Assembly (NCBI RefSeq): GCF_003226255.1
Contig: NZ_QJST01000008.1
Coordinates: 1-64,000 of the forward strand
Reading direction: 5' to 3'
Length of the DNA: 64,000 bases
DNA from: Idiomarina fontislapidosi
GTDB lineage: Bacteria; Pseudomonadota; Gammaproteobacteria; Enterobacterales; Alteromonadaceae
Position 1 is the first letter of the stretch, and the number at the start of each line of letters is the position of its first letter. The translations under genes and the position numbers were made by a program. Below the pieces are notes generated by a model. The model was not told where the DNA came from, did not search any database, and saw only the letters and a program-made list of their open reading frames with translations. Of this stretch, positions 1 to 64,000 are shown one piece after another.

Positions 1-81
1 TAGACACTCATTCAAAAGTTGCAATATTTCTTTGTTGCTTACTTTTGCAAGTGCCCACACAGTTTGCTTGGCTTGATATAT

Positions 82-93
82 TGTTAAAGAGCG
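82..93 (-). promoter_or_regulatory. rRNA leader boxA antitermination site
   Basis: On the minus strand this reads CGCTCTTTAACA, a match to the boxA element bound by NusB-S10 during rRNA antitermination. It is followed at 43-60 by CTGTGTGGGCACTTGC, which resembles the segment after boxA in enterobacterial rrn leaders. A GCTTCG-TTCC-CGAAGC hairpin (96-111) lies just upstream of boxA. Together with two promoters further upstream, this marks the leader of an rRNA operon whose 16S gene lies beyond the left edge. Confidence 0.8.
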
Positions 94-121
94 TTGCTTC
101 GTTCCCGAAGCAGGGATGCGT

Positions 122-149
122 ATTCTACATCCCTTTGCCAGCGCGTCAA
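122..149 (-). promoter_or_regulatory. rRNA operon P2 promoter
   Basis: Minus-strand TTGACG (149-144), a 16-bp spacer and TAGAAT (127-122). It lies about 75 bp downstream of the P1 hexamers and 30-40 bp upstream of boxA, the usual spacing of tandem rrn promoters. Hexamers and position are seen directly; activity is inferred. Confidence 0.7.
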
Positions 150-224
150 GTACTTTTTTCAACTCGTTTTGCTGGCCGTTATCACTTCCCGCTTTCGCGT
201 CTTTCTCTGTGACAACGGCGGCGA

Positions 225-280
225 ATTATAGAGATCCTATTCAGACTTGCAAGCACTTTTTTGAAATTAATTTTATATGG
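225..280 (-). promoter_or_regulatory. rRNA operon P1 promoter with UP-like AT-rich upstream element
   Basis: Minus-strand TTGCAA (252-247), a 16-bp spacer and a perfect TATAAT (230-225), followed by the GC-rich discriminator TCGCCGCC. Upstream (253-280) is very AT-rich with A and T tracts, as in the UP elements contacted by the RNA polymerase alpha C-terminal domain. The discriminator recurs at the spc promoter and in modified form at the S10 promoter, suggesting shared ppGpp/DksA control (inference). Confidence 0.78.
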
Positions 281-312
281 CTAGTTTTTACCCAACTTTG
301 TTGCTTTATTGT

Positions 313-340
313 TTGATTCGTGGGAACTTTTAACTATAAC
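313..340 (+). promoter_or_regulatory. candidate sigma70 promoter for the repeat-protein gene
   Basis: TTGATT (313-318), a 16-bp spacer and TATAAC (335-340), about 65 bp before the start codon of the plus-strand gene at 405. It diverges from the rrn promoters, so 1-404 is a two-way promoter region. Only the hexamers support it. Confidence 0.4.
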
Positions 341-404
341 TAACACACAAACTCACTAAGTAACTTAAACACGGACGTTACTCAGTAGTATTGGGGGAAT
401 TATA

Positions 405-1256
405 ATGCACGCTTATACGAGATTTTCGCTCGTGAGTATTTTTAGTGCGAGCTTATTCATCGCACCAGCAGTTGCAAAACCGTTTAATATTTATAGTGCA
501 GAGCCAACGAATCCTGTGATTGGTGTTAAAGCAAGTGAGATCGATCTCACTGCACTGACCGAGCGTGAAGTCAATTTAATCAAGAAATACAATAATGTCA
601 TTGATGACCACCTCAACTATAACTTCTCGATTACCCGTACCGTACGTATATTGGTGAATCACTACCCACAACACGTCAATCAAATATTAGTGGCTGCGTA
701 CCAACACTATCCAACGCGAATACCCTTAATTAATCGCGCTGTCATTCAAGTCGAGCCAGCACTTACGTCTGACGTGCTAACCACCACTCACCTGGTCGCA
801 CCGCAAGCATTTGATGAAACCATAGCGCAAGCCATAGATGTTGAGCCAAGCTATATCGATGATATCGTAACAACAGCTACCCAATTGGCGCCCGAAAAAT
901 TAGATACCATCGTACGTGTTGCTATAGTCAGTGAACCAAGAATGAGCGAAACGGTTGTTAAATCTGCCGCTGAAAGTGCGCCGAATGGCTTTCTAGATGC
1001 TGTGGTGTCATCCATAAAAGAAATACCGCAAGTCACTAAATCTGCCTTTGTAGCAGTTCGCGACTTTTTTAGTTTTAATGAATCAGATGAGCGACAGATA
1101 CCAGAAGCTGAACAATGGCAACGTTTTATCGTTGAAGCTAAAGCTCAAGGAATTACTCGGGCAGAATTAGAGTGGTTTAAAGAACAAGGATACTTAACCG
1201 AAGAACAGATTGCCCAGGTTTATTCGGAACGAAAAACCAGACAACCAACTAACTAG
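405..1256 (+). CDS. secreted alpha-helical protein with eight exact 15-residue repeats, function unknown
   Basis: A 283-aa protein with a Sec signal peptide (about residues 1-24, cut after AVA). I do not recognise the family. Residues 88-207 are eight tandem units of exactly 15 residues. Each begins with proline (88, 103, 118, 133, 148, 163, 178, 193, with a closing proline at 208), has a hydrophobic residue at about position 4, Ile/Val at about 8 and often Ala at about 11. The pattern suggests one amphipathic helix per unit and a short solenoid; residues 73-87 look like a degenerate extra unit. The last ~50 residues are charged and contain WFKEQGYLTEEQI, which resembles a short-C-terminal-domain-like helix pair. 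The start ATG follows GGGGGA by 6 nt. The gene ends in a terminator shared with the convergent rplQ. Confidence 0.75.
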   Translation: MHAYTRFSLVSIFSASLFIAPAVAKPFNIYSAEPTNPVIGVKASEIDLTALTEREVNLIKKYNNVIDDHLNYNFSITRTVRILVNHYPQHVNQILVAAYQHYPTRIPLINRAVIQVEPALTSDVLTTTHLVAPQAFDETIAQAIDVEPSYIDDIVTTATQLAPEKLDTIVRVAIVSEPRMSETVVKSAAESAPNGFLDAVVSSIKEIPQVTKSAFVAVRDFFSFNESDERQIPEAEQWQRFIVEAKAQGITRAELEWFKEQGYLTEEQIAQVYSERKTRQPTN

Positions 1257-1270
1257 TAAAAGAAAGGCAT

Positions 1271-1300
1271 AAAAAAAGCCGGCTCAAGAGCCGGCTTTTT
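1271..1300. terminator. bidirectional rho-independent terminator
   Basis: Stem GCCGGCTC/GAGCCGGC (1278-1295), flanked by seven A residues on the left and five T on the right, so it can act in both directions. It lies between the convergent repeat-protein gene and rplQ, ending the alpha operon on the minus strand. Confidence 0.9.
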
Positions 1301-1318
1301 ATTTGGGGTTTAGAAATC

Positions 1319-1738
<420 letters not shown>

Positions 1739-1755
1739 TCAATTACCAAGGCAAC

Positions 1756-2745
1756 TTAGTCGTTGTCGATCAAGCTTGCTGGTGGCCAGTTCTCAAGGCG
1801 CATGCCAAGAGATAAACCACGAGACGCCAAGACGTCTTTGATTTCAGTAAGCGATTTCTTACCTAGGTTAGGCGTTTTTAACAGCTCAACCTCGGTACGT
1901 TGTACTAAGTCACCAATGTACTGAATTGCTTCTGCCTTCAAGCAGTTTGCAGAACGAACAGTCAATTCTAAGTCATCTACCGGACGGAGTAGAATCGGAT
2001 CGAATTCCGGTTTCTCTTCCTTCTCTTCCGGCTCGCTGATATCACGAAGCTCGACGAACGCTTCTAGCTGTTCAGCTAGGATAGTAGCCGCTCGGCGAAT
2101 TGCTTCTTCAGGATCCAATGTGCCATTGGTTTCCATCTCGATGATCAGCTTGTCCAAGTCGGTGCGTTGTTCAACACGTGCAGCATCAACGCTGTACGCA
2201 ATACGCTCAACTGGACTGAAAGAGGCATCCACTAACAGACGACCGATCGGACGCTCCTCGTCATCTTCTGACTGACGAGCCGACGCAGGAACATAACCAC
2301 GACCACGTTCAACCTTAACACGCATGTTTAATTCATTGTCGCCAGTAAGGTGACAAACTACGTGCTCAGGATTGACGATTTCAACATCACCATCGTGCTG
2401 GAAATCACCTGCGGTTACAGGACCTGCACCGGATTTATTCAAGGTCAACGTCGCTTCGTCTTTACCTTCTAAGCTGACAGCCAGCCCTTTGAGGTTCAAC
2501 AAAATCTCGATGACATCTTCTTGCACGCCTTCTTTGCTGCTGTATTCGTGCAGCACGCCGTCGATTTCTACTTCAGTCACTGCACAGCCTGGCATTGACG
2601 ACAATAGAATACGACGTAAAGCATTGCCTAGGGTGTAACCAAAGCCACGCTCTAGAGGCTCCAGTGTCACCTTGGCGTGAGTCGTGCTAATTTGCTCGAT
2701 GTCAACTAACCTCGGCTTTAGGAATTCGGTAACAGAACCCTGCAT
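1756..2745 (-). CDS. rpoA: DNA-directed RNA polymerase alpha subunit
   Basis: A 329-aa protein, the same length as E. coli RpoA. The N-terminal dimerisation domain (1-235) carries the [10 protein letters not shown] segment that nucleates beta/beta' assembly. A flexible acidic linker (about 236-250, [11 protein letters not shown]) leads to the C-terminal domain with [20 protein letters not shown], which contacts UP elements and activators. Located between rpsD and rplQ as in the classical alpha operon. Confidence 0.99.
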
Positions 2746-2770
2746 TGTGTCCTCTCTCTATGCTTAAGCT

Positions 2771-3391
2771 TTACTTAGAGTAAAGCTCTACGATCAACTG
2801 TTCGTTAATTTCAGCAGACAAATCACTACGTTCTGGAAGACGTTTGAACTGACCTTCCATTTTGTTGCTGTCAACTTCTAACCAAACTGGCTTTTCACGC
2901 TGTTCAGAAAGTTCAAGCGCAGCACTGATACGTGCTTGCTTTTTCGCTTTCTCGCGAACAGACACAACATCTTCAGGGCGAACCGTGAATGATGGAATGT
3001 TAACCACTTGACCGTTAACAACGACCGCTTTGTGACTTACTAGCTGACGAGCTTCAGCGCGTGTAGACGCGAAACCCATACGATAAACTACGTTATCCAA
3101 ACGCTGTTCTAGCAACTGCAACAGGTTTTCACCGGTATTGCCTTTAAGACGAGCAGCTTCTTTGTAGTAGTTACGGAATTGCTTCTCTAAAACGCCGTAC
3201 ATACGACGTACTTTTTGCTTCTCGCGCAACTGAACACCGTAATCAGACAAACGGCCACGACGGGCACCATGCTGACCAGGAGCAGTTTCGATCTTACATT
3301 TAGAATCGATTGCGCGTACGCCGCTTTTCAAGAACAAATCTGTTCCTTCGCGACGGCTTAGCTTGAGTTTAGGACCCAAATATCTTGCCAT
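2771..3391 (-). CDS. rpsD: 30S ribosomal protein S4
   Basis: A 206-aa protein, identical in length to E. coli S4, a primary 16S rRNA binder and, in E. coli, the translational repressor of the alpha operon. It has the S4 RNA-binding fold (about residues 95-155, [21 protein letters not shown]) and the conserved N-terminus [16 protein letters not shown]. It lies 25 bp upstream of rpoA. Confidence 0.98.
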
Positions 3392-3420
3392 GATCTTTCT
3401 CCAACTATCGATTCACGCCT

Positions 3421-3810
3421 TTAAACGCGACGTTTCTTAGGCGGACGACAACCGTTGTGAGGAATAGGTGTCACATCGGTAATATTCGTGATGCGGTATC
3501 CTACTGCGTTCAGTGCGCGAATTGATGATTCACGACCTGGACCTGGACCGTTTACAAATACTTCCAAGTTTTTGAGACCATATTCCTTCGCCATTTCACC
3601 AGCACGCTCAGCAGCTACCTGCGCAGCGAACGGGGTTGATTTCCGTGAACCACGGAACCCAGATCCACCAGCTGTAGCCCATGCCAACGCATTACCTTGA
3701 CGGTCTGTGATGGTGATGATGGTGTTGTTGAAAGATGCATGCACGTGAGCCATGCCATCGGCGACTTGCTTTTTAACGCGCTTGCGAGAACGAGTTTGTG
3801 CTTTAGCCAT
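3421..3810 (-). CDS. rpsK: 30S ribosomal protein S11
   Basis: A 129-aa protein (E. coli 129). Conserved segments [19 protein letters not shown] and the C-terminal [10 protein letters not shown] identify S11, which lies in the platform of the 30S subunit near the E-site mRNA. Second gene of the alpha operon, 13 bp after rpsM and 29 bp before rpsD. Confidence 0.98.
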
Positions 3811-3823
3811 TACTCAATCCCCC

Positions 3824-4180
3824 TTATTTCTTAATCGGTTTGCGCGGACCTTTACGAGTGCGCGCGTTTGTCTTAGTGCGCTGTCCACGTAAAGGGAGGC
3901 TGCGACGATGACGAAGACCACGGAAACATCCGAGATCCATCAACCGTTTGATGTTCATTGAAACTTCGCGACGCAGGTCACCTTCGACTACGTACTTAGC
4001 TACTGCTTCACGAAGAACGTCTAATTTCTCTTCTGACAATGTACCGATCTGGGTATTTTCAGCAATGCCCGCTGCTTCGCAAATTGCGCTAGAGCGAGTA
4101 CGACCAATACCATAGATTGCAGTCAATGCAATCACCGCGTGTTTATTGTCAGGAACGTTAATGCCAGCGATACGGGCCAC
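3824..4180 (-). CDS. rpsM: 30S ribosomal protein S13 (GTG start)
   Basis: A 118-aa protein, the E. coli length, beginning (M)[14 protein letters not shown] and ending in the basic tail [17 protein letters not shown]13 sits in the 30S head and contacts P-site tRNA and 23S rRNA. Two in-frame GTG codons are possible; the inner one (4180-4178) is chosen because it gives the family N-terminus and lies 8 nt from AGGAG, while the outer GTG is only 2 nt away. First gene of the alpha operon. Confidence 0.97.
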
Positions 4181-4203
4181 TAACACGTCTCCTTTAATTT
4201 GTA

Positions 4204-4221
4204 GGCTTCAGTTGAAAAGCC
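4204..4221 (-). promoter_or_regulatory. hairpin in the alpha-operon leader
   Basis: Minus-strand GGCTT and AAGCC arms around an 8-nt loop, between the predicted alpha promoter and the rpsM ribosome binding site. In E. coli, S4 represses this operon through a structured rpsM leader. This leader would be only about 40 nt, so a similar role is inference. Confidence 0.35.
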
Positions 4222-4225
4222 CGTT

Positions 4226-4254
4226 AGGATACTCAACCGATTGCCGAATTGCAA
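4226..4254 (-). promoter_or_regulatory. candidate alpha-operon promoter
   Basis: Minus-strand TTGCAA (4254-4249), a 17-bp spacer and TATCCT (4231-4226), between rpmJ and rpsM. This is where the E. coli alpha promoter lies. The -35 is good and the -10 moderate. Confidence 0.45.
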
Positions 4255-4260
4255 ATACTA

Positions 4261-4290
4261 AAGGTGGCGACCCTAAAGTCGCCGCCCTTT
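4261..4290 (-). terminator. stem-loop after rpmJ, possible end of the spc transcript
   Basis: On the minus strand AAAGG-GCGGCGAC is followed by a TTTAGG loop and GTCGCC-A-CCTTT, a GC-rich stem with a small internal asymmetry, then a weak TTTAGTATTT run. It is 8 bp after the rpmJ stop and just before the alpha promoter, so it may partly separate the spc and alpha operons. Confidence 0.5.
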
Positions 4291-4298
4291 CCTTCGAA

Positions 4299-4412
4299 TC
4301 AACCTTGCCGTTGCTTATGCTTTGCATCAGTGCAAATCACGCGCACAACACCGTTGCGCTTGATGATTTTGCAGTTACGGCAGATTTTCTTCACGGAAGC
4401 ACGAACTTTCAT
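4299..4412 (-). CDS. rpmJ: 50S ribosomal protein L36
   Basis: A 37-aa protein beginning [15 protein letters not shown] and ending HKQRQG. The zinc-ribbon ligands are present (C11, C14, C27, H33), so this is the zinc-binding (C+) paralogue type. L36 is a late-assembling 50S protein. It starts 25 bp after secY with a good GGAGAG ribosome binding site and closes the spc operon. Confidence 0.96.
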
Positions 4413-4437
4413 TGCTACTCTCCGTTTCTACCTAACC

Positions 4438-5766
4438 TTAGCGACCGTAGCCTTTCAGGTTAGCCTTTTTAAGTACAGAATCGTATTGATGAGACATCAT
4501 ATGCGTCTGTACCTGTGCCATAAAGTCCATGATGACTACCACAATAATCAGTAGCGATGTGCCACCGAAATAGAACTGAACGTTCCAAGCGATCATCATA
4601 AACTCAGGAACCAAACATACAAAGGTAATGTATAGCGCGCCTGCCAACGTCAAGCGAGTCATTACTTTATCGATGTATCTAGACGTTTGTTCACCTGGGC
4701 GAATACCCGGGATGAACGCTCCAGATTTTTTCAAATTATCTGCTGTTTCACGCGGGTTGAAAACCAACGCTGTGTAGAAAAAGCAGAAGAAAATAATCGC
4801 AGCCGCATATAGTAACACATAAAGAGGCTGACCTGGAGATAAAGTCATAGAAACTTGTTGCAGTACATCTGCAACAACACCGTCACCTGAACCAAACCAA
4901 GTCGCGATAGTACCTGGGAACAGGATGATACTTGATGCGAAAATCGGTGGAATAACACCCGCCATATTAACTTTCAATGGCAAGTGTGTACTTTGTGCCG
5001 CGAATACCTTACGTCCTTGTTGACGCTTAGCATAGTTAACAACGATACGACGTTGGCCACGCTCCACGAAAACAACAAAGTAAGTAACCGCTAACACGAT
5101 TACACCAATAAGCAACAAGAGTAATATATTTAAATCGCCTTGACGCGCCTGTTCTGCTGTCTGACCGATAGCAGAAGGCAAGCCTGCAACAATACCCACG
5201 AAAATCAGGATAGAGATACCGTTACCGATGCCTCGTTCAGTAATTTGCTCACCTAACCACATTAAGAACATGGTACCAGTGACCAAACTCACCACAGCGG
5301 TGAAGTAAAACTGAAAGCCTGGGTCAATGACTAGGCCAGGCATCAAGTTAGGTAAGCCCGTGGCGATCCCTATTGACTGGAATGTAGCAAGGATCAGCGT
5401 ACCCCAACGAGTGTACTGACTTATCTTGCGACGTCCTGCCTCACCTTCTTTCTTCAATTCTGCTAGGCGTGGGTGAACCACCGTTGCCAATTGCATAATA
5501 ATCGAAGCAGAGATGTAAGGCATGATTCCCAGCGCAAAAACGGATGCACGCTCAAGTGCACCACCGCTGAACATGTTAAACATGGCAACGATGGTGTCCT
5601 TTTGCTGTGAAAACAGCTGAGCTAACACGGCGGCATCAATACCAGGAATAGGCACAAAGGAGCCCGCTCGGAAGACGATAATCGCTCCTAACACAAACAA
5701 CAGGCGACGCTTGAGTTCCGACAAGCCACCTTGCGCTCGATTTGATTCCAATCCTGGTTTAGCCAT
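4438..5766 (-). CDS. secY: preprotein translocase subunit SecY
   Basis: A 442-aa polytopic inner-membrane protein (E. coli 443), the channel of the SecYEG translocon. Ten membrane segments are evident. The N-terminus contains [11 protein letters not shown]; the C-terminal segment with [20 protein letters not shown] is the conserved cytosolic loop that binds SecA and ribosomes. Five bp separate it from rplO. Confidence 0.98.
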
Positions 5767-5771
5767 GAGAC

Positions 5772-6206
5772 CTATCCTTCGATGTTTCCGCCAGCAGCTT
5801 CAATAGCTTCGCGAGCGCCTTTTGTAACTTTAAGACCTTTAACAGCTACTTTACGGCTGATTTCGCCAGACTTAATGACTTTAGCAGCCAATGCATCTTT
5901 ACGAACCAGGTTAGCCGCTTTAAGCGCTGCCAAGTCAACGACATCGCCGTCAACTTTTGCGATCTCAGCTAGGTTTACTTCAGCCGTCAATGCCGCTTTA
6001 CGTGAAGTAAAGCCAAACTTCGGCAAACGACGTTGAATTGGCATTTGACCGCCCTCGAAACCTGGCTTCACGGTACCGCCAGAACGAGACTTCTGACCTT
6101 TATGACCACGAGCACCAGTCTTACCGAGACCAGAACCAATACCACGACCTAAGCGCTTCTTACTGCTTTTTGCACCCGGTGCAGGAGCAAGAGTATTAAG
6201 TTTCAT
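5772..6206 (-). CDS. rplO: 50S ribosomal protein L15
   Basis: A 144-aa protein, same length as E. coli L15. The Gly/Lys/Arg-rich N-terminal extension ([20 protein letters not shown]) threads into 23S rRNA. Lies 3 bp after rpmD and 5 bp before secY, implying translational coupling within the spc operon. Confidence 0.98.
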
Positions 6207-6209
6207 CGC

Positions 6210-6392
6210 TTAGTCCTCCACCTTAACCATATAAATTACTTGGTTCACCATACCGCGGACTGCAGCAGTGTCTTCCAACTCTACTGTGTGACCAATACGG
6301 CGGAGACCCAAGCCACGTAGTGTAGCTTTATGTTTCGGTAAACGACCGATAGAGCTACGCGTCTGTGTTACTTTTAATGTCTTTTTCGCCAT
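6210..6392 (-). CDS. rpmD: 50S ribosomal protein L30
   Basis: A 60-aa protein with the L30 core [19 protein letters not shown] and [17 protein letters not shown]30 packs on 23S rRNA near 5S rRNA. It sits 6 bp after rpsE and 3 bp before rplO. Confidence 0.97.
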
Positions 6393-6398
6393 TGTTCA

Positions 6399-6899
6399 CT
6401 ACCCCAGTATCTCGTCAACGCGCAATCCACGCTTAGCCGCTACTTGCTCAGGCGACTTCATGTCGTTCAATGCTTTAATAGTTGCACGAACAACGTTGAT
6501 TGGGTTGGTTGAACCATATGCTTTTGAAAGCACGTTATGAACACCTGCGACTTCCAATACCGCACGCATCGCACCACCTGCGATGATACCGGTACCTTCA
6601 GAGGCTGGTTGCATATATACCTGTGAACCTGAGTGACGGCCTTTAACAGGGTGCTGTAAGGTATCACCCTTAAGCTGCACGGTCACCATGTTGCGACGTG
6701 CTTTTTCCATCGCTTTCTGGATAGCGGCAGGCACTTCACGTGCTTTACCGTAACCGAAACCGACTTTACCTTTGCCATCGCCAACCACAGTCAGTGCAGT
6801 GAAGCTAAAGATACGACCACCTTTAACAACTTTTGCTACACGATTAACTGTGATCAACTTTTCGATCAGTTCACCGTTTTGAGCTTCTACATTTGCCAT
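6399..6899 (-). CDS. rpsE: 30S ribosomal protein S5
   Basis: A 166-aa protein (E. coli 167). The dsRNA-binding-like N-terminal domain has [18 protein letters not shown], and the C-terminal domain has [16 protein letters not shown]5 lines the mRNA entry tunnel and affects decoding accuracy. Nine bp downstream of rplR in the spc operon. Confidence 0.98.
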
Positions 6900-6908
6900 G
6901 TTCGTCTC

Positions 6909-7262
6909 CTAGAACTGAAGTCCAGCTTCACGCGCAGCGTCTGCTAATGCAGCAACGCGACCGTGGTATTTAAAACCACTGCGGTCGAAAGTAACGTCTT
7001 TGATACCTTTCTCAACCGCGCGTTCAGCGATAACTTTACCCACAACCTTAGCGGCATCAGCATTACCTGTTTTTTCCACTTGGTCACGGATCGCTTTTTC
7101 AACCGTCGAAGCGGCTGCTAGCACTTCAGATCCGTTAGGTGCGATCAACTGTGCATAAATGTGTCGTGGCGTACGGTGTACAACCAGACGGTTTGCACCC
7201 AACTCTTTGATTTGTTTACGTGCGCGAGTAGCACGACGTAAGCGAGCTGCTTTCTTGTCCAT
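6909..7262 (-). CDS. rplR: 50S ribosomal protein L18
   Basis: A 117-aa protein, same length as E. coli L18, a 5S rRNA binder of the central protuberance. Basic N-terminus [20 protein letters not shown] and C-terminus [20 protein letters not shown] are diagnostic. Located 9 bp after rplF. Confidence 0.98.
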
Positions 7263-7271
7263 CGTATTACC

Positions 7272-7805
7272 CTACTTTTTCTTGGCTTCTTTACGGCGCA
7301 CTTGCTCATCCGAATAACGAACACCTTTACCTTTATAAGGTTCAGGTTTGCGATATGCGCGGATGTTAGCTGCAACTTGTCCAACAAGCTGCTTATTTGC
7401 GCCCTTAACGACAACCTCAGTTTGAGAAGGAGTTTCGATTGTGATTCCTTCTGGAATCTCGAACTCTACAGGGTGTGAGAAGCCCAAAGTTAGGTTTAGT
7501 TTTTTACCTTGCGCTTGCGCACGGTAACCAACACCCATCAATTGCAGCTTACGTTCGAACCCTTTGCTTACTCCAACTACCATATTGTTTAGCAACGCAC
7601 GCGCAGTACCAGCTTGCGCAGTAGAGTTTGCAACTCCTTCGCGCGGTACAGTGCGTAGCTCGTTCTCTTCTTGAACAAGCTCAACTGCGTCGTTAACAAC
7701 GTGACTCAGTGAGCCTTGGGCACCCTTAATGGTAACTTCCTGACCGTTTAGCGTAACTTCAACGCCAGCAGGAATCTCAATAGGTGCTTTAGCAACACGT
7801 GACAT
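7272..7805 (-). CDS. rplF: 50S ribosomal protein L6
   Basis: A 177-aa protein, same length as E. coli L6, with two duplicated RNA-binding folds. The signature [20 protein letters not shown] and the C-terminal [14 protein letters not shown] are present. L6 lies near the factor-binding centre. Fourteen bp follow rpsH. Confidence 0.98.
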
Positions 7806-7819
7806 CTCCTACCTCCTAA

Positions 7820-8212
7820 TTACGCTACGTAACCGATGACTTCGCCACCAAGACCAGCTTGGCGAGCGGCACGGTCGGTCATGAGGCCTTTCGATGTTGA
7901 AACAACAGCGATACCCAGACCACCCATCACGTTAGGCAACTCGTTGCGTTTTTTGTAAATACGCAGACCAGGGCGACTAACGCGCTCGATAGATTCAATA
8001 ACTGGCTTTCCTTCGAAGTATTTAAGTTCGATTTCAAGCTCAGGTTTAGCAGTACTCTCAGTGCGGTAATCAACAATGAAACCTTCTTTCTTAAGCACTT
8101 CGGCGATTGCCACTTTTTGCTTAGATGAAGGCATCTTTACTGACACTTTGTTAGCACCTTGAGCGTTGCGAATGCGTGTGAACATATCCGCAATTGGATC
8201 TTGCATGCTCAT
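7820..8212 (-). CDS. rpsH: 30S ribosomal protein S8
   Basis: A 130-aa protein (E. coli 130), starting [18 protein letters not shown] and ending [12 protein letters not shown]8 binds helix 21 of 16S rRNA and, in E. coli, represses the spc operon by binding mRNA near rplE. Follows rpsN by 26 bp. Confidence 0.98.
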
Positions 8213-8238
8213 ATTTGCTTTCTCCCGTGATTCGTGGC

Positions 8239-8544
8239 TTACCAGCTAGCTTTTTTCAAGCCAGGAATTTCACCGCGCATCGCCATCTCACGCACCTTGA
8301 TTCGACTCATGCCGAACTTACGGAGGAAACCGTGAGGACGACCAGTGATACGACAACGATTACGTTGACGTGTCGGACTGGCATCACGTGGGAGCTGTTG
8401 CAATTTAAGTACGGCTTCCCAACGCTCTTCGTCTGATGCTTTCGGGTCATTAATGACCGCTTTCAGTGCATTGCGTTTTTCTGCGTATTTTGACGCAAGC
8501 TTTGCTCGCTTCGCGTCACGCGCTTTCATTGACTGTTTTGCCAT
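8239..8544 (-). CDS. rpsN: 30S ribosomal protein S14 (zinc-independent type)
   Basis: A 101-aa protein (E. coli 101), ending [24 protein letters not shown]. The long form lacks the CxxC pairs of the short zinc-ribbon form, so no zinc is needed. It sits in the 30S head, between rplE and rpsH in the spc operon. Confidence 0.98.
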
Positions 8545-8555
8545 AACTCTACACC

Positions 8556-9095
8556 TTACTTTCTGAACGGGAAGTTAAAGGCAGCTAGCAAAGCACGAGC
8601 TTCGTCATCTGTGCCAGCATTAGTGGTAATGGTGATATCCAGACCACGTACCTTGTCGACTTTGTCATAGTCGATTTCCGGAAAGATGATCTGCTCACGA
8701 ACACCCATGCTGTAGTTACCACGACCATCAAACGACTTAGGGTTGAGGCCACGGAAGTCACGGATACGTGGAATTGCAATCGAGATTAGACGTTGCAAAA
8801 AGTCCCACATACGCTCGCCGCGCAGAGTTACCTTACAGCCAATCGGGAAGCCTTCACGGATTTTGAAACCGGCGACAGACTTGCGCGCTACAGTACGAAT
8901 TGGCTTTTGACCAGAGATTGCCTCTAAGTCTGCCACTGCATTGTCAAGTACTTTTTTGTCAGCCAGAGCTTCACCAACACCCATGTTAAGGGTGATTTTC
9001 TCAATCCGAGGGACTTGCATGACGCTGTTGTAGCTGAACTCTTTCATCAGTCCAGGAACTACCGATTCTTTATAAAAATCATGCAGTTTCGCCAT
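8556..9095 (-). CDS. rplE: 50S ribosomal protein L5
   Basis: A 179-aa protein (E. coli 179). Segments [34 protein letters not shown] and [15 protein letters not shown] identify L5, which links 5S rRNA to the central protuberance and touches P-site tRNA. Twenty bp after rplX. Confidence 0.98.
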
Positions 9096-9115
9096 CGTAA
9101 AACTCCAAAATTGAA

Positions 9116-9430
9116 TTAAATGATTGCGTTGTTCGATTTGAAGAAACGGACTTTTTTGCCGTCTTCGAATCGGAATCCAACACGATCTGCTTTACCTGTC
9201 TCTGGGTTAAGGATCGCTACGTTAGAAATATGGATTGGTGCTTCTTGTTCAACGATGCCACCAGATTCACCTAAAGCCGGGTTCGGCTTTTGGTGTTTCT
9301 TGACAACGTTAACACCTTCCACAATCACGCGATTCTTATCGGTAAGAACTTTAAGGACTTTGCCTTGCTTGCCCTTGTCCTTACCGGCCAGGACGACTAC
9401 TTCGTCATCACGTTTAATTTTTGCCGCCAT
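9116..9430 (-). CDS. rplX: 50S ribosomal protein L24
   Basis: A 104-aa protein (E. coli 104). The KOW motif [20 protein letters not shown] is near the N-terminus. L24 is an assembly initiator near the tunnel exit. It lies 10 bp after rplN. Confidence 0.98.
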
Positions 9431-9440
9431 AATGGACTCC

Positions 9441-9809
9441 TTATAAAACTTCTGGTGCCAACGAGATAATCTTCATAAACTGCTCTGAACGCAGTTCACG
9501 AGTTACCGGACCGAAGATACGAGTACCAATTGGCTGTTGGTTGTTGTTTAACAACACAGCCGCGTTGCGGTCAAAACGGATGACCGACCCGTCTTGACGA
9601 CGGACGCCTTTTCTGGTGCGAACGACCACCGCATTCACAACATCGCCTTTCTTCACCTTACCGCGCGGAATTGCTTCCTTGACAGTAACTTTGATGATAT
9701 CACCGATGTTCGCGTAGCGGCGGTGCGAACCACCTAGAACCTTAATACATTGTACGCTGCGCGCGCCGGAGTTATCGGCAACGTCCAGGGTAGTTTGCAT
9801 TTGGATCAT
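9441..9809 (-). CDS. rplN: 50S ribosomal protein L14
   Basis: A 122-aa protein starting [20 protein letters not shown] and ending [17 protein letters not shown]14 sits at the subunit interface and forms bridge B8. It is the first gene of the spc operon. Its usual upstream neighbour rpsQ lies 12 kb away, so this operon depends on its own promoter. Confidence 0.98.
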
Positions 9810-9828
9810 TTCAGTGCCCCGCTTAGTT

Positions 9829-9851
9829 AAAAAAACAGACCCTCTCGGGTC
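9829..9851 (-). terminator. terminator-like attenuator candidate in the spc leader
   Basis: Minus strand GACCC-GAGA-GGGTC (9851-9838), then TG and seven T (9835-9829). It lies between the spc promoter (about 9892) and the rplN start (9809), so it would act on nascent spc mRNA rather than end a preceding gene. The stem is short (5 bp) but GC-rich. A second small stem, CCCTT/AAGGG, occupies 9871-9885. Confidence 0.55.
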
Positions 9852-9891
9852 GTGCTGCCTTTTGGTTTTTCCCTTATAAAAAGGGCGGCGA

Positions 9892-9920
9892 ATTGTAACA
9901 GATAAAAATATGAAGTGATA
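9892..9920 (-). promoter_or_regulatory. spc operon promoter
   Basis: Minus-strand TGT-TACAAT is an extended -10 (TACAAT at 9897-9892), followed by TTCGCCGCCC, nearly the discriminator of rrn P1. The -35 region is weak (TATCAC at 17 bp), which the extended -10 could offset. It is the only promoter-like sequence between rplN and the divergent mrp operon. Confidence 0.6.
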
Positions 9921-10067
9921 GGGTTATCTCACTTTTTTTGCTAATCATCGGATCTCCACCACTATCAGTTGGCACTCATCCTTTACAATGGTAAATTCGT
10001 AAAACATTGTTCATGTTTGACTTGTATAGTTTTGTGGAATAGCAACCGAGGCCCGAAGTATTAGCTT

Positions 10068-12857
10068 ATGAACCTATTTTATATTGTGTTCGCGCCATTG
10101 ATTGGTGCTCTGATTCCTTTACTGCTTCGACGAACGAGTCGCCCTGTAAAGACGATTGCCACTGTGGCAATCCCACTCTCATGTATTTTGGTTGCATGGC
10201 CACTGGCGCAACAAACGCTTGCTGGCGATATTCCCACCGCCATCCAACACTGGTTACCGAATATTGATTTTGACCTTGCCTTCCGGCTTGACGGTTTATC
10301 ATTGTTATTTGTCAGTTTGATTTTAGGTATTGGCGTATTAATTATTCTCTACGCGCACTATTACCTTTCGAGTAAAGACAGTGATAGTCGATTCTATGCC
10401 TGCCTACTGCTCTTTATGGCGTCGATGCTTGGTATTGTCACAGCGGATAACGTATTACTGATGTGGGCATTCTGGGAGCTAACGAGTATTTCTTCGTTCT
10501 TACTGATTGGCTACTGGCACCATAAAAGTGACGCTCGCCGAGGCGCTCGGATGGCATTGGCGACAACAGGCGCTGGCGGGCTTGCGCTATTGGCGGGTTT
10601 GCTGATCATCGGTCATATTGCTGGAAGCTACCAACTGGATGCCATATTCGCGGCAAAAGATGCGATTCAAGCGCATAGTTTATATGTCCCTGCTTTAATT
10701 CTCGTCCTTTTAGGCGCATTTACTAAGTCAGCACAGTTTCCGTTCCAGTTCTGGTTACCGCACGCAATGGCTGCACCTACGCCAGTAAGTGCCTACTTAC
10801 ACTCCGCGACGATGGTGAAGGCAGGTATCTTTTTACTCGCACGTATGCACCCAGCATTGGCAGGTACAGAATTTTGGTTCATTACTGTCACCCTTATTGG
10901 TCTCATCACCATGCTGGTTGGTGCATACTTTGCGCTTCTCAAACACGATTTGAAAGGATTACTCGCGTTCTCAACTGTCAGCCATCTCGGTTTGATTTGT
11001 ATGTTGTTGGGTATCGGCTCTCAAGCGGCAGTGATTGCAGCACTATTTCACGTGATTAATCATGCGTGCTTTAAAGCAGGCTTGTTCATGACTGCAGGTA
11101 TTATTGACCATGAAACTGGTACGCGTGACATGCGGAAGTTGCAAGGTTTGCTTGGCTTCATGCCGATTACCGCCACACTCGCCATGGTCGTGACGGCTGC
11201 GATGGCGGGCATACCTCCATTTAACGGCTTTATGTCCAAGGAGCTGTTTCTTGACCAGGCTCTCAATCAACAATTATTTGGTGGTTTAAGCTGGTTCGTG
11301 CCAGTACTTGCAACCGTGGGTGCAGCGCTCTCGGTTGCCTATTCAATCCGATTTATTCACGACGTGTTCTTTAACGGTGAATATAAGGAGCTACCTAAAC
11401 AACCTCATGACCCGCCCAAGATGATGGCATTACCAGTGCTTGTATTGGCGTCGCTCTGTATTGTTATTGGTTTGATTCCAATGCTTGCTGTGTCGGGCAT
11501 TCTTAACCAAGCCGTGAGCAGCGTAGTGCTCGCGCCGGTCGAGGTGAAACTGAGCCTTTGGCACGGCTTTAATATCCCATTATTGATGAGCGCAGTCGCT
11601 ATTATCGGCGGTATCGTAATATACAGCCAACGCGACCAGCTGTTCACGTTTAATCGCCAGTTCGAGGGTCAGGACGCTAAGCACAACTTTGAACGATTAG
11701 TACAAACGGTGTGTGATAGTGCTAATCGCTTATTTACTCATCTCGATACCGGCTCGCTGCAGCGCTATATGGCGTTAGTGCTTATTGCAGTGATTGTTCT
11801 AGTGATACCGCAGTTGATTGATATCGTCAGCTTAGAAGGCGATCGGTCTCAGCAGCCTGTCGACTTTGTTTCGTTAGTGGGCGCTTCAGTGTTGATGATT
11901 GCGGGTTTTGCGACGGCGATCCTACACCGCCACCGTTTCATTATGCTGATGATGCTGTCGGTGGTAGGTTTGATTGTGTCACTGGCGTTCGCACATTTTT
12001 CCGCGCCCGACTTGGCGATGACCCAGTTAGTCGTCGAGGTGGTGAGTATTATCCTGATGGTACTTGCACTTTTCTTCATGCCGCAAAAGACAGCGCGTGC
12101 ATCGACAGGACATCGTGTATTTCGCGATATTTTGATCGCCAGTCTTTTCGGCGGTATTGTCGCTACACTGAACTATGGAATACTCACCAGCGACTTTGAA
12201 ACCATTTCGGATTTCTTTATTGCAAATGCGAAGACTGGCGGTGGCGGTACCAACGTGGTGAACGTGATCCTGGTCGATTTCCGTGGCTTTGATACCTTAG
12301 GTGAGATTACCGTCCTCGCAATAGCGGCAGCGGGTATCCACAAGCTACTGAACAAACTTAAACCGTTCATCCCATCCAGTGATATTGATGGTCGACCTTG
12401 GCATCGTATTAAGCACCCTCTGATGCTAACCAACGTCGCCAACCTGGTTTTACCCATGGCGATGGTCGTTGCTGTGTACATCTTCTTACGCGGTCACAAC
12501 TTACCTGGTGGTGGATTTATCGCTGGCCTCATTGCTGCCTCTGCGATGATCCTTCAGTACATCGCCAATGGTGTTGATTGGGTTAAAGACCGATTTAACG
12601 TTAACTACCAATCACTCATGTCTTTCGGCGTGATGATTGCCGCATTGACGGGTATAGGTAGCTGGTTCTTTGACCGCCCTTTCCTCACCTCTTGGTTTAC
12701 GTACCTTAAGTGGCCAGTGGTGGGTAAGTTCGAGTTTGCAACTGCGTTGCTGTTTGATTTAGGTGTTTTCCTCACTGTAATTGGGGCCACCATGATGATT
12801 TTAAGTAACTTCGGGAAAATGACCACGCGTCATCGTCCTCGTGAGGAGGGGAATTAA
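10068..12857 (+). CDS. mrpA: Na+/H+ antiporter MrpA-MrpB fusion (group 2 Mrp)
   Basis: A 929-aa, highly hydrophobic protein. Residues 1 to about 560 are a NuoL/ND5-like proton channel (FPFQFWLPHAMAAPTPVSAY, GLLAFSTVSHLG). The middle part (about 600-780) is the MrpA C-terminal module with HFSAPDLAMTQLVVEVVS. The last ~150 residues are MrpB-like (FLRGHNLPGGGFIAGLIAA). Fusion of MrpA and MrpB typifies group 2 Mrp systems. The complex exports Na+ for H+ at the inner membrane, supporting pH and salt tolerance. No strong ribosome binding site is seen before ATG 10068; GAGG is 18 nt away. Starts a tight six-gene operon. Confidence 0.95.
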   Translation: MNLFYIVFAPLIGALIPLLLRRTSRPVKTIATVAIPLSCILVAWPLAQQTLAGDIPTAIQHWLPNIDFDLAFRLDGLSLLFVSLILGIGVLIILYAHYYLSSKDSDSRFYACLLLFMASMLGIVTADNVLLMWAFWELTSISSFLLIGYWHHKSDARRGARMALATTGAGGLALLAGLLIIGHIAGSYQLDAIFAAKDAIQAHSLYVPALILVLLGAFTKSAQFPFQFWLPHAMAAPTPVSAYLHSATMVKAGIFLLARMHPALAGTEFWFITVTLIGLITMLVGAYFALLKHDLKGLLAFSTVSHLGLICMLLGIGSQAAVIAALFHVINHACFKAGLFMTAGIIDHETGTRDMRKLQGLLGFMPITATLAMVVTAAMAGIPPFNGFMSKELFLDQALNQQLFGGLSWFVPVLATVGAALSVAYSIRFIHDVFFNGEYKELPKQPHDPPKMMALPVLVLASLCIVIGLIPMLAVSGILNQAVSSVVLAPVEVKLSLWHGFNIPLLMSAVAIIGGIVIYSQRDQLFTFNRQFEGQDAKHNFERLVQTVCDSANRLFTHLDTGSLQRYMALVLIAVIVLVIPQLIDIVSLEGDRSQQPVDFVSLVGASVLMIAGFATAILHRHRFIMLMMLSVVGLIVSLAFAHFSAPDLAMTQLVVEVVSIILMVLALFFMPQKTARASTGHRVFRDILIASLFGGIVATLNYGILTSDFETISDFFIANAKTGGGGTNVVNVILVDFRGFDTLGEITVLAIAAAGIHKLLNKLKPFIPSSDIDGRPWHRIKHPLMLTNVANLVLPMAMVVAVYIFLRGHNLPGGGFIAGLIAASAMILQYIANGVDWVKDRFNVNYQSLMSFGVMIAALTGIGSWFFDRPFLTSWFTYLKWPVVGKFEFATALLFDLGVFLTVIGATMMILSNFGKMTTRHRPREEGN

Positions 12858-13196
12858 ATGGAAGCGTTATTCTCAGTTACCGTTGGAGTATTAACAGCCT
12901 GCAGTGTGTTTCTTATACTGCGTGGACGTTCATTTCCTGTCGTCGTGGGTATCACGATGCTGTCATATGCCGTTAACCTGTTCTTATTTTCTACAGGTCG
13001 TCTTACCATCGATGGTGCACCTATCCTTGGGACCAACACGGAATATGCAGACCCATTACCCCAAGCCTTGGTGCTTACCGCCATCGTCATCGGCTTCGCG
13101 ATGACCGCTTACTCGGTGATTCTCGCGGTACGTACCCGTGGCGAAATCGGCACAGATGAAGTCAATGAACAAGATAGTGGGGAGTCTTCACGCTAA
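12858..13196 (+). CDS. mrpC: Na+/H+ antiporter subunit MrpC
   Basis: A 112-aa protein with three membrane helices, homologous to NuoK. The conserved DPLPQALVLTAIVIGFA motif is present. The ATG directly abuts the mrpA stop and the stop overlaps the mrpD start (TAATG), so translation should be coupled. MrpC is an obligatory subunit of the Mrp complex. Confidence 0.95.
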   Translation: MEALFSVTVGVLTACSVFLILRGRSFPVVVGITMLSYAVNLFLFSTGRLTIDGAPILGTNTEYADPLPQALVLTAIVIGFAMTAYSVILAVRTRGEIGTDEVNEQDSGESSR

Positions 13197-14725
13197 TGTG
13201 GCAACAACATCTAGCAATATTACCAATATTAATTCCATTATTTACTGCGTTATTGCAGTTGCTCCCTTGGGGCGACCGTCCACAACCTAAGCGGCGTGCG
13301 CTTGGTTTAGCATCCAGTATATTAACGCTCGTATTTGCAGCGCTGTTACTCTTTAACGTGAATCAGCAAGGCATGATGGTTTATGCCTTAGGTGACTGGC
13401 CGGCACCCTTTGGTATTGTCTTGGTGCTCGATAAACTGAGTGCGTTGATGATCTTACTAACCGCCGTGCTAGCACTGCCGGTGCTGGTTTACGGTTGCTA
13501 TGCTGAAGACAATTTAGGTTCACACTTTCACGCCCTCTTTCAGTTTCAAGTGATGGGTATTATTGGTGCCTTCGCAACAGGTGACTTATTTAACCTTTTT
13601 GTTTTCTTCGAAGTACTGTTGATCTCGTCCTATGGGCTTATGATGCATGGCGGCGGCAAATTCCGTGTCCGCTCTACACTTCACTATGTGTTGCTGAACC
13701 TACTCGGCTCGGCATTATTCCTGATCAGTGTGGGCACACTGTATGCCACGACGGGTACGCTAAACATGGCGGATATGGCTGAGAAAGTAGCTCAGCTTTC
13801 GGGTGATGAAGCCGCACTTGCGAAAGCGGGTGGGTTCATGTTGCTCGCTGTGTTTGGTATTAAAGCAGCGATACTGCCCTTACATTTTTGGTTGCCACAA
13901 GCCTACTCAACAACCACAGGTGTTGTTGCGGCATTATTTGCAATCATGACAAAAGTCGGTGTGTACTCGATTATTCGTGTATATACACTAATTTTCGGTC
14001 CTGAAGCTAATGAACTGACTTGGCTTGCAGCCGATTGGCTGTGGATTTTAGGTATTCTCACGCTCATCTTCGGTATTATTGGTATGCTCGGTGCGCGAGA
14101 CTTCAGGCTACTGGTCGCCTATTTAGTTATCGTTTCTGTCGGCACCCTATTAGCCACATACAGCTTTAGTTCAGTAGCAGGGATAAGTACCGCGTTATTT
14201 TACCTTATTCACTCTACTGTTATCACAGGAGCGTTATTTTTACTTGCTGATGTCATGGCATTCGAACGCGGAAAAACCGCCTCTCGCATTGTTACAGGCA
14301 AGCGTATGGCAAATCACAACACCTATGCCATCATGTTTCTTGTTGCGAGTATCGCCATTATCGGTCTCCCACCGCTGAGTGGGTTTGCTGGCAAGTTAAT
14401 GATTTTAGAAGCTGCGCCCGTTTCAACCAGTGGTTTTTGGTTATGGGGGACTATGCTCGTTGCTACCTTAGTTATGCTCATTATGATGAGCCGCACAGGT
14501 AGTAAGATGATATGGCACACGCTACAAGGCAAACCCAATGACCAGTCTGCACCGATGGGCAAACGTGTCGCTATCGGTGTACTGCTCTCGTTATCGTTGT
14601 TCCTCACTATTTTCGCGAACCCAGTCCGTGATTATACCGACGCGGTCGCTGAGCAGCTGCTCGATACTGAGACTTATCCGAATAATATCATTCCATCACG
14701 TAATGGAGAGGGCCAATATGAGTAA
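13196..14725 (+). CDS. mrpD: Na+/H+ antiporter subunit MrpD
   Basis: A 509-aa, 13-14-helix protein of the NuoM/NuoN antiporter family. Visible motifs are the loop glutamate region (LFNLFVFFEVLLISSYGLM) and LPLHFWLPQAYSTTTGV with channel-lining residues. One base overlaps mrpC and 8 bases overlap mrpE. The neighbours rule out assignment as a complex I subunit. Confidence 0.95.
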   Translation: MWQQHLAILPILIPLFTALLQLLPWGDRPQPKRRALGLASSILTLVFAALLLFNVNQQGMMVYALGDWPAPFGIVLVLDKLSALMILLTAVLALPVLVYGCYAEDNLGSHFHALFQFQVMGIIGAFATGDLFNLFVFFEVLLISSYGLMMHGGGKFRVRSTLHYVLLNLLGSALFLISVGTLYATTGTLNMADMAEKVAQLSGDEAALAKAGGFMLLAVFGIKAAILPLHFWLPQAYSTTTGVVAALFAIMTKVGVYSIIRVYTLIFGPEANELTWLAADWLWILGILTLIFGIIGMLGARDFRLLVAYLVIVSVGTLLATYSFSSVAGISTALFYLIHSTVITGALFLLADVMAFERGKTASRIVTGKRMANHNTYAIMFLVASIAIIGLPPLSGFAGKLMILEAAPVSTSGFWLWGTMLVATLVMLIMMSRTGSKMIWHTLQGKPNDQSAPMGKRVAIGVLLSLSLFLTIFANPVRDYTDAVAEQLLDTETYPNNIIPSRNGEGQYE

Positions 14726-15206
14726 GTTGTTTCCAGCCCCATTTCTAACACTTTGCCTGTTCGCTATCTGGCTATTGCTGTTTAACTCCATTGCACCAGG
14801 CGTAGTGATCTTGGGTCTTATCGTCACGTCATTGATTCCATTGTTATTACGCCCTGCGTGGCCCACGTTCAAAACAATTAAAAAGCCCCATCTTGCTTTG
14901 GGATACTTGGTGATTTTGATTTACGACATTATCGTAGCGAACTTTAAAGTGGCTGCTTTAATACTGGGCCGTCGTAAACACTTGAAGCCGGCGTTATTTG
15001 TATTTCCACTTGATATGGTAGACGAGCTACCTGTGACCATTTTGGCGAGCACCATCACCCTCACGCCGGGCACCGTATCCTGTGAAATCACGCGCGGGCG
15101 CCGTGGCATTTTGATTCACGCATTTTCTGATGAGACTCCAGAAGAAACAATCAAAGTGATACGTCACCGTTACGAACGTCGCCTGAAGGAGATTTTCCAA
15201 TGCTAA
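14718..15206 (+). CDS. mrpE: Na+/H+ antiporter subunit MrpE
   Basis: A 162-aa protein, the usual MrpE length, with N-terminal membrane helices and the soluble motif ASTITLTPGTVSCEI. The start ATG 14718 follows GGAGAGGGCC and gives the family N-terminus. An upstream in-frame start within mrpD would add about 60 residues unlike MrpE and is rejected. Overlaps mrpD by 8 nt and mrpF by 7 nt. Confidence 0.94.
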   Translation: MSKLFPAPFLTLCLFAIWLLLFNSIAPGVVILGLIVTSLIPLLLRPAWPTFKTIKKPHLALGYLVILIYDIIVANFKVAALILGRRKHLKPALFVFPLDMVDELPVTILASTITLTPGTVSCEITRGRRGILIHAFSDETPEETIKVIRHRYERRLKEIFQC

Positions 15207-15469
15207 CGACAGTGATACACATTGCGTTCGTATTATTTAGTTTGTCGATTATTATGAATTTTTGGCGCTTAGTAAAAGGCCCCGACTTACCCGATCGCAT
15301 TCTAGCGCTCGATACGGTTTATATTAATTCACTTGCGTTGCTGTTGCTGCTCGGTATTTATCAAAATACCCAAACCTATTTTGAAGCAGCGTTGTTGATC
15401 GCGATGTTTGGGTTCGTCGGTACTATCGCGGCAGGTAAGTTTTTGCTTCGCGGCGATTTAATTGAGTAA
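15200..15469 (+). CDS. mrpF: Na+/H+ antiporter subunit MrpF
   Basis: An 89-aa, three-helix protein with the motif KGPDLPDRILALDTVYIN, diagnostic of MrpF. The start overlaps the end of mrpE by 7 nt and 11 bp separate it from mrpG. A small accessory subunit needed for a functional Mrp complex. Confidence 0.94.
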   Translation: MLTTVIHIAFVLFSLSIIMNFWRLVKGPDLPDRILALDTVYINSLALLLLLGIYQNTQTYFEAALLIAMFGFVGTIAAGKFLLRGDLIE

Positions 15470-15480
15470 GGAGGAATGGG

Positions 15481-15855
15481 ATGGAAGCGTTAAATCAATT
15501 ACCCGAGTGGACGCAGTGGATTATTGCTTTCTTTATTCTACTCGGCGCAGTATTCGCGTTTATCGGATCGCTTGGGTTAGCCATCTTGCCTGACTTTTTC
15601 ACTCGGTTACATGCACCCACGAAAAATACCACCATGGGTATTGGTGGCATTGTAATAGCAGCGATCATTTCGACTTCAGCGCAGGGCACGCTCACCTTAA
15701 ATGAACTATTGATTGCAATTTTCTTGTTCTTAACAGCGCCCATTAGTGCCCATATTCTGGCTAAAGCAGCGTTACACACTGAGCTACCCAAGTTTTCTGC
15801 GACACGCGACTTTCGCGATGAAGACGACGCCTATCAACATGAGCCCAAGAAATAA
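15481..15855 (+). CDS. mrpG: Na+/H+ antiporter subunit MrpG
   Basis: A 124-aa protein with three helices and the MrpG motif DFFTRLHAPTKNTTMGIGG. The soluble C-terminus is Asp/Glu-rich. A strong AAGGAGG ribosome binding site precedes it. Last gene of the operon; it converges on the sulfotransferase gene with only 9 bp between stop codons and no terminator hairpin. Confidence 0.94.
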   Translation: MEALNQLPEWTQWIIAFFILLGAVFAFIGSLGLAILPDFFTRLHAPTKNTTMGIGGIVIAAIISTSAQGTLTLNELLIAIFLFLTAPISAHILAKAALHTELPKFSATRDFRDEDDAYQHEPKK

Positions 15856-15864
15856 CTGCCGCGA

Positions 15865-17844
15865 TTAATACGCCCACTCACTCAACACGTCACCTAGTGC
15901 CTTCTTTAAAGGTGCTAGGTGTGCTTCAAATTTGCGCCATTGTCCAATTCCTTTCGTATTGATCGGTTGCCTTACTTGCTCTGAGCTCGCGGTTTTTACT
16001 GAGCGGTCGCTTTGGTGTGGACTGAAACATTGCTGTTCAACCTCCAGTTCAAGATGGTTAAGCAAGTTTGTAATTTGTAGTTCTGGGTCATTTACCAAGC
16101 GTTCATGGAAAACTGTATATATCTGTCCCGGAAACACTTGATTCCAGTGCTTCATCATCCTCAGGTAATCTCGATAATAATCTGCGAGCGTATCAAACCC
16201 GTAACTAAACTCTTGTCCCTCGGCGAATAGTTGTTTGTAGGCACTCCAACAGCAGTCCATAGGGTCACGCCTTGCGTCGATGATCTTCGCTTCGGGAAAG
16301 AGTCGTTTAATCAAACCAATGTGACGGAAGTTATTTGGCATCTTGTCTGTAAAAAAAGGCGCTTCACTTCGATAAACTCGTGTTTCATCCACATAACGCT
16401 GCGCGAGCTGTTCGACTTGTTGTGCTGAAAGCTCATCCAAAATGTAAGGGTAAAGCGGCTTCTTGCGATCAACTTGTCGCCCGTTTAACTCATGTGCGAT
16501 GGCGGGAATATTTGGTAGCTCGAGTGTGCTATCTACTTGCGAGTGAGCTGCTAAGATCTGCTCGACCAATGTTGAACCCGAGCGCGGGAGTCCGACGATA
16601 AAAATCGGCGTAAGATGACGGTGTTGCGCAGACGTATGAGTCCATCGGGCGACAGTGTCGCGGTCAAAATACTCAACTTGTGCGTCAACGCGTTGACTCA
16701 AGACCTCCGACTTATATTGACTGGTTTCGCGTTTTAACACGTTACCTCGCCGATAGTAACTAAAACTTTCGTCATAGGCTTCTTGCTGCTCAAGCGCCTT
16801 ACCCAGTGCAAAGTTCAGATGAATTTTATCCTCTACACGCGTTTCATTTGCACTCACCGCGGCTTGCATGCGTTGGTACTCTGATTCATCAAAACGATAA
16901 GTTTTCAAGTTAGCAAGACTCCAAAACGCATCACCGAATAACGGCTGGAGCTGATACGCTTGTTGGTAGCATGCAACCGCGCCTTTTGTATCGCCCAAGG
17001 TTTTTAATAAGTGGCCTTTGGCAACGTAGACTCCGGCAACATCCCCCACCTTATCGCTTAGTAGCTCGTCATAAAGGCTAAGTGCTTCATCGTGATTATC
17101 TAATGCGCTACATAAGTTTGCATGTAACGCTTTGTATAATGGGTTGTACGGTTCGTCGCTGCGCAGAAGTTTCGCTTGCGCTAATGCTTGAGGAAACTTT
17201 TGTCGTCGCTGCAATACTTTTATGTAGTCATAACGCGCACGGTTATAGTCTGGTGCTAATACTAAGACACTCTCTAGCAAAAACTCGGCGTCATTTAGCA
17301 CATCAAGTTTTGCGCCTATCAACGCTAATGTGCGCATTGCCTCAACATGGTGTGGATTGCGTTGTAAATAGGCACGGCAAATACGTTCTGCTTTAAATAG
17401 TTTACCTTCGTGGAACAAGTTCAGCGCTCCAACCACTTGCTTGGGTTGCTTTTGCAAAAACTGAGCTTGTTCAGCATTTAATTCGGCTTGCTGTAGATTG
17501 CCAAGTTTTGCCTCAATTCTTGCAGTAGCATCCCAACTTGCATACAAAGCAGGATTAAGTTTCAAGGCTTGATAATAGGCTTGTAAAGCGGTTTCTTCGC
17601 GTCCAAGCGCATACATGGTGTGCCCTAATTCTTGATGACCCCGGCCAAAATCTGACCAACAATCCAGCAGCGCATCCAAACGTTGATGCGCTTCTTCTAA
17701 TCGACCTAAATAGCGTAGCGCAACCGCCGAGTAATATAACGCGTCCTTTCGCTCTTCACTTTCATCACTGAGCATGCGCTCCTGCAGCTGGTTGAGCACG
17801 ACGTCAAACTTACCCGCGGCAAGTAACTTTTTAATCGTATCCAT
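15865..17844 (-). CDS. TPR-repeat sulfotransferase
   Basis: A 659-aa protein without signal peptide. Residues 1-390 are tandem tetratricopeptide repeats, a protein-binding solenoid. Residues 412-655 are a PAPS-dependent sulfotransferase domain: 5'-phosphosulfate loop FIVGLPRSGSTLVEQ (415-429), then TDKMPNNFRHIGLI and the 3'-phosphate motif DARRDP (523-528) with Ser534. GLPRSGSTL resembles tyrosylprotein sulfotransferases, so a peptide acceptor is possible; the substrate is unknown. It lies 61 bp after a TonB receptor gene in the same direction, a pairing I recall from other marine gammaproteobacteria. An 11-bp hairpin lies between the two. Confidence 0.85.
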   Translation of the reverse strand: MDTIKKLLAAGKFDVVLNQLQERMLSDESEERKDALYYSAVALRYLGRLEEAHQRLDALLDCWSDFGRGHQELGHTMYALGREETALQAYYQALKLNPALYASWDATARIEAKLGNLQQAELNAEQAQFLQKQPKQVVGALNLFHEGKLFKAERICRAYLQRNPHHVEAMRTLALIGAKLDVLNDAEFLLESVLVLAPDYNRARYDYIKVLQRRQKFPQALAQAKLLRSDEPYNPLYKALHANLCSALDNHDEALSLYDELLSDKVGDVAGVYVAKGHLLKTLGDTKGAVACYQQAYQLQPLFGDAFWSLANLKTYRFDESEYQRMQAAVSANETRVEDKIHLNFALGKALEQQEAYDESFSYYRRGNVLKRETSQYKSEVLSQRVDAQVEYFDRDTVARWTHTSAQHRHLTPIFIVGLPRSGSTLVEQILAAHSQVDSTLELPNIPAIAHELNGRQVDRKKPLYPYILDELSAQQVEQLAQRYVDETRVYRSEAPFFTDKMPNNFRHIGLIKRLFPEAKIIDARRDPMDCCWSAYKQLFAEGQEFSYGFDTLADYYRDYLRMMKHWNQVFPGQIYTVFHERLVNDPELQITNLLNHLELEVEQQCFSPHQSDRSVKTASSEQVRQPINTKGIGQWRKFEAHLAPLKKALGDVLSEWAY

Positions 17845-17864
17845 GATACCCCTTAAGCAAAGCT

Positions 17865-17891
17865 AAGAGGTCGTGCTCATCACGACCTCTT
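17865..17891 (-). repeat. perfect 11-bp inverted repeat between TonB receptor and sulfotransferase genes
   Basis: AAGAGGTCGTG (17865-17875), a 5-nt loop, then the exact complement (17881-17891). No T-run follows on either strand, so it is not a standard terminator. It may stabilise the receptor mRNA end or lower read-through into the sulfotransferase gene. Confidence 0.7.
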
Positions 17892-17905
17892 GATTAGATT
17901 ACACC

Positions 17906-20344
17906 TTAATAGAAAGAGTAAGAAACTGATAAACCAAAGGTTCTAGGACGGTTTGTTGTTGTTCTTAAAATATCATCCTGGGTATTGGTGTAGAGCTCCG
18001 CACGCTCATCAGTCAGATTCTTAACATAGAGTTTGACGCTCCATTGGTCCTTCATCACGCCGATTGACGCATTACCGATATTATAGGAATCTTGGCGTCC
18101 ACCCGCTTGTTCAACCTCTGATGCCACAATTGACGGGTAAGTGTCGCCAGCATAAATCCAACCAACTTGCGCAAAAGCATCCCACTTATTTTCGAGTGTC
18201 CATGTGTAACGCCCACGCACGCTAGCTTGCACTTCTGGTGTCAAAGGGAGTTCCGAACCTATTGGCAAGGTTCTCACAATACCTTGACCCGTGCTCACCA
18301 ATTCCGTGTCGTTATAAGATAACGCGCCATTTAAGGTGAAGTTATCGGTCAATCGCCATGTCATATCGGTTTCTAAGCCACGGATTTCCGAATTCGCTGC
18401 ATTATCGACGAATGTTAGAATCGATATATCAGTATCTAGTCGGGTAATCTGCATGTCGTTCCACTCGACAAAGTACGCGTTACCATTCCAACGCAACGTA
18501 TTATCGAATAGTAGCGTTTTCCACCCAAACTCGTAGTTTTTAACCTCGTCCGATTTATAGACCGTATTAACGTAGCCAGTTTCATCGCTACCTTGACCAC
18601 CCGCACGGTTAAAGCCGCCTGGTCTAAAGCCTTCTGAGTAAGTCGCAAAGAATAAAGTGCTTGGGGTGTATTGATAGCTTAAGGTGAACTTCGGAATAAC
18701 ATCATCCTGTTCTAGCGGCTCATTAGTATGTCCTGCAGTGGAGTCATAATCACGCCCCGCGTCTCCGTCCTCTCCTTTCGAAGCAAAACTCGACTGGCCG
18801 GTGAAATCTGACTCAATGTCGTACCATCTTAAGCCTAAGGTTGCAGAGAGCTTATCCGTTAGATCGTAGGTGAACTCACCGAACAAAGCGATTTGTTCTT
18901 CAGTACGCGTAATATCGTTAAAGAAACCAATCCCCGGCGCCCGGGTATCGCGGTTATTCGCGTAAGCATCAGATATGGGTGCATTGGGTACGAAACCGAG
19001 CGCTTCAGGATTAGCAAAGTATACATAATCGTCTTGTGTATTGATCTCGTAATCATCATAGAACACACCCGCAGTAATACGAGAACGCGCGTTGAAATCG
19101 TAGTTTATGCGAGCTTCTTGAGTGAAACGCTCGTGCTCTTGGTGACCTTTAAACCCTTTGGTCGGGTCAACGCATTTTTCCGCAATGCCGTCTTCGCCGT
19201 AAACACAGGTGTAGTAGATGATATATGAACCAGAGGTGTTATATCCGGTGTAGTCAATAGACTGCTCAATTTCACGATCTAAATAACCGCCTGTATAGAG
19301 GATTTCGAGCGCACCAAGACGACCGTCTAAAGTCCACGTGGTTAGATCAAAACTATCCTCAAGTTCATCTGGATAATAGCGTTCAACTTCGAGATCCCCG
19401 ACTTCTGGATCGTAATCAAAAACGCCGTCTGCGCCGAGGTCCTGCGCCTGGTGCTGTAACAGTAGCTCCCAATTGGTGTTTATTCGGTACTTCGCGCTTA
19501 ACCGAAAGCCTTTATAATAACTGTCGTTAAAGTCATCCTCTGCTAAGTCAGTATTAAACGCACTGGTAAACTCAGTTCCCTCATCCACTAATCCCGCGAT
19601 AGCCGGGTTAAGGCCTCTGAAATTAGGATTATTCGGATCAATTGAAAACTCGCCCGCTTTGTTGTCGATGTAGCCGCCGCGATTTACATTGTAAAAAGCA
19701 CCCCGCACGGCAAAGTCACGAGTCACAGGGATGTTAATATAACCCTCTGCGGAGCTACTCATTTCGCCCTCGGGCATGCTCTCAAACCCGGTTGTGAAAC
19801 CTGCTTCAAAGCTCCCCAATATTGGCTTATTAGTAATGTATCGAATAGTCCCTGCTTGCGAACTTGCGCCAAATAAGGTGCCTTGAGGCCCTGGTAATAC
19901 CTCAATACGCTGTAAATCAGTTGCATAAACGTCAAGATTGCGACCAGGTGCCGTTACAGGTTGCTCATCAACATACAGCGCGACGTTTGGCATGGTGCCT
20001 TGCGCGCCAGATAACATAACTGAAATCGGCTGAATTGACATGCCGCGAATAAAAACATCATTTTGACCAGGTCCGCGACCGCTTGAGGAAACATTCGGAA
20101 CATACTGCGCGTAATCATCAAAGTTGCCAATATTTTGCTCTTTGAGATCTCGCGAACTGAGTGCTTGAACAGCTGTAGGCGTTTGTTGGATATTTGTTGT
20201 CCGCTTAGTAGCGGTGACATTAATCGTTTCGATTTGGCTTTTACTATCTGCTTCCTCTTGTTGCTCTTGATCTTGTGCAACTGCTGACGAAGAAGCAGCG
20301 AGTGCTATAAAGATAGCTGTACTCAGCTTGTTATAACTGAACAT
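17906..20344 (-). CDS. TonB-dependent outer-membrane receptor
   Basis: An 812-aa protein with signal peptide (cut near AVAQ, residue 23), TonB box-like IETINVTAT at about 38-46, plug domain (about 55-170, GPQGTLFGASSQAGTIRYIT) and a 22-strand barrel ending in SVSYSFY with a C-terminal aromatic residue. It should import an unidentified ligand at the expense of the proton motive force through TonB-ExbBD. GGGAGA lies upstream of ATG. The downstream TPR-sulfotransferase suggests a functional pair. No regulatory box was recognised. Confidence 0.9.
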   Translation of the reverse strand: MFSYNKLSTAIFIALAASSSAVAQDQEQQEEADSKSQIETINVTATKRTTNIQQTPTAVQALSSRDLKEQNIGNFDDYAQYVPNVSSSGRGPGQNDVFIRGMSIQPISVMLSGAQGTMPNVALYVDEQPVTAPGRNLDVYATDLQRIEVLPGPQGTLFGASSQAGTIRYITNKPILGSFEAGFTTGFESMPEGEMSSSAEGYINIPVTRDFAVRGAFYNVNRGGYIDNKAGEFSIDPNNPNFRGLNPAIAGLVDEGTEFTSAFNTDLAEDDFNDSYYKGFRLSAKYRINTNWELLLQHQAQDLGADGVFDYDPEVGDLEVERYYPDELEDSFDLTTWTLDGRLGALEILYTGGYLDREIEQSIDYTGYNTSGSYIIYYTCVYGEDGIAEKCVDPTKGFKGHQEHERFTQEARINYDFNARSRITAGVFYDDYEINTQDDYVYFANPEALGFVPNAPISDAYANNRDTRAPGIGFFNDITRTEEQIALFGEFTYDLTDKLSATLGLRWYDIESDFTGQSSFASKGEDGDAGRDYDSTAGHTNEPLEQDDVIPKFTLSYQYTPSTLFFATYSEGFRPGGFNRAGGQGSDETGYVNTVYKSDEVKNYEFGWKTLLFDNTLRWNGNAYFVEWNDMQITRLDTDISILTFVDNAANSEIRGLETDMTWRLTDNFTLNGALSYNDTELVSTGQGIVRTLPIGSELPLTPEVQASVRGRYTWTLENKWDAFAQVGWIYAGDTYPSIVASEVEQAGGRQDSYNIGNASIGVMKDQWSVKLYVKNLTDERAELYTNTQDDILRTTTNRPRTFGLSVSYSFY

Positions 20345-20378
20345 ATATTCTCCCGTTCTCTTTTTTCTCCTTGAATAA

Positions 20379-20402
20379 AAAGTGGCGCCTAAGCGCCACT
20401 TT
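20379..20402 (-). terminator. rho-independent terminator of the porin gene
   Basis: Perfect 10-bp stem AAAGTGGCGC/GCGCCACTTT with a 4-nt loop; on the minus strand it ends in TTTTT. It is 42 bp after the porin stop and upstream of the TonB receptor, separating the two units. Confidence 0.85.
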
Positions 20403-20443
20403 GAAAACCAATATTGTTTAGTTAACTTATATAGTGTAGAGCA

Positions 20444-21865
20444 TTAGAAGTAATAACCAAAATTGATGTTGAAACGGTTATTAACATCGCCGCCATCTGT
20501 AGCTGTGTTGCCACCGATGAATGGTTGGTTTTTCGCTCTTACGAAGTCGACGTAAGTGTAGAAACCACCACCAGCTGCTACTGCAACACCTAAGACATTC
20601 ATCCAGGTATCATCCTGATAGCCTTTCTTATCAGTAATAATGCTGTGGTCGTTATAGAATGTCAGTGATGTAATAGGTCCGATACTCACCGGCAAGGTGT
20701 AAGCAACGTTACCTGTGTAGATCTTGGCTTCGGTTGGGATCGCGTCATAGTATGCATATGCACCCATGTAAACGCCGCGGTTTTCAACTTCTAAATCGTA
20801 CTCGTAATCCGCGTATTGTAACTGAACGTTCCAAGGACCGTTGTTGTAGTTACCGTGTACACCCCACGCAAACCGGTTACCCACGTTCTGGTTCTCAAAT
20901 TCTTGCGCTGCGGTAAAGCCTTCTGCAGCTGAACCTGAGTAGAAGTTATTACCTTGTGCCGATAAACCAACCTCTAAGTTTTCTTCATCGCTGAAGGTAA
21001 ACTTACGGGCAGCACGTAATGCATAACTGTTACTCTCGCCGATTGGCAATCCTGGCGTGTCATATGCGCCTTGACCTGGCAAGCGGATGCCGACGGTGTC
21101 ATAGTTATAACGTGCTGTACGATCGGTTGCAGAGCCATCTACACCGCCTTGCTCATCAGACTTATGATAAGCGATATCAAAGTCCCAGTCATCGCCACGG
21201 TAGAGGAATCGAATACCATTATCGTGTTCATCTTCTAAGCCCACATAAAATGTCGAGTTGAAGAAATAACTGTGAGAGTTGTATGGCATATTACCGAAAG
21301 GCACTTTTACGACACCGATCTGACCTTGCCACTTATCGGTAAAGTTATAACCAAACCATGCGTGCTTCACGACATCTTGATATTGGAACCAGCGGTACTC
21401 GGCCGACAAAATCACGTCGCCAATTTCACCATCAAAGTTCAAACGGAAGATATCAAAATCGAGGTCACCTGTACGGTTTTCATTATCTTGATCGTAATTA
21501 TTGTATTCATACTGAAAACGAACAGCACCGTGGACTTTGATCGGCCAGTTTTCGTTTTCCTCAGCTTTGTCTTCTAGCTTTGCAAGACGCGCTTGAACAC
21601 CTGAGTCGGCGACTTCCTCGCCACGCATTCTGTTAGAACGCTTAGTTTTTGAAGAATACTCCTTTTTAGACATCATCTCTTGATGACGCTCTTTCATTTT
21701 CTCTTTTGCTTGCTCCTGCTCAGCTAAACGCTCTTCAAGCTCAGATAATTTTTGTTTTAGCGCTTCAATCTCCTGCTGTACCGACTGCTGATCCTGCTGT
21801 ACCGGTGCTGCATAGATCGGGCTCGCAGCTAGCATAGAGGCGGCTAGCACCCAACCTTTTGCCAT
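20444..21865 (-). CDS. outer-membrane porin with N-terminal coiled coil
   Basis: A 473-aa protein with signal peptide (cut near PIYA-A, residue 19). Residues 20-70 form a Gln/Glu/Lys-rich coiled coil (QEIEALKQKLSELEERLAEQ), then a linker and a beta-barrel of about 16 strands ending NINFGYYF, with the terminal Phe recognised by the BAM complex. The layout resembles phosphate-selective porins of the OprO/P type, but substrate specificity is not readable. AAGGAG is 6 nt before ATG. It is monocistronic, with its own terminator. Confidence 0.8.
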   Translation of the reverse strand: MAKGWVLAASMLAASPIYAAPVQQDQQSVQQEIEALKQKLSELEERLAEQEQAKEKMKERHQEMMSKKEYSSKTKRSNRMRGEEVADSGVQARLAKLEDKAEENENWPIKVHGAVRFQYEYNNYDQDNENRTGDLDFDIFRLNFDGEIGDVILSAEYRWFQYQDVVKHAWFGYNFTDKWQGQIGVVKVPFGNMPYNSHSYFFNSTFYVGLEDEHDNGIRFLYRGDDWDFDIAYHKSDEQGGVDGSATDRTARYNYDTVGIRLPGQGAYDTPGLPIGESNSYALRAARKFTFSDEENLEVGLSAQGNNFYSGSAAEGFTAAQEFENQNVGNRFAWGVHGNYNNGPWNVQLQYADYEYDLEVENRGVYMGAYAYYDAIPTEAKIYTGNVAYTLPVSIGPITSLTFYNDHSIITDKKGYQDDTWMNVLGVAVAAGGGFYTYVDFVRAKNQPFIGGNTATDGGDVNNRFNINFGYYF

Positions 21866-21947
21866 GTTGTGCTCCTTACTTTAGGTAAAAAAAGAGTTAA
21901 GTTATTATTTTGCTATAAAGTATACCGTGTTTGAAATTATTTAGATC

Positions 21948-21977
21948 AAAAAAAAGGCCTCCGCAAGGAGGCCTTTT
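21948..21977 (-). terminator. rho-independent terminator of the S10 operon
   Basis: GGCCTCC/GGAGGCC stem (21956-21973) with a 4-nt loop; on the minus strand eight T follow (21955-21948). It lies 28 bp after the rpsQ stop, so S10 transcription ends here instead of running into rplN. Confidence 0.92.
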
Positions 21978-22001
21978 GATATTTCTTGTTACGAACTGCA
22001 A

Positions 22002-22265
22002 TTAGACAATTTCAGCACGTTCAACGATTTCAAGAAGTGCCCAAGATTTGTTCTTGGAAAGAGGGCGTGATTCGCGAACAATCACGGTATCGCCCGTCTT
22101 GCACTGATTCTCTTCATCATGTGCGTGTACTTTAGTTGTACGCGAAATATATTTGCCGTAGATCGGGTGCTTAACACGACGCTCTACTGCAACAGTGATG
22201 GTTTTGTCCATCTTGTCGCTAACAACTTTGCCTTGCAGTGTACGAACACGTTTTTCTTGAGCCAT
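22002..22265 (-). CDS. rpsQ: 30S ribosomal protein S17
   Basis: An 87-aa protein (E. coli 84) with the OB-fold segments [20 protein letters not shown] and [21 protein letters not shown]17 binds 16S rRNA helices 7 and 11. It is the last gene of the S10 operon and overlaps the rpmC stop by one base (TAATG). A strong terminator follows instead of rplN. Confidence 0.98.
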
Positions 22266-22456
22266 TACGCACCTGCCTTCTCATTTAAGATGGTTTTAAT
22301 ACGTGCGATATCGCGACGTACTTGCTTCATCATGTGAGTCTGATTCAGCTGACCTGTTGCCGCTTGCATACGCAGATTGAACTGCTCACGACGCAAGTTC
22401 AGCAATTCTTCTTGCAGCTGCTCAACGGTTTTTTCTTTAAGTTCACTTGCTTTCAT
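22265..22456 (-). CDS. rpmC: 50S ribosomal protein L29
   Basis: A 63-aa protein, same length as E. coli L29, with [19 protein letters not shown] and [14 protein letters not shown]29 borders the tunnel exit, near trigger factor and SRP docking sites. ATG 22456, overlapping the rplP stop (TGATG), is preferred to an in-frame GTG one codon upstream because it matches the family start. Confidence 0.97.
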
Positions 22457-22869
22457 CACATTACCGTCCGAGTAACAAAAGTGGTTTTGAATGGCAACTT
22501 ACGTGCCGCAAGGCGGAACGCTTCACGTGCCAACTCTTCAGAAACACCGTCCATTTCGTACAGTACGCGACCTGGTTGAATCTGAGCAACCCAGTATTCA
22601 ACGTTACCTTTACCTTTACCCATACGAACTTCTAATGGCTTCTTGGTAATAGGCTTATCTGGGAATACACGGATCCAGATTTTACCTTGACGCTTAACGT
22701 GACGAGTCATCGCACGACGGCCGGCTTCGATTTGACGCGCAGTCATACGACCACGGTCAACTGCTTTAAGTCCGAAGCTTCCGAAGCTGACTTTGTTACC
22801 TGACTGCGCAAGACCACGGTTGCGGCCTGTGTGAACCTTACGGAATTTTGTACGCTTTGGTTGTAACAT
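22456..22869 (-). CDS. rplP: 50S ribosomal protein L16
   Basis: A 137-aa protein (E. coli 136), starting [20 protein letters not shown]. The [20 protein letters not shown] region approaches the A-site tRNA elbow. The arginine-containing MGKGKG loop is the site hydroxylated by RoxA in E. coli. Eleven bp after rpsC. Confidence 0.98.
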
Positions 22870-22880
22870 ATCGTCTCCCC

Positions 22881-23561
22881 TTACTTACGGTTTTTGCCGC
22901 GTTTTGGAGCTGGTTTTTCCTCGGTTGGAAGTCCACCAAGAACTTCACCACGGAAAATCCAAACTTTAACGCCGATGATACCGTAAGTGGTATTCGCTTC
23001 AGAAGTTGCGTAATCGATGTCTGCACGAAGTGTGTGCAACGGAACGCGTCCTTCACGGTACCACTCAGTACGTGCAATCTCTGCACCGCCCAAACGACCA
23101 CTTACTTCAACCTTGATACCTTTAGCACCAAGACGGATGGCGTTTTGTACAGCGCGCTTCATAGCACGACGGAACATAACACGACGTTCCAACTGACCTG
23201 AGATATTATCAGCAACAAGTTGCGCGTCCAATTCTGGCTTACGCACTTCAGAAATGTTGATTTGCGACGGAGCGCCAGTCAACTTCTGAACTTGTTGGCG
23301 AAGTTTTTCAACGTCTTCACCTTTTTTACCGATAACAACGCCAGGACGTGCAGTATGAATAGTCACACGAACACTTTTAGCTGGACGCTCGATAACGATA
23401 CGAGATACTGATGCGTTGCGTAGTTCTTTAGTCAGGAACTTACGTACCTGATGATCACTGTGCAAGTTGTCAGCAAATTCGTTTGTATTCGCATACCAGG
23501 TTGCATTCCATGGTCTGGAGATACCTAGGCGAATACCATTAGGATGTACTTTCTGACCCAT
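22881..23561 (-). CDS. rpsC: 30S ribosomal protein S3
   Basis: A 226-aa protein (E. coli 233). It has a KH type II domain (about 40-110, [20 protein letters not shown]) and a C-terminal domain with [19 protein letters not shown]3 forms part of the mRNA entry helicase site. Ten bp separate it from rplV. Confidence 0.98.
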
Positions 23562-23571
23562 AATTTATCTC

Positions 23572-23904
23572 CTAGCTATCCGACACGACCACAGTAATGT
23601 GGCTGGTGCGCTTAAAGATACGATCCGCACGGCCTTTGGCACGTGGCTTGATACGCTTCATGGTCGGACCTTCGTCGACGAAGACGCGAGCCACTTTCAG
23701 CTCATCGATGTCCGCACCTTCGTTGTGCTCCGCGTTAGCGATCGCTGACTCAAGTACTTTCTTAACCAAGCCAGCGGCTGCTTTAGGGCTGTACGCAAGA
23801 ATGTCCAGTGCTTTTTCAACTGGCAAACCGCGAATTTGGTCAGCAACCAAACGGCCTTTCTGAGCAGAAACGCGGGCGAATTGGTGTTTAGCAATAGCTT
23901 CCAT
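23572..23904 (-). CDS. rplV: 50S ribosomal protein L22
   Basis: A 110-aa protein, same length as E. coli L22, containing [16 protein letters not shown] and the tunnel loop [15 protein letters not shown], whose tip is a macrolide-resistance site. ATG 23904 gives the family N-terminus MEAIAKHQ. An in-frame GTG one codon upstream is also possible but adds an atypical residue. Confidence 0.97.
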
Positions 23905-23917
23905 CACTTTCTACCTC

Positions 23918-24196
23918 TTACCGTTTCTTCGCTTTCTTATCAGCGGCGTGACCGCGATAAGTACGGGTTGGTGCGAATTCACCCAGTTTATGACCGATCA
24001 TTTCGTCAGAAACGAAAACCGGTACGTGCTGACGACCGTTGTGTACAGCGATAGTCAAGCCGATCATATCTGGAATAATCATTGAACGACGGGACCAAGT
24101 TTTAATTGGCTTCTTATCCCCGGCTTCCAACGCTTTCTCCACCTTATTTAGCAGGTGAAGGTCAATAAATGGACCTTTTTTAAGAGAACGTGGCAT
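23918..24196 (-). CDS. rpsS: 30S ribosomal protein S19
   Basis: A 92-aa protein (E. coli 92) starting [20 protein letters not shown], with [20 protein letters not shown]. It lies in the 30S head beside S13 and bridges to 50S. Between rplB and rplV in the S10 operon. Confidence 0.98.
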
Positions 24197-24212
24197 GTTA
24201 AATCCTCAACTC

Positions 24213-25037
24213 TTATTTGTTGCGACGGCGTACGATGAATTTATCGGTACGCTTGTTCTTACGGGTTTTGTAGCCCTTGGTCGGAGTACCCCAAGGTGTC
24301 ACAGGGTGACGACCACCAGAAGTACGACCTTCACCACCACCGTGAGGGTGATCAACTGGGTTCATCGCCACACCACGAACGGTAGGACGAACACCACGCC
24401 AGCGCTTCGCGCCCGCTTTACCCAATTGACGCAGCATGTGTTCTGCGTTACCCACTTCACCGATGGTCGCTCGACCTTCAGACTGCACGCGGCGCATCTC
24501 GCCAGAACGCAAACGGATAGTGACATAAGCCCCATCACGCGCCAGGATTTGGCCATACGCACCGGCTGAACGAGCCAGCTGTGCACCTTTACCTGGTTGC
24601 ATTTCGATTGCGTGTACTACTGTACCCACTGGGATGTTGCGCATAGGCAAGCTGTTACCCGCTTTAATTGGCGCGTCAGAACCAGAAGCAATGCGGTCAC
24701 CCACGTTCAAGTTCTTAGGAGCCAAAATGTAGCGACGCTCACCGTCTGCGTACAATACCAATGCGATATTCGCTGAACGGTTAGGATCGTATTCAATACG
24801 CTCTACCTTTGCAGGGATACCGTCTTTATTACGCTTAAAGTCGATAATACGGTAGTGATGCTTATGACCACCGCCAATGTGACGTACAGTGATACGTCCA
24901 TTGTTATTACGACCGCCCTTCTTGCTGTTTTTGTCCAGCAATGGAGCAAAAGGCTTGCCTTTGTACAGGTCCTGACCGACGACTTTTACGACGTGGCGTT
25001 GACCCGGAGACGTAGGCTTACTTTTAACTACAGCCAT
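24213..25037 (-). CDS. rplB: 50S ribosomal protein L2
   Basis: A 274-aa protein (E. coli 273), one of the most conserved 50S proteins, needed for subunit association and peptidyl transfer. The C-terminal signature [20 protein letters not shown] includes the essential histidine. Located 14 bp after rplW. Confidence 0.99.
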
Positions 25038-25051
25038 GATAATTCCTCCTG

Positions 25052-25354
25052 TTACTCAGCGCCGCCAGCGAAGTCGATGTCAGCACCCTCTTTCAGGGCA
25101 ACATACGCTTTCTTCCAATCGCTACGTTTACCGAAGCGGAAACCAGTGCGTTTAGATTTACCTTTAACGTTCACTGTGCGTACGTTTTTAACTTCAACTT
25201 CAAAAAGTTTTTCGACAGCTGCTTTGATTTCGGACTTAGTCGCATCTTTAGCTACTTTGAAAACTACAGTGTTGTAGCCTTCAGCAGTCATGGTGCTTTT
25301 TTCCGAAACGTGAGGTGCCAAGATTACATTAAGTAAACGTTCTTCGCGCATCAT
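25052..25354 (-). CDS. rplW: 50S ribosomal protein L23
   Basis: A 100-aa protein, same length as E. coli L23, with [16 protein letters not shown] and the C-terminus [17 protein letters not shown]23 is the dock for trigger factor and SRP at the tunnel exit. Its ATG overlaps the rplD stop by 4 nt (ATGA). Confidence 0.98.
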
Positions 25355-25956
25355 GACAACACCTCCTCAAGCTGCTTAACTGCGTCCGCAGTCATCAGGA
25401 CGTTTTCAAACGCGATTAAGCTTACTGGGTCGATGCCTTGTACATCACGTACGTCAACTTTGTGCAAGTTGCGTGACGCAAGGAACAAGTTTTCGTCAAC
25501 TTCTTTAGTCACGATCAAAACGTCGTTCAGGTTCAATTCTTTCAACTTCGCAACGAGTTGTTTAGTCTTTGGCGCTTCAAGCTCAAAGTTCTCAACAACC
25601 TGTAAACGCTCTTGACGAATCAATTCTGACAAGATGCTTTTTACAGCACCACGGTACATTTTTTTGTTAACTTTCTGCTCGTGGTTTTGCGGTTTTGCCG
25701 CAAAAGTAGTACCACCTGAGCGCCAGATTGGGCTTCGGATAGTACCGGCACGTGCACGACCCGTGCCTTTTTGACGCCATGGTTTCTTACCACCGCCAGC
25801 AACTTCAGAACGAGTTTTCTGAGCTTTGGTACCCTGACGAGCACCCGCTGCATATGCAACTACTACCTGGTGGACAAGTGCTTCGTTGAACTCACGTCCA
25901 AAGGTAGCTTCGGAAACCTCAAGAGCGCCTTTTGCGTCTTTCAATGTTAATTCCAT
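25351..25956 (-). CDS. rplD: 50S ribosomal protein L4
   Basis: A 201-aa protein, same length as E. coli L4. The tunnel loop has [20 protein letters not shown]. In E. coli, L4 represses its own S10 operon by transcription attenuation and translation block in the leader. ATG 25956 lies 7 nt from GAGGAG; another in-frame ATG two codons upstream is only 1 nt from it and is rejected. Confidence 0.97.
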
Positions 25957-25974
25957 CACCATTCTCCTCAGACG

Positions 25975-26613
25975 TTACGCCTTGACCGCAGGTTTAACGA
26001 TCACATCGCCACCAGTAGCGCCAGGGACAGCACCTTTAATCAATAAAAGGTTGCGTTCTGCGTCTACACGAACCAACTCAAGTGATTGAGTTGTTACGCG
26101 CTCGTTACCCATTTGACCGGCCATTTTCTTGCCTTTGAAAACTTTACCTGGTGATTGGTTTTGACCAATTGAACCAGGGGCACGGTGTGACAATGAGTTA
26201 CCGTGGGTAGCGTCTTGAGTGCGGAAGTTCCAGCGTTTAACGGTACCGGCAAAGCCTTTACCTTTAGACGTACCTGTAACATCCACTTTTTTGATTTCTG
26301 AGAAAACGTCTACTGTAATCTCAGAACCTACTGCGAAATCGTCGCCTTCGCCATCTTCTAGACGAAATTCCCAAAGACCACGACCTGCCTCAGTACCCGC
26401 CTTAGCAAAATGACCTGCTGAAGGCTTGTTTACTCGGCTAGCTTTCTTTTCGCCTGTGGTTACTTGAAGCGCGCGATAACCGTCAGTTTCCTCAGTTTTA
26501 ACCTGAGTCACGCGGTTAGCCAGCACTTCGATCACAGTAACAGGAACAGAAGCGCCGTCTTCCTGGAAGACACGCGTCATTCCTACTTTACGACCGACTA
26601 GACCTATAGCCAT
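25975..26613 (-). CDS. rplC: 50S ribosomal protein L3
   Basis: A 212-aa protein (E. coli 209) starting [20 protein letters not shown], with the extended loop [20 protein letters not shown] that reaches the peptidyl-transferase centre. It contains the glutamine methylated by PrmB in E. coli (GQNQ). It lies 38 bp after rpsJ. Confidence 0.98.
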
Positions 26614-26651
26614 TGTTAAAACCTCTCGTGTGTAATCCTATTACTGCCCAC

Positions 26652-26969
<318 letters not shown>

Positions 26970-26980
26970 TCAAAGCCTCA

Positions 26981-26992
26981 AATTAAAGAGCA
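26981..26992 (-). promoter_or_regulatory. boxA-like sequence in the S10 leader
   Basis: Minus-strand TGCTCTTTAATT, sharing GCTCTTTAA with the rrn boxA at 82-93, 18 bp before the rpsJ start. A second partial copy (GTGCTCTTTTTT) overlaps 26996-27007. NusB-S10 binding here would be autoregulatory, as rpsJ encodes the ligand; this is inference. Confidence 0.4.
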
Positions 26993-27014
26993 TTTAAAAA
27001 AGAGCACAGACAAA

Positions 27015-27045
27015 CGCAACCTCCCTGGCACATACCGGGGGTGCG
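27015..27045 (-). promoter_or_regulatory. S10 leader hairpin, possible L4-responsive element
   Basis: Minus-strand CGCACCCCCGG, a 6-nt loop, then CCAGGGAGGTTGCG, an imperfect GC-rich stem in the rpsJ 5' UTR. The distance from the predicted start of transcription (about 27135) to rpsJ is about 170 nt, close to the E. coli S10 leader, where L4 controls attenuation. A pyrimidine-rich TTTGTCTGTGCTCTTTTTT follows. Confidence 0.5.
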
Positions 27046-27133
27046 ATTATCTACGTCAACCATTCAATCCCCTATCGGGACTGTTGTGGAACATCAATAA
27101 AGCAAGTCGTTAAACTTAGATAAAAATTGATGT

Positions 27134-27160
27134 GGTCGCGAATTATACAGCTTCGCGACC
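27134..27160. promoter_or_regulatory. 9-bp inverted repeat spanning the S10 -10 box
   Basis: GGTCGCGAA (27134-27142), 9 nt, then the exact complement TTCGCGACC (27152-27160). One arm covers the end of the -10 box and the discriminator; the other lies in the -35/-10 spacer. It could be an operator or a chance or relic palindrome; its GTCGCG core resembles the nearby REP arm. Confidence 0.55.
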
Positions 27161-27169
27161 GTATGTCAA
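27142..27169 (-). promoter_or_regulatory. S10 operon promoter (consensus sigma70)
   Basis: Minus-strand TTGACA (27169-27164), a 16-bp spacer and TATAAT (27147-27142): both hexamers are perfect. It is followed by TCGCGACC, similar to the rrn P1 discriminator. It drives rpsJ to rpsQ, about 5 kb. Confidence 0.88.
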
Positions 27170-27182
27170 CATTTAGCAGTAA

Positions 27183-27239
27183 GTAGGTCGCGCCTATGGC
27201 GCGACTTCATGTGTGACTTGCGCCAAAGGCGCAAGCTAC
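27183..27239. repeat. REPIN: inverted pair of REP-like palindromes
   Basis: On the plus strand GTAG precedes palindrome GTCGCGCC-TAT-GGCGCGAC. On the minus strand GTAG precedes CTTGCGCC-TTT-GGCGCAAG. So 27183-27239 begins GTAG and ends CTAC. A GTAG head followed by a GC-rich palindrome is typical of REP sequences mobilised by RAYT transposases, and two inverted REPs form a REPIN. A partial third unit (CAAAGGCGCAAGC) follows at 27241-27253. It lies between the dipeptidase end and the S10 promoter. Confidence 0.72.
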
Positions 27240-27269
27240 CCAAAGGCGCAAGCTGCGCGAACGGGTAAG

Positions 27270-28466
27270 TTACTTCGCGAGGTCTTCGACCTGTTGCCAA
27301 ACGCGCATCAGGTTACCACCCAGGATCATTTTGATTTCGTCGTCTGTGTAACCCCGATCAAGTAAGCCTTGTACTAGATTTGGATAGCTTGATACGTCTT
27401 TTAGACCCACAGGTAATGAATCGCCTACGCCATCGTAGTCCGAGCCAATCCCAATATGCTCAACACCAATCAGCTCCTTTACGTGATCGATATGGTCAAG
27501 CACTTGGTCAAGCGTGGCATAGGGGTAAGGATTGTTCTTCTCGATCTCAGCGATACGCTGCTGTGCTTCCGCTGACTCTTCGCCATATTGCTCTTCTACG
27601 GCTTCAATGCGCTTTTTAAGCATATCGCGGTAGCGGTTCGCTTGTTGTGCAACAAATGACGAACCAAAGTTAATTTGAATCACACCACCGTTCTCGCCGA
27701 GCTTCTTCAACATATCGTCGCTCATGTTACGTTCGAAACCTGGCGTGTACTGGCGTAACGAAGAGTGCGACGCAATCACGGGTGCCTCACTGATCTCAAT
27801 GACTTGATAAAACGCGTCGTCCGAAATATGCGAAACATCGACCATGACGCCCATATCATTCATCGCTTTAACAAGCTTCTTACCAAATGGAGACAAGCCA
27901 TCCCACTGACGGCGGATGTCATAAGATGAGTCCGAGATGTGGTTAGACTGAGAGTGCGCCAATGTAATGTAGCGGATGCCACGCTCGTAAAAATGCTCGA
28001 GATTAGCTAAGTCACCTTCGATGGGTGTGCCGTTTTCCATTCCCAATGCAAGTGACATCAAACCCTTTTCAGTATTTTTGATAACCTGATCGGTTGTGTA
28101 AGCCATAGCAAACTTGTCAGGAGCGCGCCCGACGAGAGCTTCCATTCCATCAATGAGTTCATTGGCTAATTGAATACTACCGCCGCTTTGTTCGTAATGG
28201 GCGGGTATATAAATCGACATAAACGGCGCGTTAAGGCCCCCTTCTACCGCTCGAGGATAATCAAAATCGCCGCCTTTGGTGGCGACCGTCACATCCTCCC
28301 ATTCGTTATGAATACGATAGGGGACGTCGATGTGCGTGTCGACAAGTAGGTTTTCATGTGCCAGCTTACGGGCCTTTTCGCTAGCAGTGTACTTTTCAGC
28401 AAAGCTGGATGTTGCGGTAGCGGCAAGTACCGCTAGTGCTGTCATTGTAATTGTCTTTTTTAACAT
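27270..28466 (-). CDS. secreted membrane dipeptidase (peptidase M19 family)
   Basis: A 398-aa protein with signal peptide (residues 1-23, ending SSFA). The M19 zinc motif DTHIDVPY is near the N-terminus, with further motifs MVDVSHISDDAF, VIASHSSLRQ and GIGSDYDGVGD. This family (renal dipeptidase-like) hydrolyses dipeptides, including those with a C-terminal D-residue; here it probably works in the periplasm. AAGGAA precedes ATG but is partly enclosed by an inverted repeat (28467-28502). Two small genes lie just upstream, possibly in one operon. No T-run terminator was seen; the REPIN follows. Confidence 0.9.
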   Translation of the reverse strand: MLKKTITMTALAVLAATATSSFAEKYTASEKARKLAHENLLVDTHIDVPYRIHNEWEDVTVATKGGDFDYPRAVEGGLNAPFMSIYIPAHYEQSGGSIQLANELIDGMEALVGRAPDKFAMAYTTDQVIKNTEKGLMSLALGMENGTPIEGDLANLEHFYERGIRYITLAHSQSNHISDSSYDIRRQWDGLSPFGKKLVKAMNDMGVMVDVSHISDDAFYQVIEISEAPVIASHSSLRQYTPGFERNMSDDMLKKLGENGGVIQINFGSSFVAQQANRYRDMLKKRIEAVEEQYGEESAEAQQRIAEIEKNNPYPYATLDQVLDHIDHVKELIGVEHIGIGSDYDGVGDSLPVGLKDVSSYPNLVQGLLDRGYTDDEIKMILGGNLMRVWQQVEDLAK

Positions 28467-28502
28467 GCAAGTTCCTTAACACAACCAAAACAGAGAACTT
28501 GC
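28467..28502 (-). promoter_or_regulatory. inverted repeat adjoining the dipeptidase start codon
   Basis: GCAAGTTC (28502-28495) and GAACTTGC (28474-28467) on the minus strand, separated by 20 nt. The 3' arm touches the ATG and includes the end of the AAGGAA ribosome binding site, so folding would limit initiation. Function is inferred. Confidence 0.5.
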
Positions 28503-28516
28503 AGACTAACAAAACT

Positions 28517-28627
28517 TTAACCTTGACGCACTAACGATGAGCTTGCTGCTGTCACTGCGCCGATGATAACCGTGCCTAACACCGGCGCAATAAGCCAGAC
28601 TAACCACCAATGATTAAGGTATGCCAT
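28517..28627 (-). CDS. 36-residue single-span membrane protein
   Basis: A short frame starting 4 nt after the stop of the 88-aa gene. It encodes MAYLNHWWLVWLIAPVLGTV and on to a polar SSSLVRQG end: one membrane helix (about residues 7-28) with an aromatic start. No clear separate ribosome binding site is seen apart from AGAGCGAG in the end of the preceding gene, so translation is probably coupled. I do not recognise a family; the membrane character and tight spacing support it. Confidence 0.5.
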   Translation of the reverse strand: MAYLNHWWLVWLIAPVLGTVIIGAVTAASSSLVRQG

Positions 28628-28631
28628 GGGG

Positions 28632-28898
28632 TTACTCGCTCTTATTGTCTTCTTTTGACTCGACTGCGTCAGAATTGGACTCCGCTGAAGCAACGGCTTG
28701 CTCGCTAAACAGCTCGGTCTCTATTTCTTGTAACGTAGAGACCATCGCATCTTTGGATGCTTGCCATAGTGATTCAGAAAATGAGCTAATCTCAGTTTGA
28801 ATAGCACTACGGATGCTGCTCTCTTGACTGTCTTGTGCCATTGCAGGAACTGAACTCAATGCGGCAACTGCTGACAAGGTAATGATTAATTTTTTCAT
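28632..28898 (-). CDS. 88-residue secreted helical protein, unknown
   Basis: Signal peptide MKKLIITLSAVAALSSVPAMA (cut after residue 21), then a mature part of about 67 residues: an amphipathic helix with regular Ile/Leu/Phe (SAIQTEISSFSESLWQASKD) followed by an acidic Glu/Ser/Asp tail. No family is recognised. AAAGGAG lies 7 nt before ATG, within the 3' arm of an inverted repeat. It heads a likely operon with the 36-aa membrane protein and perhaps the dipeptidase. Confidence 0.7.
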   Translation of the reverse strand: MKKLIITLSAVAALSSVPAMAQDSQESSIRSAIQTEISSFSESLWQASKDAMVSTLQEIETELFSEQAVASAESNSDAVESKEDNKSE

Positions 28899-28907
28899 GG
28901 CTGTGCT

Positions 28908-28954
28908 CCTTTGAAGGTAACGTATTTAATAAGTCGCTATTACTCTTTCAAAGG
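28908..28954 (-). promoter_or_regulatory. inverted repeat over the ribosome binding site of the 88-aa gene, overlapping a sigma54-like motif
   Basis: CCTTTGAA (28954-28947) and TTCAAAGG (28915-28908) on the minus strand, 31 nt apart; the 3' arm contains most of the AAAGGAG site. The 5' arm also overlaps TTGGCAC-N5-TTGAA (28963-28947), like a sigma54 promoter but with GA instead of GC at -12. If that promoter were used, the 5' arm would not be transcribed, so the two readings exclude each other. Confidence 0.35.
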
Positions 28955-29088
28955 TTGTGCCAACTTCTAAAAATTATTAACCCTATGTTTTTAAAGAGGT
29001 TTTCAAAATCTCTTATTCAGTCCCACTCAATGAGTGGCGAAAAGCCTTACAGTCCTTTACAAAACACGCGATTTTTTAGTCAATCTCG

Positions 29089-30084
29089 CTACTGAATATC
29101 CGCCAGTCTTAAAGAGCTGTCCTGCCTAAATTTGAGAGCGCCTTCGATGAGACCTTCCGCATCGTCAGCACGAGGCCCTTTTATGCTTAAGTACTGACGC
29201 CACTTTTTACCGCCTGGTTGGCCCTGAAATAAGCCCAACATATGGCGAACAACATGCCATGCGCGTCCCCCCGCAGCGATGTGCTGACGGATATAGGGGA
29301 TCATCTGACGTGCGATGTTGTCGCGTTCTATGACTACAGGCTGAGAGGTATAGAGCGTCTCAAGTTCAGTTAATAGCCAAGGGTTTTGGTAGGCCTCACG
29401 ACCTATCATAACACTATCAACATGCTGTAAGTGCGCCTTGCTCTCGGCCAGCGTCTTAATGCCACCATTGATTGCTATTGGTAGCTCGCCATAGCGCTGT
29501 TTAGCGCGATAGACTCGGTCATATTGGAGTGGAGGGATTTCACGGTTTTCTTTTGGACTTAAACCGTTAAGCCAGGCTTTACGTGCGTGAAGCGTCAGTT
29601 GGTCAGCGCCCGCTGAAACACAGGCGTCTAAAAACTGGTAAAGAAACGCGTCACTATCCTGCTCATCAATGCCTAAGCGAGTTTTCACTGTCACAGGAAT
29701 ATCAACTTCGGCTTTCATGGCTTTAATGCATTCGCCAACTCGCTCAGGTTGAGCCATCAAACACGCACCAAAACTCCCGTTTTGCACTCTATCAGACGGA
29801 CACCCGACATTAATATTCACTTCATCATAACCCCGCGCCTGGGCTTGAGCGGCACATTTCGCCATGGCATCCGGATCGGCGCCCCCTAACTGCAATGCAA
29901 CAGGATGCTCTTCGTCATTGTAAGCCAAGAAGTCTTGTTGCCCGTAAATAATCGCCCCCGTTGTAACCATATCGGTGTACAACAAGGTACTCGGACTCAA
30001 TAGACGGTGAAAATAGCGACAATGGCGATCCGTCCAATCCAGCATCGGGGCGACTGAGGCAAAATGAGGATATAGCTTTGACAA
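29089..30084 (-). CDS. dusA: tRNA-dihydrouridine(20/20a) synthase
   Basis: A 331-aa flavoenzyme (E. coli DusA about 330). The N-terminus SVAPMLDWTDRHCRYFHRLL is DusA-type; the Dus signature NINVGCPSDRVQNGSFGACL holds the catalytic Cys. The FMN-binding barrel continues to INGGIKTL. It reduces uridine 20/20a in tRNA D-loops with NADPH. It diverges from the Zur-like gene. Confidence 0.96.
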   Translation of the reverse strand: MSKLYPHFASVAPMLDWTDRHCRYFHRLLSPSTLLYTDMVTTGAIIYGQQDFLAYNDEEHPVALQLGGADPDAMAKCAAQAQARGYDEVNINVGCPSDRVQNGSFGACLMAQPERVGECIKAMKAEVDIPVTVKTRLGIDEQDSDAFLYQFLDACVSAGADQLTLHARKAWLNGLSPKENREIPPLQYDRVYRAKQRYGELPIAINGGIKTLAESKAHLQHVDSVMIGREAYQNPWLLTELETLYTSQPVVIERDNIARQMIPYIRQHIAAGGRAWHVVRHMLGLFQGQPGGKKWRQYLSIKGPRADDAEGLIEGALKFRQDSSLRLADIQ

Positions 30085-30144
30085 CGAAAACTCCTGTGCC
30101 TTAACGGCAGTAACTCTAAAAACTCGACGGGTGCGTGAAGTATC

Positions 30145-30150
30145 ATTATA
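30145..30150 (-). promoter_or_regulatory. candidate dusA -10 box
   Basis: A perfect minus-strand TATAAT (30150-30145), about 60 bp before the dusA ATG. No good -35 hexamer at 16-18 bp (TGTTCT at 17), so it is tentative. Confidence 0.35.
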
Positions 30151-30203
30151 CCTGTTTTGCGCTATTCAGAACACCACGTAAGTTCCGTAATAGGATGATA
30201 TGA

Positions 30204-30231
30204 TTTACACTTTGTTGAAAACGAATATTAG
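30204..30231 (+). promoter_or_regulatory. candidate promoter of the Zur-like gene
   Basis: TTTACA (30204-30209), a 16-bp spacer and TATTAG (30226-30231), 64 bp before the chosen start. No Zur- or Fur-type palindrome is evident over it. Confidence 0.35.
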
Positions 30232-30294
30232 GTCGAGCATTGCTTGGCGAACAAATCTAATTAAAATCGAAGCCAGCAGATGAAAAGGTCACAT

Positions 30295-30735
30295 ATGGGA
30301 ACTATTGAAACAGAGCGTTTAATTACCAAGGCAGAAAAGCTCTGCCAACAACGCGGAGCTCGGCTAACATCAACCCGTCGCGAAGTATTTCGCATACTGG
30401 CTGCTCAAAGTGGAGCTGTAGGGGCATATGATCTCTTGGACATGTTAAAAACGTCTGTCCCTAATGCAAAGCCGCCTACCATCTATCGCGCGCTTGATTT
30501 TTTACAAGAGCAAGGCTTTGTTCACAAGATCACTTCATCGAATAGTTTTGTTCTTTGCTCGCATTTCGAGCACCAACACCCTGTACAAATGTTAATTTGT
30601 GATCGCTGTGGTGATGTACAAGAAATCCACTCTGAAGGCGTTTACTCAGAACTGCAATCACAAGCAGAAGGTCAGGGTTTTTTGGTAAAAGAGCAAACCA
30701 TCGAAGCACATGGCTTATGTGCTAAGTGCCATTAG
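30295..30735 (+). CDS. zur: Fur-family transcriptional regulator, Zur-like
   Basis: A 146-aa protein. A winged-helix domain (about 1-80: ARLTSTRREVFRIL, KPPTIYRALDFLQEQGFVHK) precedes a metal-binding dimerisation domain with CDRCGDVQEI and C-terminal CAKCH, i.e. two CxxC pairs for structural zinc. Sequence style (YDLLDMLK, the internal HFEHQHPVQ) fits Zur, which represses zinc uptake genes, better than Fur. ATG 30295 is chosen because AAAAGGT lies 5-6 nt upstream; an ATG 15 nt earlier has no ribosome binding site. An M1 peptidase gene follows after 27 bp. Confidence 0.85.
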   Translation: MGTIETERLITKAEKLCQQRGARLTSTRREVFRILAAQSGAVGAYDLLDMLKTSVPNAKPPTIYRALDFLQEQGFVHKITSSNSFVLCSHFEHQHPVQMLICDRCGDVQEIHSEGVYSELQSQAEGQGFLVKEQTIEAHGLCAKCH

Positions 30736-30762
30736 TACTTACTATAACAACAGGAAATACCA

Positions 30763-33108
30763 ATGAAGTTAACTCACCTCCTTGGTGTAGCTGTCGCGAG
30801 CATGGCGGTCTCTCAGGCCCTTAATGCCCAAGCGTTCGACGACAAGTTTCGCCAGTTGAATGATGACAAGTATCGTTCCCCTAATATTTATAGAACCGCC
30901 TCGGGTGCACCAGGTCACGGATATTGGCAACAGCAAGCTGACTACGATATTCAAGTTACCTTGAATGATGAAAATCAAAGCATCAATGCCCGTAGCACAA
31001 TTACATATACCAACAACTCACCCGATACATTACGTTACATTTGGGTACAGCTGGATCAGAACCGCTTCAAGAAAGACTCTATCGGTCCACAAACCTCGGC
31101 TTCTAGCGCTGAGCGGATGCAGAAAGTCAGCTTTAGCCAAATGGAAACGATGATGACGCAGGAAGAGTTTCCTGCGGGTTACACTATCACGGACGTATCG
31201 GACCCTCGTGGCGAGCAAATGGATTACATCATTAATGACACAATGATGCGTATCGATTTAGCTGAACCACTCGAGTCCGGCGAGTCTGTTGAATTTAATA
31301 TCGGCTGGAAGTTCAACATCATCGAGGCTGATGTACTCGGTGGTCGCGGTGGCTATGAGTACTTCGAAGATGATGGTAACTACCTCTATGAAATGGCTCA
31401 GTGGTTCCCGCGCGTTGCAGCCTATTACGATGCCGAAGGCTGGCAAAACAAACAGTTCATTGGTAATGGTGAGTTCGCATTAGAATTTGGTGACTACCAA
31501 GTTGCTATCACCGTACCCGCCGACCACATTGTCGCTGCAACGGGTGAACTGCAAAACCCTGACGACGTGCTGACAGAAGAGCAGCAAGACCGTTTAGAAG
31601 AGGCCGAGACGGCTGACAAACCGGTTAAAATCGTCACGCAAGAAGAAGCGCTAGAGAATGAAAAAGAAGGCACCTCGGATACCAAAACCTGGGTATTCAA
31701 AGCTGATAACGTGCGTGACTTCGCATGGGCTTCTTCGCGCAAGTTCATCTGGGATGCACAAGGTTTTGATAATGGCGAAAGCGATGTGCTCGCGATGTCG
31801 TTCTACCCAGAAGAAGGTAATCCTTTGTGGGAGCGCTACTCAACAGCATCCATTATCCATACTATCGAACACTATAATAAGTATAGTTTTGCGTACCCAT
31901 ACCCGGTAGCGATCTCAGTCAACGGACCGGTTGGCGGTATGGAATACCCGATGCTGACCTTCAACGGACCGCGTCCTTACGTCGATGAAGACAGTGGCGA
32001 GAAGTATTACTCAAAACGTACTAAGTATGGTTTGATTTCCGTCATCATCCACGAAATCGGTCACGTCTACTTCCCAATGATCGTCAACTCAGACGAACGT
32101 CAATGGACATGGATGGACGAAGGCCTGAATACTTATCTGCAGTTCTTAGCCGAACAAGCGTGGGAAGATAACTACCCATCGTGGCGCGGCGAAGCGCGTA
32201 ATATCACGCGTTACATGGCAAGCCAAAATCAGATGCCAATTATGACCAACTCAGAATCTATTCTGCAGTTCGGTAATAATGCCTACGGTAAGCCTGCCAC
32301 CGCGTTGAACATTCTGCGCGAAACTATCGTTGGTCGTGAGCTCTTCGACTTTGCATTCCGTGAGTACGCTCGTCGTTGGAAGTTTAAACGTCCAACGCCA
32401 GAAGACTTTTTCCGTACCTTGGAAGATGCATCTGGCGTCGATCTCGACTGGTTTATCCGTGGCTGGTTCTACACCACCGACCACGTCGATATCTCGCTGG
32501 ATAAAGTCCATTTGCTTACAGTGAACACGCAAGATCCTGAAGTCGAGAAAGCATGGCAGAAACAAATTGATGATCGCGATCCTAAGTCGATTACGGCAAT
32601 TCGTAATGAAGACATGGCTAAGAAAATTGATCAGCAAACGCATCTGCGCGACTTCTACAACGAGCATGACGAGTACACCGTCACTAACGCCGACCGTAAC
32701 GAGTATAAGCAGTTACTCGAAGGTCTTAACGACGAACAGAAGCAAATGCTGAAAAATGGCAAAAACTTCTATGTACTCGACTTTAGTAACAAAGGCGGAT
32801 TGGTCATGCCTATCTTGCTGGACCTTCACTACGCTGACGGCACTAAAGAGCACGTGCGTATTCCAGCTGAAGTATGGCGCCGTTCACCTGAGCACGTAAG
32901 CAAACTGCTTATTCGTGAAAAAACCATTGAACAAGTTGTCGTTGACCCATATTGGGAAACCGCAGATACCGATACGTCAAACAACTTCTGGCCTGCACGT
33001 GCGGTCCCATCGCGTATCGAGCTTTACAAGCGTAATCGCGGCGACGATAGCATGATGGAACGCTATAATGAGGAACTCGACACGGATGATGAAAACGCTG
33101 AAGAATAA
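30763..33108 (+). CDS. secreted M1-family metallopeptidase
   Basis: A 781-aa protein with signal peptide (about residues 1-23, cut near NAQA). The gluzincin motif HEIGH (430-434) plus E453 (WMDEG), 18 residues later, bind zinc; GGMEYP replaces the classic GAMEN exopeptidase motif. The domain order is an N-terminal beta saddle, thermolysin-like catalytic part (about 370-560) and a C-terminal domain. It probably trims peptides in the periplasm. It is co-oriented with the Zur-like gene, so zinc-dependent control is possible but untested. Confidence 0.9.
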   Translation: MKLTHLLGVAVASMAVSQALNAQAFDDKFRQLNDDKYRSPNIYRTASGAPGHGYWQQQADYDIQVTLNDENQSINARSTITYTNNSPDTLRYIWVQLDQNRFKKDSIGPQTSASSAERMQKVSFSQMETMMTQEEFPAGYTITDVSDPRGEQMDYIINDTMMRIDLAEPLESGESVEFNIGWKFNIIEADVLGGRGGYEYFEDDGNYLYEMAQWFPRVAAYYDAEGWQNKQFIGNGEFALEFGDYQVAITVPADHIVAATGELQNPDDVLTEEQQDRLEEAETADKPVKIVTQEEALENEKEGTSDTKTWVFKADNVRDFAWASSRKFIWDAQGFDNGESDVLAMSFYPEEGNPLWERYSTASIIHTIEHYNKYSFAYPYPVAISVNGPVGGMEYPMLTFNGPRPYVDEDSGEKYYSKRTKYGLISVIIHEIGHVYFPMIVNSDERQWTWMDEGLNTYLQFLAEQAWEDNYPSWRGEARNITRYMASQNQMPIMTNSESILQFGNNAYGKPATALNILRETIVGRELFDFAFREYARRWKFKRPTPEDFFRTLEDASGVDLDWFIRGWFYTTDHVDISLDKVHLLTVNTQDPEVEKAWQKQIDDRDPKSITAIRNEDMAKKIDQQTHLRDFYNEHDEYTVTNADRNEYKQLLEGLNDEQKQMLKNGKNFYVLDFSNKGGLVMPILLDLHYADGTKEHVRIPAEVWRRSPEHVSKLLIREKTIEQVVVDPYWETADTDTSNNFWPARAVPSRIELYKRNRGDDSMMERYNEELDTDDENAEE

Positions 33109-33607
33109 TATAGCGCGTTCTATTATCGGTTTAATTGCCTCTTGTGCGCTGCTACCTCAGGTAGCAGCGCACAAATATTTTTTCGGCTTAACCGATGTCA
33201 GTTGGAACCCGCATTCTGGCAACATCGAAGTCATACATCAGTACACACTGCATGACGTTGAGCTCGCCATCGGTCGCTTCTTTGATGAACCGTTTCGGAT
33301 CGATCAACCCGACGCAGACCAACGCGTTAAAGAGTGGATCAACGCTCGTTTCTCCATGAACGACGCGTCTGGTAATCCAACTAAGTTGAACTGGGTTGGC
33401 GTCGAAGCCGACTTCCAAAACTTGTGGATATACCAAGAAAAACCTCATACAAAAACGGATTTTTGTAATTGGAACATAACAAACCGTGTTATGCTTTCTA
33501 CATATCCAGCTCAAGTAAACACGGTTAATGTGGAGACTGGCAACATAACGCGAGGCGTTACGCTCAATGAGCAACGGGATACCAAAAAAATTAATTGCGG
33601 TGAATAA
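33086..33607 (+). CDS. secreted DUF6702-like protein
   Basis: A 173-aa protein with signal peptide (cut after VAA, about residue 29), then HKYFFGLTDVSWNPHSGN and QYTLHDVELAIG, the pattern of DUF6702 proteins; no function is known. It overlaps the end of the M1 peptidase gene by 23 nt. ATG 33086 (or the next codon) is preferred because GAGGAA is about 10 nt upstream. The coupling suggests both are made together. Confidence 0.7.
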   Translation: MMKTLKNNIARSIIGLIASCALLPQVAAHKYFFGLTDVSWNPHSGNIEVIHQYTLHDVELAIGRFFDEPFRIDQPDADQRVKEWINARFSMNDASGNPTKLNWVGVEADFQNLWIYQEKPHTKTDFCNWNITNRVMLSTYPAQVNTVNVETGNITRGVTLNEQRDTKKINCGE

Positions 33608-33620
33608 AGGGTAATTATTT

Positions 33621-34094
33621 ATGGACGCAGAGTTCGTGAATCCATTTTTGAATGCGCTCCAAAACGTACTTTCGATGATGGCTCAAATGGAGCTCAAACC
33701 AGGTAAGCCTCAGATTAAGAAAGACGAATATGCTCGGGGTGATGTATCCGGGATTATTGGCATGGTTGGCCCTCAAGTAAAGGGCTCTTTTTCAATCTCG
33801 TTTGAAGAAAATCTAGCGTGCGAAATTATGCACAAAATGCTAGGAGAACTGCCTGATTCAGTGGATGAAGAAGTCTGTGACATGGTGGGTGAAATAACCA
33901 ATATGGTTACAGGTGGGGCAAAGAAAGAGCTCGCAGAGCGTGGTTTTGATTTCGATATGGCAACGCCGATTGTGGTGTCAGGTCGTGATCATACAATTTC
34001 TCATAAATCTGAGGGCGCGAAATTGATCATGCCTTTCAACCACGTCGCTGGTAAAGCGTATATTGAAATTTGTTTTGATAAACTGAGAGCCTAG
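33621..34094 (+). CDS. cheX: stand-alone CheX-like chemotaxis phosphatase
   Basis: A 157-aa protein of the CheC/CheX/FliY family. The catalytic motif E91-x2-N94 in GEITNMVTGGAK is present once, as in CheX, which dephosphorylates CheY-P as a homodimer. No other chemotaxis gene is nearby, so its response-regulator partner is unknown. TAAAGG lies upstream of ATG. It converges on dnaB across 27 bp with no clear terminator. Confidence 0.85.
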   Translation: MDAEFVNPFLNALQNVLSMMAQMELKPGKPQIKKDEYARGDVSGIIGMVGPQVKGSFSISFEENLACEIMHKMLGELPDSVDEEVCDMVGEITNMVTGGAKKELAERGFDFDMATPIVVSGRDHTISHKSEGAKLIMPFNHVAGKAYIEICFDKLRA

Positions 34095-34121
34095 TCTTTA
34101 CTAAGCTCTCCTTATCTATGT

Positions 34122-35516
34122 TTAATAGCGTTCGTCATCCGACGCACGCGCAAAGTTATCAAACCTCGACAAGTGCCCGTGGAATTTAAGCTCAACTTTG
34201 CCTATCGGGCCATTCCGTTGCTTACCAATGATAATCTCAGCCAACCCTTTTTCAGCGCTTTCCGGATGATATACCTCGTCACGATAAATAAACATGATGA
34301 CATCGGCATCTTGCTCTATCGAGCCCGACTCACGTAAGTCTGAGTTCACTGGTCGCTTGTCAGAACGCTGCTCGAGTGAACGGTTAAGCTGTGACAATGC
34401 GACAACCGGTACACTCAACTCTTTCGCGAGCGACTTAAGTGAACGCGAGATTTCAGCAATTTCAAGTGTACGGTTTTCTGACATCCCCGGCACGGTCATC
34501 AACTGAAGGTAATCCACCATGATCATCGACAGTCCGCCATGGTCACGGGCTACACGACGCGCTCGAGAACGCACTTCAGTCGGTGTTAACCCCGAAGAGT
34601 CATCGATATACAGATTGCTTTTATCGTTCAGAATATTCATCACTGATGCGATGCGCGCCCAATCATCGTCTTCGAGACGACCTGTGCGGACACGGTTCTG
34701 ATCGACGCGGCTCAGTGAAGCGAGCATACGCATCATGATTTGCTCCGCTGGCATTTCGAGGCTAAACACCAATACCGGCTTTTCCTCGTTCATTGCAACA
34801 TTTTCCGCAAGGTTCATTGCAAACGTGGTTTTACCCATTGACGGACGCGCAGCGACGATAATCAGATCGGAGGGTTGCAACCCAGCTGTCATTTGATCCA
34901 GGTCGTGGAACCCCGTTGAGGTGCCCGTGACACCGTTGTGATTTTTGATATTACTCAGTGTTTCGATTTTTTCAATCGTCTTTGCCAAGATGTCACTTAC
35001 GCCTTTGGGTCCCTCTGTGGCACTTGTGCGCTTTTCTGCAATTCGAAAGACTTTACTCTCGGCTTCATCGAGTAATTGCTGGCTGGTGCGACCTTGCGTA
35101 TCGTAACCCGACTCGGCTATATCATTCGCTGCCGCAATCATTTCACGTAACACCGCTCGCTCACGAACGATATTAGCGTAAGCAACAATATTCGCCGCAC
35201 TTGGTGTGTTTTTAGATATTTCGCCTAGATAAGCAAAGCCACCAACAGCATCAAGCTCGGCATTCGCTTCTAGCTCTTCCGAGACAGTAACCAAGTCCAT
35301 GGGTTGGCTGCTATCCGCGAGCGATTGCATCGCGGAAAAAATCAATCGATGAGCTCGGTGATAGAAATCTTGTGCGATAATAAGACCAGATACTTTATCC
35401 CAAGCATCATTATCTAGCATCAAGCCACCTAACACAGATTGTTCGGCTTCGATCGAATGAGGCGCTGAACGCAGCGCCTCAATCGATTTATCTCGTTGTT
35501 TATTTTTCTCGACCAT
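34122..35516 (-). CDS. dnaB: replicative DNA helicase DnaB
   Basis: A 464-aa protein (E. coli 471). N-terminal DnaG-interaction domain (PHSIEAEQSVLGGLMLDNDA) and RecA-like motor: Walker A ARPSMGKTTFAMNLA, Walker B-type SMIMVDYLQLM, and QLNRSLEQRSDKRP with the arginine finger region. It forms the hexameric 5'-3' helicase of the replisome. It often follows rplI; here three ECF-type genes lie between. Confidence 0.98.
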   Translation of the reverse strand: MVEKNKQRDKSIEALRSAPHSIEAEQSVLGGLMLDNDAWDKVSGLIIAQDFYHRAHRLIFSAMQSLADSSQPMDLVTVSEELEANAELDAVGGFAYLGEISKNTPSAANIVAYANIVRERAVLREMIAAANDIAESGYDTQGRTSQQLLDEAESKVFRIAEKRTSATEGPKGVSDILAKTIEKIETLSNIKNHNGVTGTSTGFHDLDQMTAGLQPSDLIIVAARPSMGKTTFAMNLAENVAMNEEKPVLVFSLEMPAEQIMMRMLASLSRVDQNRVRTGRLEDDDWARIASVMNILNDKSNLYIDDSSGLTPTEVRSRARRVARDHGGLSMIMVDYLQLMTVPGMSENRTLEIAEISRSLKSLAKELSVPVVALSQLNRSLEQRSDKRPVNSDLRESGSIEQDADVIMFIYRDEVYHPESAEKGLAEIIIGKQRNGPIGKVELKFHGHLSRFDNFARASDDERY

Positions 35517-35559
35517 TGTTGAGATCTCTAAGCACTCTCTAATGGTCGCTACTATATCG

Positions 35560-36513
35560 TTAATCGCGACGAATTTCGACAGTTCCCGATACCGTTGTTA
35601 GCCCAACACGCGCACTTCCAGAACCGACTTCGAAATTAAGCTCTGATGACGTGCCCCAACGAGATTCGGTCGCCTTATCATTACTCAATTGGTTAGTAAT
35701 ATCACCACCGGCGTTGGTCGAAATATCAAAGCTCGCGTTAGGCATTGAGGCAAAGATAAACGCCATATCTCCACTGACCGATGACGCCTTAAGTTCACCG
35801 TTGTCTGCCAGGTTAAGTGAGATATGAATATCGCCACTCACATTCTTAAGATTGCCTTTCTTAAGTTTAGGTAACTCTGCACTCACGTCACCCGATACAT
35901 TCTGCAGATAAAACTCCTCAAGCACTTCTGCCTGCACATCGATATCCCCACTCACCGCCTGATAGTGCGCCACAGTGGCTTTACTACTCTTATCACTAAT
36001 ATCGCCGCTCACACTCTCTAGGCGCACCGAACCTGCCACTGCTCGGGTACTGATATCCCCACTCACAGTGCTAACCTCGATACCCCCATCAATATTTTCC
36101 AGTTTCACATCGCCACTGACTAAATCCGTCTCTACGCCCGCTTGTAGGTCAAATGCTTCAACGTCCATCGATACACCTTTAATATCGAGGTGGCTCGTTT
36201 TCGGCATATATAAAGTCAACTTAGAGCCTTCTTCGTCATCGAACCAGCCATTTTGTTCTGGCGTTTTCACTTGGACATGCAAGGTCGTTCCACGTAATTC
36301 AAAAATGAACCGCTCAGTACGTTTGTCTAATGTGCCTGTGACATGAACAAGGTTATCGTCGCTCGCCATCACTTCTATCGAGCCGCGTTCATTGTCGACG
36401 AACACTTCTGTACCTTTAGGCACTTCCATTTTTTCATCCACGCGTTGTTGCGCAACTGCACTGGTTGTCGCCAGTGCAACAGCACCTACGAATAATGCGG
36501 TTAAAAATTTCAT
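35560..36513 (-). CDS. exported DUF4097-type beta-repeat protein
   Basis: A 317-aa protein with signal peptide (1-21, cut near AVA-Q). Seven VSGD motifs at residues 132, 150, 168, 187, 206, 225 and 246 and a degenerate VSGT at 308 recur every 18-21 residues, as in DUF4097 (putative adhesin) right-handed beta-helix proteins. It lies 24 bp after an anti-sigma gene with a GAGGAGAG ribosome binding site. It is probably a periplasmic or surface product of the ECF regulon; the role is unknown. Confidence 0.8.
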   Translation of the reverse strand: MKFLTALFVGAVALATTSAVAQQRVDEKMEVPKGTEVFVDNERGSIEVMASDDNLVHVTGTLDKRTERFIFELRGTTLHVQVKTPEQNGWFDDEEGSKLTLYMPKTSHLDIKGVSMDVEAFDLQAGVETDLVSGDVKLENIDGGIEVSTVSGDISTRAVAGSVRLESVSGDISDKSSKATVAHYQAVSGDIDVQAEVLEEFYLQNVSGDVSAELPKLKKGNLKNVSGDIHISLNLADNGELKASSVSGDMAFIFASMPNASFDISTNAGGDITNQLSNDKATESRWGTSSELNFEVGSGSARVGLTTVSGTVEIRRD

Positions 36514-36537
36514 AACACTCTCCTCGTTCGGCTAATC

Positions 36538-37074
36538 TTAAATCTGTTTCAGTGTTGGCTTTTGTTGATAACTTTGCTCAAGCAAAGCCAACTCCTGTTC
36601 ATTAATCCAACGCAATAATTCCAGTTGTTGCGCATTACCTGGTCCTGAGGCGAGTGCCTCTAACACCGATTGTCTTGCGTTAGCGAGCTGTTGCAATTGC
36701 GTTGCTAACTGTTCGTCATTTTGCTCCAAGCCCGCGAGCTTATAGCCACTCTGAAGTGCCGAAACTTGCTGCGCTTGCGTGCTAATCATTTGTGCAGCAG
36801 CGGCATAGTAAGGTGATTCATACGGTGCCTTAGCGGTTCCAGATTGTGTACCGTTGTAACCCACCAGTACAGCAACGGCTAACAGGCTTGCGGCTAACGC
36901 ACCACCGCCAGCAGCCCACCAAGTACGATGACTGTTATCGTGGCGCTCAGTGGTCTGTGCCTGCAACCGTTGCTCGATGCCATCCCACAAGCTCTCAGGT
37001 GGCTCTATCCCATCCGGATCACTGCGGTGGCGTGCAATCAATGCGTCCAGTTGCTGCTCTTTGTTTTTGCTCAT
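36538..37074 (-). CDS. probable membrane anti-sigma factor
   Basis: A 178-aa protein with a cytoplasmic N-terminus (1-50, PPESLWDGIEQRL), one membrane helix (about 52-73) and a periplasmic helical Gln/Leu-rich region. This layout, and its ATG overlapping the stop of the sigma-factor gene by 4 nt (ATGA), indicate an anti-sigma factor. No zinc-binding HxxxCxxC is seen, so it is not the ZAS type. ATG 37074 is 5 nt after AGGAG; the upstream GTG is too close. Confidence 0.75.
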   Translation of the reverse strand: MSKNKEQQLDALIARHRSDPDGIEPPESLWDGIEQRLQAQTTERHDNSHRTWWAAGGGALAASLLAVAVLVGYNGTQSGTAKAPYESPYYAAAAQMISTQAQQVSALQSGYKLAGLEQNDEQLATQLQQLANARQSVLEALASGPGNAQQLELLRWINEQELALLEQSYQQKPTLKQI

Positions 37075-37580
37075 AACCACTCCTGCATCATTTTCTTAGC
37101 ACGAAAAAACTGCGACTTACTCGTGCCTTCAGCAATATTTAACATGTCGGCGATCTGCTGATGTGAATAGTCTTGTAAAGCGTGCAACACAAATACTTGC
37201 CGGGTTTGCTCAGGTAGTTGGACAATTAACTTATCGAGCTCACCCAGATCGAGTGTTGTACTGTCGGCTTCTTCCTTGGTGTTAAACTCGACAGCGCGCT
37301 CATTGCGCTTAAACCAACGTGTCTGTTTGCGCATCTCGGTGATGCCAACGTTGTTCGCCAAGCTAAATAACCAAGTCGAAAACTTTGCTCGACCATCAAA
37401 TTTGGGCAGCGATTGCCACGCTTGAACAAAAATTTCTTGCACTAAATCATCGGCCAATGAGCGATCGGCGGTTAACCTAAACACCATTCCATAGACTCCA
37501 CGCACATGTCGCTCATATAGGCGTTTGAACGCATGCTTATCGCCATTAGCAGCCAACTTAATATCGTTGCTGTCTGACAA
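37071..37580 (-). CDS. ECF RNA polymerase sigma factor (TTG start)
   Basis: A 169-aa protein with sigma region 2 (LADDLVQEIFVQAWQSLPKF, STWLFSLANN) and region 4 (LPEQTRQVFVLHALQDYSHQ, then QIADML and EGTSKSQFFRAK). The start is placed at TTG 37580, giving (M)SDSNDIKLAANGDK, because GGGAGAGG lies just upstream; an ATG 21 nt earlier has no ribosome binding site. It directs transcription of a small regulon, probably including itself, under its overlapping anti-sigma gene. Confidence 0.88.
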   Translation of the reverse strand: MSDSNDIKLAANGDKHAFKRLYERHVRGVYGMVFRLTADRSLADDLVQEIFVQAWQSLPKFDGRAKFSTWLFSLANNVGITEMRKQTRWFKRNERAVEFNTKEEADSTTLDLGELDKLIVQLPEQTRQVFVLHALQDYSHQQIADMLNIAEGTSKSQFFRAKKMMQEWL

Positions 37581-37660
37581 TGTCCTCTCCCTGCAAAACA
37601 TGTAATTAGCTAATCTATAGAGTAAGTCGAGTTAACGCGAGTCTAGGTTTACAAGCAGGC

Positions 37661-37690
37661 AAAAAAAAAGCTGCCCGAAGGCAGCTTTTT
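37661..37690. terminator. rho-independent terminator after rplI
   Basis: GCTGCC-CGAA-GGCAGC (37670-37685) with nine A on the left, giving a T9 tract on the minus strand, and six T on the right. It ends the rpsF-rplI operon and isolates it from the ECF cassette downstream. Confidence 0.92.
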
Positions 37691-37708
37691 TCACAACGGA
37701 GTTAATAA

Positions 37709-38161
37709 TTACTCAGTTGGAACCACTTTAACAGTGATGTTTGCAAAAACGTCTGCGTGCAAGTGAAGTTCGATTTCAAACTCACCTACTTCACGCAAAG
37801 TGCCGTTAGGCATAAGTACTTCGCTCTTCTTCACTTCAACGCCTGCCGCAGTGATTGCGTCAGCGATATCGCGAGTACCGATAGAGCCAAATAATTTACC
37901 TTCGTCACCCGCTTTAGAAGCGATAGTAACAGATTCCAAAGCATTTACTTTCTCAGCGCGCGCTTGAGCTGCAGCTAATTGGTCAGCCAATTTCGCTTCG
38001 TAGTCAGCACGACGTTGCTCAAAAAGTTCAACGTTTTCTTTTGTTGCAGGAACCGCTTTACCTTGTGGGAACAAGAAGTTACGCGCGTAACCTGACTTAA
38101 CAGCAACCTGGTCGCCTAAGCTACCTAGGTTAGCGATCTTATCTAATAAGATGACATTCAT
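37709..38161 (-). CDS. rplI: 50S ribosomal protein L9
   Basis: A 150-aa protein (E. coli 149). The N-domain [20 protein letters not shown] and [13 protein letters not shown] bind 23S rRNA; a long central helix leads to the C-domain ([13 protein letters not shown]). L9 helps to keep the reading frame. Last gene of the rpsF-priB-rpsR-rplI operon. Confidence 0.98.
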
Positions 38162-38202
38162 TTTCGCTACCTCTAAATCTTGGTATCCGAGCCCTTGCTA
38201 AC

Positions 38203-38740
<538 letters not shown>

Positions 38741-38765
38741 AGTTGCTTGAAGCGCAAAACCTCAA

Positions 38766-39113
38766 TTAAGCGGCTTCGCTATCACCTTTACGCTCTTCCT
38801 TTTTAGTCAAAGGAGATGGTTCAGTGATGGCTTCTTTTTTACGCATAACAAGGTTACGTAAAACAGCGTCGTTGAAACGGAAAGCTGTTTCCAGCTCGTC
38901 AACAACTTCTGAGCTCGCTTCAATGTTAAGCAATACATAGTGTGCTTTGTGAAGCTTGTTGATTGGGTAAGCTAGTTGACGGCGACCCCAGTCTTCTAGA
39001 CGATGGATCTGGCCACCACCTTGCTTGATCGTTTCGCTATAGCGCTCGATCATGCCAGGTACTTGCTCGCTTTGGTCTGGATGGACCATAAATACGATTT
39101 CGTAATGACGCAT
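38766..39113 (-). CDS. rpsF: 30S ribosomal protein S6
   Basis: A 115-aa protein beginning [20 protein letters not shown], with [20 protein letters not shown]. The C-terminal tail ([11 protein letters not shown]) is shorter than in E. coli and lacks a terminal Glu-Glu, so RimK glutamylation is uncertain. First gene of its operon, with a structured leader. Confidence 0.97.
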
Positions 39114-39117
39114 TACT

Positions 39118-39171
39118 GCTTCCTTTTGGTTCAGTAGCCTCTTTTCAGTTCAGCCAAACTGACATAGAAGC
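39118..39171 (-). promoter_or_regulatory. rpsF leader hairpin enclosing the ribosome binding site
   Basis: Minus-strand outer arms GCTTC (39171-39167) and GAAGC (39122-39118) enclose an inner hairpin CAGTT-N6-AACTG (39161-39146). The 3' outer arm contains the AGGAAGC ribosome binding site 5 nt before the rpsF ATG. In E. coli and others, S6:S18 represses this operon at the rpsF 5' UTR. The exposed CCG trinucleotide of the described rpsF motif is not evident here. Confidence 0.5.
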
Positions 39172-39195
39172 AAGGAATACTCTAGTTAAAAAGAT

Positions 39196-39215
39196 AAAAC
39201 GGCTGATTTGAGCCG
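39196..39215 (-). terminator. terminator-like hairpin downstream of the rpsF promoter
   Basis: Minus-strand CGGCT-CAAATC-AGCCG then TTTTATCTTTTT. It lies between the rpsF promoter and the rpsF leader hairpin. It could end the rnr-rlmB transcript, attenuate rpsF, or both. Confidence 0.5.
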
Positions 39216-39219
39216 CGCG

Positions 39220-39248
39220 AGTTTAACTAAATTACAAGCAAAATGCAA
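39220..39248 (-). promoter_or_regulatory. rpsF operon promoter
   Basis: Minus-strand TTGCAT (39248-39243), a 17-bp spacer and TAAACT (39225-39220), then CGCGCGG. It begins 4 bp after the stop of the preceding gene. The GC-rich discriminator resembles the other ribosomal promoters in this window. Confidence 0.55.
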
Positions 39249-39251
39249 TGG

Positions 39252-39698
39252 TTAATAATCGCGCGCTTCTGGATGAGATGCTTTGTGTGCTGAACTTACT
39301 TCGTCGGTGACGAGTGACACCAAGCGTCCGGCAAGTTCAGTTTTAACGCCGACAGGACCGCGCACCATGACACGATCCAACGGGCTTCCTGACTGACTGA
39401 TATCCGCTTGTAACGCTAAAAAGTCATCGGCTTGGCTGACCTCGACACGAATCGCATATTCTGCGTTCTGTGCCGATTCGATGTGCCATTCATGTCGCAC
39501 ATCAAAGCGATTCTGCAAATCTTCAATAACCTGATTCACAACGGGCGCATCAGTCGCAGACTGATAATCAATGCTGACATAGGGTTTAGTCGAACGCACA
39601 AACGTGTCGTCATTCCAATTAGGTGTCCAACTTAAAAACAGCAACCCAATAAGTGCTAGCGCAATAATAATGGGTAGCAGACGACGACTAACCGGCAT
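39252..39698 (-). CDS. membrane-anchored protein of unknown function
   Basis: A 148-aa protein with one N-terminal hydrophobic helix (about residues 6-24, LLPIIIALALIGLLFLSW), then a soluble alpha/beta part facing the periplasm (VIEDLQNRFDVRHEWHIESA, ADDFLALQADISQSG). I recognise no family. It overlaps the end of rlmB by 11 nt, so it is cotranscribed with rnr-rlmB. It sits between rlmB and rpsF, which are often closer neighbours. Confidence 0.65.
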   Translation of the reverse strand: MPVSRRLLPIIIALALIGLLFLSWTPNWNDDTFVRSTKPYVSIDYQSATDAPVVNQVIEDLQNRFDVRHEWHIESAQNAEYAIRVEVSQADDFLALQADISQSGSPLDRVMVRGPVGVKTELAGRLVSLVTDEVSSAHKASHPEARDY

Positions 39699-40434
39699 TG
39701 CGTTGTCTCACTGCTTCAAACAAACAGACGCCACTGGCAACAGAGACATTCAAACTGCTTACCGAGCCATTAAGTGGGATAGACGCCAGTTCATCACAGG
39801 TTTCACGGGTCAAACGACGCATACCTTTACCCTCGGCACCCATGACCAGTGCAAGCGGCCCTTTAAAATCAATATCATAAAGCGATTTATCGGCCTCGCC
39901 AGCGGTACCGACCACCCACACATTAAGTTCTTGCAGCGTACGTAAAGCGCGAGCCAAATTGGTGACCACGACCAGTGGAATATTGTCCACTGCGCCACAC
40001 GCCACTTTGCGAACTGTTGGTGTGACTTGCGCGGATTTATCTTTTGGCACCACCACCGCGGTTGCGCCAGCTGCATCCGCTGTACGCATACAAGCGCCTA
40101 AGTTATGAGGGTCCGTGACATTATCGAGTACTAAAAATAACGGCTGACCACCGGCCTTTTCGATTAAACCCGAAAAATCGTTTTCATTAAGCGGCGGTGT
40201 TGCTTTTATTGTTGCAACCACGCCTTGGTGGTTGCCAAACTCGGCACGTTTATCCAACGCCTGTCGAGGTATCCACTGCGGACGAATGCCAATTGCCTCC
40301 GCCTGACCAATCACCTCGGCAACAGAAGCATCCTGCCGTTCGCGTGAAACAAATAGTTCGATAAGTCGCTCTGGGTGCTGAGTGAGCACCGAGCGAACGG
40401 CATGCAAACCAAAAACCGTAACCTTTTGACTCAT
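39688..40434 (-). CDS. rlmB: 23S rRNA (guanosine-2'-O-)-methyltransferase RlmB
   Basis: A 248-aa SPOUT-family enzyme (E. coli 243). An N-terminal L30e-like domain (VFGLHAVRSVLTQHPERLIE) precedes the SpoU catalytic domain with VLDNVTDPHNLGACMRTADA, LVMGAEGKGMRR and NVSVASGVCLFEA, the knot that binds SAM. It methylates G2251 (E. coli number). Its ATG overlaps the rnr stop by 4 nt. Confidence 0.96.
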   Translation of the reverse strand: MSQKVTVFGLHAVRSVLTQHPERLIELFVSRERQDASVAEVIGQAEAIGIRPQWIPRQALDKRAEFGNHQGVVATIKATPPLNENDFSGLIEKAGGQPLFLVLDNVTDPHNLGACMRTADAAGATAVVVPKDKSAQVTPTVRKVACGAVDNIPLVVVTNLARALRTLQELNVWVVGTAGEADKSLYDIDFKGPLALVMGAEGKGMRRLTRETCDELASIPLNGSVSSLNVSVASGVCLFEAVRQRNAG

Positions 40435-42788
40435 GACTTAGTGCGTCCTTTACTGCTTGCTTGGCCGCGATTCTGCTTTTCGCCTGTCGGCTTATTATTC
40501 CCAGACTTACGCTTATTGGAGCGTTTACCGCGGTTATTCTTTCCACCTTTTTTTAGACCTTTGGGGTTACCTTTATTGCCTTTCGGCATACGCGATTTGC
40601 CCGTGGGACTCTCTGCGTTAAGTAACTCAAGATCGATTTTGCGATCATCCAGATTCACTTGCTTAACACGTACATCCACTTTGTCGCCAAGTCGGAACAC
40701 ACGGTGACTGTTCTCACCTACAAGCATGTTTTTAGTGTTATCGAACTGGTAATAATCATCACCTAGATTACTAATATGCACGAGCCCATCGATTTGATAT
40801 TCGTCCAACCTGACGAACAAGCCGAAGTTGGTCACAGCCGCAATAACACCCGAGAAACTCGAACCAATGTGGTCCTGCATGAATTCGCACTTAAGCCATT
40901 CATCCACTTGTCGTGTCGCGTCATCTGCACGACGTTCGGTGTGACTGCAATGCACGCCCAAGTCATCCAGTCCCGCATCATCATATGACCACGCGCCCGT
41001 TAATGCGCCTTTATACTCGCCACGACGTTTCAAAATAGCTTTGATAGCACGGTGTAAAATCAAGTCAGGATAACGTCTGATCGGTGACGTAAAGTGTGAA
41101 TATGACTTTAGCGCCAAGCCAAAGTGACCAACGTTGTCAGGCTGATAAACGGCTTGCTGCATTGAACGCAACAGCATGGTTTCGATCAGTTCACGGTCTG
41201 GACGCCCTTCGACTTCCGATAACAACTTACCAAAGTCTGTCGGTGTAGGCTCTTCGCCACCACCTAGTTCGAGGCCTAACTCACCTAAGAAGCTGCGGAA
41301 GTTGGTTAAACGTTCGTCAGCCGGTGGCTCGTGAACCCGAAACAGCGCATTGATGTCATCTTCCGACTCCACCAATTTAGCCGCCGCAACGTTCGCAGCT
41401 ATCATACATTCTTCAATGATTTTGTGCGCCACATGACGTTTAACAGGCTCGATACGTTCGATTTTACGCTCTGCATTAAAAATGAAACGTACTTCTTGTG
41501 TATCAAACTCAATCGCCGAGCGCTTTTTACGGACCGAAGCAAGTGCTTTGTACAAGCTATGCAACGACTCGATATTGCTGAGCACATGCTTATACTGCTC
41601 ACGCAGCTCGACATCCCCATCCAAAATTTGTTTAACTTTGGTGTAAGTCAATCGCGCATGGCTGTTCATCACCGCAGGATAAAAACGCGAAGACTTTAAT
41701 TTCCCGCGCGGACCGACTTCGATTTCAGCAACCATACAAAGTCTATCAACGTTCGGGTTAAGCGAGCACAACCCATTCGATAGCTTTTCCGGTAGCATTG
41801 GAATGACGTTGTTGGGGAAGTATACCGAATTACCGCGAGTCCAAGCTTCTTGGTCGAGCACCGTATTGGGCTTGACGTAGTATGATACATCGGCAATGGC
41901 AACCCACAGCCGCCAACCACCGTCTTCTGGCATCGCCAATACCGCGTCATCAAAATCACGCGAATCTTCGCCATCAATCGTAATGAGCGGGAGTTCACGT
42001 AAGTCGACACGCCCTTCGTAAGCTTGCTTCGGTACTTCATCGGCAATTTTGCTGAGCTCTTGGCTGAGCCCTTCTGGCCATTCATTCGGAATATCATGCT
42101 CACGAATTGCGACTTCAATTTCCATCCCGGGCGCCATATGATCGCCCAAAATTTCAGTGATCTCGCCAATCGGGCTAGTGCGTTTGTTCGGGCGGCGTGT
42201 GATTTTTACCACTACCAGCTGTCCATGACGCGCGCCAGCGTTTGCCTGTGGCGGAATTAATATATCTTGATTGATGCGGCTGTCATCAGGTACCACGATA
42301 CCCATGTCGTGGTCGACAAAGTAACGACCGACAATGTCATTGTCGCGTGGCTCGATGACGCGAACGACTCGACCTTCGCGCTTGCCTTTACGGTCATGAC
42401 CGGCCACTTTTACGAGTACCACATCGCCGTGAAGTACAGAATACATTTGGTGATGTGGGATAAAAATATCCCCACCGCCCTCTTCAGGTTGGCAGAAGCC
42501 GAAACCTTCGCGGTGTCCGATGATACGGCCTTTAATCAACTGCATCCGTTCAGGCAGGCCATAGCTGTTGGCCTTGGTATACACTAACTGACCGTCACGC
42601 TCCATCGCTCGCAAGCGACGTTTGATGCCGATATGTTGGCGTTCATCATCAAGTTTGAAATGATTTACAAATTCATCAAACGAAACAGGCTTTAGCTGCT
42701 TCTGTACCAACTCAAGCAATTCTTCTCTGCTTGGTATTTCAACCTCGTAGGTTGGGGTGCGTTGGTCGTTCGAATCTGTTTCTGACAT
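40431..42788 (-). CDS. rnr: exoribonuclease R
   Basis: A 785-aa protein (E. coli 813). An N-terminal winged helix and cold-shock domains (RIIGHREGFGFCQPEEGGGD), RNB catalytic domain with the metal-binding aspartates of DGEDSRDFDDAV, an S1 domain (IAAVTNFGLFVRLDEYQIDG) and a Lys/Arg/Gly-rich tail of about 70 residues. It degrades structured RNA 3'-5' and acts in rRNA quality control and trans-translation. Translationally coupled to rlmB. Confidence 0.97.
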   Translation of the reverse strand: MSETDSNDQRTPTYEVEIPSREELLELVQKQLKPVSFDEFVNHFKLDDERQHIGIKRRLRAMERDGQLVYTKANSYGLPERMQLIKGRIIGHREGFGFCQPEEGGGDIFIPHHQMYSVLHGDVVLVKVAGHDRKGKREGRVVRVIEPRDNDIVGRYFVDHDMGIVVPDDSRINQDILIPPQANAGARHGQLVVVKITRRPNKRTSPIGEITEILGDHMAPGMEIEVAIREHDIPNEWPEGLSQELSKIADEVPKQAYEGRVDLRELPLITIDGEDSRDFDDAVLAMPEDGGWRLWVAIADVSYYVKPNTVLDQEAWTRGNSVYFPNNVIPMLPEKLSNGLCSLNPNVDRLCMVAEIEVGPRGKLKSSRFYPAVMNSHARLTYTKVKQILDGDVELREQYKHVLSNIESLHSLYKALASVRKKRSAIEFDTQEVRFIFNAERKIERIEPVKRHVAHKIIEECMIAANVAAAKLVESEDDINALFRVHEPPADERLTNFRSFLGELGLELGGGEEPTPTDFGKLLSEVEGRPDRELIETMLLRSMQQAVYQPDNVGHFGLALKSYSHFTSPIRRYPDLILHRAIKAILKRRGEYKGALTGAWSYDDAGLDDLGVHCSHTERRADDATRQVDEWLKCEFMQDHIGSSFSGVIAAVTNFGLFVRLDEYQIDGLVHISNLGDDYYQFDNTKNMLVGENSHRVFRLGDKVDVRVKQVNLDDRKIDLELLNAESPTGKSRMPKGNKGNPKGLKKGGKNNRGKRSNKRKSGNNKPTGEKQNRGQASSKGRTKS

Positions 42789-42870
42789 AAGTTCTCTTTA
42801 AAGTTGAAAGTAAATATTGACTACTATGCGTGCAGTATACGCTTTATATGCCTTATTGTCAGTGACAGAA

Positions 42871-42900
42871 AAAAGAAACCCCAACCGAAGCTGGGGTTTC
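42871..42900 (-). terminator. rho-independent terminator of the acylase gene
   Basis: Minus-strand GAAACCCCAGC-TTCG-GTTGGGGTTTC, capped by a cUUCGg tetraloop and followed by TCTTTTTTC-type T-rich sequence. It is 11 bp after the acylase stop. Confidence 0.88.
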
Positions 42901-42911
42901 ATATCGTCACC

Positions 42912-45455
42912 TTAGTTAGCAGGCGATTGCGTGATAGTGCGCTGTTCAATGACGTTGTCATCAATATCTGCGTCATCATACCAAATCGGGCGCAGCTGAG
43001 GTTCTTGCGAATACAACTGAGTTTGATCGAGATAATGATCAGATAGAATATTGCGCGACTGCGAATAGCTCAGTAAACCCTGCGCTTGCGGACCATCATC
43101 CGTAAACTCCATGGTAAACATCCAGCTCGAGCCATAACTGATATGATAACCGGCGCCATTGGCCGCTAGGTTAGAGCCTTCAAGCTGCGGGTAAATCAAG
43201 CGCGGATAAATCGTACCATCCGATCCAGTATTCGCACGGAACACGTTGAAACCACCTTCAATATTGTTTGCGCCGCCCCAAGGCAAGCGGTTTCCGCTTG
43301 GCGTACCATCCGGTAGCGCTCGCTCAACAAATTGAACTTCACCCAACGGCGCATCAATCGACAGGCCCACCGACTGAATACGTGCCATAGCATTGCCCAA
43401 CAACACTAACGGCGCAGTTGACTGTTTCAAGCCGCTCGGCGTCGTCAGTGGCTGTTCGGCATCATAAGGGACCTGCCACTGTGGATCGCGTGACCACTCC
43501 GATGCAAATTCACGGAACAACACAGCCCCGACACTCTCTTTGTTCATCGTGCCATCCCACTGTGCAAGCACGTCACAGGCGGGTTTGACACTCATAGCGC
43601 TAGCGGCGGTATTAACGGGGTTCTCGCCCTGCGCCATACAAAGCGCCACGAGATCTTCCAAAATTGCGTCGGCAAGGAATGCGCGGTTGTTAAGTAACTT
43701 CGCTTCAATATCATCTCGACTGAATAAGCCATCGACCGAGCCACCTTCAGCCAACATCTGTTGACCTAAGCGTGAACGTAATGACTGCTGGTTACCAATC
43801 GGTCCCCATAACGGAGAGACATCTTCGATAGGGCTATCTGGATTGGTGAGCCAGAAGCTGTCATTTGAGTTTTGCACAAAGTCGTTGCGCAATAGCTGTG
43901 GCGCCTTACTGAATGGCATTTTACCATCCGCTTTATGGCTCGCCGAAGTGCCAGGCACCACAGGGAAACCGGCTGATGCACTAATACCTTGTAACACAGT
44001 ATTGCCCTGCCACTGTGCAATCGTCTCGTCACTGAGGTTAGGTACAGAAGATCCGTCAGTAAAGAATACGTCGCCGTCTTCGTCAGCAGCCATCGCGTTA
44101 TTGAACACCGTCCCTGTGTAATCGACGAACGATTGACGATACTCTTCGATATTACGTGCCCGATTCATCGCCAACCAATGATCGAAAATTTCAAAGTTGG
44201 GTAAGTTCGCATCGTAAATTGCGTAGGCAACGTCTTTTCCGTACGGGTCTGTTCCCCAAGTCAGTGGCGAGTTTGGCACTTTAATGATTGTACCAAACTC
44301 ACTGTGATAACTCGTTTTCTCTAATGTGATGAGGCCATTTCCAGTGTTCACCTGGATCTGATGCGTTTTGGTTGTCATCGGCACGGACTCACCATCAACC
44401 ATGTAATGAGTACCTGTCTCGTCTTCAGGATCGAGCGCTAACTGATGCACCACAAAACGATTAGCGGTCGAGAACGTATGAGTCCATGCAACGTGGTCAT
44501 TAAAGCCAATATTTACGATGCCCGGCATACCCGATAACGAACCGCCAACAACTTTCAATTCACCTGGAATTTCTGTGCCAAACTGCCAGAAACGTTGATT
44601 GCCCGTATGGGGGAAGTGCGGATTGGCGAGCACCATGCCGTTTCCGGTCGCGGACAATTCGGAGCCAATTGCCCAGCCATTGGATCCCATTTCTGTCGGG
44701 TTAGGCTCTGGCATTTCAACGTGCACAGGCGCTAAATCCATCGCCTGCTGAGTGGGTGCGACAGGCTGCGGCAGATAATTTTGATTAGGTGGTGCAGCAA
44801 CAAAGACTGCGCCAGTAAAGTTGCTCGCGCCCGGCAACAGCGCCACACCTTGTGCATAAGTTAACAGATCAATCGGCGTGATCTCTTGTACGAACGGCTG
44901 CCCAGCACAGGTCGGATCGATGTTATTCACACCCGTCTCGCGCAAATACTGATTGTATCCCGCAGCATAACCCGTCAGTAGGGCTTGAGATTCTTCACTC
45001 AGTGAATCAAAACCTTGTTCAGCATTCTCGCGAATACCCAAAGCCAGATAGCCAAAATCATCAATCAAATTTTGATTGTTGTTCGAGCCAATCGGGTTGT
45101 TGGGACCGAAATACATTGAGCGTTGCGAGTTAAACTTAACGATTTGGTCAGCTAACACACAAATATTATCATTGGCGAAGGCAAAGCCAACACCAAAACC
45201 CAAACTTTCTAAGTTGTCCGCCTTAACGTAAGGCACACCGTACGTGGTCCATCGAATGTCGGCGCTTAGCTCATCATCGTCGTCAAACGTTGACAATGGA
45301 TCTTGAACAGGTAGCGGACTGCTGTAATCAGGTTCTGGTGGGGGCTCTGGCGCTTGGTAGTCAGCCACTTCGTTACTGAAGTTACAGCCGCCTAACGATA
45401 CGAGTCCTGCAATTAGCAAGGCTCGATAGAGCAGTGAGGTCTTGTAAATTCTCAT
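42912..45455 (-). CDS. penicillin acylase family lipoprotein (Ntn hydrolase)
   Basis: An 847-aa precursor with lipobox LGGC (Cys24), so it is lipid-anchored. It has the penicillin/cephalosporin/acyl-homoserine-lactone acylase layout: alpha chain about 25-257, then autocleavage at Gly257-Ser258 in MGSNGWAIG, exposing nucleophile Ser258, then the beta chain with ANPHFPHTGNQRFWQFG and HVAWTHTFSTANR. Enzymes of this group hydrolyse amide bonds of acylated small molecules. The substrate is not readable; quorum-signal or lipopeptide deacylation is one possibility. Monocistronic. Confidence 0.88.
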   Translation of the reverse strand: MRIYKTSLLYRALLIAGLVSLGGCNFSNEVADYQAPEPPPEPDYSSPLPVQDPLSTFDDDDELSADIRWTTYGVPYVKADNLESLGFGVGFAFANDNICVLADQIVKFNSQRSMYFGPNNPIGSNNNQNLIDDFGYLALGIRENAEQGFDSLSEESQALLTGYAAGYNQYLRETGVNNIDPTCAGQPFVQEITPIDLLTYAQGVALLPGASNFTGAVFVAAPPNQNYLPQPVAPTQQAMDLAPVHVEMPEPNPTEMGSNGWAIGSELSATGNGMVLANPHFPHTGNQRFWQFGTEIPGELKVVGGSLSGMPGIVNIGFNDHVAWTHTFSTANRFVVHQLALDPEDETGTHYMVDGESVPMTTKTHQIQVNTGNGLITLEKTSYHSEFGTIIKVPNSPLTWGTDPYGKDVAYAIYDANLPNFEIFDHWLAMNRARNIEEYRQSFVDYTGTVFNNAMAADEDGDVFFTDGSSVPNLSDETIAQWQGNTVLQGISASAGFPVVPGTSASHKADGKMPFSKAPQLLRNDFVQNSNDSFWLTNPDSPIEDVSPLWGPIGNQQSLRSRLGQQMLAEGGSVDGLFSRDDIEAKLLNNRAFLADAILEDLVALCMAQGENPVNTAASAMSVKPACDVLAQWDGTMNKESVGAVLFREFASEWSRDPQWQVPYDAEQPLTTPSGLKQSTAPLVLLGNAMARIQSVGLSIDAPLGEVQFVERALPDGTPSGNRLPWGGANNIEGGFNVFRANTGSDGTIYPRLIYPQLEGSNLAANGAGYHISYGSSWMFTMEFTDDGPQAQGLLSYSQSRNILSDHYLDQTQLYSQEPQLRPIWYDDADIDDNVIEQRTITQSPAN

Positions 45456-45620
45456 CGCGCTTTCCTTGTGAAGTTTAAATTATTGTTATTAGCACAACAG
45501 CGAGACTGCTTTATTCGCATCTAATTGTTGAAATAATGACCACATGCTTTAACTCAATGTAAATCACATGGGCAACTTATACGCTCTGTTATAACGCGTT
45601 ATTTAAGCATGGTCCAACCA

Positions 45621-46406
45621 CTAAATCGTGATCGTTCCTCGCAAATATTCGACTGCCTGTCCAAAAAGCTTCACGCGGTCGCCATCTAGCTCACAAATAA
45701 CCTGCCCTCCGCGTGCAGAGAGTTGCGTACCAACGACCCGTTGGCGTTGCAAACGTTGACTCCAGAAAGGTGCTAACTGACAGTGGGCAGAGCCGGTGAC
45801 TGGATCTTCGTTCACATTCAGCTTAGGGAAGAAACAACGGCTGACGAAACCATCCCCGTCGGCTGCCGTCGCGACCACGCCACGTGAGCTCAGTTGCTTC
45901 AGGGCGTTGTAATCAGGTGACAAGGCGCGTACCTGCGCAGCGCTATCGAACACAGCAATATGGTCAAATCCGAGTAATAATTCGGCGGGCTCCGCTCGTA
46001 GCCCCTCATTAATTAGCCTATCGGTAGCAATCGGTTGCGGACGTGTCGCCGGAAAGTCCATCATCATTCCTGCGGTCGCTTGACTCACACTCAACGTGCC
46101 ACTGCGTGTATTGAAATGCACTTCCGTGATGTTTGGACGCAAATGGCTAAATACAACAAAAGCGGCTGCTAATGTTGCATGCCCGCAGAGGTCGACTTCC
46201 GCGGCTGGAGTAAACCAACGTAAATCAAAAACCTCGGGGCTTAACGTAGGTGTCAGAAATGCCGTTTCGGAGAGGTTATTCTCCTCAGCTATCTGTTGAA
46301 GTTTTGCATCAGGCAGCGGGGTTTCTAGCAACGGCACGACGGCTGCGGGGTTACCACCAAATACTTTTTCTGTAAAGGCATCAACTTGATATAAAGAAAG
46401 TTGCAT
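45621..46406 (-). CDS. PhzF-family isomerase-like protein
   Basis: A 261-aa protein with the PhzF opening YQVDAFTEKVFGGNPAAVV and the active-site segment NNLSETAFL (Glu47). DLCGHATLAAAFVVF and the second-half DPVTGSAHCQLAPFW are family marks of the two-domain diaminopimelate-epimerase-like fold. No phenazine genes are near, so it is a general PhzF homologue of unknown substrate. Diverges from a small secreted protein gene. Confidence 0.92.
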   Translation of the reverse strand: MQLSLYQVDAFTEKVFGGNPAAVVPLLETPLPDAKLQQIAEENNLSETAFLTPTLSPEVFDLRWFTPAAEVDLCGHATLAAAFVVFSHLRPNITEVHFNTRSGTLSVSQATAGMMMDFPATRPQPIATDRLINEGLRAEPAELLLGFDHIAVFDSAAQVRALSPDYNALKQLSSRGVVATAADGDGFVSRCFFPKLNVNEDPVTGSAHCQLAPFWSQRLQRQRVVGTQLSARGGQVICELDGDRVKLFGQAVEYLRGTITI

Positions 46407-46435
46407 TGAACTAATTCCTTGTGTTTTCCTCTAAA

Positions 46436-46449
46436 TAGGTATAAACCTA
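46436..46449. promoter_or_regulatory. 14-bp inverted repeat upstream of phzF-like gene
   Basis: TAGGT-ATAA-ACCTA, perfect, 30 bp before the PhzF-family start and 95 bp before the divergent small gene. It may be an operator for either; no regulator is identified. Confidence 0.3.
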
Positions 46450-46543
46450 ATTGTGTAATCAACTTGAGTCTCGTTAAATCACGAAACCGTTCATGTTGGT
46501 GACATAGGCTGTAAGTTAAATTAGTTGAGAGCTGAACGCTAAG

Positions 46544-46873
46544 ATGTATCGGAAATTTTTTGCTCTACTCATTGTCACGATAACGCTACTCGCGCAACCC
46601 GCGATGGCTTCTTTGAGTGCGCATAGCGTCCATAGTGTTTCTTCTAATGTCGACTTATCCGTATATCATGCCGAGCATTGTCAAGGAATCCTCCAGACAT
46701 CCTCTGCCAGTGATATAGGTTCAGAGCAGTCTGATCACACGCCCACGATCACAAGCCAACACCTCTGTTCGTCGGTTGTCTTAACAGATGCTCGCATCCT
46801 TACGACTATTCGGCACGTAGCTGAGGTCGAATATATACGCCCGCAACTGAGAGCCCCACCAACGACTGTTTAA
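46544..46873 (+). CDS. small secreted protein, unknown
   Basis: A 109-aa protein with signal peptide (1-22, ending AMA). The mature part has His and Cys residues (HAEHC, SQHLC) and ends in LRAPPTTV. Small exported proteins with a terminal RAPP-like end occur near metal-resistance genes, but no such function is shown here. The ribosome binding site is weak. A CBS-domain gene follows after 45 bp. Confidence 0.55.
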   Translation: MYRKFFALLIVTITLLAQPAMASLSAHSVHSVSSNVDLSVYHAEHCQGILQTSSASDIGSEQSDHTPTITSQHLCSSVVLTDARILTTIRHVAEVEYIRPQLRAPPTTV

Positions 46874-46918
46874 TTCCGCTGTATTTAAGTTATTAATTTT
46901 GGAATTAAGGAGTACGTT

Positions 46919-47506
46919 ATGACTGAGTTTAAATCACTCAAATCAGTGTCTCATGGTGATGCTGTTACTTTATCGTCACAAGCACGTGACCCGTTCGTAT
47001 GTGATTGGCACGCCAATGCACTGCATGTATTCGACGACTTCGAGCGTCATGACCCGTTGCTGCTGCGCGCCACTACCAGCTTGGACCGTGCAGAGCAGTT
47101 AATGCACTCGGCTAAAGTTCGCTACGCCTGTGTTGTCAATAACAACGAACAGATCATCGGACTGGTTGCGCTGCGAGAGTTTCATAGTCGCCATGCAATG
47201 CAAGTGAGCCAATCCACCCAACTGCCATGGGCAGAGCTCACAGTAGGTGATTTGATGAGAAAGCTGGACGAATTGCCTCAAGCAGAATACAAACAGCTGC
47301 AAAAAGCACGCATTGGTGATGCCGCCGCAACACTTAAGTCAGCAGGTCGCGACTTTTTATTGGTATTTGAGTCGGGCTCAATTCGAGGTGTTGTTTCATC
47401 ATTGCGTATCGCGCAAGTGACCGGTGAATCAGTCAATATTTACCATTCAGCATCAACGTTTGCAGAAATTATATCTGCCGTGAATCACTCACACTTAAAT
47501 GATTAA
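46919..47506 (+). CDS. CBS-domain protein
   Basis: A 195-aa soluble protein with two CBS motifs: about 60-95 (TTSLDRAEQLMHSAKVRYAC, IIGLVALREF) and about 135-170 (RIGDAAATLKSAGRDFLLVF, IRGVVSSLRIA). CBS pairs bind adenosine nucleotides and regulate linked domains; here no other domain exists, so it may be a stand-alone sensor. AAGGAG lies 6-7 nt before ATG. It ends in a bidirectional terminator facing a TonB receptor gene. Confidence 0.82.
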   Translation: MTEFKSLKSVSHGDAVTLSSQARDPFVCDWHANALHVFDDFERHDPLLLRATTSLDRAEQLMHSAKVRYACVVNNNEQIIGLVALREFHSRHAMQVSQSTQLPWAELTVGDLMRKLDELPQAEYKQLQKARIGDAAATLKSAGRDFLLVFESGSIRGVVSSLRIAQVTGESVNIYHSASTFAEIISAVNHSHLND

Positions 47507-47508
47507 GT

Positions 47509-47534
47509 AAAAAGGCGGCTAAGCCGCCTTTTTT
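47509..47534. terminator. bidirectional terminator
   Basis: GGCGGC-TAA-GCCGCC (47514-47528), with A5 before and T6 after, between the convergent CBS and TonB receptor genes. Confidence 0.9.
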
Positions 47535-47561
47535 ATTGACCCTACATGCCGACCAACGGCA

Positions 47562-49607
47562 TTAAAACGTATAACTCACTTCAAAGCGCACCGTTCTTGG
47601 CTCCATCACATGATAATGTAAATCATCAACGCCAGCTGCCGGCTCACCTTGTAGACGTGATGCATAGTAGTAATCGATGTCATGGTCATTGCTGTCGAGT
47701 AAGTTGAGTACCTGAACTTGTGCTGACCAATTAGCCCATTGCTTAGCGAGTAAAAAGTTGACCACTGTCGAGCTCTCCGAACGCACGCTATTATCTTCAG
47801 TCAACGGGCGTTCGCCGATGTAGCGCACACGCAATGTAGACAGCCAATTGTCACCAAACCGCTGTGTCGCACCGACCTGCAAAATATCTTCTACCGCACC
47901 GGGGATATAGGTATCCGGCAACGCATCATCAAACTCAGCGTCGGTATAGGCATATTCAAGGTCAAAACTCAGATTGTCATTCACATTATAGTAGGCTGCC
48001 AGCTCAATACCATGGCGAAATGACGGACGACTTGCTTCGGTATTACCCGCATCGCCCACGAACAATAGTTCGCTATCTTGCTCGAGTGCCCACAACGCAA
48101 CCGAGCTGTTGAACTGGCTATTCGGGCGCCAGCGCATACCCACTTCATAGCCTAAGGCACGCACTAACGGGTCGACGGGCGCGACGTCATCGCCTGAGTT
48201 AGGGTCAATGCGTGTAACCGTGCCTCGTGCATCGTTCGAGTGAAACCCTTGACCCGCCGACAAATAGATCTCCATGTCGTCCTTTAGCAGATAATTGAGG
48301 CTTCCCTTGAGCGACCATAACGCATCGGATTCTTTGCCATTATTTTCGGTTAATGCCACATCGTAGATGTTCTGGTTAAGTCGGCTAGCCACATCAAAAT
48401 CAAAATAGTCGTAGCGCAGCGATACGGAACTTCGTAACCGCCCGGTCCATTGATAATCGTGGGTGACATAGGAGCCAAAGCTCCATTCATCAACGCGGTC
48501 ACTGCGCACTGCACCAAGTCGCTCGCGCGCCTCACTTTTATATAAGCCCACTTCGCCAATATCGTCGTAACGCGTATCAAAGCCAACAGTCACGTTATTA
48601 TTGATATGCCAACTACCCGACGCGCCATAAATCATACGGTCATCCACCTGCTCAAACTGGTCGCCATTTACGGGATCATCAAGATAGTAGGTAAAGTTAG
48701 AAAACAGTGACAGCCCGTAGTCGATAGCGTAGGCGCTCAGTGCATAGTCGGCTGTCGTATATATTGCGTTAAGACTGTAACGATGTGTTTTTCCACCTAA
48801 CGTCGGATCAATCGAGCCAAGTTCATCGATGAGTCCTGACTGTACCGCTCGTGCTGGAATCTGATCAGCGCTGTTCCACTCGTTGTGATAACCCATCGCT
48901 CCAAGTGTCAATACGCCGTCATCGAGTCGAATACTGTGCTTGAGCACGCCATTCAGCTTGTCGGCATCTTCATCGATATCAGACCATGGTCCATCATAAG
49001 TTTGATACTCAAACGCGTATAACGTCGCATTTCGGCTGCCCGAGTTGATACTGTCCGTAATCAGCGTACGCCGGTAGTTATCCTCACCCACTGTGACCGA
49101 AGCGAGTCCGTCACGTCGTGTCATTTGTGTGCTAAAACCAACGCTTCCAGCACCTGAAAAGTCCCCTACGTCGCCATAATAGGTGCCTTTCTGATAGGTC
49201 ACCTGTGCGATAATTTCTGGGATTAGGAAATTAATATCGGTATAACCTTGCCCATGACCGTGACTGCGCATGTTTACCGGCATACCATCAACGTATGTGG
49301 CAAAGTCGGTACCATGGTCCAGATTAAAACCCCGTAAAAAATACTGGTTCGCTTTGCCACTTCCGCTGTGTTGTGTGGCACTCATGCCCGGAATGAGCTC
49401 CATCAACTCACCGGTGCGTAACATCGGTCTTATTTCAATCTCTGGTTGACCTAACACGCCCTCCGAAGCGGACATCGACTGCCCAAGAAGGTTCGCCTGA
49501 TGTCCCGAGACAAGAATACGCTCAATACCATCATGCGCATTAACCGAGGAAAGAGGTAAAACGCTGACTAATGCGCTTACAACGAGTGAGAGCCTAAACT
49601 TGACCAT
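47562..49607 (-). CDS. TonB-dependent outer-membrane receptor
   Basis: A 681-aa protein with signal peptide (cut near VNA, residue 24), plug domain (about 30-155; QYFLRGFNLDHGTDFATYVD, MRSHGHGQGYTDINFL) and barrel ending RTVRFEVSYTF. The plug has a His/Gly cluster (SHGHGQGY), which may bind a metal or metal complex, but the ligand is unknown. It diverges from katG. GATAA-N5-TTATT lies about 18 bp before the start, too weak to call as a regulator site. Confidence 0.88.
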   Translation of the reverse strand: MVKFRLSLVVSALVSVLPLSSVNAHDGIERILVSGHQANLLGQSMSASEGVLGQPEIEIRPMLRTGELMELIPGMSATQHSGSGKANQYFLRGFNLDHGTDFATYVDGMPVNMRSHGHGQGYTDINFLIPEIIAQVTYQKGTYYGDVGDFSGAGSVGFSTQMTRRDGLASVTVGEDNYRRTLITDSINSGSRNATLYAFEYQTYDGPWSDIDEDADKLNGVLKHSIRLDDGVLTLGAMGYHNEWNSADQIPARAVQSGLIDELGSIDPTLGGKTHRYSLNAIYTTADYALSAYAIDYGLSLFSNFTYYLDDPVNGDQFEQVDDRMIYGASGSWHINNNVTVGFDTRYDDIGEVGLYKSEARERLGAVRSDRVDEWSFGSYVTHDYQWTGRLRSSVSLRYDYFDFDVASRLNQNIYDVALTENNGKESDALWSLKGSLNYLLKDDMEIYLSAGQGFHSNDARGTVTRIDPNSGDDVAPVDPLVRALGYEVGMRWRPNSQFNSSVALWALEQDSELLFVGDAGNTEASRPSFRHGIELAAYYNVNDNLSFDLEYAYTDAEFDDALPDTYIPGAVEDILQVGATQRFGDNWLSTLRVRYIGERPLTEDNSVRSESSTVVNFLLAKQWANWSAQVQVLNLLDSNDHDIDYYYASRLQGEPAAGVDDLHYHVMEPRTVRFEVSYTF

Positions 49608-49690
49608 GTAAACCTCATAACAAAGTTAATAACCCAATTATCATACTAAATATTCAACAAAGGCGCATACCAAATGCGAGAAAAGCTATT

Positions 49691-49709
49691 CGAAGTAAGG
49701 TTAACTTCG
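49691..49709. promoter_or_regulatory. inverted repeat between TonB receptor gene and katG
   Basis: CGAAGT-N7-ACTTCG, a perfect 6-bp-arm repeat about 85 bp from the receptor start and 125 bp from katG. It may be an operator in this divergent promoter region. Confidence 0.3.
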
Positions 49710-49725
49710 GAAATTAATGATAAAT

Positions 49726-49740
49726 CGATTATTCTAATCG
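49726..49740. promoter_or_regulatory. inverted repeat upstream of katG, candidate peroxide-response operator
   Basis: CGATTA-TTC-TAATCG, perfect and AT-rich, 93 bp before the katG start. Peroxide regulators such as OxyR bind AT-rich dyads at katG promoters in other bacteria. The tetranucleotide spacing of the E. coli OxyR site is not met, so assignment is tentative. Confidence 0.35.
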
Positions 49741-49817
49741 TTTTTTATGATTTATATTGGCGGGATAAATTCATAAAACTAGTCTATATTACACCTCGAT
49801 GAACGCCGTTTAATTAA

Positions 49818-52100
<2,283 letters not shown>

Positions 52101-52125
52101 GGTGATTTAAACCTTGTTAACACGG

Positions 52126-52162
52126 ATACCGACCGGTCGTTTAGACCGGTCGGTATTTTTTT
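52126..52162 (+). terminator. rho-independent terminator of katG
   Basis: Perfect 13-bp stem ATACCGACCGGTC/GACCGGTCGGTAT (52126-52156), a 5-nt loop, then TTTTTT. Confidence 0.93.
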
Positions 52163-52295
52163 ACCTGAGCATCGTCCCCACACTGCTGACCTTCACACTG
52201 ATAAATCAAATCCAGTACAGCTGCCGAAAAATTAACCTCTACTAACTCAAGCAAAGTTATGCAAAACTGGCAAAAAACCATAACGAGAATAATTT

Positions 52296-53660
52296 ATGAC
52301 TTATCCTATTTCTACGCTAGTTACCATTTGCCTAATCGCATTTACACCGTTACATAGCAAGGCGGTGCAAGCACCAGAACCTGATATTAAATCGGCGGCA
52401 CAGTTTCAGGTTGTTGAACACCGTGACCGCATTGAACCTGTGAACGCCATGATGCATGAGCGACTTGATACATTACTCCCGGCATTAATGGATGCAGCCG
52501 ACCTTGATATGTGGCTGGTCATCAACCGCGAATACGCTGAAGATCCAGTCTACTTTTCCCTTGTACCTCAACCTACTTTCGCTGCTCGACGCACCACCAT
52601 GCTTATTTTTAATCGTCATAAGGACGGCCATGTCGAAAAGTTATCAGTCAATACCTATCCGTTTGGTAAGCCCTATGAGTCCGTCTGGTCTGGGGGCAAC
52701 CTAACCGAGCAATGGGAGGCGTTGGCGAAACTGATCGTCGATAAAAACCCTCAACGTATTGGCATCAACGTATCAAAGGACTGGCCGGTCGCTGACGGGC
52801 TGACGAAAGGTCTACATGAGCGTCTACTTGAGGTGTTACCTCAGCAGTATCAACAGCGACTTGTTTCCGCCGAGGACCTCGTCGTGCGTTGGGTAGAAAC
52901 CCGTACTGAGCAAGAAGCAAGCATACTCAGTACCGCTGTTGCCCTTGCCCGCGGCGTCATCGCCGAGGCATTCAGTAATAAAACCATCACCCCCGGTGTC
53001 ACCACCACCGATGATGTGGCTTGGTACATTCGCGAGCGCTTTGAACAACTGGGATTGGATGCGTGGTTTATGCCTTATGTGACCTTTCAGCGAGAAGGCA
53101 ATCAATGCGACGACAACACACCGTTCTGCAGCACAGGTAAGGGAGTTATCAAACGTGGTGACGCACTGCACACCGACGTCGGCATTTGTTATCTGACCAT
53201 GTGCACCGATACTCAGGAAATGGCCTATGTGCTCAAGCACGATGAAAACCAGGCGCCTGAGGGCCTAATCGCCGCTCTAGCAACCGGCAATCGCTGGCAG
53301 GACACGTTAACCGCTGAGTTTGTTACTGGCCGCAGCGGCAATCAAGTATTGGCAGCAACGATCAAGGCGAGCAACGCGGCGGGTATCAACAGTAGCACTT
53401 ATACACATCCGATTGGTTTTTACGGGCATGCGCCAGGTCCGACAATTGGCATGTGGGATAACCAGGGCCCTACACCAGTGCGCGGCGACTGGCCATTATA
53501 TGCCAATACCGCCTATGCGATTGAAGGCAATATCAAACAGTCAGTACCCGAATGGGATGGTCAGATGATTCAAATCATGCTTGAACAGACGGCGTTTTTT
53601 GACGGAAATAAGGTACGCTACAGTGCTGGACGCCAAACTCAGTGGCATTTGATCCGCTAG
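52296..53660 (+). CDS. secreted M24-family peptidase (Xaa-Pro aminopeptidase-like)
   Basis: A 454-aa protein with N-terminal signal (about 1-27). The creatinase-like N-terminal domain precedes the pita-bread catalytic domain. Metal-ligand segments HTDVGICYLTMCTDTQ (two Asp), SSTYTHPIGFYGHAPGP (His), YAIEGNIKQSVPEWDG (Glu) and a later Glu (MLEQTAF) are recognisable. It may release N-terminal residues next to proline in the periplasm. The ribosome binding site is weak (GAGA). It converges on the tRNA-Leu gene. Confidence 0.82.
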   Translation: MTYPISTLVTICLIAFTPLHSKAVQAPEPDIKSAAQFQVVEHRDRIEPVNAMMHERLDTLLPALMDAADLDMWLVINREYAEDPVYFSLVPQPTFAARRTTMLIFNRHKDGHVEKLSVNTYPFGKPYESVWSGGNLTEQWEALAKLIVDKNPQRIGINVSKDWPVADGLTKGLHERLLEVLPQQYQQRLVSAEDLVVRWVETRTEQEASILSTAVALARGVIAEAFSNKTITPGVTTTDDVAWYIRERFEQLGLDAWFMPYVTFQREGNQCDDNTPFCSTGKGVIKRGDALHTDVGICYLTMCTDTQEMAYVLKHDENQAPEGLIAALATGNRWQDTLTAEFVTGRSGNQVLAATIKASNAAGINSSTYTHPIGFYGHAPGPTIGMWDNQGPTPVRGDWPLYANTAYAIEGNIKQSVPEWDGQMIQIMLEQTAFFDGNKVRYSAGRQTQWHLIR

Positions 53661-53703
53661 TGTGTTTTAAGGGGTGTAGGTAGATATAACTGAAAAGCGT
53701 TAT

Positions 53704-53790
53704 TGGTGCCGAGGGGGGGACTTGAACCCCCACGCTGTTACCAGCGGTGGATTTTGAATCCACTGCGTCTACCAATTCCGCCACCTCGGC
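53704..53790 (-). tRNA. tRNA-Leu (anticodon CAA)
   Basis: An 87-nt gene with encoded CCA. Acceptor arms GCCGAGG and CCTCGGC pair; the D arm is GGCGGAATTGGTAGACGC. The anticodon loop TTCAAAA gives CAA between GTGGA and TCCAC. A type II variable arm (CGCTGGTAACAGCG) and GGTTCAAGTCC T arm confirm tRNA-Leu reading UUG. Confidence 0.97.
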
Positions 53791-53821
53791 ATAAGATAGG
53801 TTGTCTTGGTCGACGGGTGGG

Positions 53822-53849
53822 ATTATACCCATGACATCGTTCTAATCAA
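53822..53849 (-). promoter_or_regulatory. tRNA-Leu promoter
   Basis: Minus-strand TTGATT (53849-53844), a 16-bp spacer and perfect TATAAT (53827-53822), then GC-rich CCCACCCG. It lies 32 bp upstream of the tRNA, and the discriminator is typical of stable RNA genes. Confidence 0.8.
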
Positions 53850-53973
53850 GCAAATATTGCAGAAATTTTGCTGAATGACGTTCGTTTGCTCATTCCTTAA
53901 CCGAACGACCCTACTGCGCCTCGCCTCACCTCATGATAAACTGTTCGGGTCATCGGTTGTTAGAGATAAAATT

Positions 53974-54483
53974 ATGCCATCAGAAGCTCAAAAATTGCAC
54001 GCCAGTTTCCCATCAGCGACTTTTCTACGTCGTGTCGCAGCATGGATTTATGATTTTTTAGTCGCCTGTGCAATGGTGATGCTAGCTACTGGCTTGGCGC
54101 TCGGAGCTGCGGCAATGACCACGAGCTTGGGCTGGGTTCACTTACCTGAAGGAATGGACCACGCCGAATTTATTGACCAAGGGCCTTGGTTAAGTATTTA
54201 TTTAGTGGCCGTATTGGCGTTGTTTTTCGGTTACTTCTGGAAAACCTCAGGACAAACCGTAGGTATGCGAGCATGGCGGTTAAAGTTACAACAACGCAAT
54301 GGCGCTCGCTTAACCAACAAACAGGTTATGATAAGGTTAGTCACCTGTGCTTTTGGTTTGGGCAATCTCTGGGTATTGATCGATTTTAAAAACCGACGCG
54401 CTTGGCAAGACTATGCAGCAAAGACCGAGCTGGTTACCCTCTCAAAAGAAGCCAACCAGCTGTTTTATTGGAAAGAACTCTAG
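53974..54483 (+). CDS. RDD-family membrane protein
   Basis: A 169-aa protein with an RDD domain: FLRRVAAWIYDFLVACAMVM (first helix with Arg and Asp), a second helix near 70-90, GQTVGMRAWRLKL and a third helix. Function is generally unknown. ATG 53974 gives the family start; an upstream in-frame ATG (53875) would add 33 non-conserved residues. Its stop overlaps the convergent lptG stop. Confidence 0.85.
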   Translation: MPSEAQKLHASFPSATFLRRVAAWIYDFLVACAMVMLATGLALGAAAMTTSLGWVHLPEGMDHAEFIDQGPWLSIYLVAVLALFFGYFWKTSGQTVGMRAWRLKLQQRNGARLTNKQVMIRLVTCAFGLGNLWVLIDFKNRRAWQDYAAKTELVTLSKEANQLFYWKEL

Positions 54484-55547
54484 CTTTTACGCTGCATGAT
54501 AAATACTGCAGCACCGGCAAACACTAAGCTCGGTAACAAGGCTCCAAGGACTGCAGGCACTTGATAAACCTGTGCCAAGGGGCCAAAAATCTCATTACTC
54601 ACATGAAACGCAAAGCCTGTAATCACGCCCATCAGTATACGAGCCCCCATACTGGTCTCACGCAGCGGACCAAATATAAATGACAAGGCAACTAACAACA
54701 TGACCGCCACCGTGATGGGTGAAAGCAGCTTACGCCATAAAGCCAGTTCATAACGCTGCGCTGATTGCTCATTCGCTTTTAAATAGGTGAGATAATCTAT
54801 CAGACCAGTAATGGATAGTGACTCCGGTTTGATGGTGACCACACCCAATTTATCAGGCGTTAAACTCGGCCGCCACATCGTTGAGTCAAAGCGATTTTCA
54901 ATGACCTCTTGTTCGGTCAACTGGGTTTCAACAACGTTGTTTAACCGCCACGCATCGTTGTTAAAAACCGCTGTTTGGGCGTATGTGACTTTGTCGAGCT
55001 GCTGTTTACCATCAAAATCGTAAATTAGAACGCCATTTAACCGCCCTGTATCCTCGACTTCAGAAATATTAATAAAGTCGTCACCATCTTTTGCCCATAC
55101 ACCACGTTGTGCCGAAATAAGGCTGCCACCCGAAATCTCCTGCGCACGGATCAAGCGACCTTTTGCCTCCATCGGCGGCGCCACCCATTCGCCAATGGCT
55201 ATCACAGCGATCATCATAATAATCGCTGTTTTCATAACGGCTCCTGCGATATTCAGTTTGGAGCGCCCAGCCGCCTGCATCACAATCAATTCTGAATTAC
55301 TCGCCAGCACACCCATACCAATTAACCCACCGAGCAAAGCGGCCATTGGAAAGAACACTTCTATATCTCGGGGAATGCTATAAAACACAAAAAGTGCTGC
55401 GTCTAATACTTCGTAGTTACCTCGCCCAACCGACTTGAGCTGCTCAACAAAGCGTATCAGCCCCGATAAGCCCGTCAGTACGATCAAGCTCATTAACGAG
55501 GTTCTTAGCACAGTCGCGCCAATATAGCGGTCTAAAATACTCAGCAT
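54480..55547 (-). CDS. lptG: LPS export ABC transporter permease LptG
   Basis: A 355-aa protein (E. coli 360) with six membrane helices and a central periplasmic beta-jellyroll domain. The N-terminus MLSILDRYIGATVLRTSLMS and late LSFIFGPLRETSMGARILMG are LptG-type. With LptF and LptB it extracts LPS from the inner membrane. It starts 2 bp after the lptF stop. Confidence 0.96.
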   Translation of the reverse strand: MLSILDRYIGATVLRTSLMSLIVLTGLSGLIRFVEQLKSVGRGNYEVLDAALFVFYSIPRDIEVFFPMAALLGGLIGMGVLASNSELIVMQAAGRSKLNIAGAVMKTAIIMMIAVIAIGEWVAPPMEAKGRLIRAQEISGGSLISAQRGVWAKDGDDFINISEVEDTGRLNGVLIYDFDGKQQLDKVTYAQTAVFNNDAWRLNNVVETQLTEQEVIENRFDSTMWRPSLTPDKLGVVTIKPESLSITGLIDYLTYLKANEQSAQRYELALWRKLLSPITVAVMLLVALSFIFGPLRETSMGARILMGVITGFAFHVSNEIFGPLAQVYQVPAVLGALLPSLVFAGAAVFIMQRKS

Positions 55548-55549
55548 GG

Positions 55550-56665
55550 TTATACCCCTCGGCTACGTTGACGCCAAAACATCAGGTGCGCCCAGAACTT
55601 CAGTCCAACGGGACGCGCGCGACTTAACAACGCGATACCAAAAACCAGCAACGCAACATGTATCCACCATAAGCCAATATAGCTGGGTATTACACCATCT
55701 CGTACAGCGGACTTAGCCGCCATAAGCACCAAGAAGTAACCTAAGTAAATTAATATCGCGGGTGCCATACGCGCAAACTTGCCCTGACGTGGGTTAACAC
55801 GGCTTAACGGCACAGCAATGAGTGTCAGTAGCGGCATCGCAAGCGGGATAGCAATACGCCACTGCAGCTCTGCTGCCGCCGCTGTTGAGTTCTCCTGCCA
55901 TAACTCAGTGATCGTGTACGCCTCTAAGTCACGTAGTTGCTCATCCACGGGCTGTTCTTTTATCTGCAACCGATACTGTTCAAAGCTCATCAATTGATAA
56001 TGTTCACCGTCACCTGCAAATCGCTTACCGTCACGGAGTTCTAACCATTGCGAACCAGAACTCTCCGTACTGACCTCACCGGAGTTAGAGACCACAACAC
56101 TGCCTGAGCGAATCTGTCCTTGTTCTGCTTGGTGTTGAGCAACAAACACATTCTGAAGATCACCTTGGTCATTCTGGCTTTGAATAAAAATCACCGCCTT
56201 ACCGTTGCTCGACTGTTGGAATCGACCAGGAATCAGCGCGGTAAGTCCACTATCAGCACGTGCCTTATCCTCAATTTTTTGTTCTTGCTCGAGTGACCAC
56301 GGCACAACATACATTGTCAGTGCAGCAGTGACCAAGGCTAATAGAAAAGCAGCCACGAGAGTCACCCGTGTGACATACCATTCGCTGACACCACAGGCAT
56401 GTAATACTGTCATCTCATTGTCTGCATAGATGCGCCCGTGCGCCAACAGAATTCCCAAGAACAGACTCAACGGAATGATCAATGCCAACAAGGCCGGCAA
56501 ATTCAGCGATAACAACTGAAAGATAATAGAACTGGGGATATCCCCCTCGGAGGCGTCCGACAGCACGCGAACAAACTTTTGGCTGACAAATATTGTCATC
56601 AGCACAACTAGTACCGCGATTTGAGACTTTAATGTCTCAGCAATCAAATATTTAAAAATGCGCAC
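55550..56665 (-). CDS. lptF: LPS export ABC transporter permease LptF
   Basis: A 371-aa protein (E. coli 366) with MRIFKYLIAETLKSQIAVLV, the coupling-helix region ADNEMTVLHACGVSEW and the C-terminal PLSRVNPRQGKFARMAPAIL. It forms the LptF-LptG heterodimer. It diverges from pepA; palindromes TTGTTA-TTT-TAACAA (56722-56736) and AACAAATTTGTT (56735-56746) lie in the shared promoter region. Confidence 0.96.
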   Translation of the reverse strand: MRIFKYLIAETLKSQIAVLVVLMTIFVSQKFVRVLSDASEGDIPSSIIFQLLSLNLPALLALIIPLSLFLGILLAHGRIYADNEMTVLHACGVSEWYVTRVTLVAAFLLALVTAALTMYVVPWSLEQEQKIEDKARADSGLTALIPGRFQQSSNGKAVIFIQSQNDQGDLQNVFVAQHQAEQGQIRSGSVVVSNSGEVSTESSGSQWLELRDGKRFAGDGEHYQLMSFEQYRLQIKEQPVDEQLRDLEAYTITELWQENSTAAAAELQWRIAIPLAMPLLTLIAVPLSRVNPRQGKFARMAPAILIYLGYFLVLMAAKSAVRDGVIPSYIGLWWIHVALLVFGIALLSRARPVGLKFWAHLMFWRQRSRGV

Positions 56666-56799
56666 GTTGCTCGACTCATAACTTTGGTTTTTACTGGAAT
56701 AGCTGTGATTTTTAAGTAAACTTGTTATTTTAACAACAAATTTGTTTATTAGGCTAACTATAGCAGTCCTTGCGGCCTACCGAAATAGGAGCACATTCC

Positions 56800-58308
56800 A
56801 TGGAGTTCAGCGTAAAAAGTGGCAACCCAGAAAAACAACGTTCCGCATGCATCGTTGTGGGTGTCTTCGAACCACGGAGGTTATCCGGTGTCGCAGAACA
56901 ACTCGATAATGTCAGTGAAGGCTACCTGAGCAACTTACTGCGTCGCGGTGACTTAGAAGGCAAGACAGGTCAGGTACTCTTACTACATCATGTCCCTAAT
57001 GTGCTGGCAGAGCGTGTATTGTTGGTGGGCTGCGGTAAAGAGCGTGAGCTTGACGAGCGTCAATATAAGCAAATCATTGCTAAAACCATTAATACGCTAA
57101 ATGAAACAGGCTCGATGGAAGCCGTCTGTTTTCTGAGTGAGTTACACGTGAAAGGTCGTGATACCTACTGGAAGGTACGCATGGCCGTCGAGGCGGCACG
57201 CCAAACAATATATAGCTTTAACCAATTAAAAACTAAAAAAGAAGAACCGCGTCGTCCGTTGCGTAAATTAACCTTTAACGTACCAAGCCGCAAAGAGTTA
57301 ACTATCGGCGAGCAAGCCATCAATCATGGGCTGTCAATCGCCGCAGGTATGGATAAGTGTCGTGATGTTGCCAACATGCCACCTAATATCTGTACTCCGC
57401 GTTATTTAGCAGAACAAGCTCATGCAATGGCAGAACACTATCCGCAGCTTGAAGTCACCACCGTCGAAGAAAAAGAGATGGCTGAGTTGGGTATGAATGC
57501 TTACCTAGCGGTTGGCCGTGGCTCAGAGAATGAGTCAGTGCTTACTCTAATGCACTACAAAGGAGCGGCTGACGATCAAGCACCGATTGTGTTGGTTGGC
57601 AAAGGCCTGACCTTCGATTCGGGTGGCATTTCGATTAAACCATCGGCCAATATGGACGAAATGAAATACGACATGGGCGGCGCTGCCGGCGTGTTCGGTG
57701 CTATGCAAGCCCTCGCTGAAATGAAGCTGCCGATTAATGTGATTGGCGTTATGGCAGGTTGTGAGAATATGCCAGATGGTAAAGCGTACCGACCAGGCGA
57801 TATTCTTACGACCATGAGCGGGCAAACCGTCGAAGTACTGAATACGGATGCCGAGGGTCGTTTGGTATTATGCGATACCCTCACGTATGTGGAGCGTTTT
57901 GAGCCCGAGTTAGTGATCGATTTAGCGACCTTGACCGGTGCTTGTGTTGTGGCGCTCGGCTCGCATGCATCCGCCGTGTTAAGTCAACATAATCCGCTCG
58001 CCAGCGAGATCCTAAATGCCGCGTCGCAAAGTGGCGATAAAGCGTGGCGCTTACCACTGTGGGATGAATACCAGTCACAACTCGATAGTCCGTTTGCTGA
58101 TATGCAAAATATTGGTGGCAAAGAGGCGGGTACTATTACTGCGGCCTGCTTCTTGTCTCGGTTTACACGTAAGTATAACTGGGCTCACATGGACATCGCG
58201 GGCACCGCTTGGAGTGGCGGCGCTAATAAAGGGTCGACTGGAAGACCTGTGCCATTGCTTAGTCAGTTCTTGATCAACCGCTGCCAACAAGTGGATGCGA
58301 ACGACTAG
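56800..58308 (+). CDS. pepA: leucyl aminopeptidase PepA
   Basis: A 502-aa M17 enzyme (E. coli 503). The C-terminal catalytic domain has [20 protein letters not shown] and the M17 signature [12 protein letters not shown], giving the two-zinc site. In E. coli, PepA also binds DNA for Xer recombination and carAB control. ATG 56800 is 8 nt after GGAG and gives the family N-terminus; an ATG 30 nt upstream is disfavoured. Confidence 0.97.
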
Positions 58309-58310
58309 CT

Positions 58311-58757
58311 ATGCCGAGTGCAACGTTTTTTTTAGTACAAACGACCGACGAAGACGAGAAAAACAAGCTGATTTGCGATAAAATCGCGGCTTTATTTCGT
58401 CAGTATCGGAAATTGCTCGTGATGTGTGAAGATCAACAGCAGGCCGAATTGTTCGACGAACTTTTGTGGCAGCGGCCTGCCGATGGGTTTATTCCCCACG
58501 CGCTCGTAGGTGAAGCGATGCCAAACGGTGCACCTGTTACGCTCGCTTGGCTTCAAGCAGAGCAGCAGCCACGAACGGGTATGGCGCTCTTTAACTTGGC
58601 GAACCAAGTACCCGAAGTAGCACAACGCAGCCAACACATTTTTGACCTTGTGCCGGCAGCCGAACACGAGAAAGCCGTCGCACGAGAGCGATACAAACAT
58701 TATCGAGCTCGCGGTTGCCAAATGCGCACCGAGCCGTTAACAGCAAAGCATAATTAA
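58311..58757 (+). CDS. holC: DNA polymerase III chi subunit
   Basis: A 148-aa protein (E. coli 147) with [20 protein letters not shown], the central [19 protein letters not shown] and the C-terminal [11 protein letters not shown]. Chi bridges the clamp loader (through psi) to SSB. It lies between pepA (2 bp) and valS (7 bp), the conserved gammaproteobacterial order. Confidence 0.96.
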
Positions 58758-58764
58758 GGCCATT

Positions 58765-61614
58765 ATGGACAAGACGTACTCCCCTAAAGACATCGAAGAA
58801 TCGTTATATCAAGCGTGGGAAAGCAAGGGCTATTTTAAGCCCTCGGGCAAAGGTGATGCATATTCAATTATGATCCCGCCCCCTAATGTGACAGGTAGCC
58901 TGCACATGGGTCACGCTTTTCAGCACACCATCATGGATATACTGACGCGTTACCAACGTATGGATGGTAAAAATGCATTATGGCAAGTCGGTTCTGACCA
59001 CGCAGGTATCGCAACACAGATGGTGGTTGAGCGCCAGCTCGCAGCAGAAGGCAAAAGCCGCGCCGATTTAGGTCGTGAAGCGTTTATCGACAAAGTCTGG
59101 GAGTGGAAGCAACAGTCCGGTGGTACCATCACTTCGCAGATGCGTCGTTTGGGTGATTCTGTCGATTGGGATCGCGAACGTTTTACCATGGATGAAGGTC
59201 TGTCTAAAGCAGTACTCGAAGTCTTCGTGAAGCTTCACAAAGAAGGTCTTATTTACCGTGGCAAACGCTTGGTGAACTGGGATCCAAAGTTACAAACCGC
59301 AATCTCCGATCTTGAAGTTGAAAATAAAGAGCAGCAGGGTCACATCTGGCATCTGCGCTATCCACTAGCGGATGGCGAGAAAACGGAAGACGGTAAAGAT
59401 TATTTGGTTGTCGCAACGACTCGTCCTGAGACGATGCTCGGCGATGTCTGTGTTGCCGTTCACCCCGAAGACGAGCGCTATCAACATTTGGTGGGTAAGC
59501 ACATCAACTTACCACTGGTCGATCGCCAAATCCCAATCATCGCCGATGACTATGTTGATCGTGAATTTGGCACCGGTTGCGTCAAAATCACCCCTGCTCA
59601 TGACTTTAACGATTATGAGATCGGCAAACGTAACGAACTCGGCATGATTTCAGTGCTTGATGATACTGCACATGTATTGAGCACCGCGGGTTTGTACACA
59701 AGTAAAGGTGAAGCGGTCGAATCGTTGGGAACGTTCAAAGGCGAACTTCCTGCCCAATTTGCAGGTCTTGAACGCTTTGAAGCGCGCAAACAAATCATCG
59801 CTGCGTTTGAAGAGCTCAATTTACTCGACAAAATTGAAAAGCATACAAATAAAGTACCTTATGGCGACCGTGGTGGTGTACCGATTGAACCTCACCTTAC
59901 TGATCAATGGTACGTGCGTGTTGAATCGCTCGCAAAACAAGCCACCGAGGCGGTAGAGGACGGTCGTATTGAGTTCGTACCCAAACAGTATGAGAACATG
60001 TATTTCAGTTGGATGCGTGACATCCAAGACTGGTGTATTTCTCGTCAATTGTGGTGGGGGCATCGCATCCCAGCATGGTACGACGAACAAGGTAATGTCT
60101 ATGTTGGCCGCAGCGAGGATGAAGTCCGTCAAGAAAATAACTTAGGCGACATCAAGTTATCGCAAGATGAAGACGTACTGGACACATGGTTCTCCTCGGC
60201 ATTGTGGACCTTCTCCACCTTGGGTTGGCCAGAGCAAACTGATGACTTAAAAACCTTCCATCCAACCGATGTATTGGTCACCGGGTTTGATATTATTTTC
60301 TTCTGGGTTGCGCGCATGATCATGATGACCATGCACTTCCTCAAGGATGAAAATGGTCAGCCGCAGGTGCCCTTTAAGAAAGTCTATGTCACCGGTTTGA
60401 TCCGTGACGAAGAAGGTCAGAAGATGTCCAAGTCGAAGGGCAATGTGCTTGACCCATTGGATATGATCGACGGCATCAGCGCGGACGAATTGGTTGAAAA
60501 GCGCACAGCTAATCTGATGCAACCTAAAATGCGTGAGAAAATTGCCAAAGCAACACGTAAGCAATTTCCAGAGGGTATCTCGGCGCACGGCACCGATGCA
60601 TTGCGTTTCACGCTGACTGCGCTGGCTTCGACAGGGCGTGACATCAACTGGGACATGAAACGTCTCGAAGGTTATCGTAACTTCTGTAATAAATTATGGA
60701 ATGCGAGCCGCTATGTGCTGATGAACACCGAGGAGCATGATTGCGGTCAATCAGGTGAAGACTGTCGGTTATCGCTCGCCGACGAATGGATTATTGCGTG
60801 CTTTAACCACACAGTTAAAGAATTCCGTCACGCATTAGATACCTATCGCTTTGACCAAGCCGCTGCGATTGCGTACGAGTTTACTTGGAACCAATTCTGT
60901 GACTGGTACTTAGAGCTTACCAAACCGGTACTCAATAACGGGACTGAAGCTGAACAACGCGGTACACGCCGCACGCTCGTAACGGTGCTCGAACAACTAC
61001 TGCGTCTACTTCACCCAATTTTACCGTATATAACGGAGACCATTTGGCACCGCGTGAAACCGCTGGCTGGCGTAGAGGGCGAAACCATTATGCTGCAGCC
61101 GTTCCCACAGGCAAATGCCGACGTCGATCAACAAGCCATGCAGGATATGGAATGGTTAAAACGGGTCATCCTAGCAATCCGTAACGTCCGAGGTGAGATG
61201 GATTTATCACCTAACAAACCGTTACCGCTGCTCATCTCCCATTATGATGAGATGGCACGTGGTCGTATTGAGACGAACACAACCTTCTTACAAAGCCTTG
61301 CCAAGCTCGAAAAAATTGATTATTTGGCCGAGGGTGAGGAGCCGCCTGCAAGTATGACAAGCCTTGTCGACAGTATGCAATTGCATATCCCGATGGCCGG
61401 CTTAATCGACAAAGACGCGGAGTTAAAACGTCTGGATAAAGCATTGCAAAAGGCTGAGCAGGAACAGAAGCGGCTGAGTGGTAAGTTAAGCAACGAGAAC
61501 TTTGTGAGTAAAGCGCCAGAGGCCGTCATTGCTAAAGAGCGTGAAAAACTGGCAGAAGCTGAAGAGGCGTTAGCTCAACTGAAGCAGCAACATGCAAAGA
61601 TAGCATCTCTATAA
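58765..61614 (+). CDS. valS: valyl-tRNA synthetase
   Basis: A 949-aa class I synthetase (E. coli 951). HIGH-type motif HMGH in [20 protein letters not shown], editing domain with [25 protein letters not shown] in [14 protein letters not shown], anticodon-binding domain, and a C-terminal coiled coil (about 885-945). It charges tRNA-Val and edits misactivated threonine. Third gene of the pepA-holC-valS operon, followed by a terminator. Confidence 0.98.
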
Positions 61615-61652
61615 GCATGTGACTGAGTAATCGTTGTTCACTCCGATGAATC

Positions 61653-61682
61653 AAAGGGCGCCTTTTCATGGCGCCCTTTTTA
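61653..61682. terminator. bidirectional terminator after valS
   Basis: Perfect 10-bp stem AAAGGGCGCC/GGCGCCCTTT (61653-61679), a 7-nt loop, then TTT. It lies between convergent valS and the pilus adhesin gene. Confidence 0.87.
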
Positions 61683-62606
61683 AAAGCTTACCGTCACTAC
61701 CACTTGATCGCTGTAGGCACCGACCTCCGGAATGGTGCCATTATCGATAACCTCGACCTGAGCATTAAAGGTCTGAAAAAAGCCCGTTCCATTGCCGGCG
61801 AGTGGTGTCTCTGAGGAGAGCCTTTCGGCATTATTTGGCTGCCATATTTCATAATCTATAAACGATCCCTCACCGTTCGCCAACCGACGATTTTGTGCGG
61901 CGTGAAGGCCAAGCCCCGCGCTAATCTGAAAGTTCTGTCGTGTAGTGCATTTAACCGATATGGGTAAATCCGTTACTGATACATCTTGGACATCTGCGGC
62001 TTGTCCTAAATCAAGCGTGTCGGGCACATCAATGACGCAGGCTTTTTCGATACCTAACTGCAATTGCACGCTCACTTGGATATCGAGGTATTCGGGATTT
62101 AAGCAAATTGTAGTGACACTTAAGTCGCAGAACCGACCGCGAAAGTGCAACAAAATAGAATCCGTATACAGCCCCTCGGATAAATTAGCGGTATTTGTTC
62201 GAGCCCAGAGAGGCAGACGCAAGTTGCCACCTGACACAATCGATAACAGGTTCGCATCAGTCACCATGACTTCATCTCCAACGGTCACCAGTGCCACACT
62301 AAAGTTGGGATCCGGACTTATTTGATAAGCCACTTCATCGCCCAAAATATTCCGCATGACAAAACCATTAACTGACTGCGCCGCCTGCACACGCAGATTG
62401 GCTCTCGGTAATAGCCCGAGTTCTAGCGATCGGTTGCAGTCAATATCCGCATAACTGTTGGTTGTCAGCATCTGGCTTTGCGCCATGAATGACTCAACCT
62501 CCAAACCGAATTCGAAGTTAGGTAATGCCGAAACGGAGCATGCAGCATAAGCCGTGTTAACGATAGATGAAAGAATGAACAGAAAAAGCCCCACGATCTG
62601 TTTCAC
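61680..62606 (-). CDS. spore coat U domain protein, archaic pilus tip adhesin
   Basis: A 308-aa secreted protein (signal peptide about 1-20, ending AYA) with two spore coat U (SCPU) domains: residues about 21-165 and about 170-308. Each has paired Cys (ACSVSAL with DIDC; ACVIDV with VKCTT) and Ig-like strands, ending YSDQVVVTVSF. Two-domain SCPU proteins are tip adhesins (CsuE-like) of archaic chaperone-usher pili. GTG 62606, overlapping the usher stop as GTGA and 8 nt after CGGAG, is preferred to an upstream ATG inside the usher gene. Confidence 0.85.
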   Translation of the reverse strand: MKQIVGLFLFILSSIVNTAYAACSVSALPNFEFGLEVESFMAQSQMLTTNSYADIDCNRSLELGLLPRANLRVQAAQSVNGFVMRNILGDEVAYQISPDPNFSVALVTVGDEVMVTDANLLSIVSGGNLRLPLWARTNTANLSEGLYTDSILLHFRGRFCDLSVTTICLNPEYLDIQVSVQLQLGIEKACVIDVPDTLDLGQAADVQDVSVTDLPISVKCTTRQNFQISAGLGLHAAQNRRLANGEGSFIDYEIWQPNNAERLSSETPLAGNGTGFFQTFNAQVEVIDNGTIPEVGAYSDQVVVTVSF

Positions 62607-64000
62607 TGAACTATCTCCGCGTCTGGTTGCTGACATTTCACAGTCAGCTTTACAATTTCATCACGACTCTCAGCGCGCGGTATGCTGAGCTCGCATTCAG
62701 GTGATGAGAGGTGCATTGGTAAATCAGCATAAGGAACGTAGGCCTCGCCGTCCCAGCCTACGTAGTATTGGCGGCCAGTAGATGAAGTCAATAACGTACC
62801 TGGGGCAATAAACTCGCCGCTGGTGTTTAGAACAGTTAGGTAGACAGGTGTATGTGATACCACATTAAAATCATACAATATGCCTCCGCGCCCTTCTGGC
62901 ACTTTACTTAGACTGGTTTTTTCGACGCCCGAGTTTACTGGGAGACCTGAGGGATCAAAGGAAATGTGGTTTTCGAGACCGCTTAACACGTTGGGTATAA
63001 GCAGCAAGCCGTTCTGGTCCGTTTTACCGATCTCTCGATGCGAAAACCGCACCGGGACGTCGGCATACTCGCCCACCTTAACAATCGCAAACGCTTGCTC
63101 GATAGGTCGTGTATTCCAAAATGAATTCTGTGAGTAAACCCAGGCTGTTTGAAATGAACCAAATACACGCGAGTCCCCCCCGGTATTGTTGACACCGAGC
63201 TTGCCAATAGACTGCTCTAAACGCCACTCTGACGACAACTGAGCGAAATCATCTTTACGCCCTTGTGAGGCAAGCGCTTCGACTTGGTATCCCTGATAAC
63301 CGCGGTTACCAAACGAATAGCGATACTGCCGATAACTTGGCTGGTCCTTTTCAACTTGATGCGATGCAACAGCGATCCCACTTTCGCCAAAGTTATAACT
63401 AAAATTAATTGATGCCGTCCAACTATCGAGTGTGACGTCACGCGTCAAGTTTGCAAACACGTTGCCACGCCCCCAAGAACGACTGTAGCTCGCTGAGACA
63501 AATTGCGAATCTTGTCTAAATCGTCCTGAGTGAGCGTAGCTTCGTTCTATATAAGCCAGCGAGAGCGAACCTAAATGAGCCGCATTGACACTTAAAGAGG
63601 CATTCGTCTGTCGTGATGGTGTATCAATCTGACTGTAATAGCCAACTAGGTCATTAAAGCCCTGGTCTGCTAATGTATTGCTCAGATTAAGCCGAAACCA
63701 TTCGCCTTGATAATCATAACCAACTTGCCACTGCTTTTTATGACTTTCACTATCAAAAATGACTTCACTAGTCAGTGCACCTAGCAGACCCAACCTCACT
63801 TGTGCTTCACCTCTCCATCCTGCATACCCTGAAGTCCAATCCAATCCGCCTCCTAACGTAAGCATCGAGCTGACACCGTGGCGGTAACTGCCCGAAAAGA
63901 TTGCCTCGTTGCTGTAAGCAAAGCTCGACTGCCCAAAGTCCTCGCGTCCATAACCAAAACTCAACGCATAATCACTGAAGCCGCTTCGCAATAATTGTGG
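62603..64000 (-). CDS. fimbrial outer-membrane usher (partial, 5' end beyond window)
   Basis: The frame stays open to the right edge, so only the C-terminal ~465 residues are visible; ushers are about 800 aa. The first visible residues PQLLRSGFSDYALSFGYGRE match the usher LLRxGLSDYS-type barrel motif. Barrel strands follow, then the plug-distal C-terminal domain with GQTY-like GRQYYVGWDGEAYV and conserved Cys residues (PECELSI, KLTVKCQ). It should secrete and assemble pilin subunits, the tip adhesin included. The operon continues to the right. Confidence 0.88.
   Translation of the reverse strand, partial: PQLLRSGFSDYALSFGYGREDFGQSSFAYSNEAIFSGSYRHGVSSMLTLGGGLDWTSGYAGWRGEAQVRLGLLGALTSEVIFDSESHKKQWQVGYDYQGEWFRLNLSNTLADQGFNDLVGYYSQIDTPSRQTNASLSVNAAHLGSLSLAYIERSYAHSGRFRQDSQFVSASYSRSWGRGNVFANLTRDVTLDSWTASINFSYNFGESGIAVASHQVEKDQPSYRQYRYSFGNRGYQGYQVEALASQGRKDDFAQLSSEWRLEQSIGKLGVNNTGGDSRVFGSFQTAWVYSQNSFWNTRPIEQAFAIVKVGEYADVPVRFSHREIGKTDQNGLLLIPNVLSGLENHISFDPSGLPVNSGVEKTSLSKVPEGRGGILYDFNVVSHTPVYLTVLNTSGEFIAPGTLLTSSTGRQYYVGWDGEAYVPYADLPMHLSSPECELSIPRAESRDEIVKLTVKCQQPDAEIVQ

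Follow-up and report, generated by a model that had tools for sequence, protein, structure and literature searches.

A family of putatively exported proteins with a strict 15-residue proline period, predicted to form short alpha-solenoids

An intact open reading frame near the left end of the window, which comprises the first 64,000 nucleotides of contig NZ_QJST01000008.1 of Idiomarina fontislapidosi, encodes a protein of 283 residues (Table 1). Prolines at residues 88, 103, 118, 133, 148, 163, 178, 193 and 208 of this protein are spaced by exactly 15, and the array that they mark is predicted to be a stack of short helices. We hold with moderate confidence that the protein is exported by the Sec system and is a soluble short alpha-solenoid of the cell envelope, most likely of the periplasm, which probably acts as a binding scaffold for an envelope protein or peptide. 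Export is suggested by the N-terminal sequence, the stacking of the helices by structure prediction and the binding role by analogy with other solenoid proteins.

Table 1. Features of the repeat protein gene and its surroundings in the window.
Feature	Positions	Strand	Basis
boxA-like element of the rRNA leader, GCTCTTTAACA	82..93	-	sequence, relatives
P1-like promoter of the rRNA operon, TTGCAA-16-TATAAT, facing away from the repeat protein gene	225..252	-	motif; GAATTATAG block conserved in relatives
Gene for a 283-residue protein, putatively exported, predicted alpha-solenoid	405..1256	+	intact ORF, homologues in 143/247 genomes, strong purifying selection
Probable Sec (type I) signal peptide, residues ~1-25 (..APAVA-KP), without lipobox	405..479	+	hydrophobic N-terminus; heuristic
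Variable N-terminal linker and first long helix, residues 26-72	480..620	+	pLDDT, fast evolution
Ten 15-residue helical units (residues 73-222), nine of them proline-started, as five 30-residue hairpins	621..1070	+	prolines, AlphaFold2, alignment
C-terminal three-helix domain, residues 235-273, with conserved A245 and G249	1107..1223	+	model helices, conservation
GC-rich inverted repeat aaaaaaagccggctc-aa-gagccggcttttta, A and T runs on its flanks	1265..1302	+	read in sequence
Alpha operon ribosome-binding-site RNA, ordinary for that operon	4148..4248	-	Rfam RF00140, 78.5 bits

The 15-residue period and the predicted fold

The run of nine equally spaced prolines is longer than any found in 5000 shuffled sequences, where the maximum was six, and the spacing described in the original prediction is thus confirmed. 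When the protein is compared with itself using BLOSUM62, the similarity peaks at a lag of 30 residues (0.57) and at a lag of 15 (0.36), and the lag-15 value (z 6.6) is above the best of all lags in every one of 2000 shuffles. The profile of 30 relatives matches itself most strongly at lag 30 (0.71), followed by lag 15 (0.46) and lag 45 (0.37), and the match is negative at the neighbouring lags of 14, 16, 29 and 31. In these relatives P88, P118, P148, P178 and P208 are invariant and P133 is present in only 38%. Because lag 30 exceeds lag 15 and alternate prolines are invariant, the natural unit appears to be a 30-residue hairpin in which an A helix is paired with a B helix; the B units frequently have glutamate as their last residue, just before the invariant proline. 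The array is best read as five such hairpins with ten helices at residues 73–222, the first unit (73–87) being without proline and the last (208–222) being the ninth proline-started unit. The original prediction was of a secreted protein with eight exact 15-residue repeats, of which the exact period stands and the number of units is corrected to ten.

The secreted nature of the protein agrees with the N-termini of the family. A hydrophobic stretch near the N-terminus is present in all 33 homologues inspected and is signal-peptide-like by a heuristic, and its conservation across the homologues suggests export through Sec. At the other end of the gene, the inverted repeat is a probable terminator, judged from its sequence, common to this gene and the convergent rplQ. 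It is absent from the output of a terminator scan that required a loop of at least 3 bases, and was probably missed on account of a loop below that minimum.

The units share a pattern of P1, I7, V8, A11 and I/L12, and position 11 is alanine, glycine or serine in 82% of cases. This small residue centres the nonpolar face of the helix, which suggests close packing between helices. Between units, pairs are 22–51% identical in DNA and the mean protein identity is 21%, which indicates that the repeat is old, as had been proposed from the strong divergence of the unit DNA (666–1025).

Homologues were found by protein search in 31 of 61 relatives, and a profile search of 247 genomes from the same family detected them in 143. 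The close relatives that carry names are Idiomarina species. The gene is single copy in all of the 143 genomes but one, which has two copies and is listed with 5% contamination. Outside the family, strong matches come solely from one other family of the same order (f15), and the weaker matches are different proteins. The viral contigs and plasmids searched contain no relative of the protein. An open frame of 1808 residues in one genome (G023) was considered as a fusion and rejected as an artefact of masked Ns.

Purifying selection on the repeat array is very strong. Among the 30 aligned members, whose identity to the I. fontislapidosi protein drops to about 20%, residues 70–222 are free of insertions and deletions. 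The repeat region has pN of 0.03–0.06 and pS of about 0.71–0.83, and against the nearest relatives pN is 0.03–0.05 and pS about 0.71, giving dN/dS of about 0.01–0.03 with synonymous sites near saturation, and the N-terminus has a dN/dS about ten times that of the repeat. The lack of indels and the great excess of pS over pN support the earlier suggestion that the period is kept by structural selection.

The structure of the full-length protein was predicted with AlphaFold2 from four close sequences, the I. fontislapidosi protein and three homologues (L031, L032 and L033). With this alignment the mean pLDDT is 72.2, with values of 80–94 over residues 91–200 and below 50 at residues 1–46, which are followed by a helix at 53–70. 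Helices are predicted at 76–86, 88–101, 103–116 and so on to 208–224, each unit being a 14-residue helix followed by a one-residue turn, and the C-terminal domain has helices at 235–247, 252–260 and 266–273. When the repeat domain is modelled alone the helix boundaries are unchanged, with a mean pLDDT of 85.6 and a pTM of 0.80. Both models agree with the helix and turn per unit that had been foreseen, and AlphaFold2 gave a repeating unit across residues 88–207. The tandem helices are of constant length and are predicted to form a regular stack, which would place the protein in the alpha-solenoid structural class.

Exchangeable apolipoproteins also have strictly periodic prolines at helix starts, in 22-mers, and in this respect they resemble the repeat protein. 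The helices could accordingly be of an open, apolipoprotein-like kind that binds lipid or a membrane surface, as a periplasmic lipid carrier or membrane coat. The proline-punctuated amphipathic helices of constant length, with hydrophobic moments of 0.2–0.5, and the putative export are in keeping with such a role. However, apolipoproteins have helices of 11 or 22 residues with large residues on the nonpolar face, whereas the period here is 15/30 and the nonpolar face is centred on alanine, which fits close packing better than insertion into lipid. The protein and most of its relatives are net acidic, and the confident helix boundaries and pTM of the repeat domain also argue against open helices. 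We regard lipid binding as quite unlikely and favour the closely packed solenoid.

Relation to known repeat families

The repeat protein is a confident member of no Pfam, NCBIfam, PHROGs or PDB-sequence family. Nothing in Pfam, NCBIfam or PHROGs is above threshold, and the Pfam repeat families, including HEAT, Arm, TPR, Sel1 and PPR, do not match it even at an E-value of 10. Among the matches listed for the 30 members no family recurs consistently, and none of the HEAT, TPR, Arm and Sel1 families is hit by several of them; a single member touches the HEAT model PF23593 with an E-value of 1e-4. The top match among PDB sequences is weak (E 1e-4), to the designed toroid dTor_12x31L, and its best stretch falls mostly within the C-terminal portion of the profile, outside the core repeats.

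Structure searches, including the Foldseek comparison proposed beforehand, place natural and designed helical-repeat proteins first, none of them a confident match. Foldseek gave no match below an E-value of 0.001 for either the full-length or the repeat-domain model, the best being above 0.01. The best VIA-align match of both models is a designed crystal protein (Z 11.8 over 226 residues at 4.1 Å for the full model, Z 9.7 over 153 residues at 3.0 Å for the repeat domain). Next come Api5, FANCD2, TOG domains and designed repeats; Api5, FANCD2 and the TOG domains have Z values of 6–9, within the level usual for helical repeats. Since such values are usual for this class, as the tool itself notes, these matches point to a solenoid-like arrangement and not to a family. 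No family stands clearly above background in the Foldseek or VIA-align lists, and such an absence is no evidence of a new fold.

The 30-residue hairpin brings the protein near other short alpha-hairpin solenoids. In short HEAT-like repeats of the PBS-lyase/EZ type and in the designed alphaRep and dTor proteins, each unit of about 30–31 residues consists of two short helices and the units stack into an alpha-solenoid, and the repeat protein is like them in this. It differs from them in that both of its helices begin with proline and are equally long, in its one-residue turns and in having no Pfam HEAT match. TPR, Sel1 and PPR proteins have units of 31–38 residues and match a Pfam model, whereas the unit here has 30 residues and matches none. 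PilF, NlpI and MamA, envelope TPR proteins that occur among the Foldseek matches, are similar to the role proposed here in being envelope or membrane-associated alpha-solenoid scaffolds, but the TPR unit has 34 residues and another consensus.

Alternatively, one of the known solenoid families (short HEAT-like/PBS-lyase, TPR, Sel1, mTERF or PPR S-type) could include the protein as a degenerate member that has diverged too far to be detected. In length its two-helix unit comes near the shortest alpha-hairpin repeats known, the Foldseek and VIA-align rankings are headed by TPR, HEAT, Arm and designed repeats, and one of the 30 members touches PF23593. Against this stand the Pfam repeat searches, the failure of HEAT, TPR, Arm and Sel1 to match several members among the matches listed, and the P1, I7, V8, A11, I12 motif with its one-residue turns, which differs from the TPR and HEAT consensus. 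We think this origin unlikely. The view that no named family has this period is supported by the sequence and structure searches, which gave no confident match to a characterised repeat family. The earlier comparison of the period covered TPR (34), Sel1 (~36), HEAT (~40) and Pumilio (~36 residues) but neither the short HEAT-like repeats nor the designed repeats of 31 residues. In the literature consulted, chiefly non-subscription, no description of a 15- or 30-residue proline-started helical repeat was found, and the analysis brought up no binding partner, phenotype or solved relative.

Position beside the rRNA operon

The gene had been described as lying directly opposite an rRNA operon. It is divergent from one, with a P1-like rRNA promoter on the opposite strand (Table 1) and contig positions 1–260 aligning with the 16S leader of relatives, while the rRNA genes themselves are beyond the contig end; Rfam confirmed the 16S at the corresponding place in relatives. 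Both flanks were compared in 38 mostly closed genomes (L090–L127). A 16S gene starts 130–850 bp upstream of the repeat protein gene and divergent from it in 36 of these, one has 23S in its place, making 37 of 38 with an adjacent rRNA gene, and one (G025) has murB-birA at the expected position of the operon. In genome G066 (L098) the 23S is directly upstream with no 16S between, and assembly collapse is likely there because the genome yielded a single 16S. The convergent neighbour on the other side varies by genus and includes rplQ, purD, fadA, tuf, trmA and a TolC-like gene, among others.

This adjacency could reflect shared regulation and a growth- or ribosome-linked role. In favour are the divergent 16S or 23S in nearly all of the 38 genomes, where the opposite flank is occupied by at least six different genes, and genomes that lack the gene. 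Of eight such genomes examined, rplQ is readable in six, and a 16S adjoins rplQ in none of the six, one ending 150 bp from rplQ; the five with a readable rplQ flank have no rRNA operon beside rplQ. However, when the flanks of rRNA operons were compared in eleven genomes (L130–L183), two unrelated genes, one for a gamma-carbonic-anhydrase-like protein (c1) and one for a small membrane protein with an RNA-binding domain (c2), were found attached to other rRNA operons in the same way, so that the adjacency may be ancient rRNA-flank synteny. In addition, the putative export makes a direct role at the ribosome improbable, and in three genomes that retain the gene (G025, G030 and G687) no rRNA gene is seen upstream of it. 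The repeat protein gene and c2 have swapped their far neighbours, purD and trmA, between G168 and G026. Because c1 and c2 behave alike, we read the position as synteny of rRNA flanks whose far side has been rearranged and not as functional proof. Co-regulation with rRNA was set aside as a leading idea, and a growth-linked role seems to us very improbable.

The unit in other proteins and the proposed role

Through weak profile matches, with E-values of 1e-11 to 5e-4 per genome, other proteins were reached in which units of the type PxxAxxIVxAAIxA have their prolines at exact multiples of 15. The 15-residue units are present in short exported proteins of about 160–170 residues (L053, L054 and L062), in a further protein (L061) and in a FecR-like protein with a long repeat array (L060). 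Two transporter-like membrane proteins of about 700 residues (L057 and L058) have a C-terminal array of 15-residue proline-started units. All of these have the unit in common with the repeat protein but differ in architecture, having Gly-rich tails or fused domains. The C-termini of five such proteins (L053, L055, L060, L061 and L062) often end in SP(N/S/G), as ASPN, ASPS, SSPG or VSP, in some behind a Gly-rich tail. A wider search from the short exported proteins added little outside the same family, and no relative of one short exported protein with the 15-residue unit was found in the plasmids and phages searched.

Since most of these sequences are Ala-rich, their common descent is no more than plausible, and convergence is possible. 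We tentatively suggest that the 15-residue proline-started helix, paired in 30-residue hairpins, may be an unnamed class of alpha-solenoid repeat and a building block of several kinds of bacterial envelope protein, namely the rRNA-linked family, the short exported proteins and the FecR-like and transporter-like fusions. If so, few natural solenoids would have a helix-plus-turn unit as short as that of this class.

For the repeat protein itself, the analysis directly shows the 15-residue period, the family, the lack of indels, the selection on the array and the predicted helices. The role proposed above would work in this way. The signal peptide would direct Sec export and give a soluble envelope protein, most likely periplasmic. 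Ten 14-residue helices linked by one-residue turns would make a short alpha-solenoid, in which the proline that opens almost every helix would fix each helix boundary and the near-invariant alanine at position 11 would allow very close packing of neighbouring helices. The helix pairs would form 30-residue hairpins that stack and lead into the small C-terminal helical domain. Such a stack would present a rigid surface, probably binding an envelope protein or peptide in the manner of TPR and HEAT scaffolds while belonging to neither.

If the fold holds, helix length in this natural solenoid is at its lower limit, the array is free of indels and the helix boundaries follow a simple proline rule, all of which would be useful to repeat-protein design. 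The family would then represent an uncharacterised, putative envelope protein that over half of the genomes examined from a large family of marine bacteria possess.
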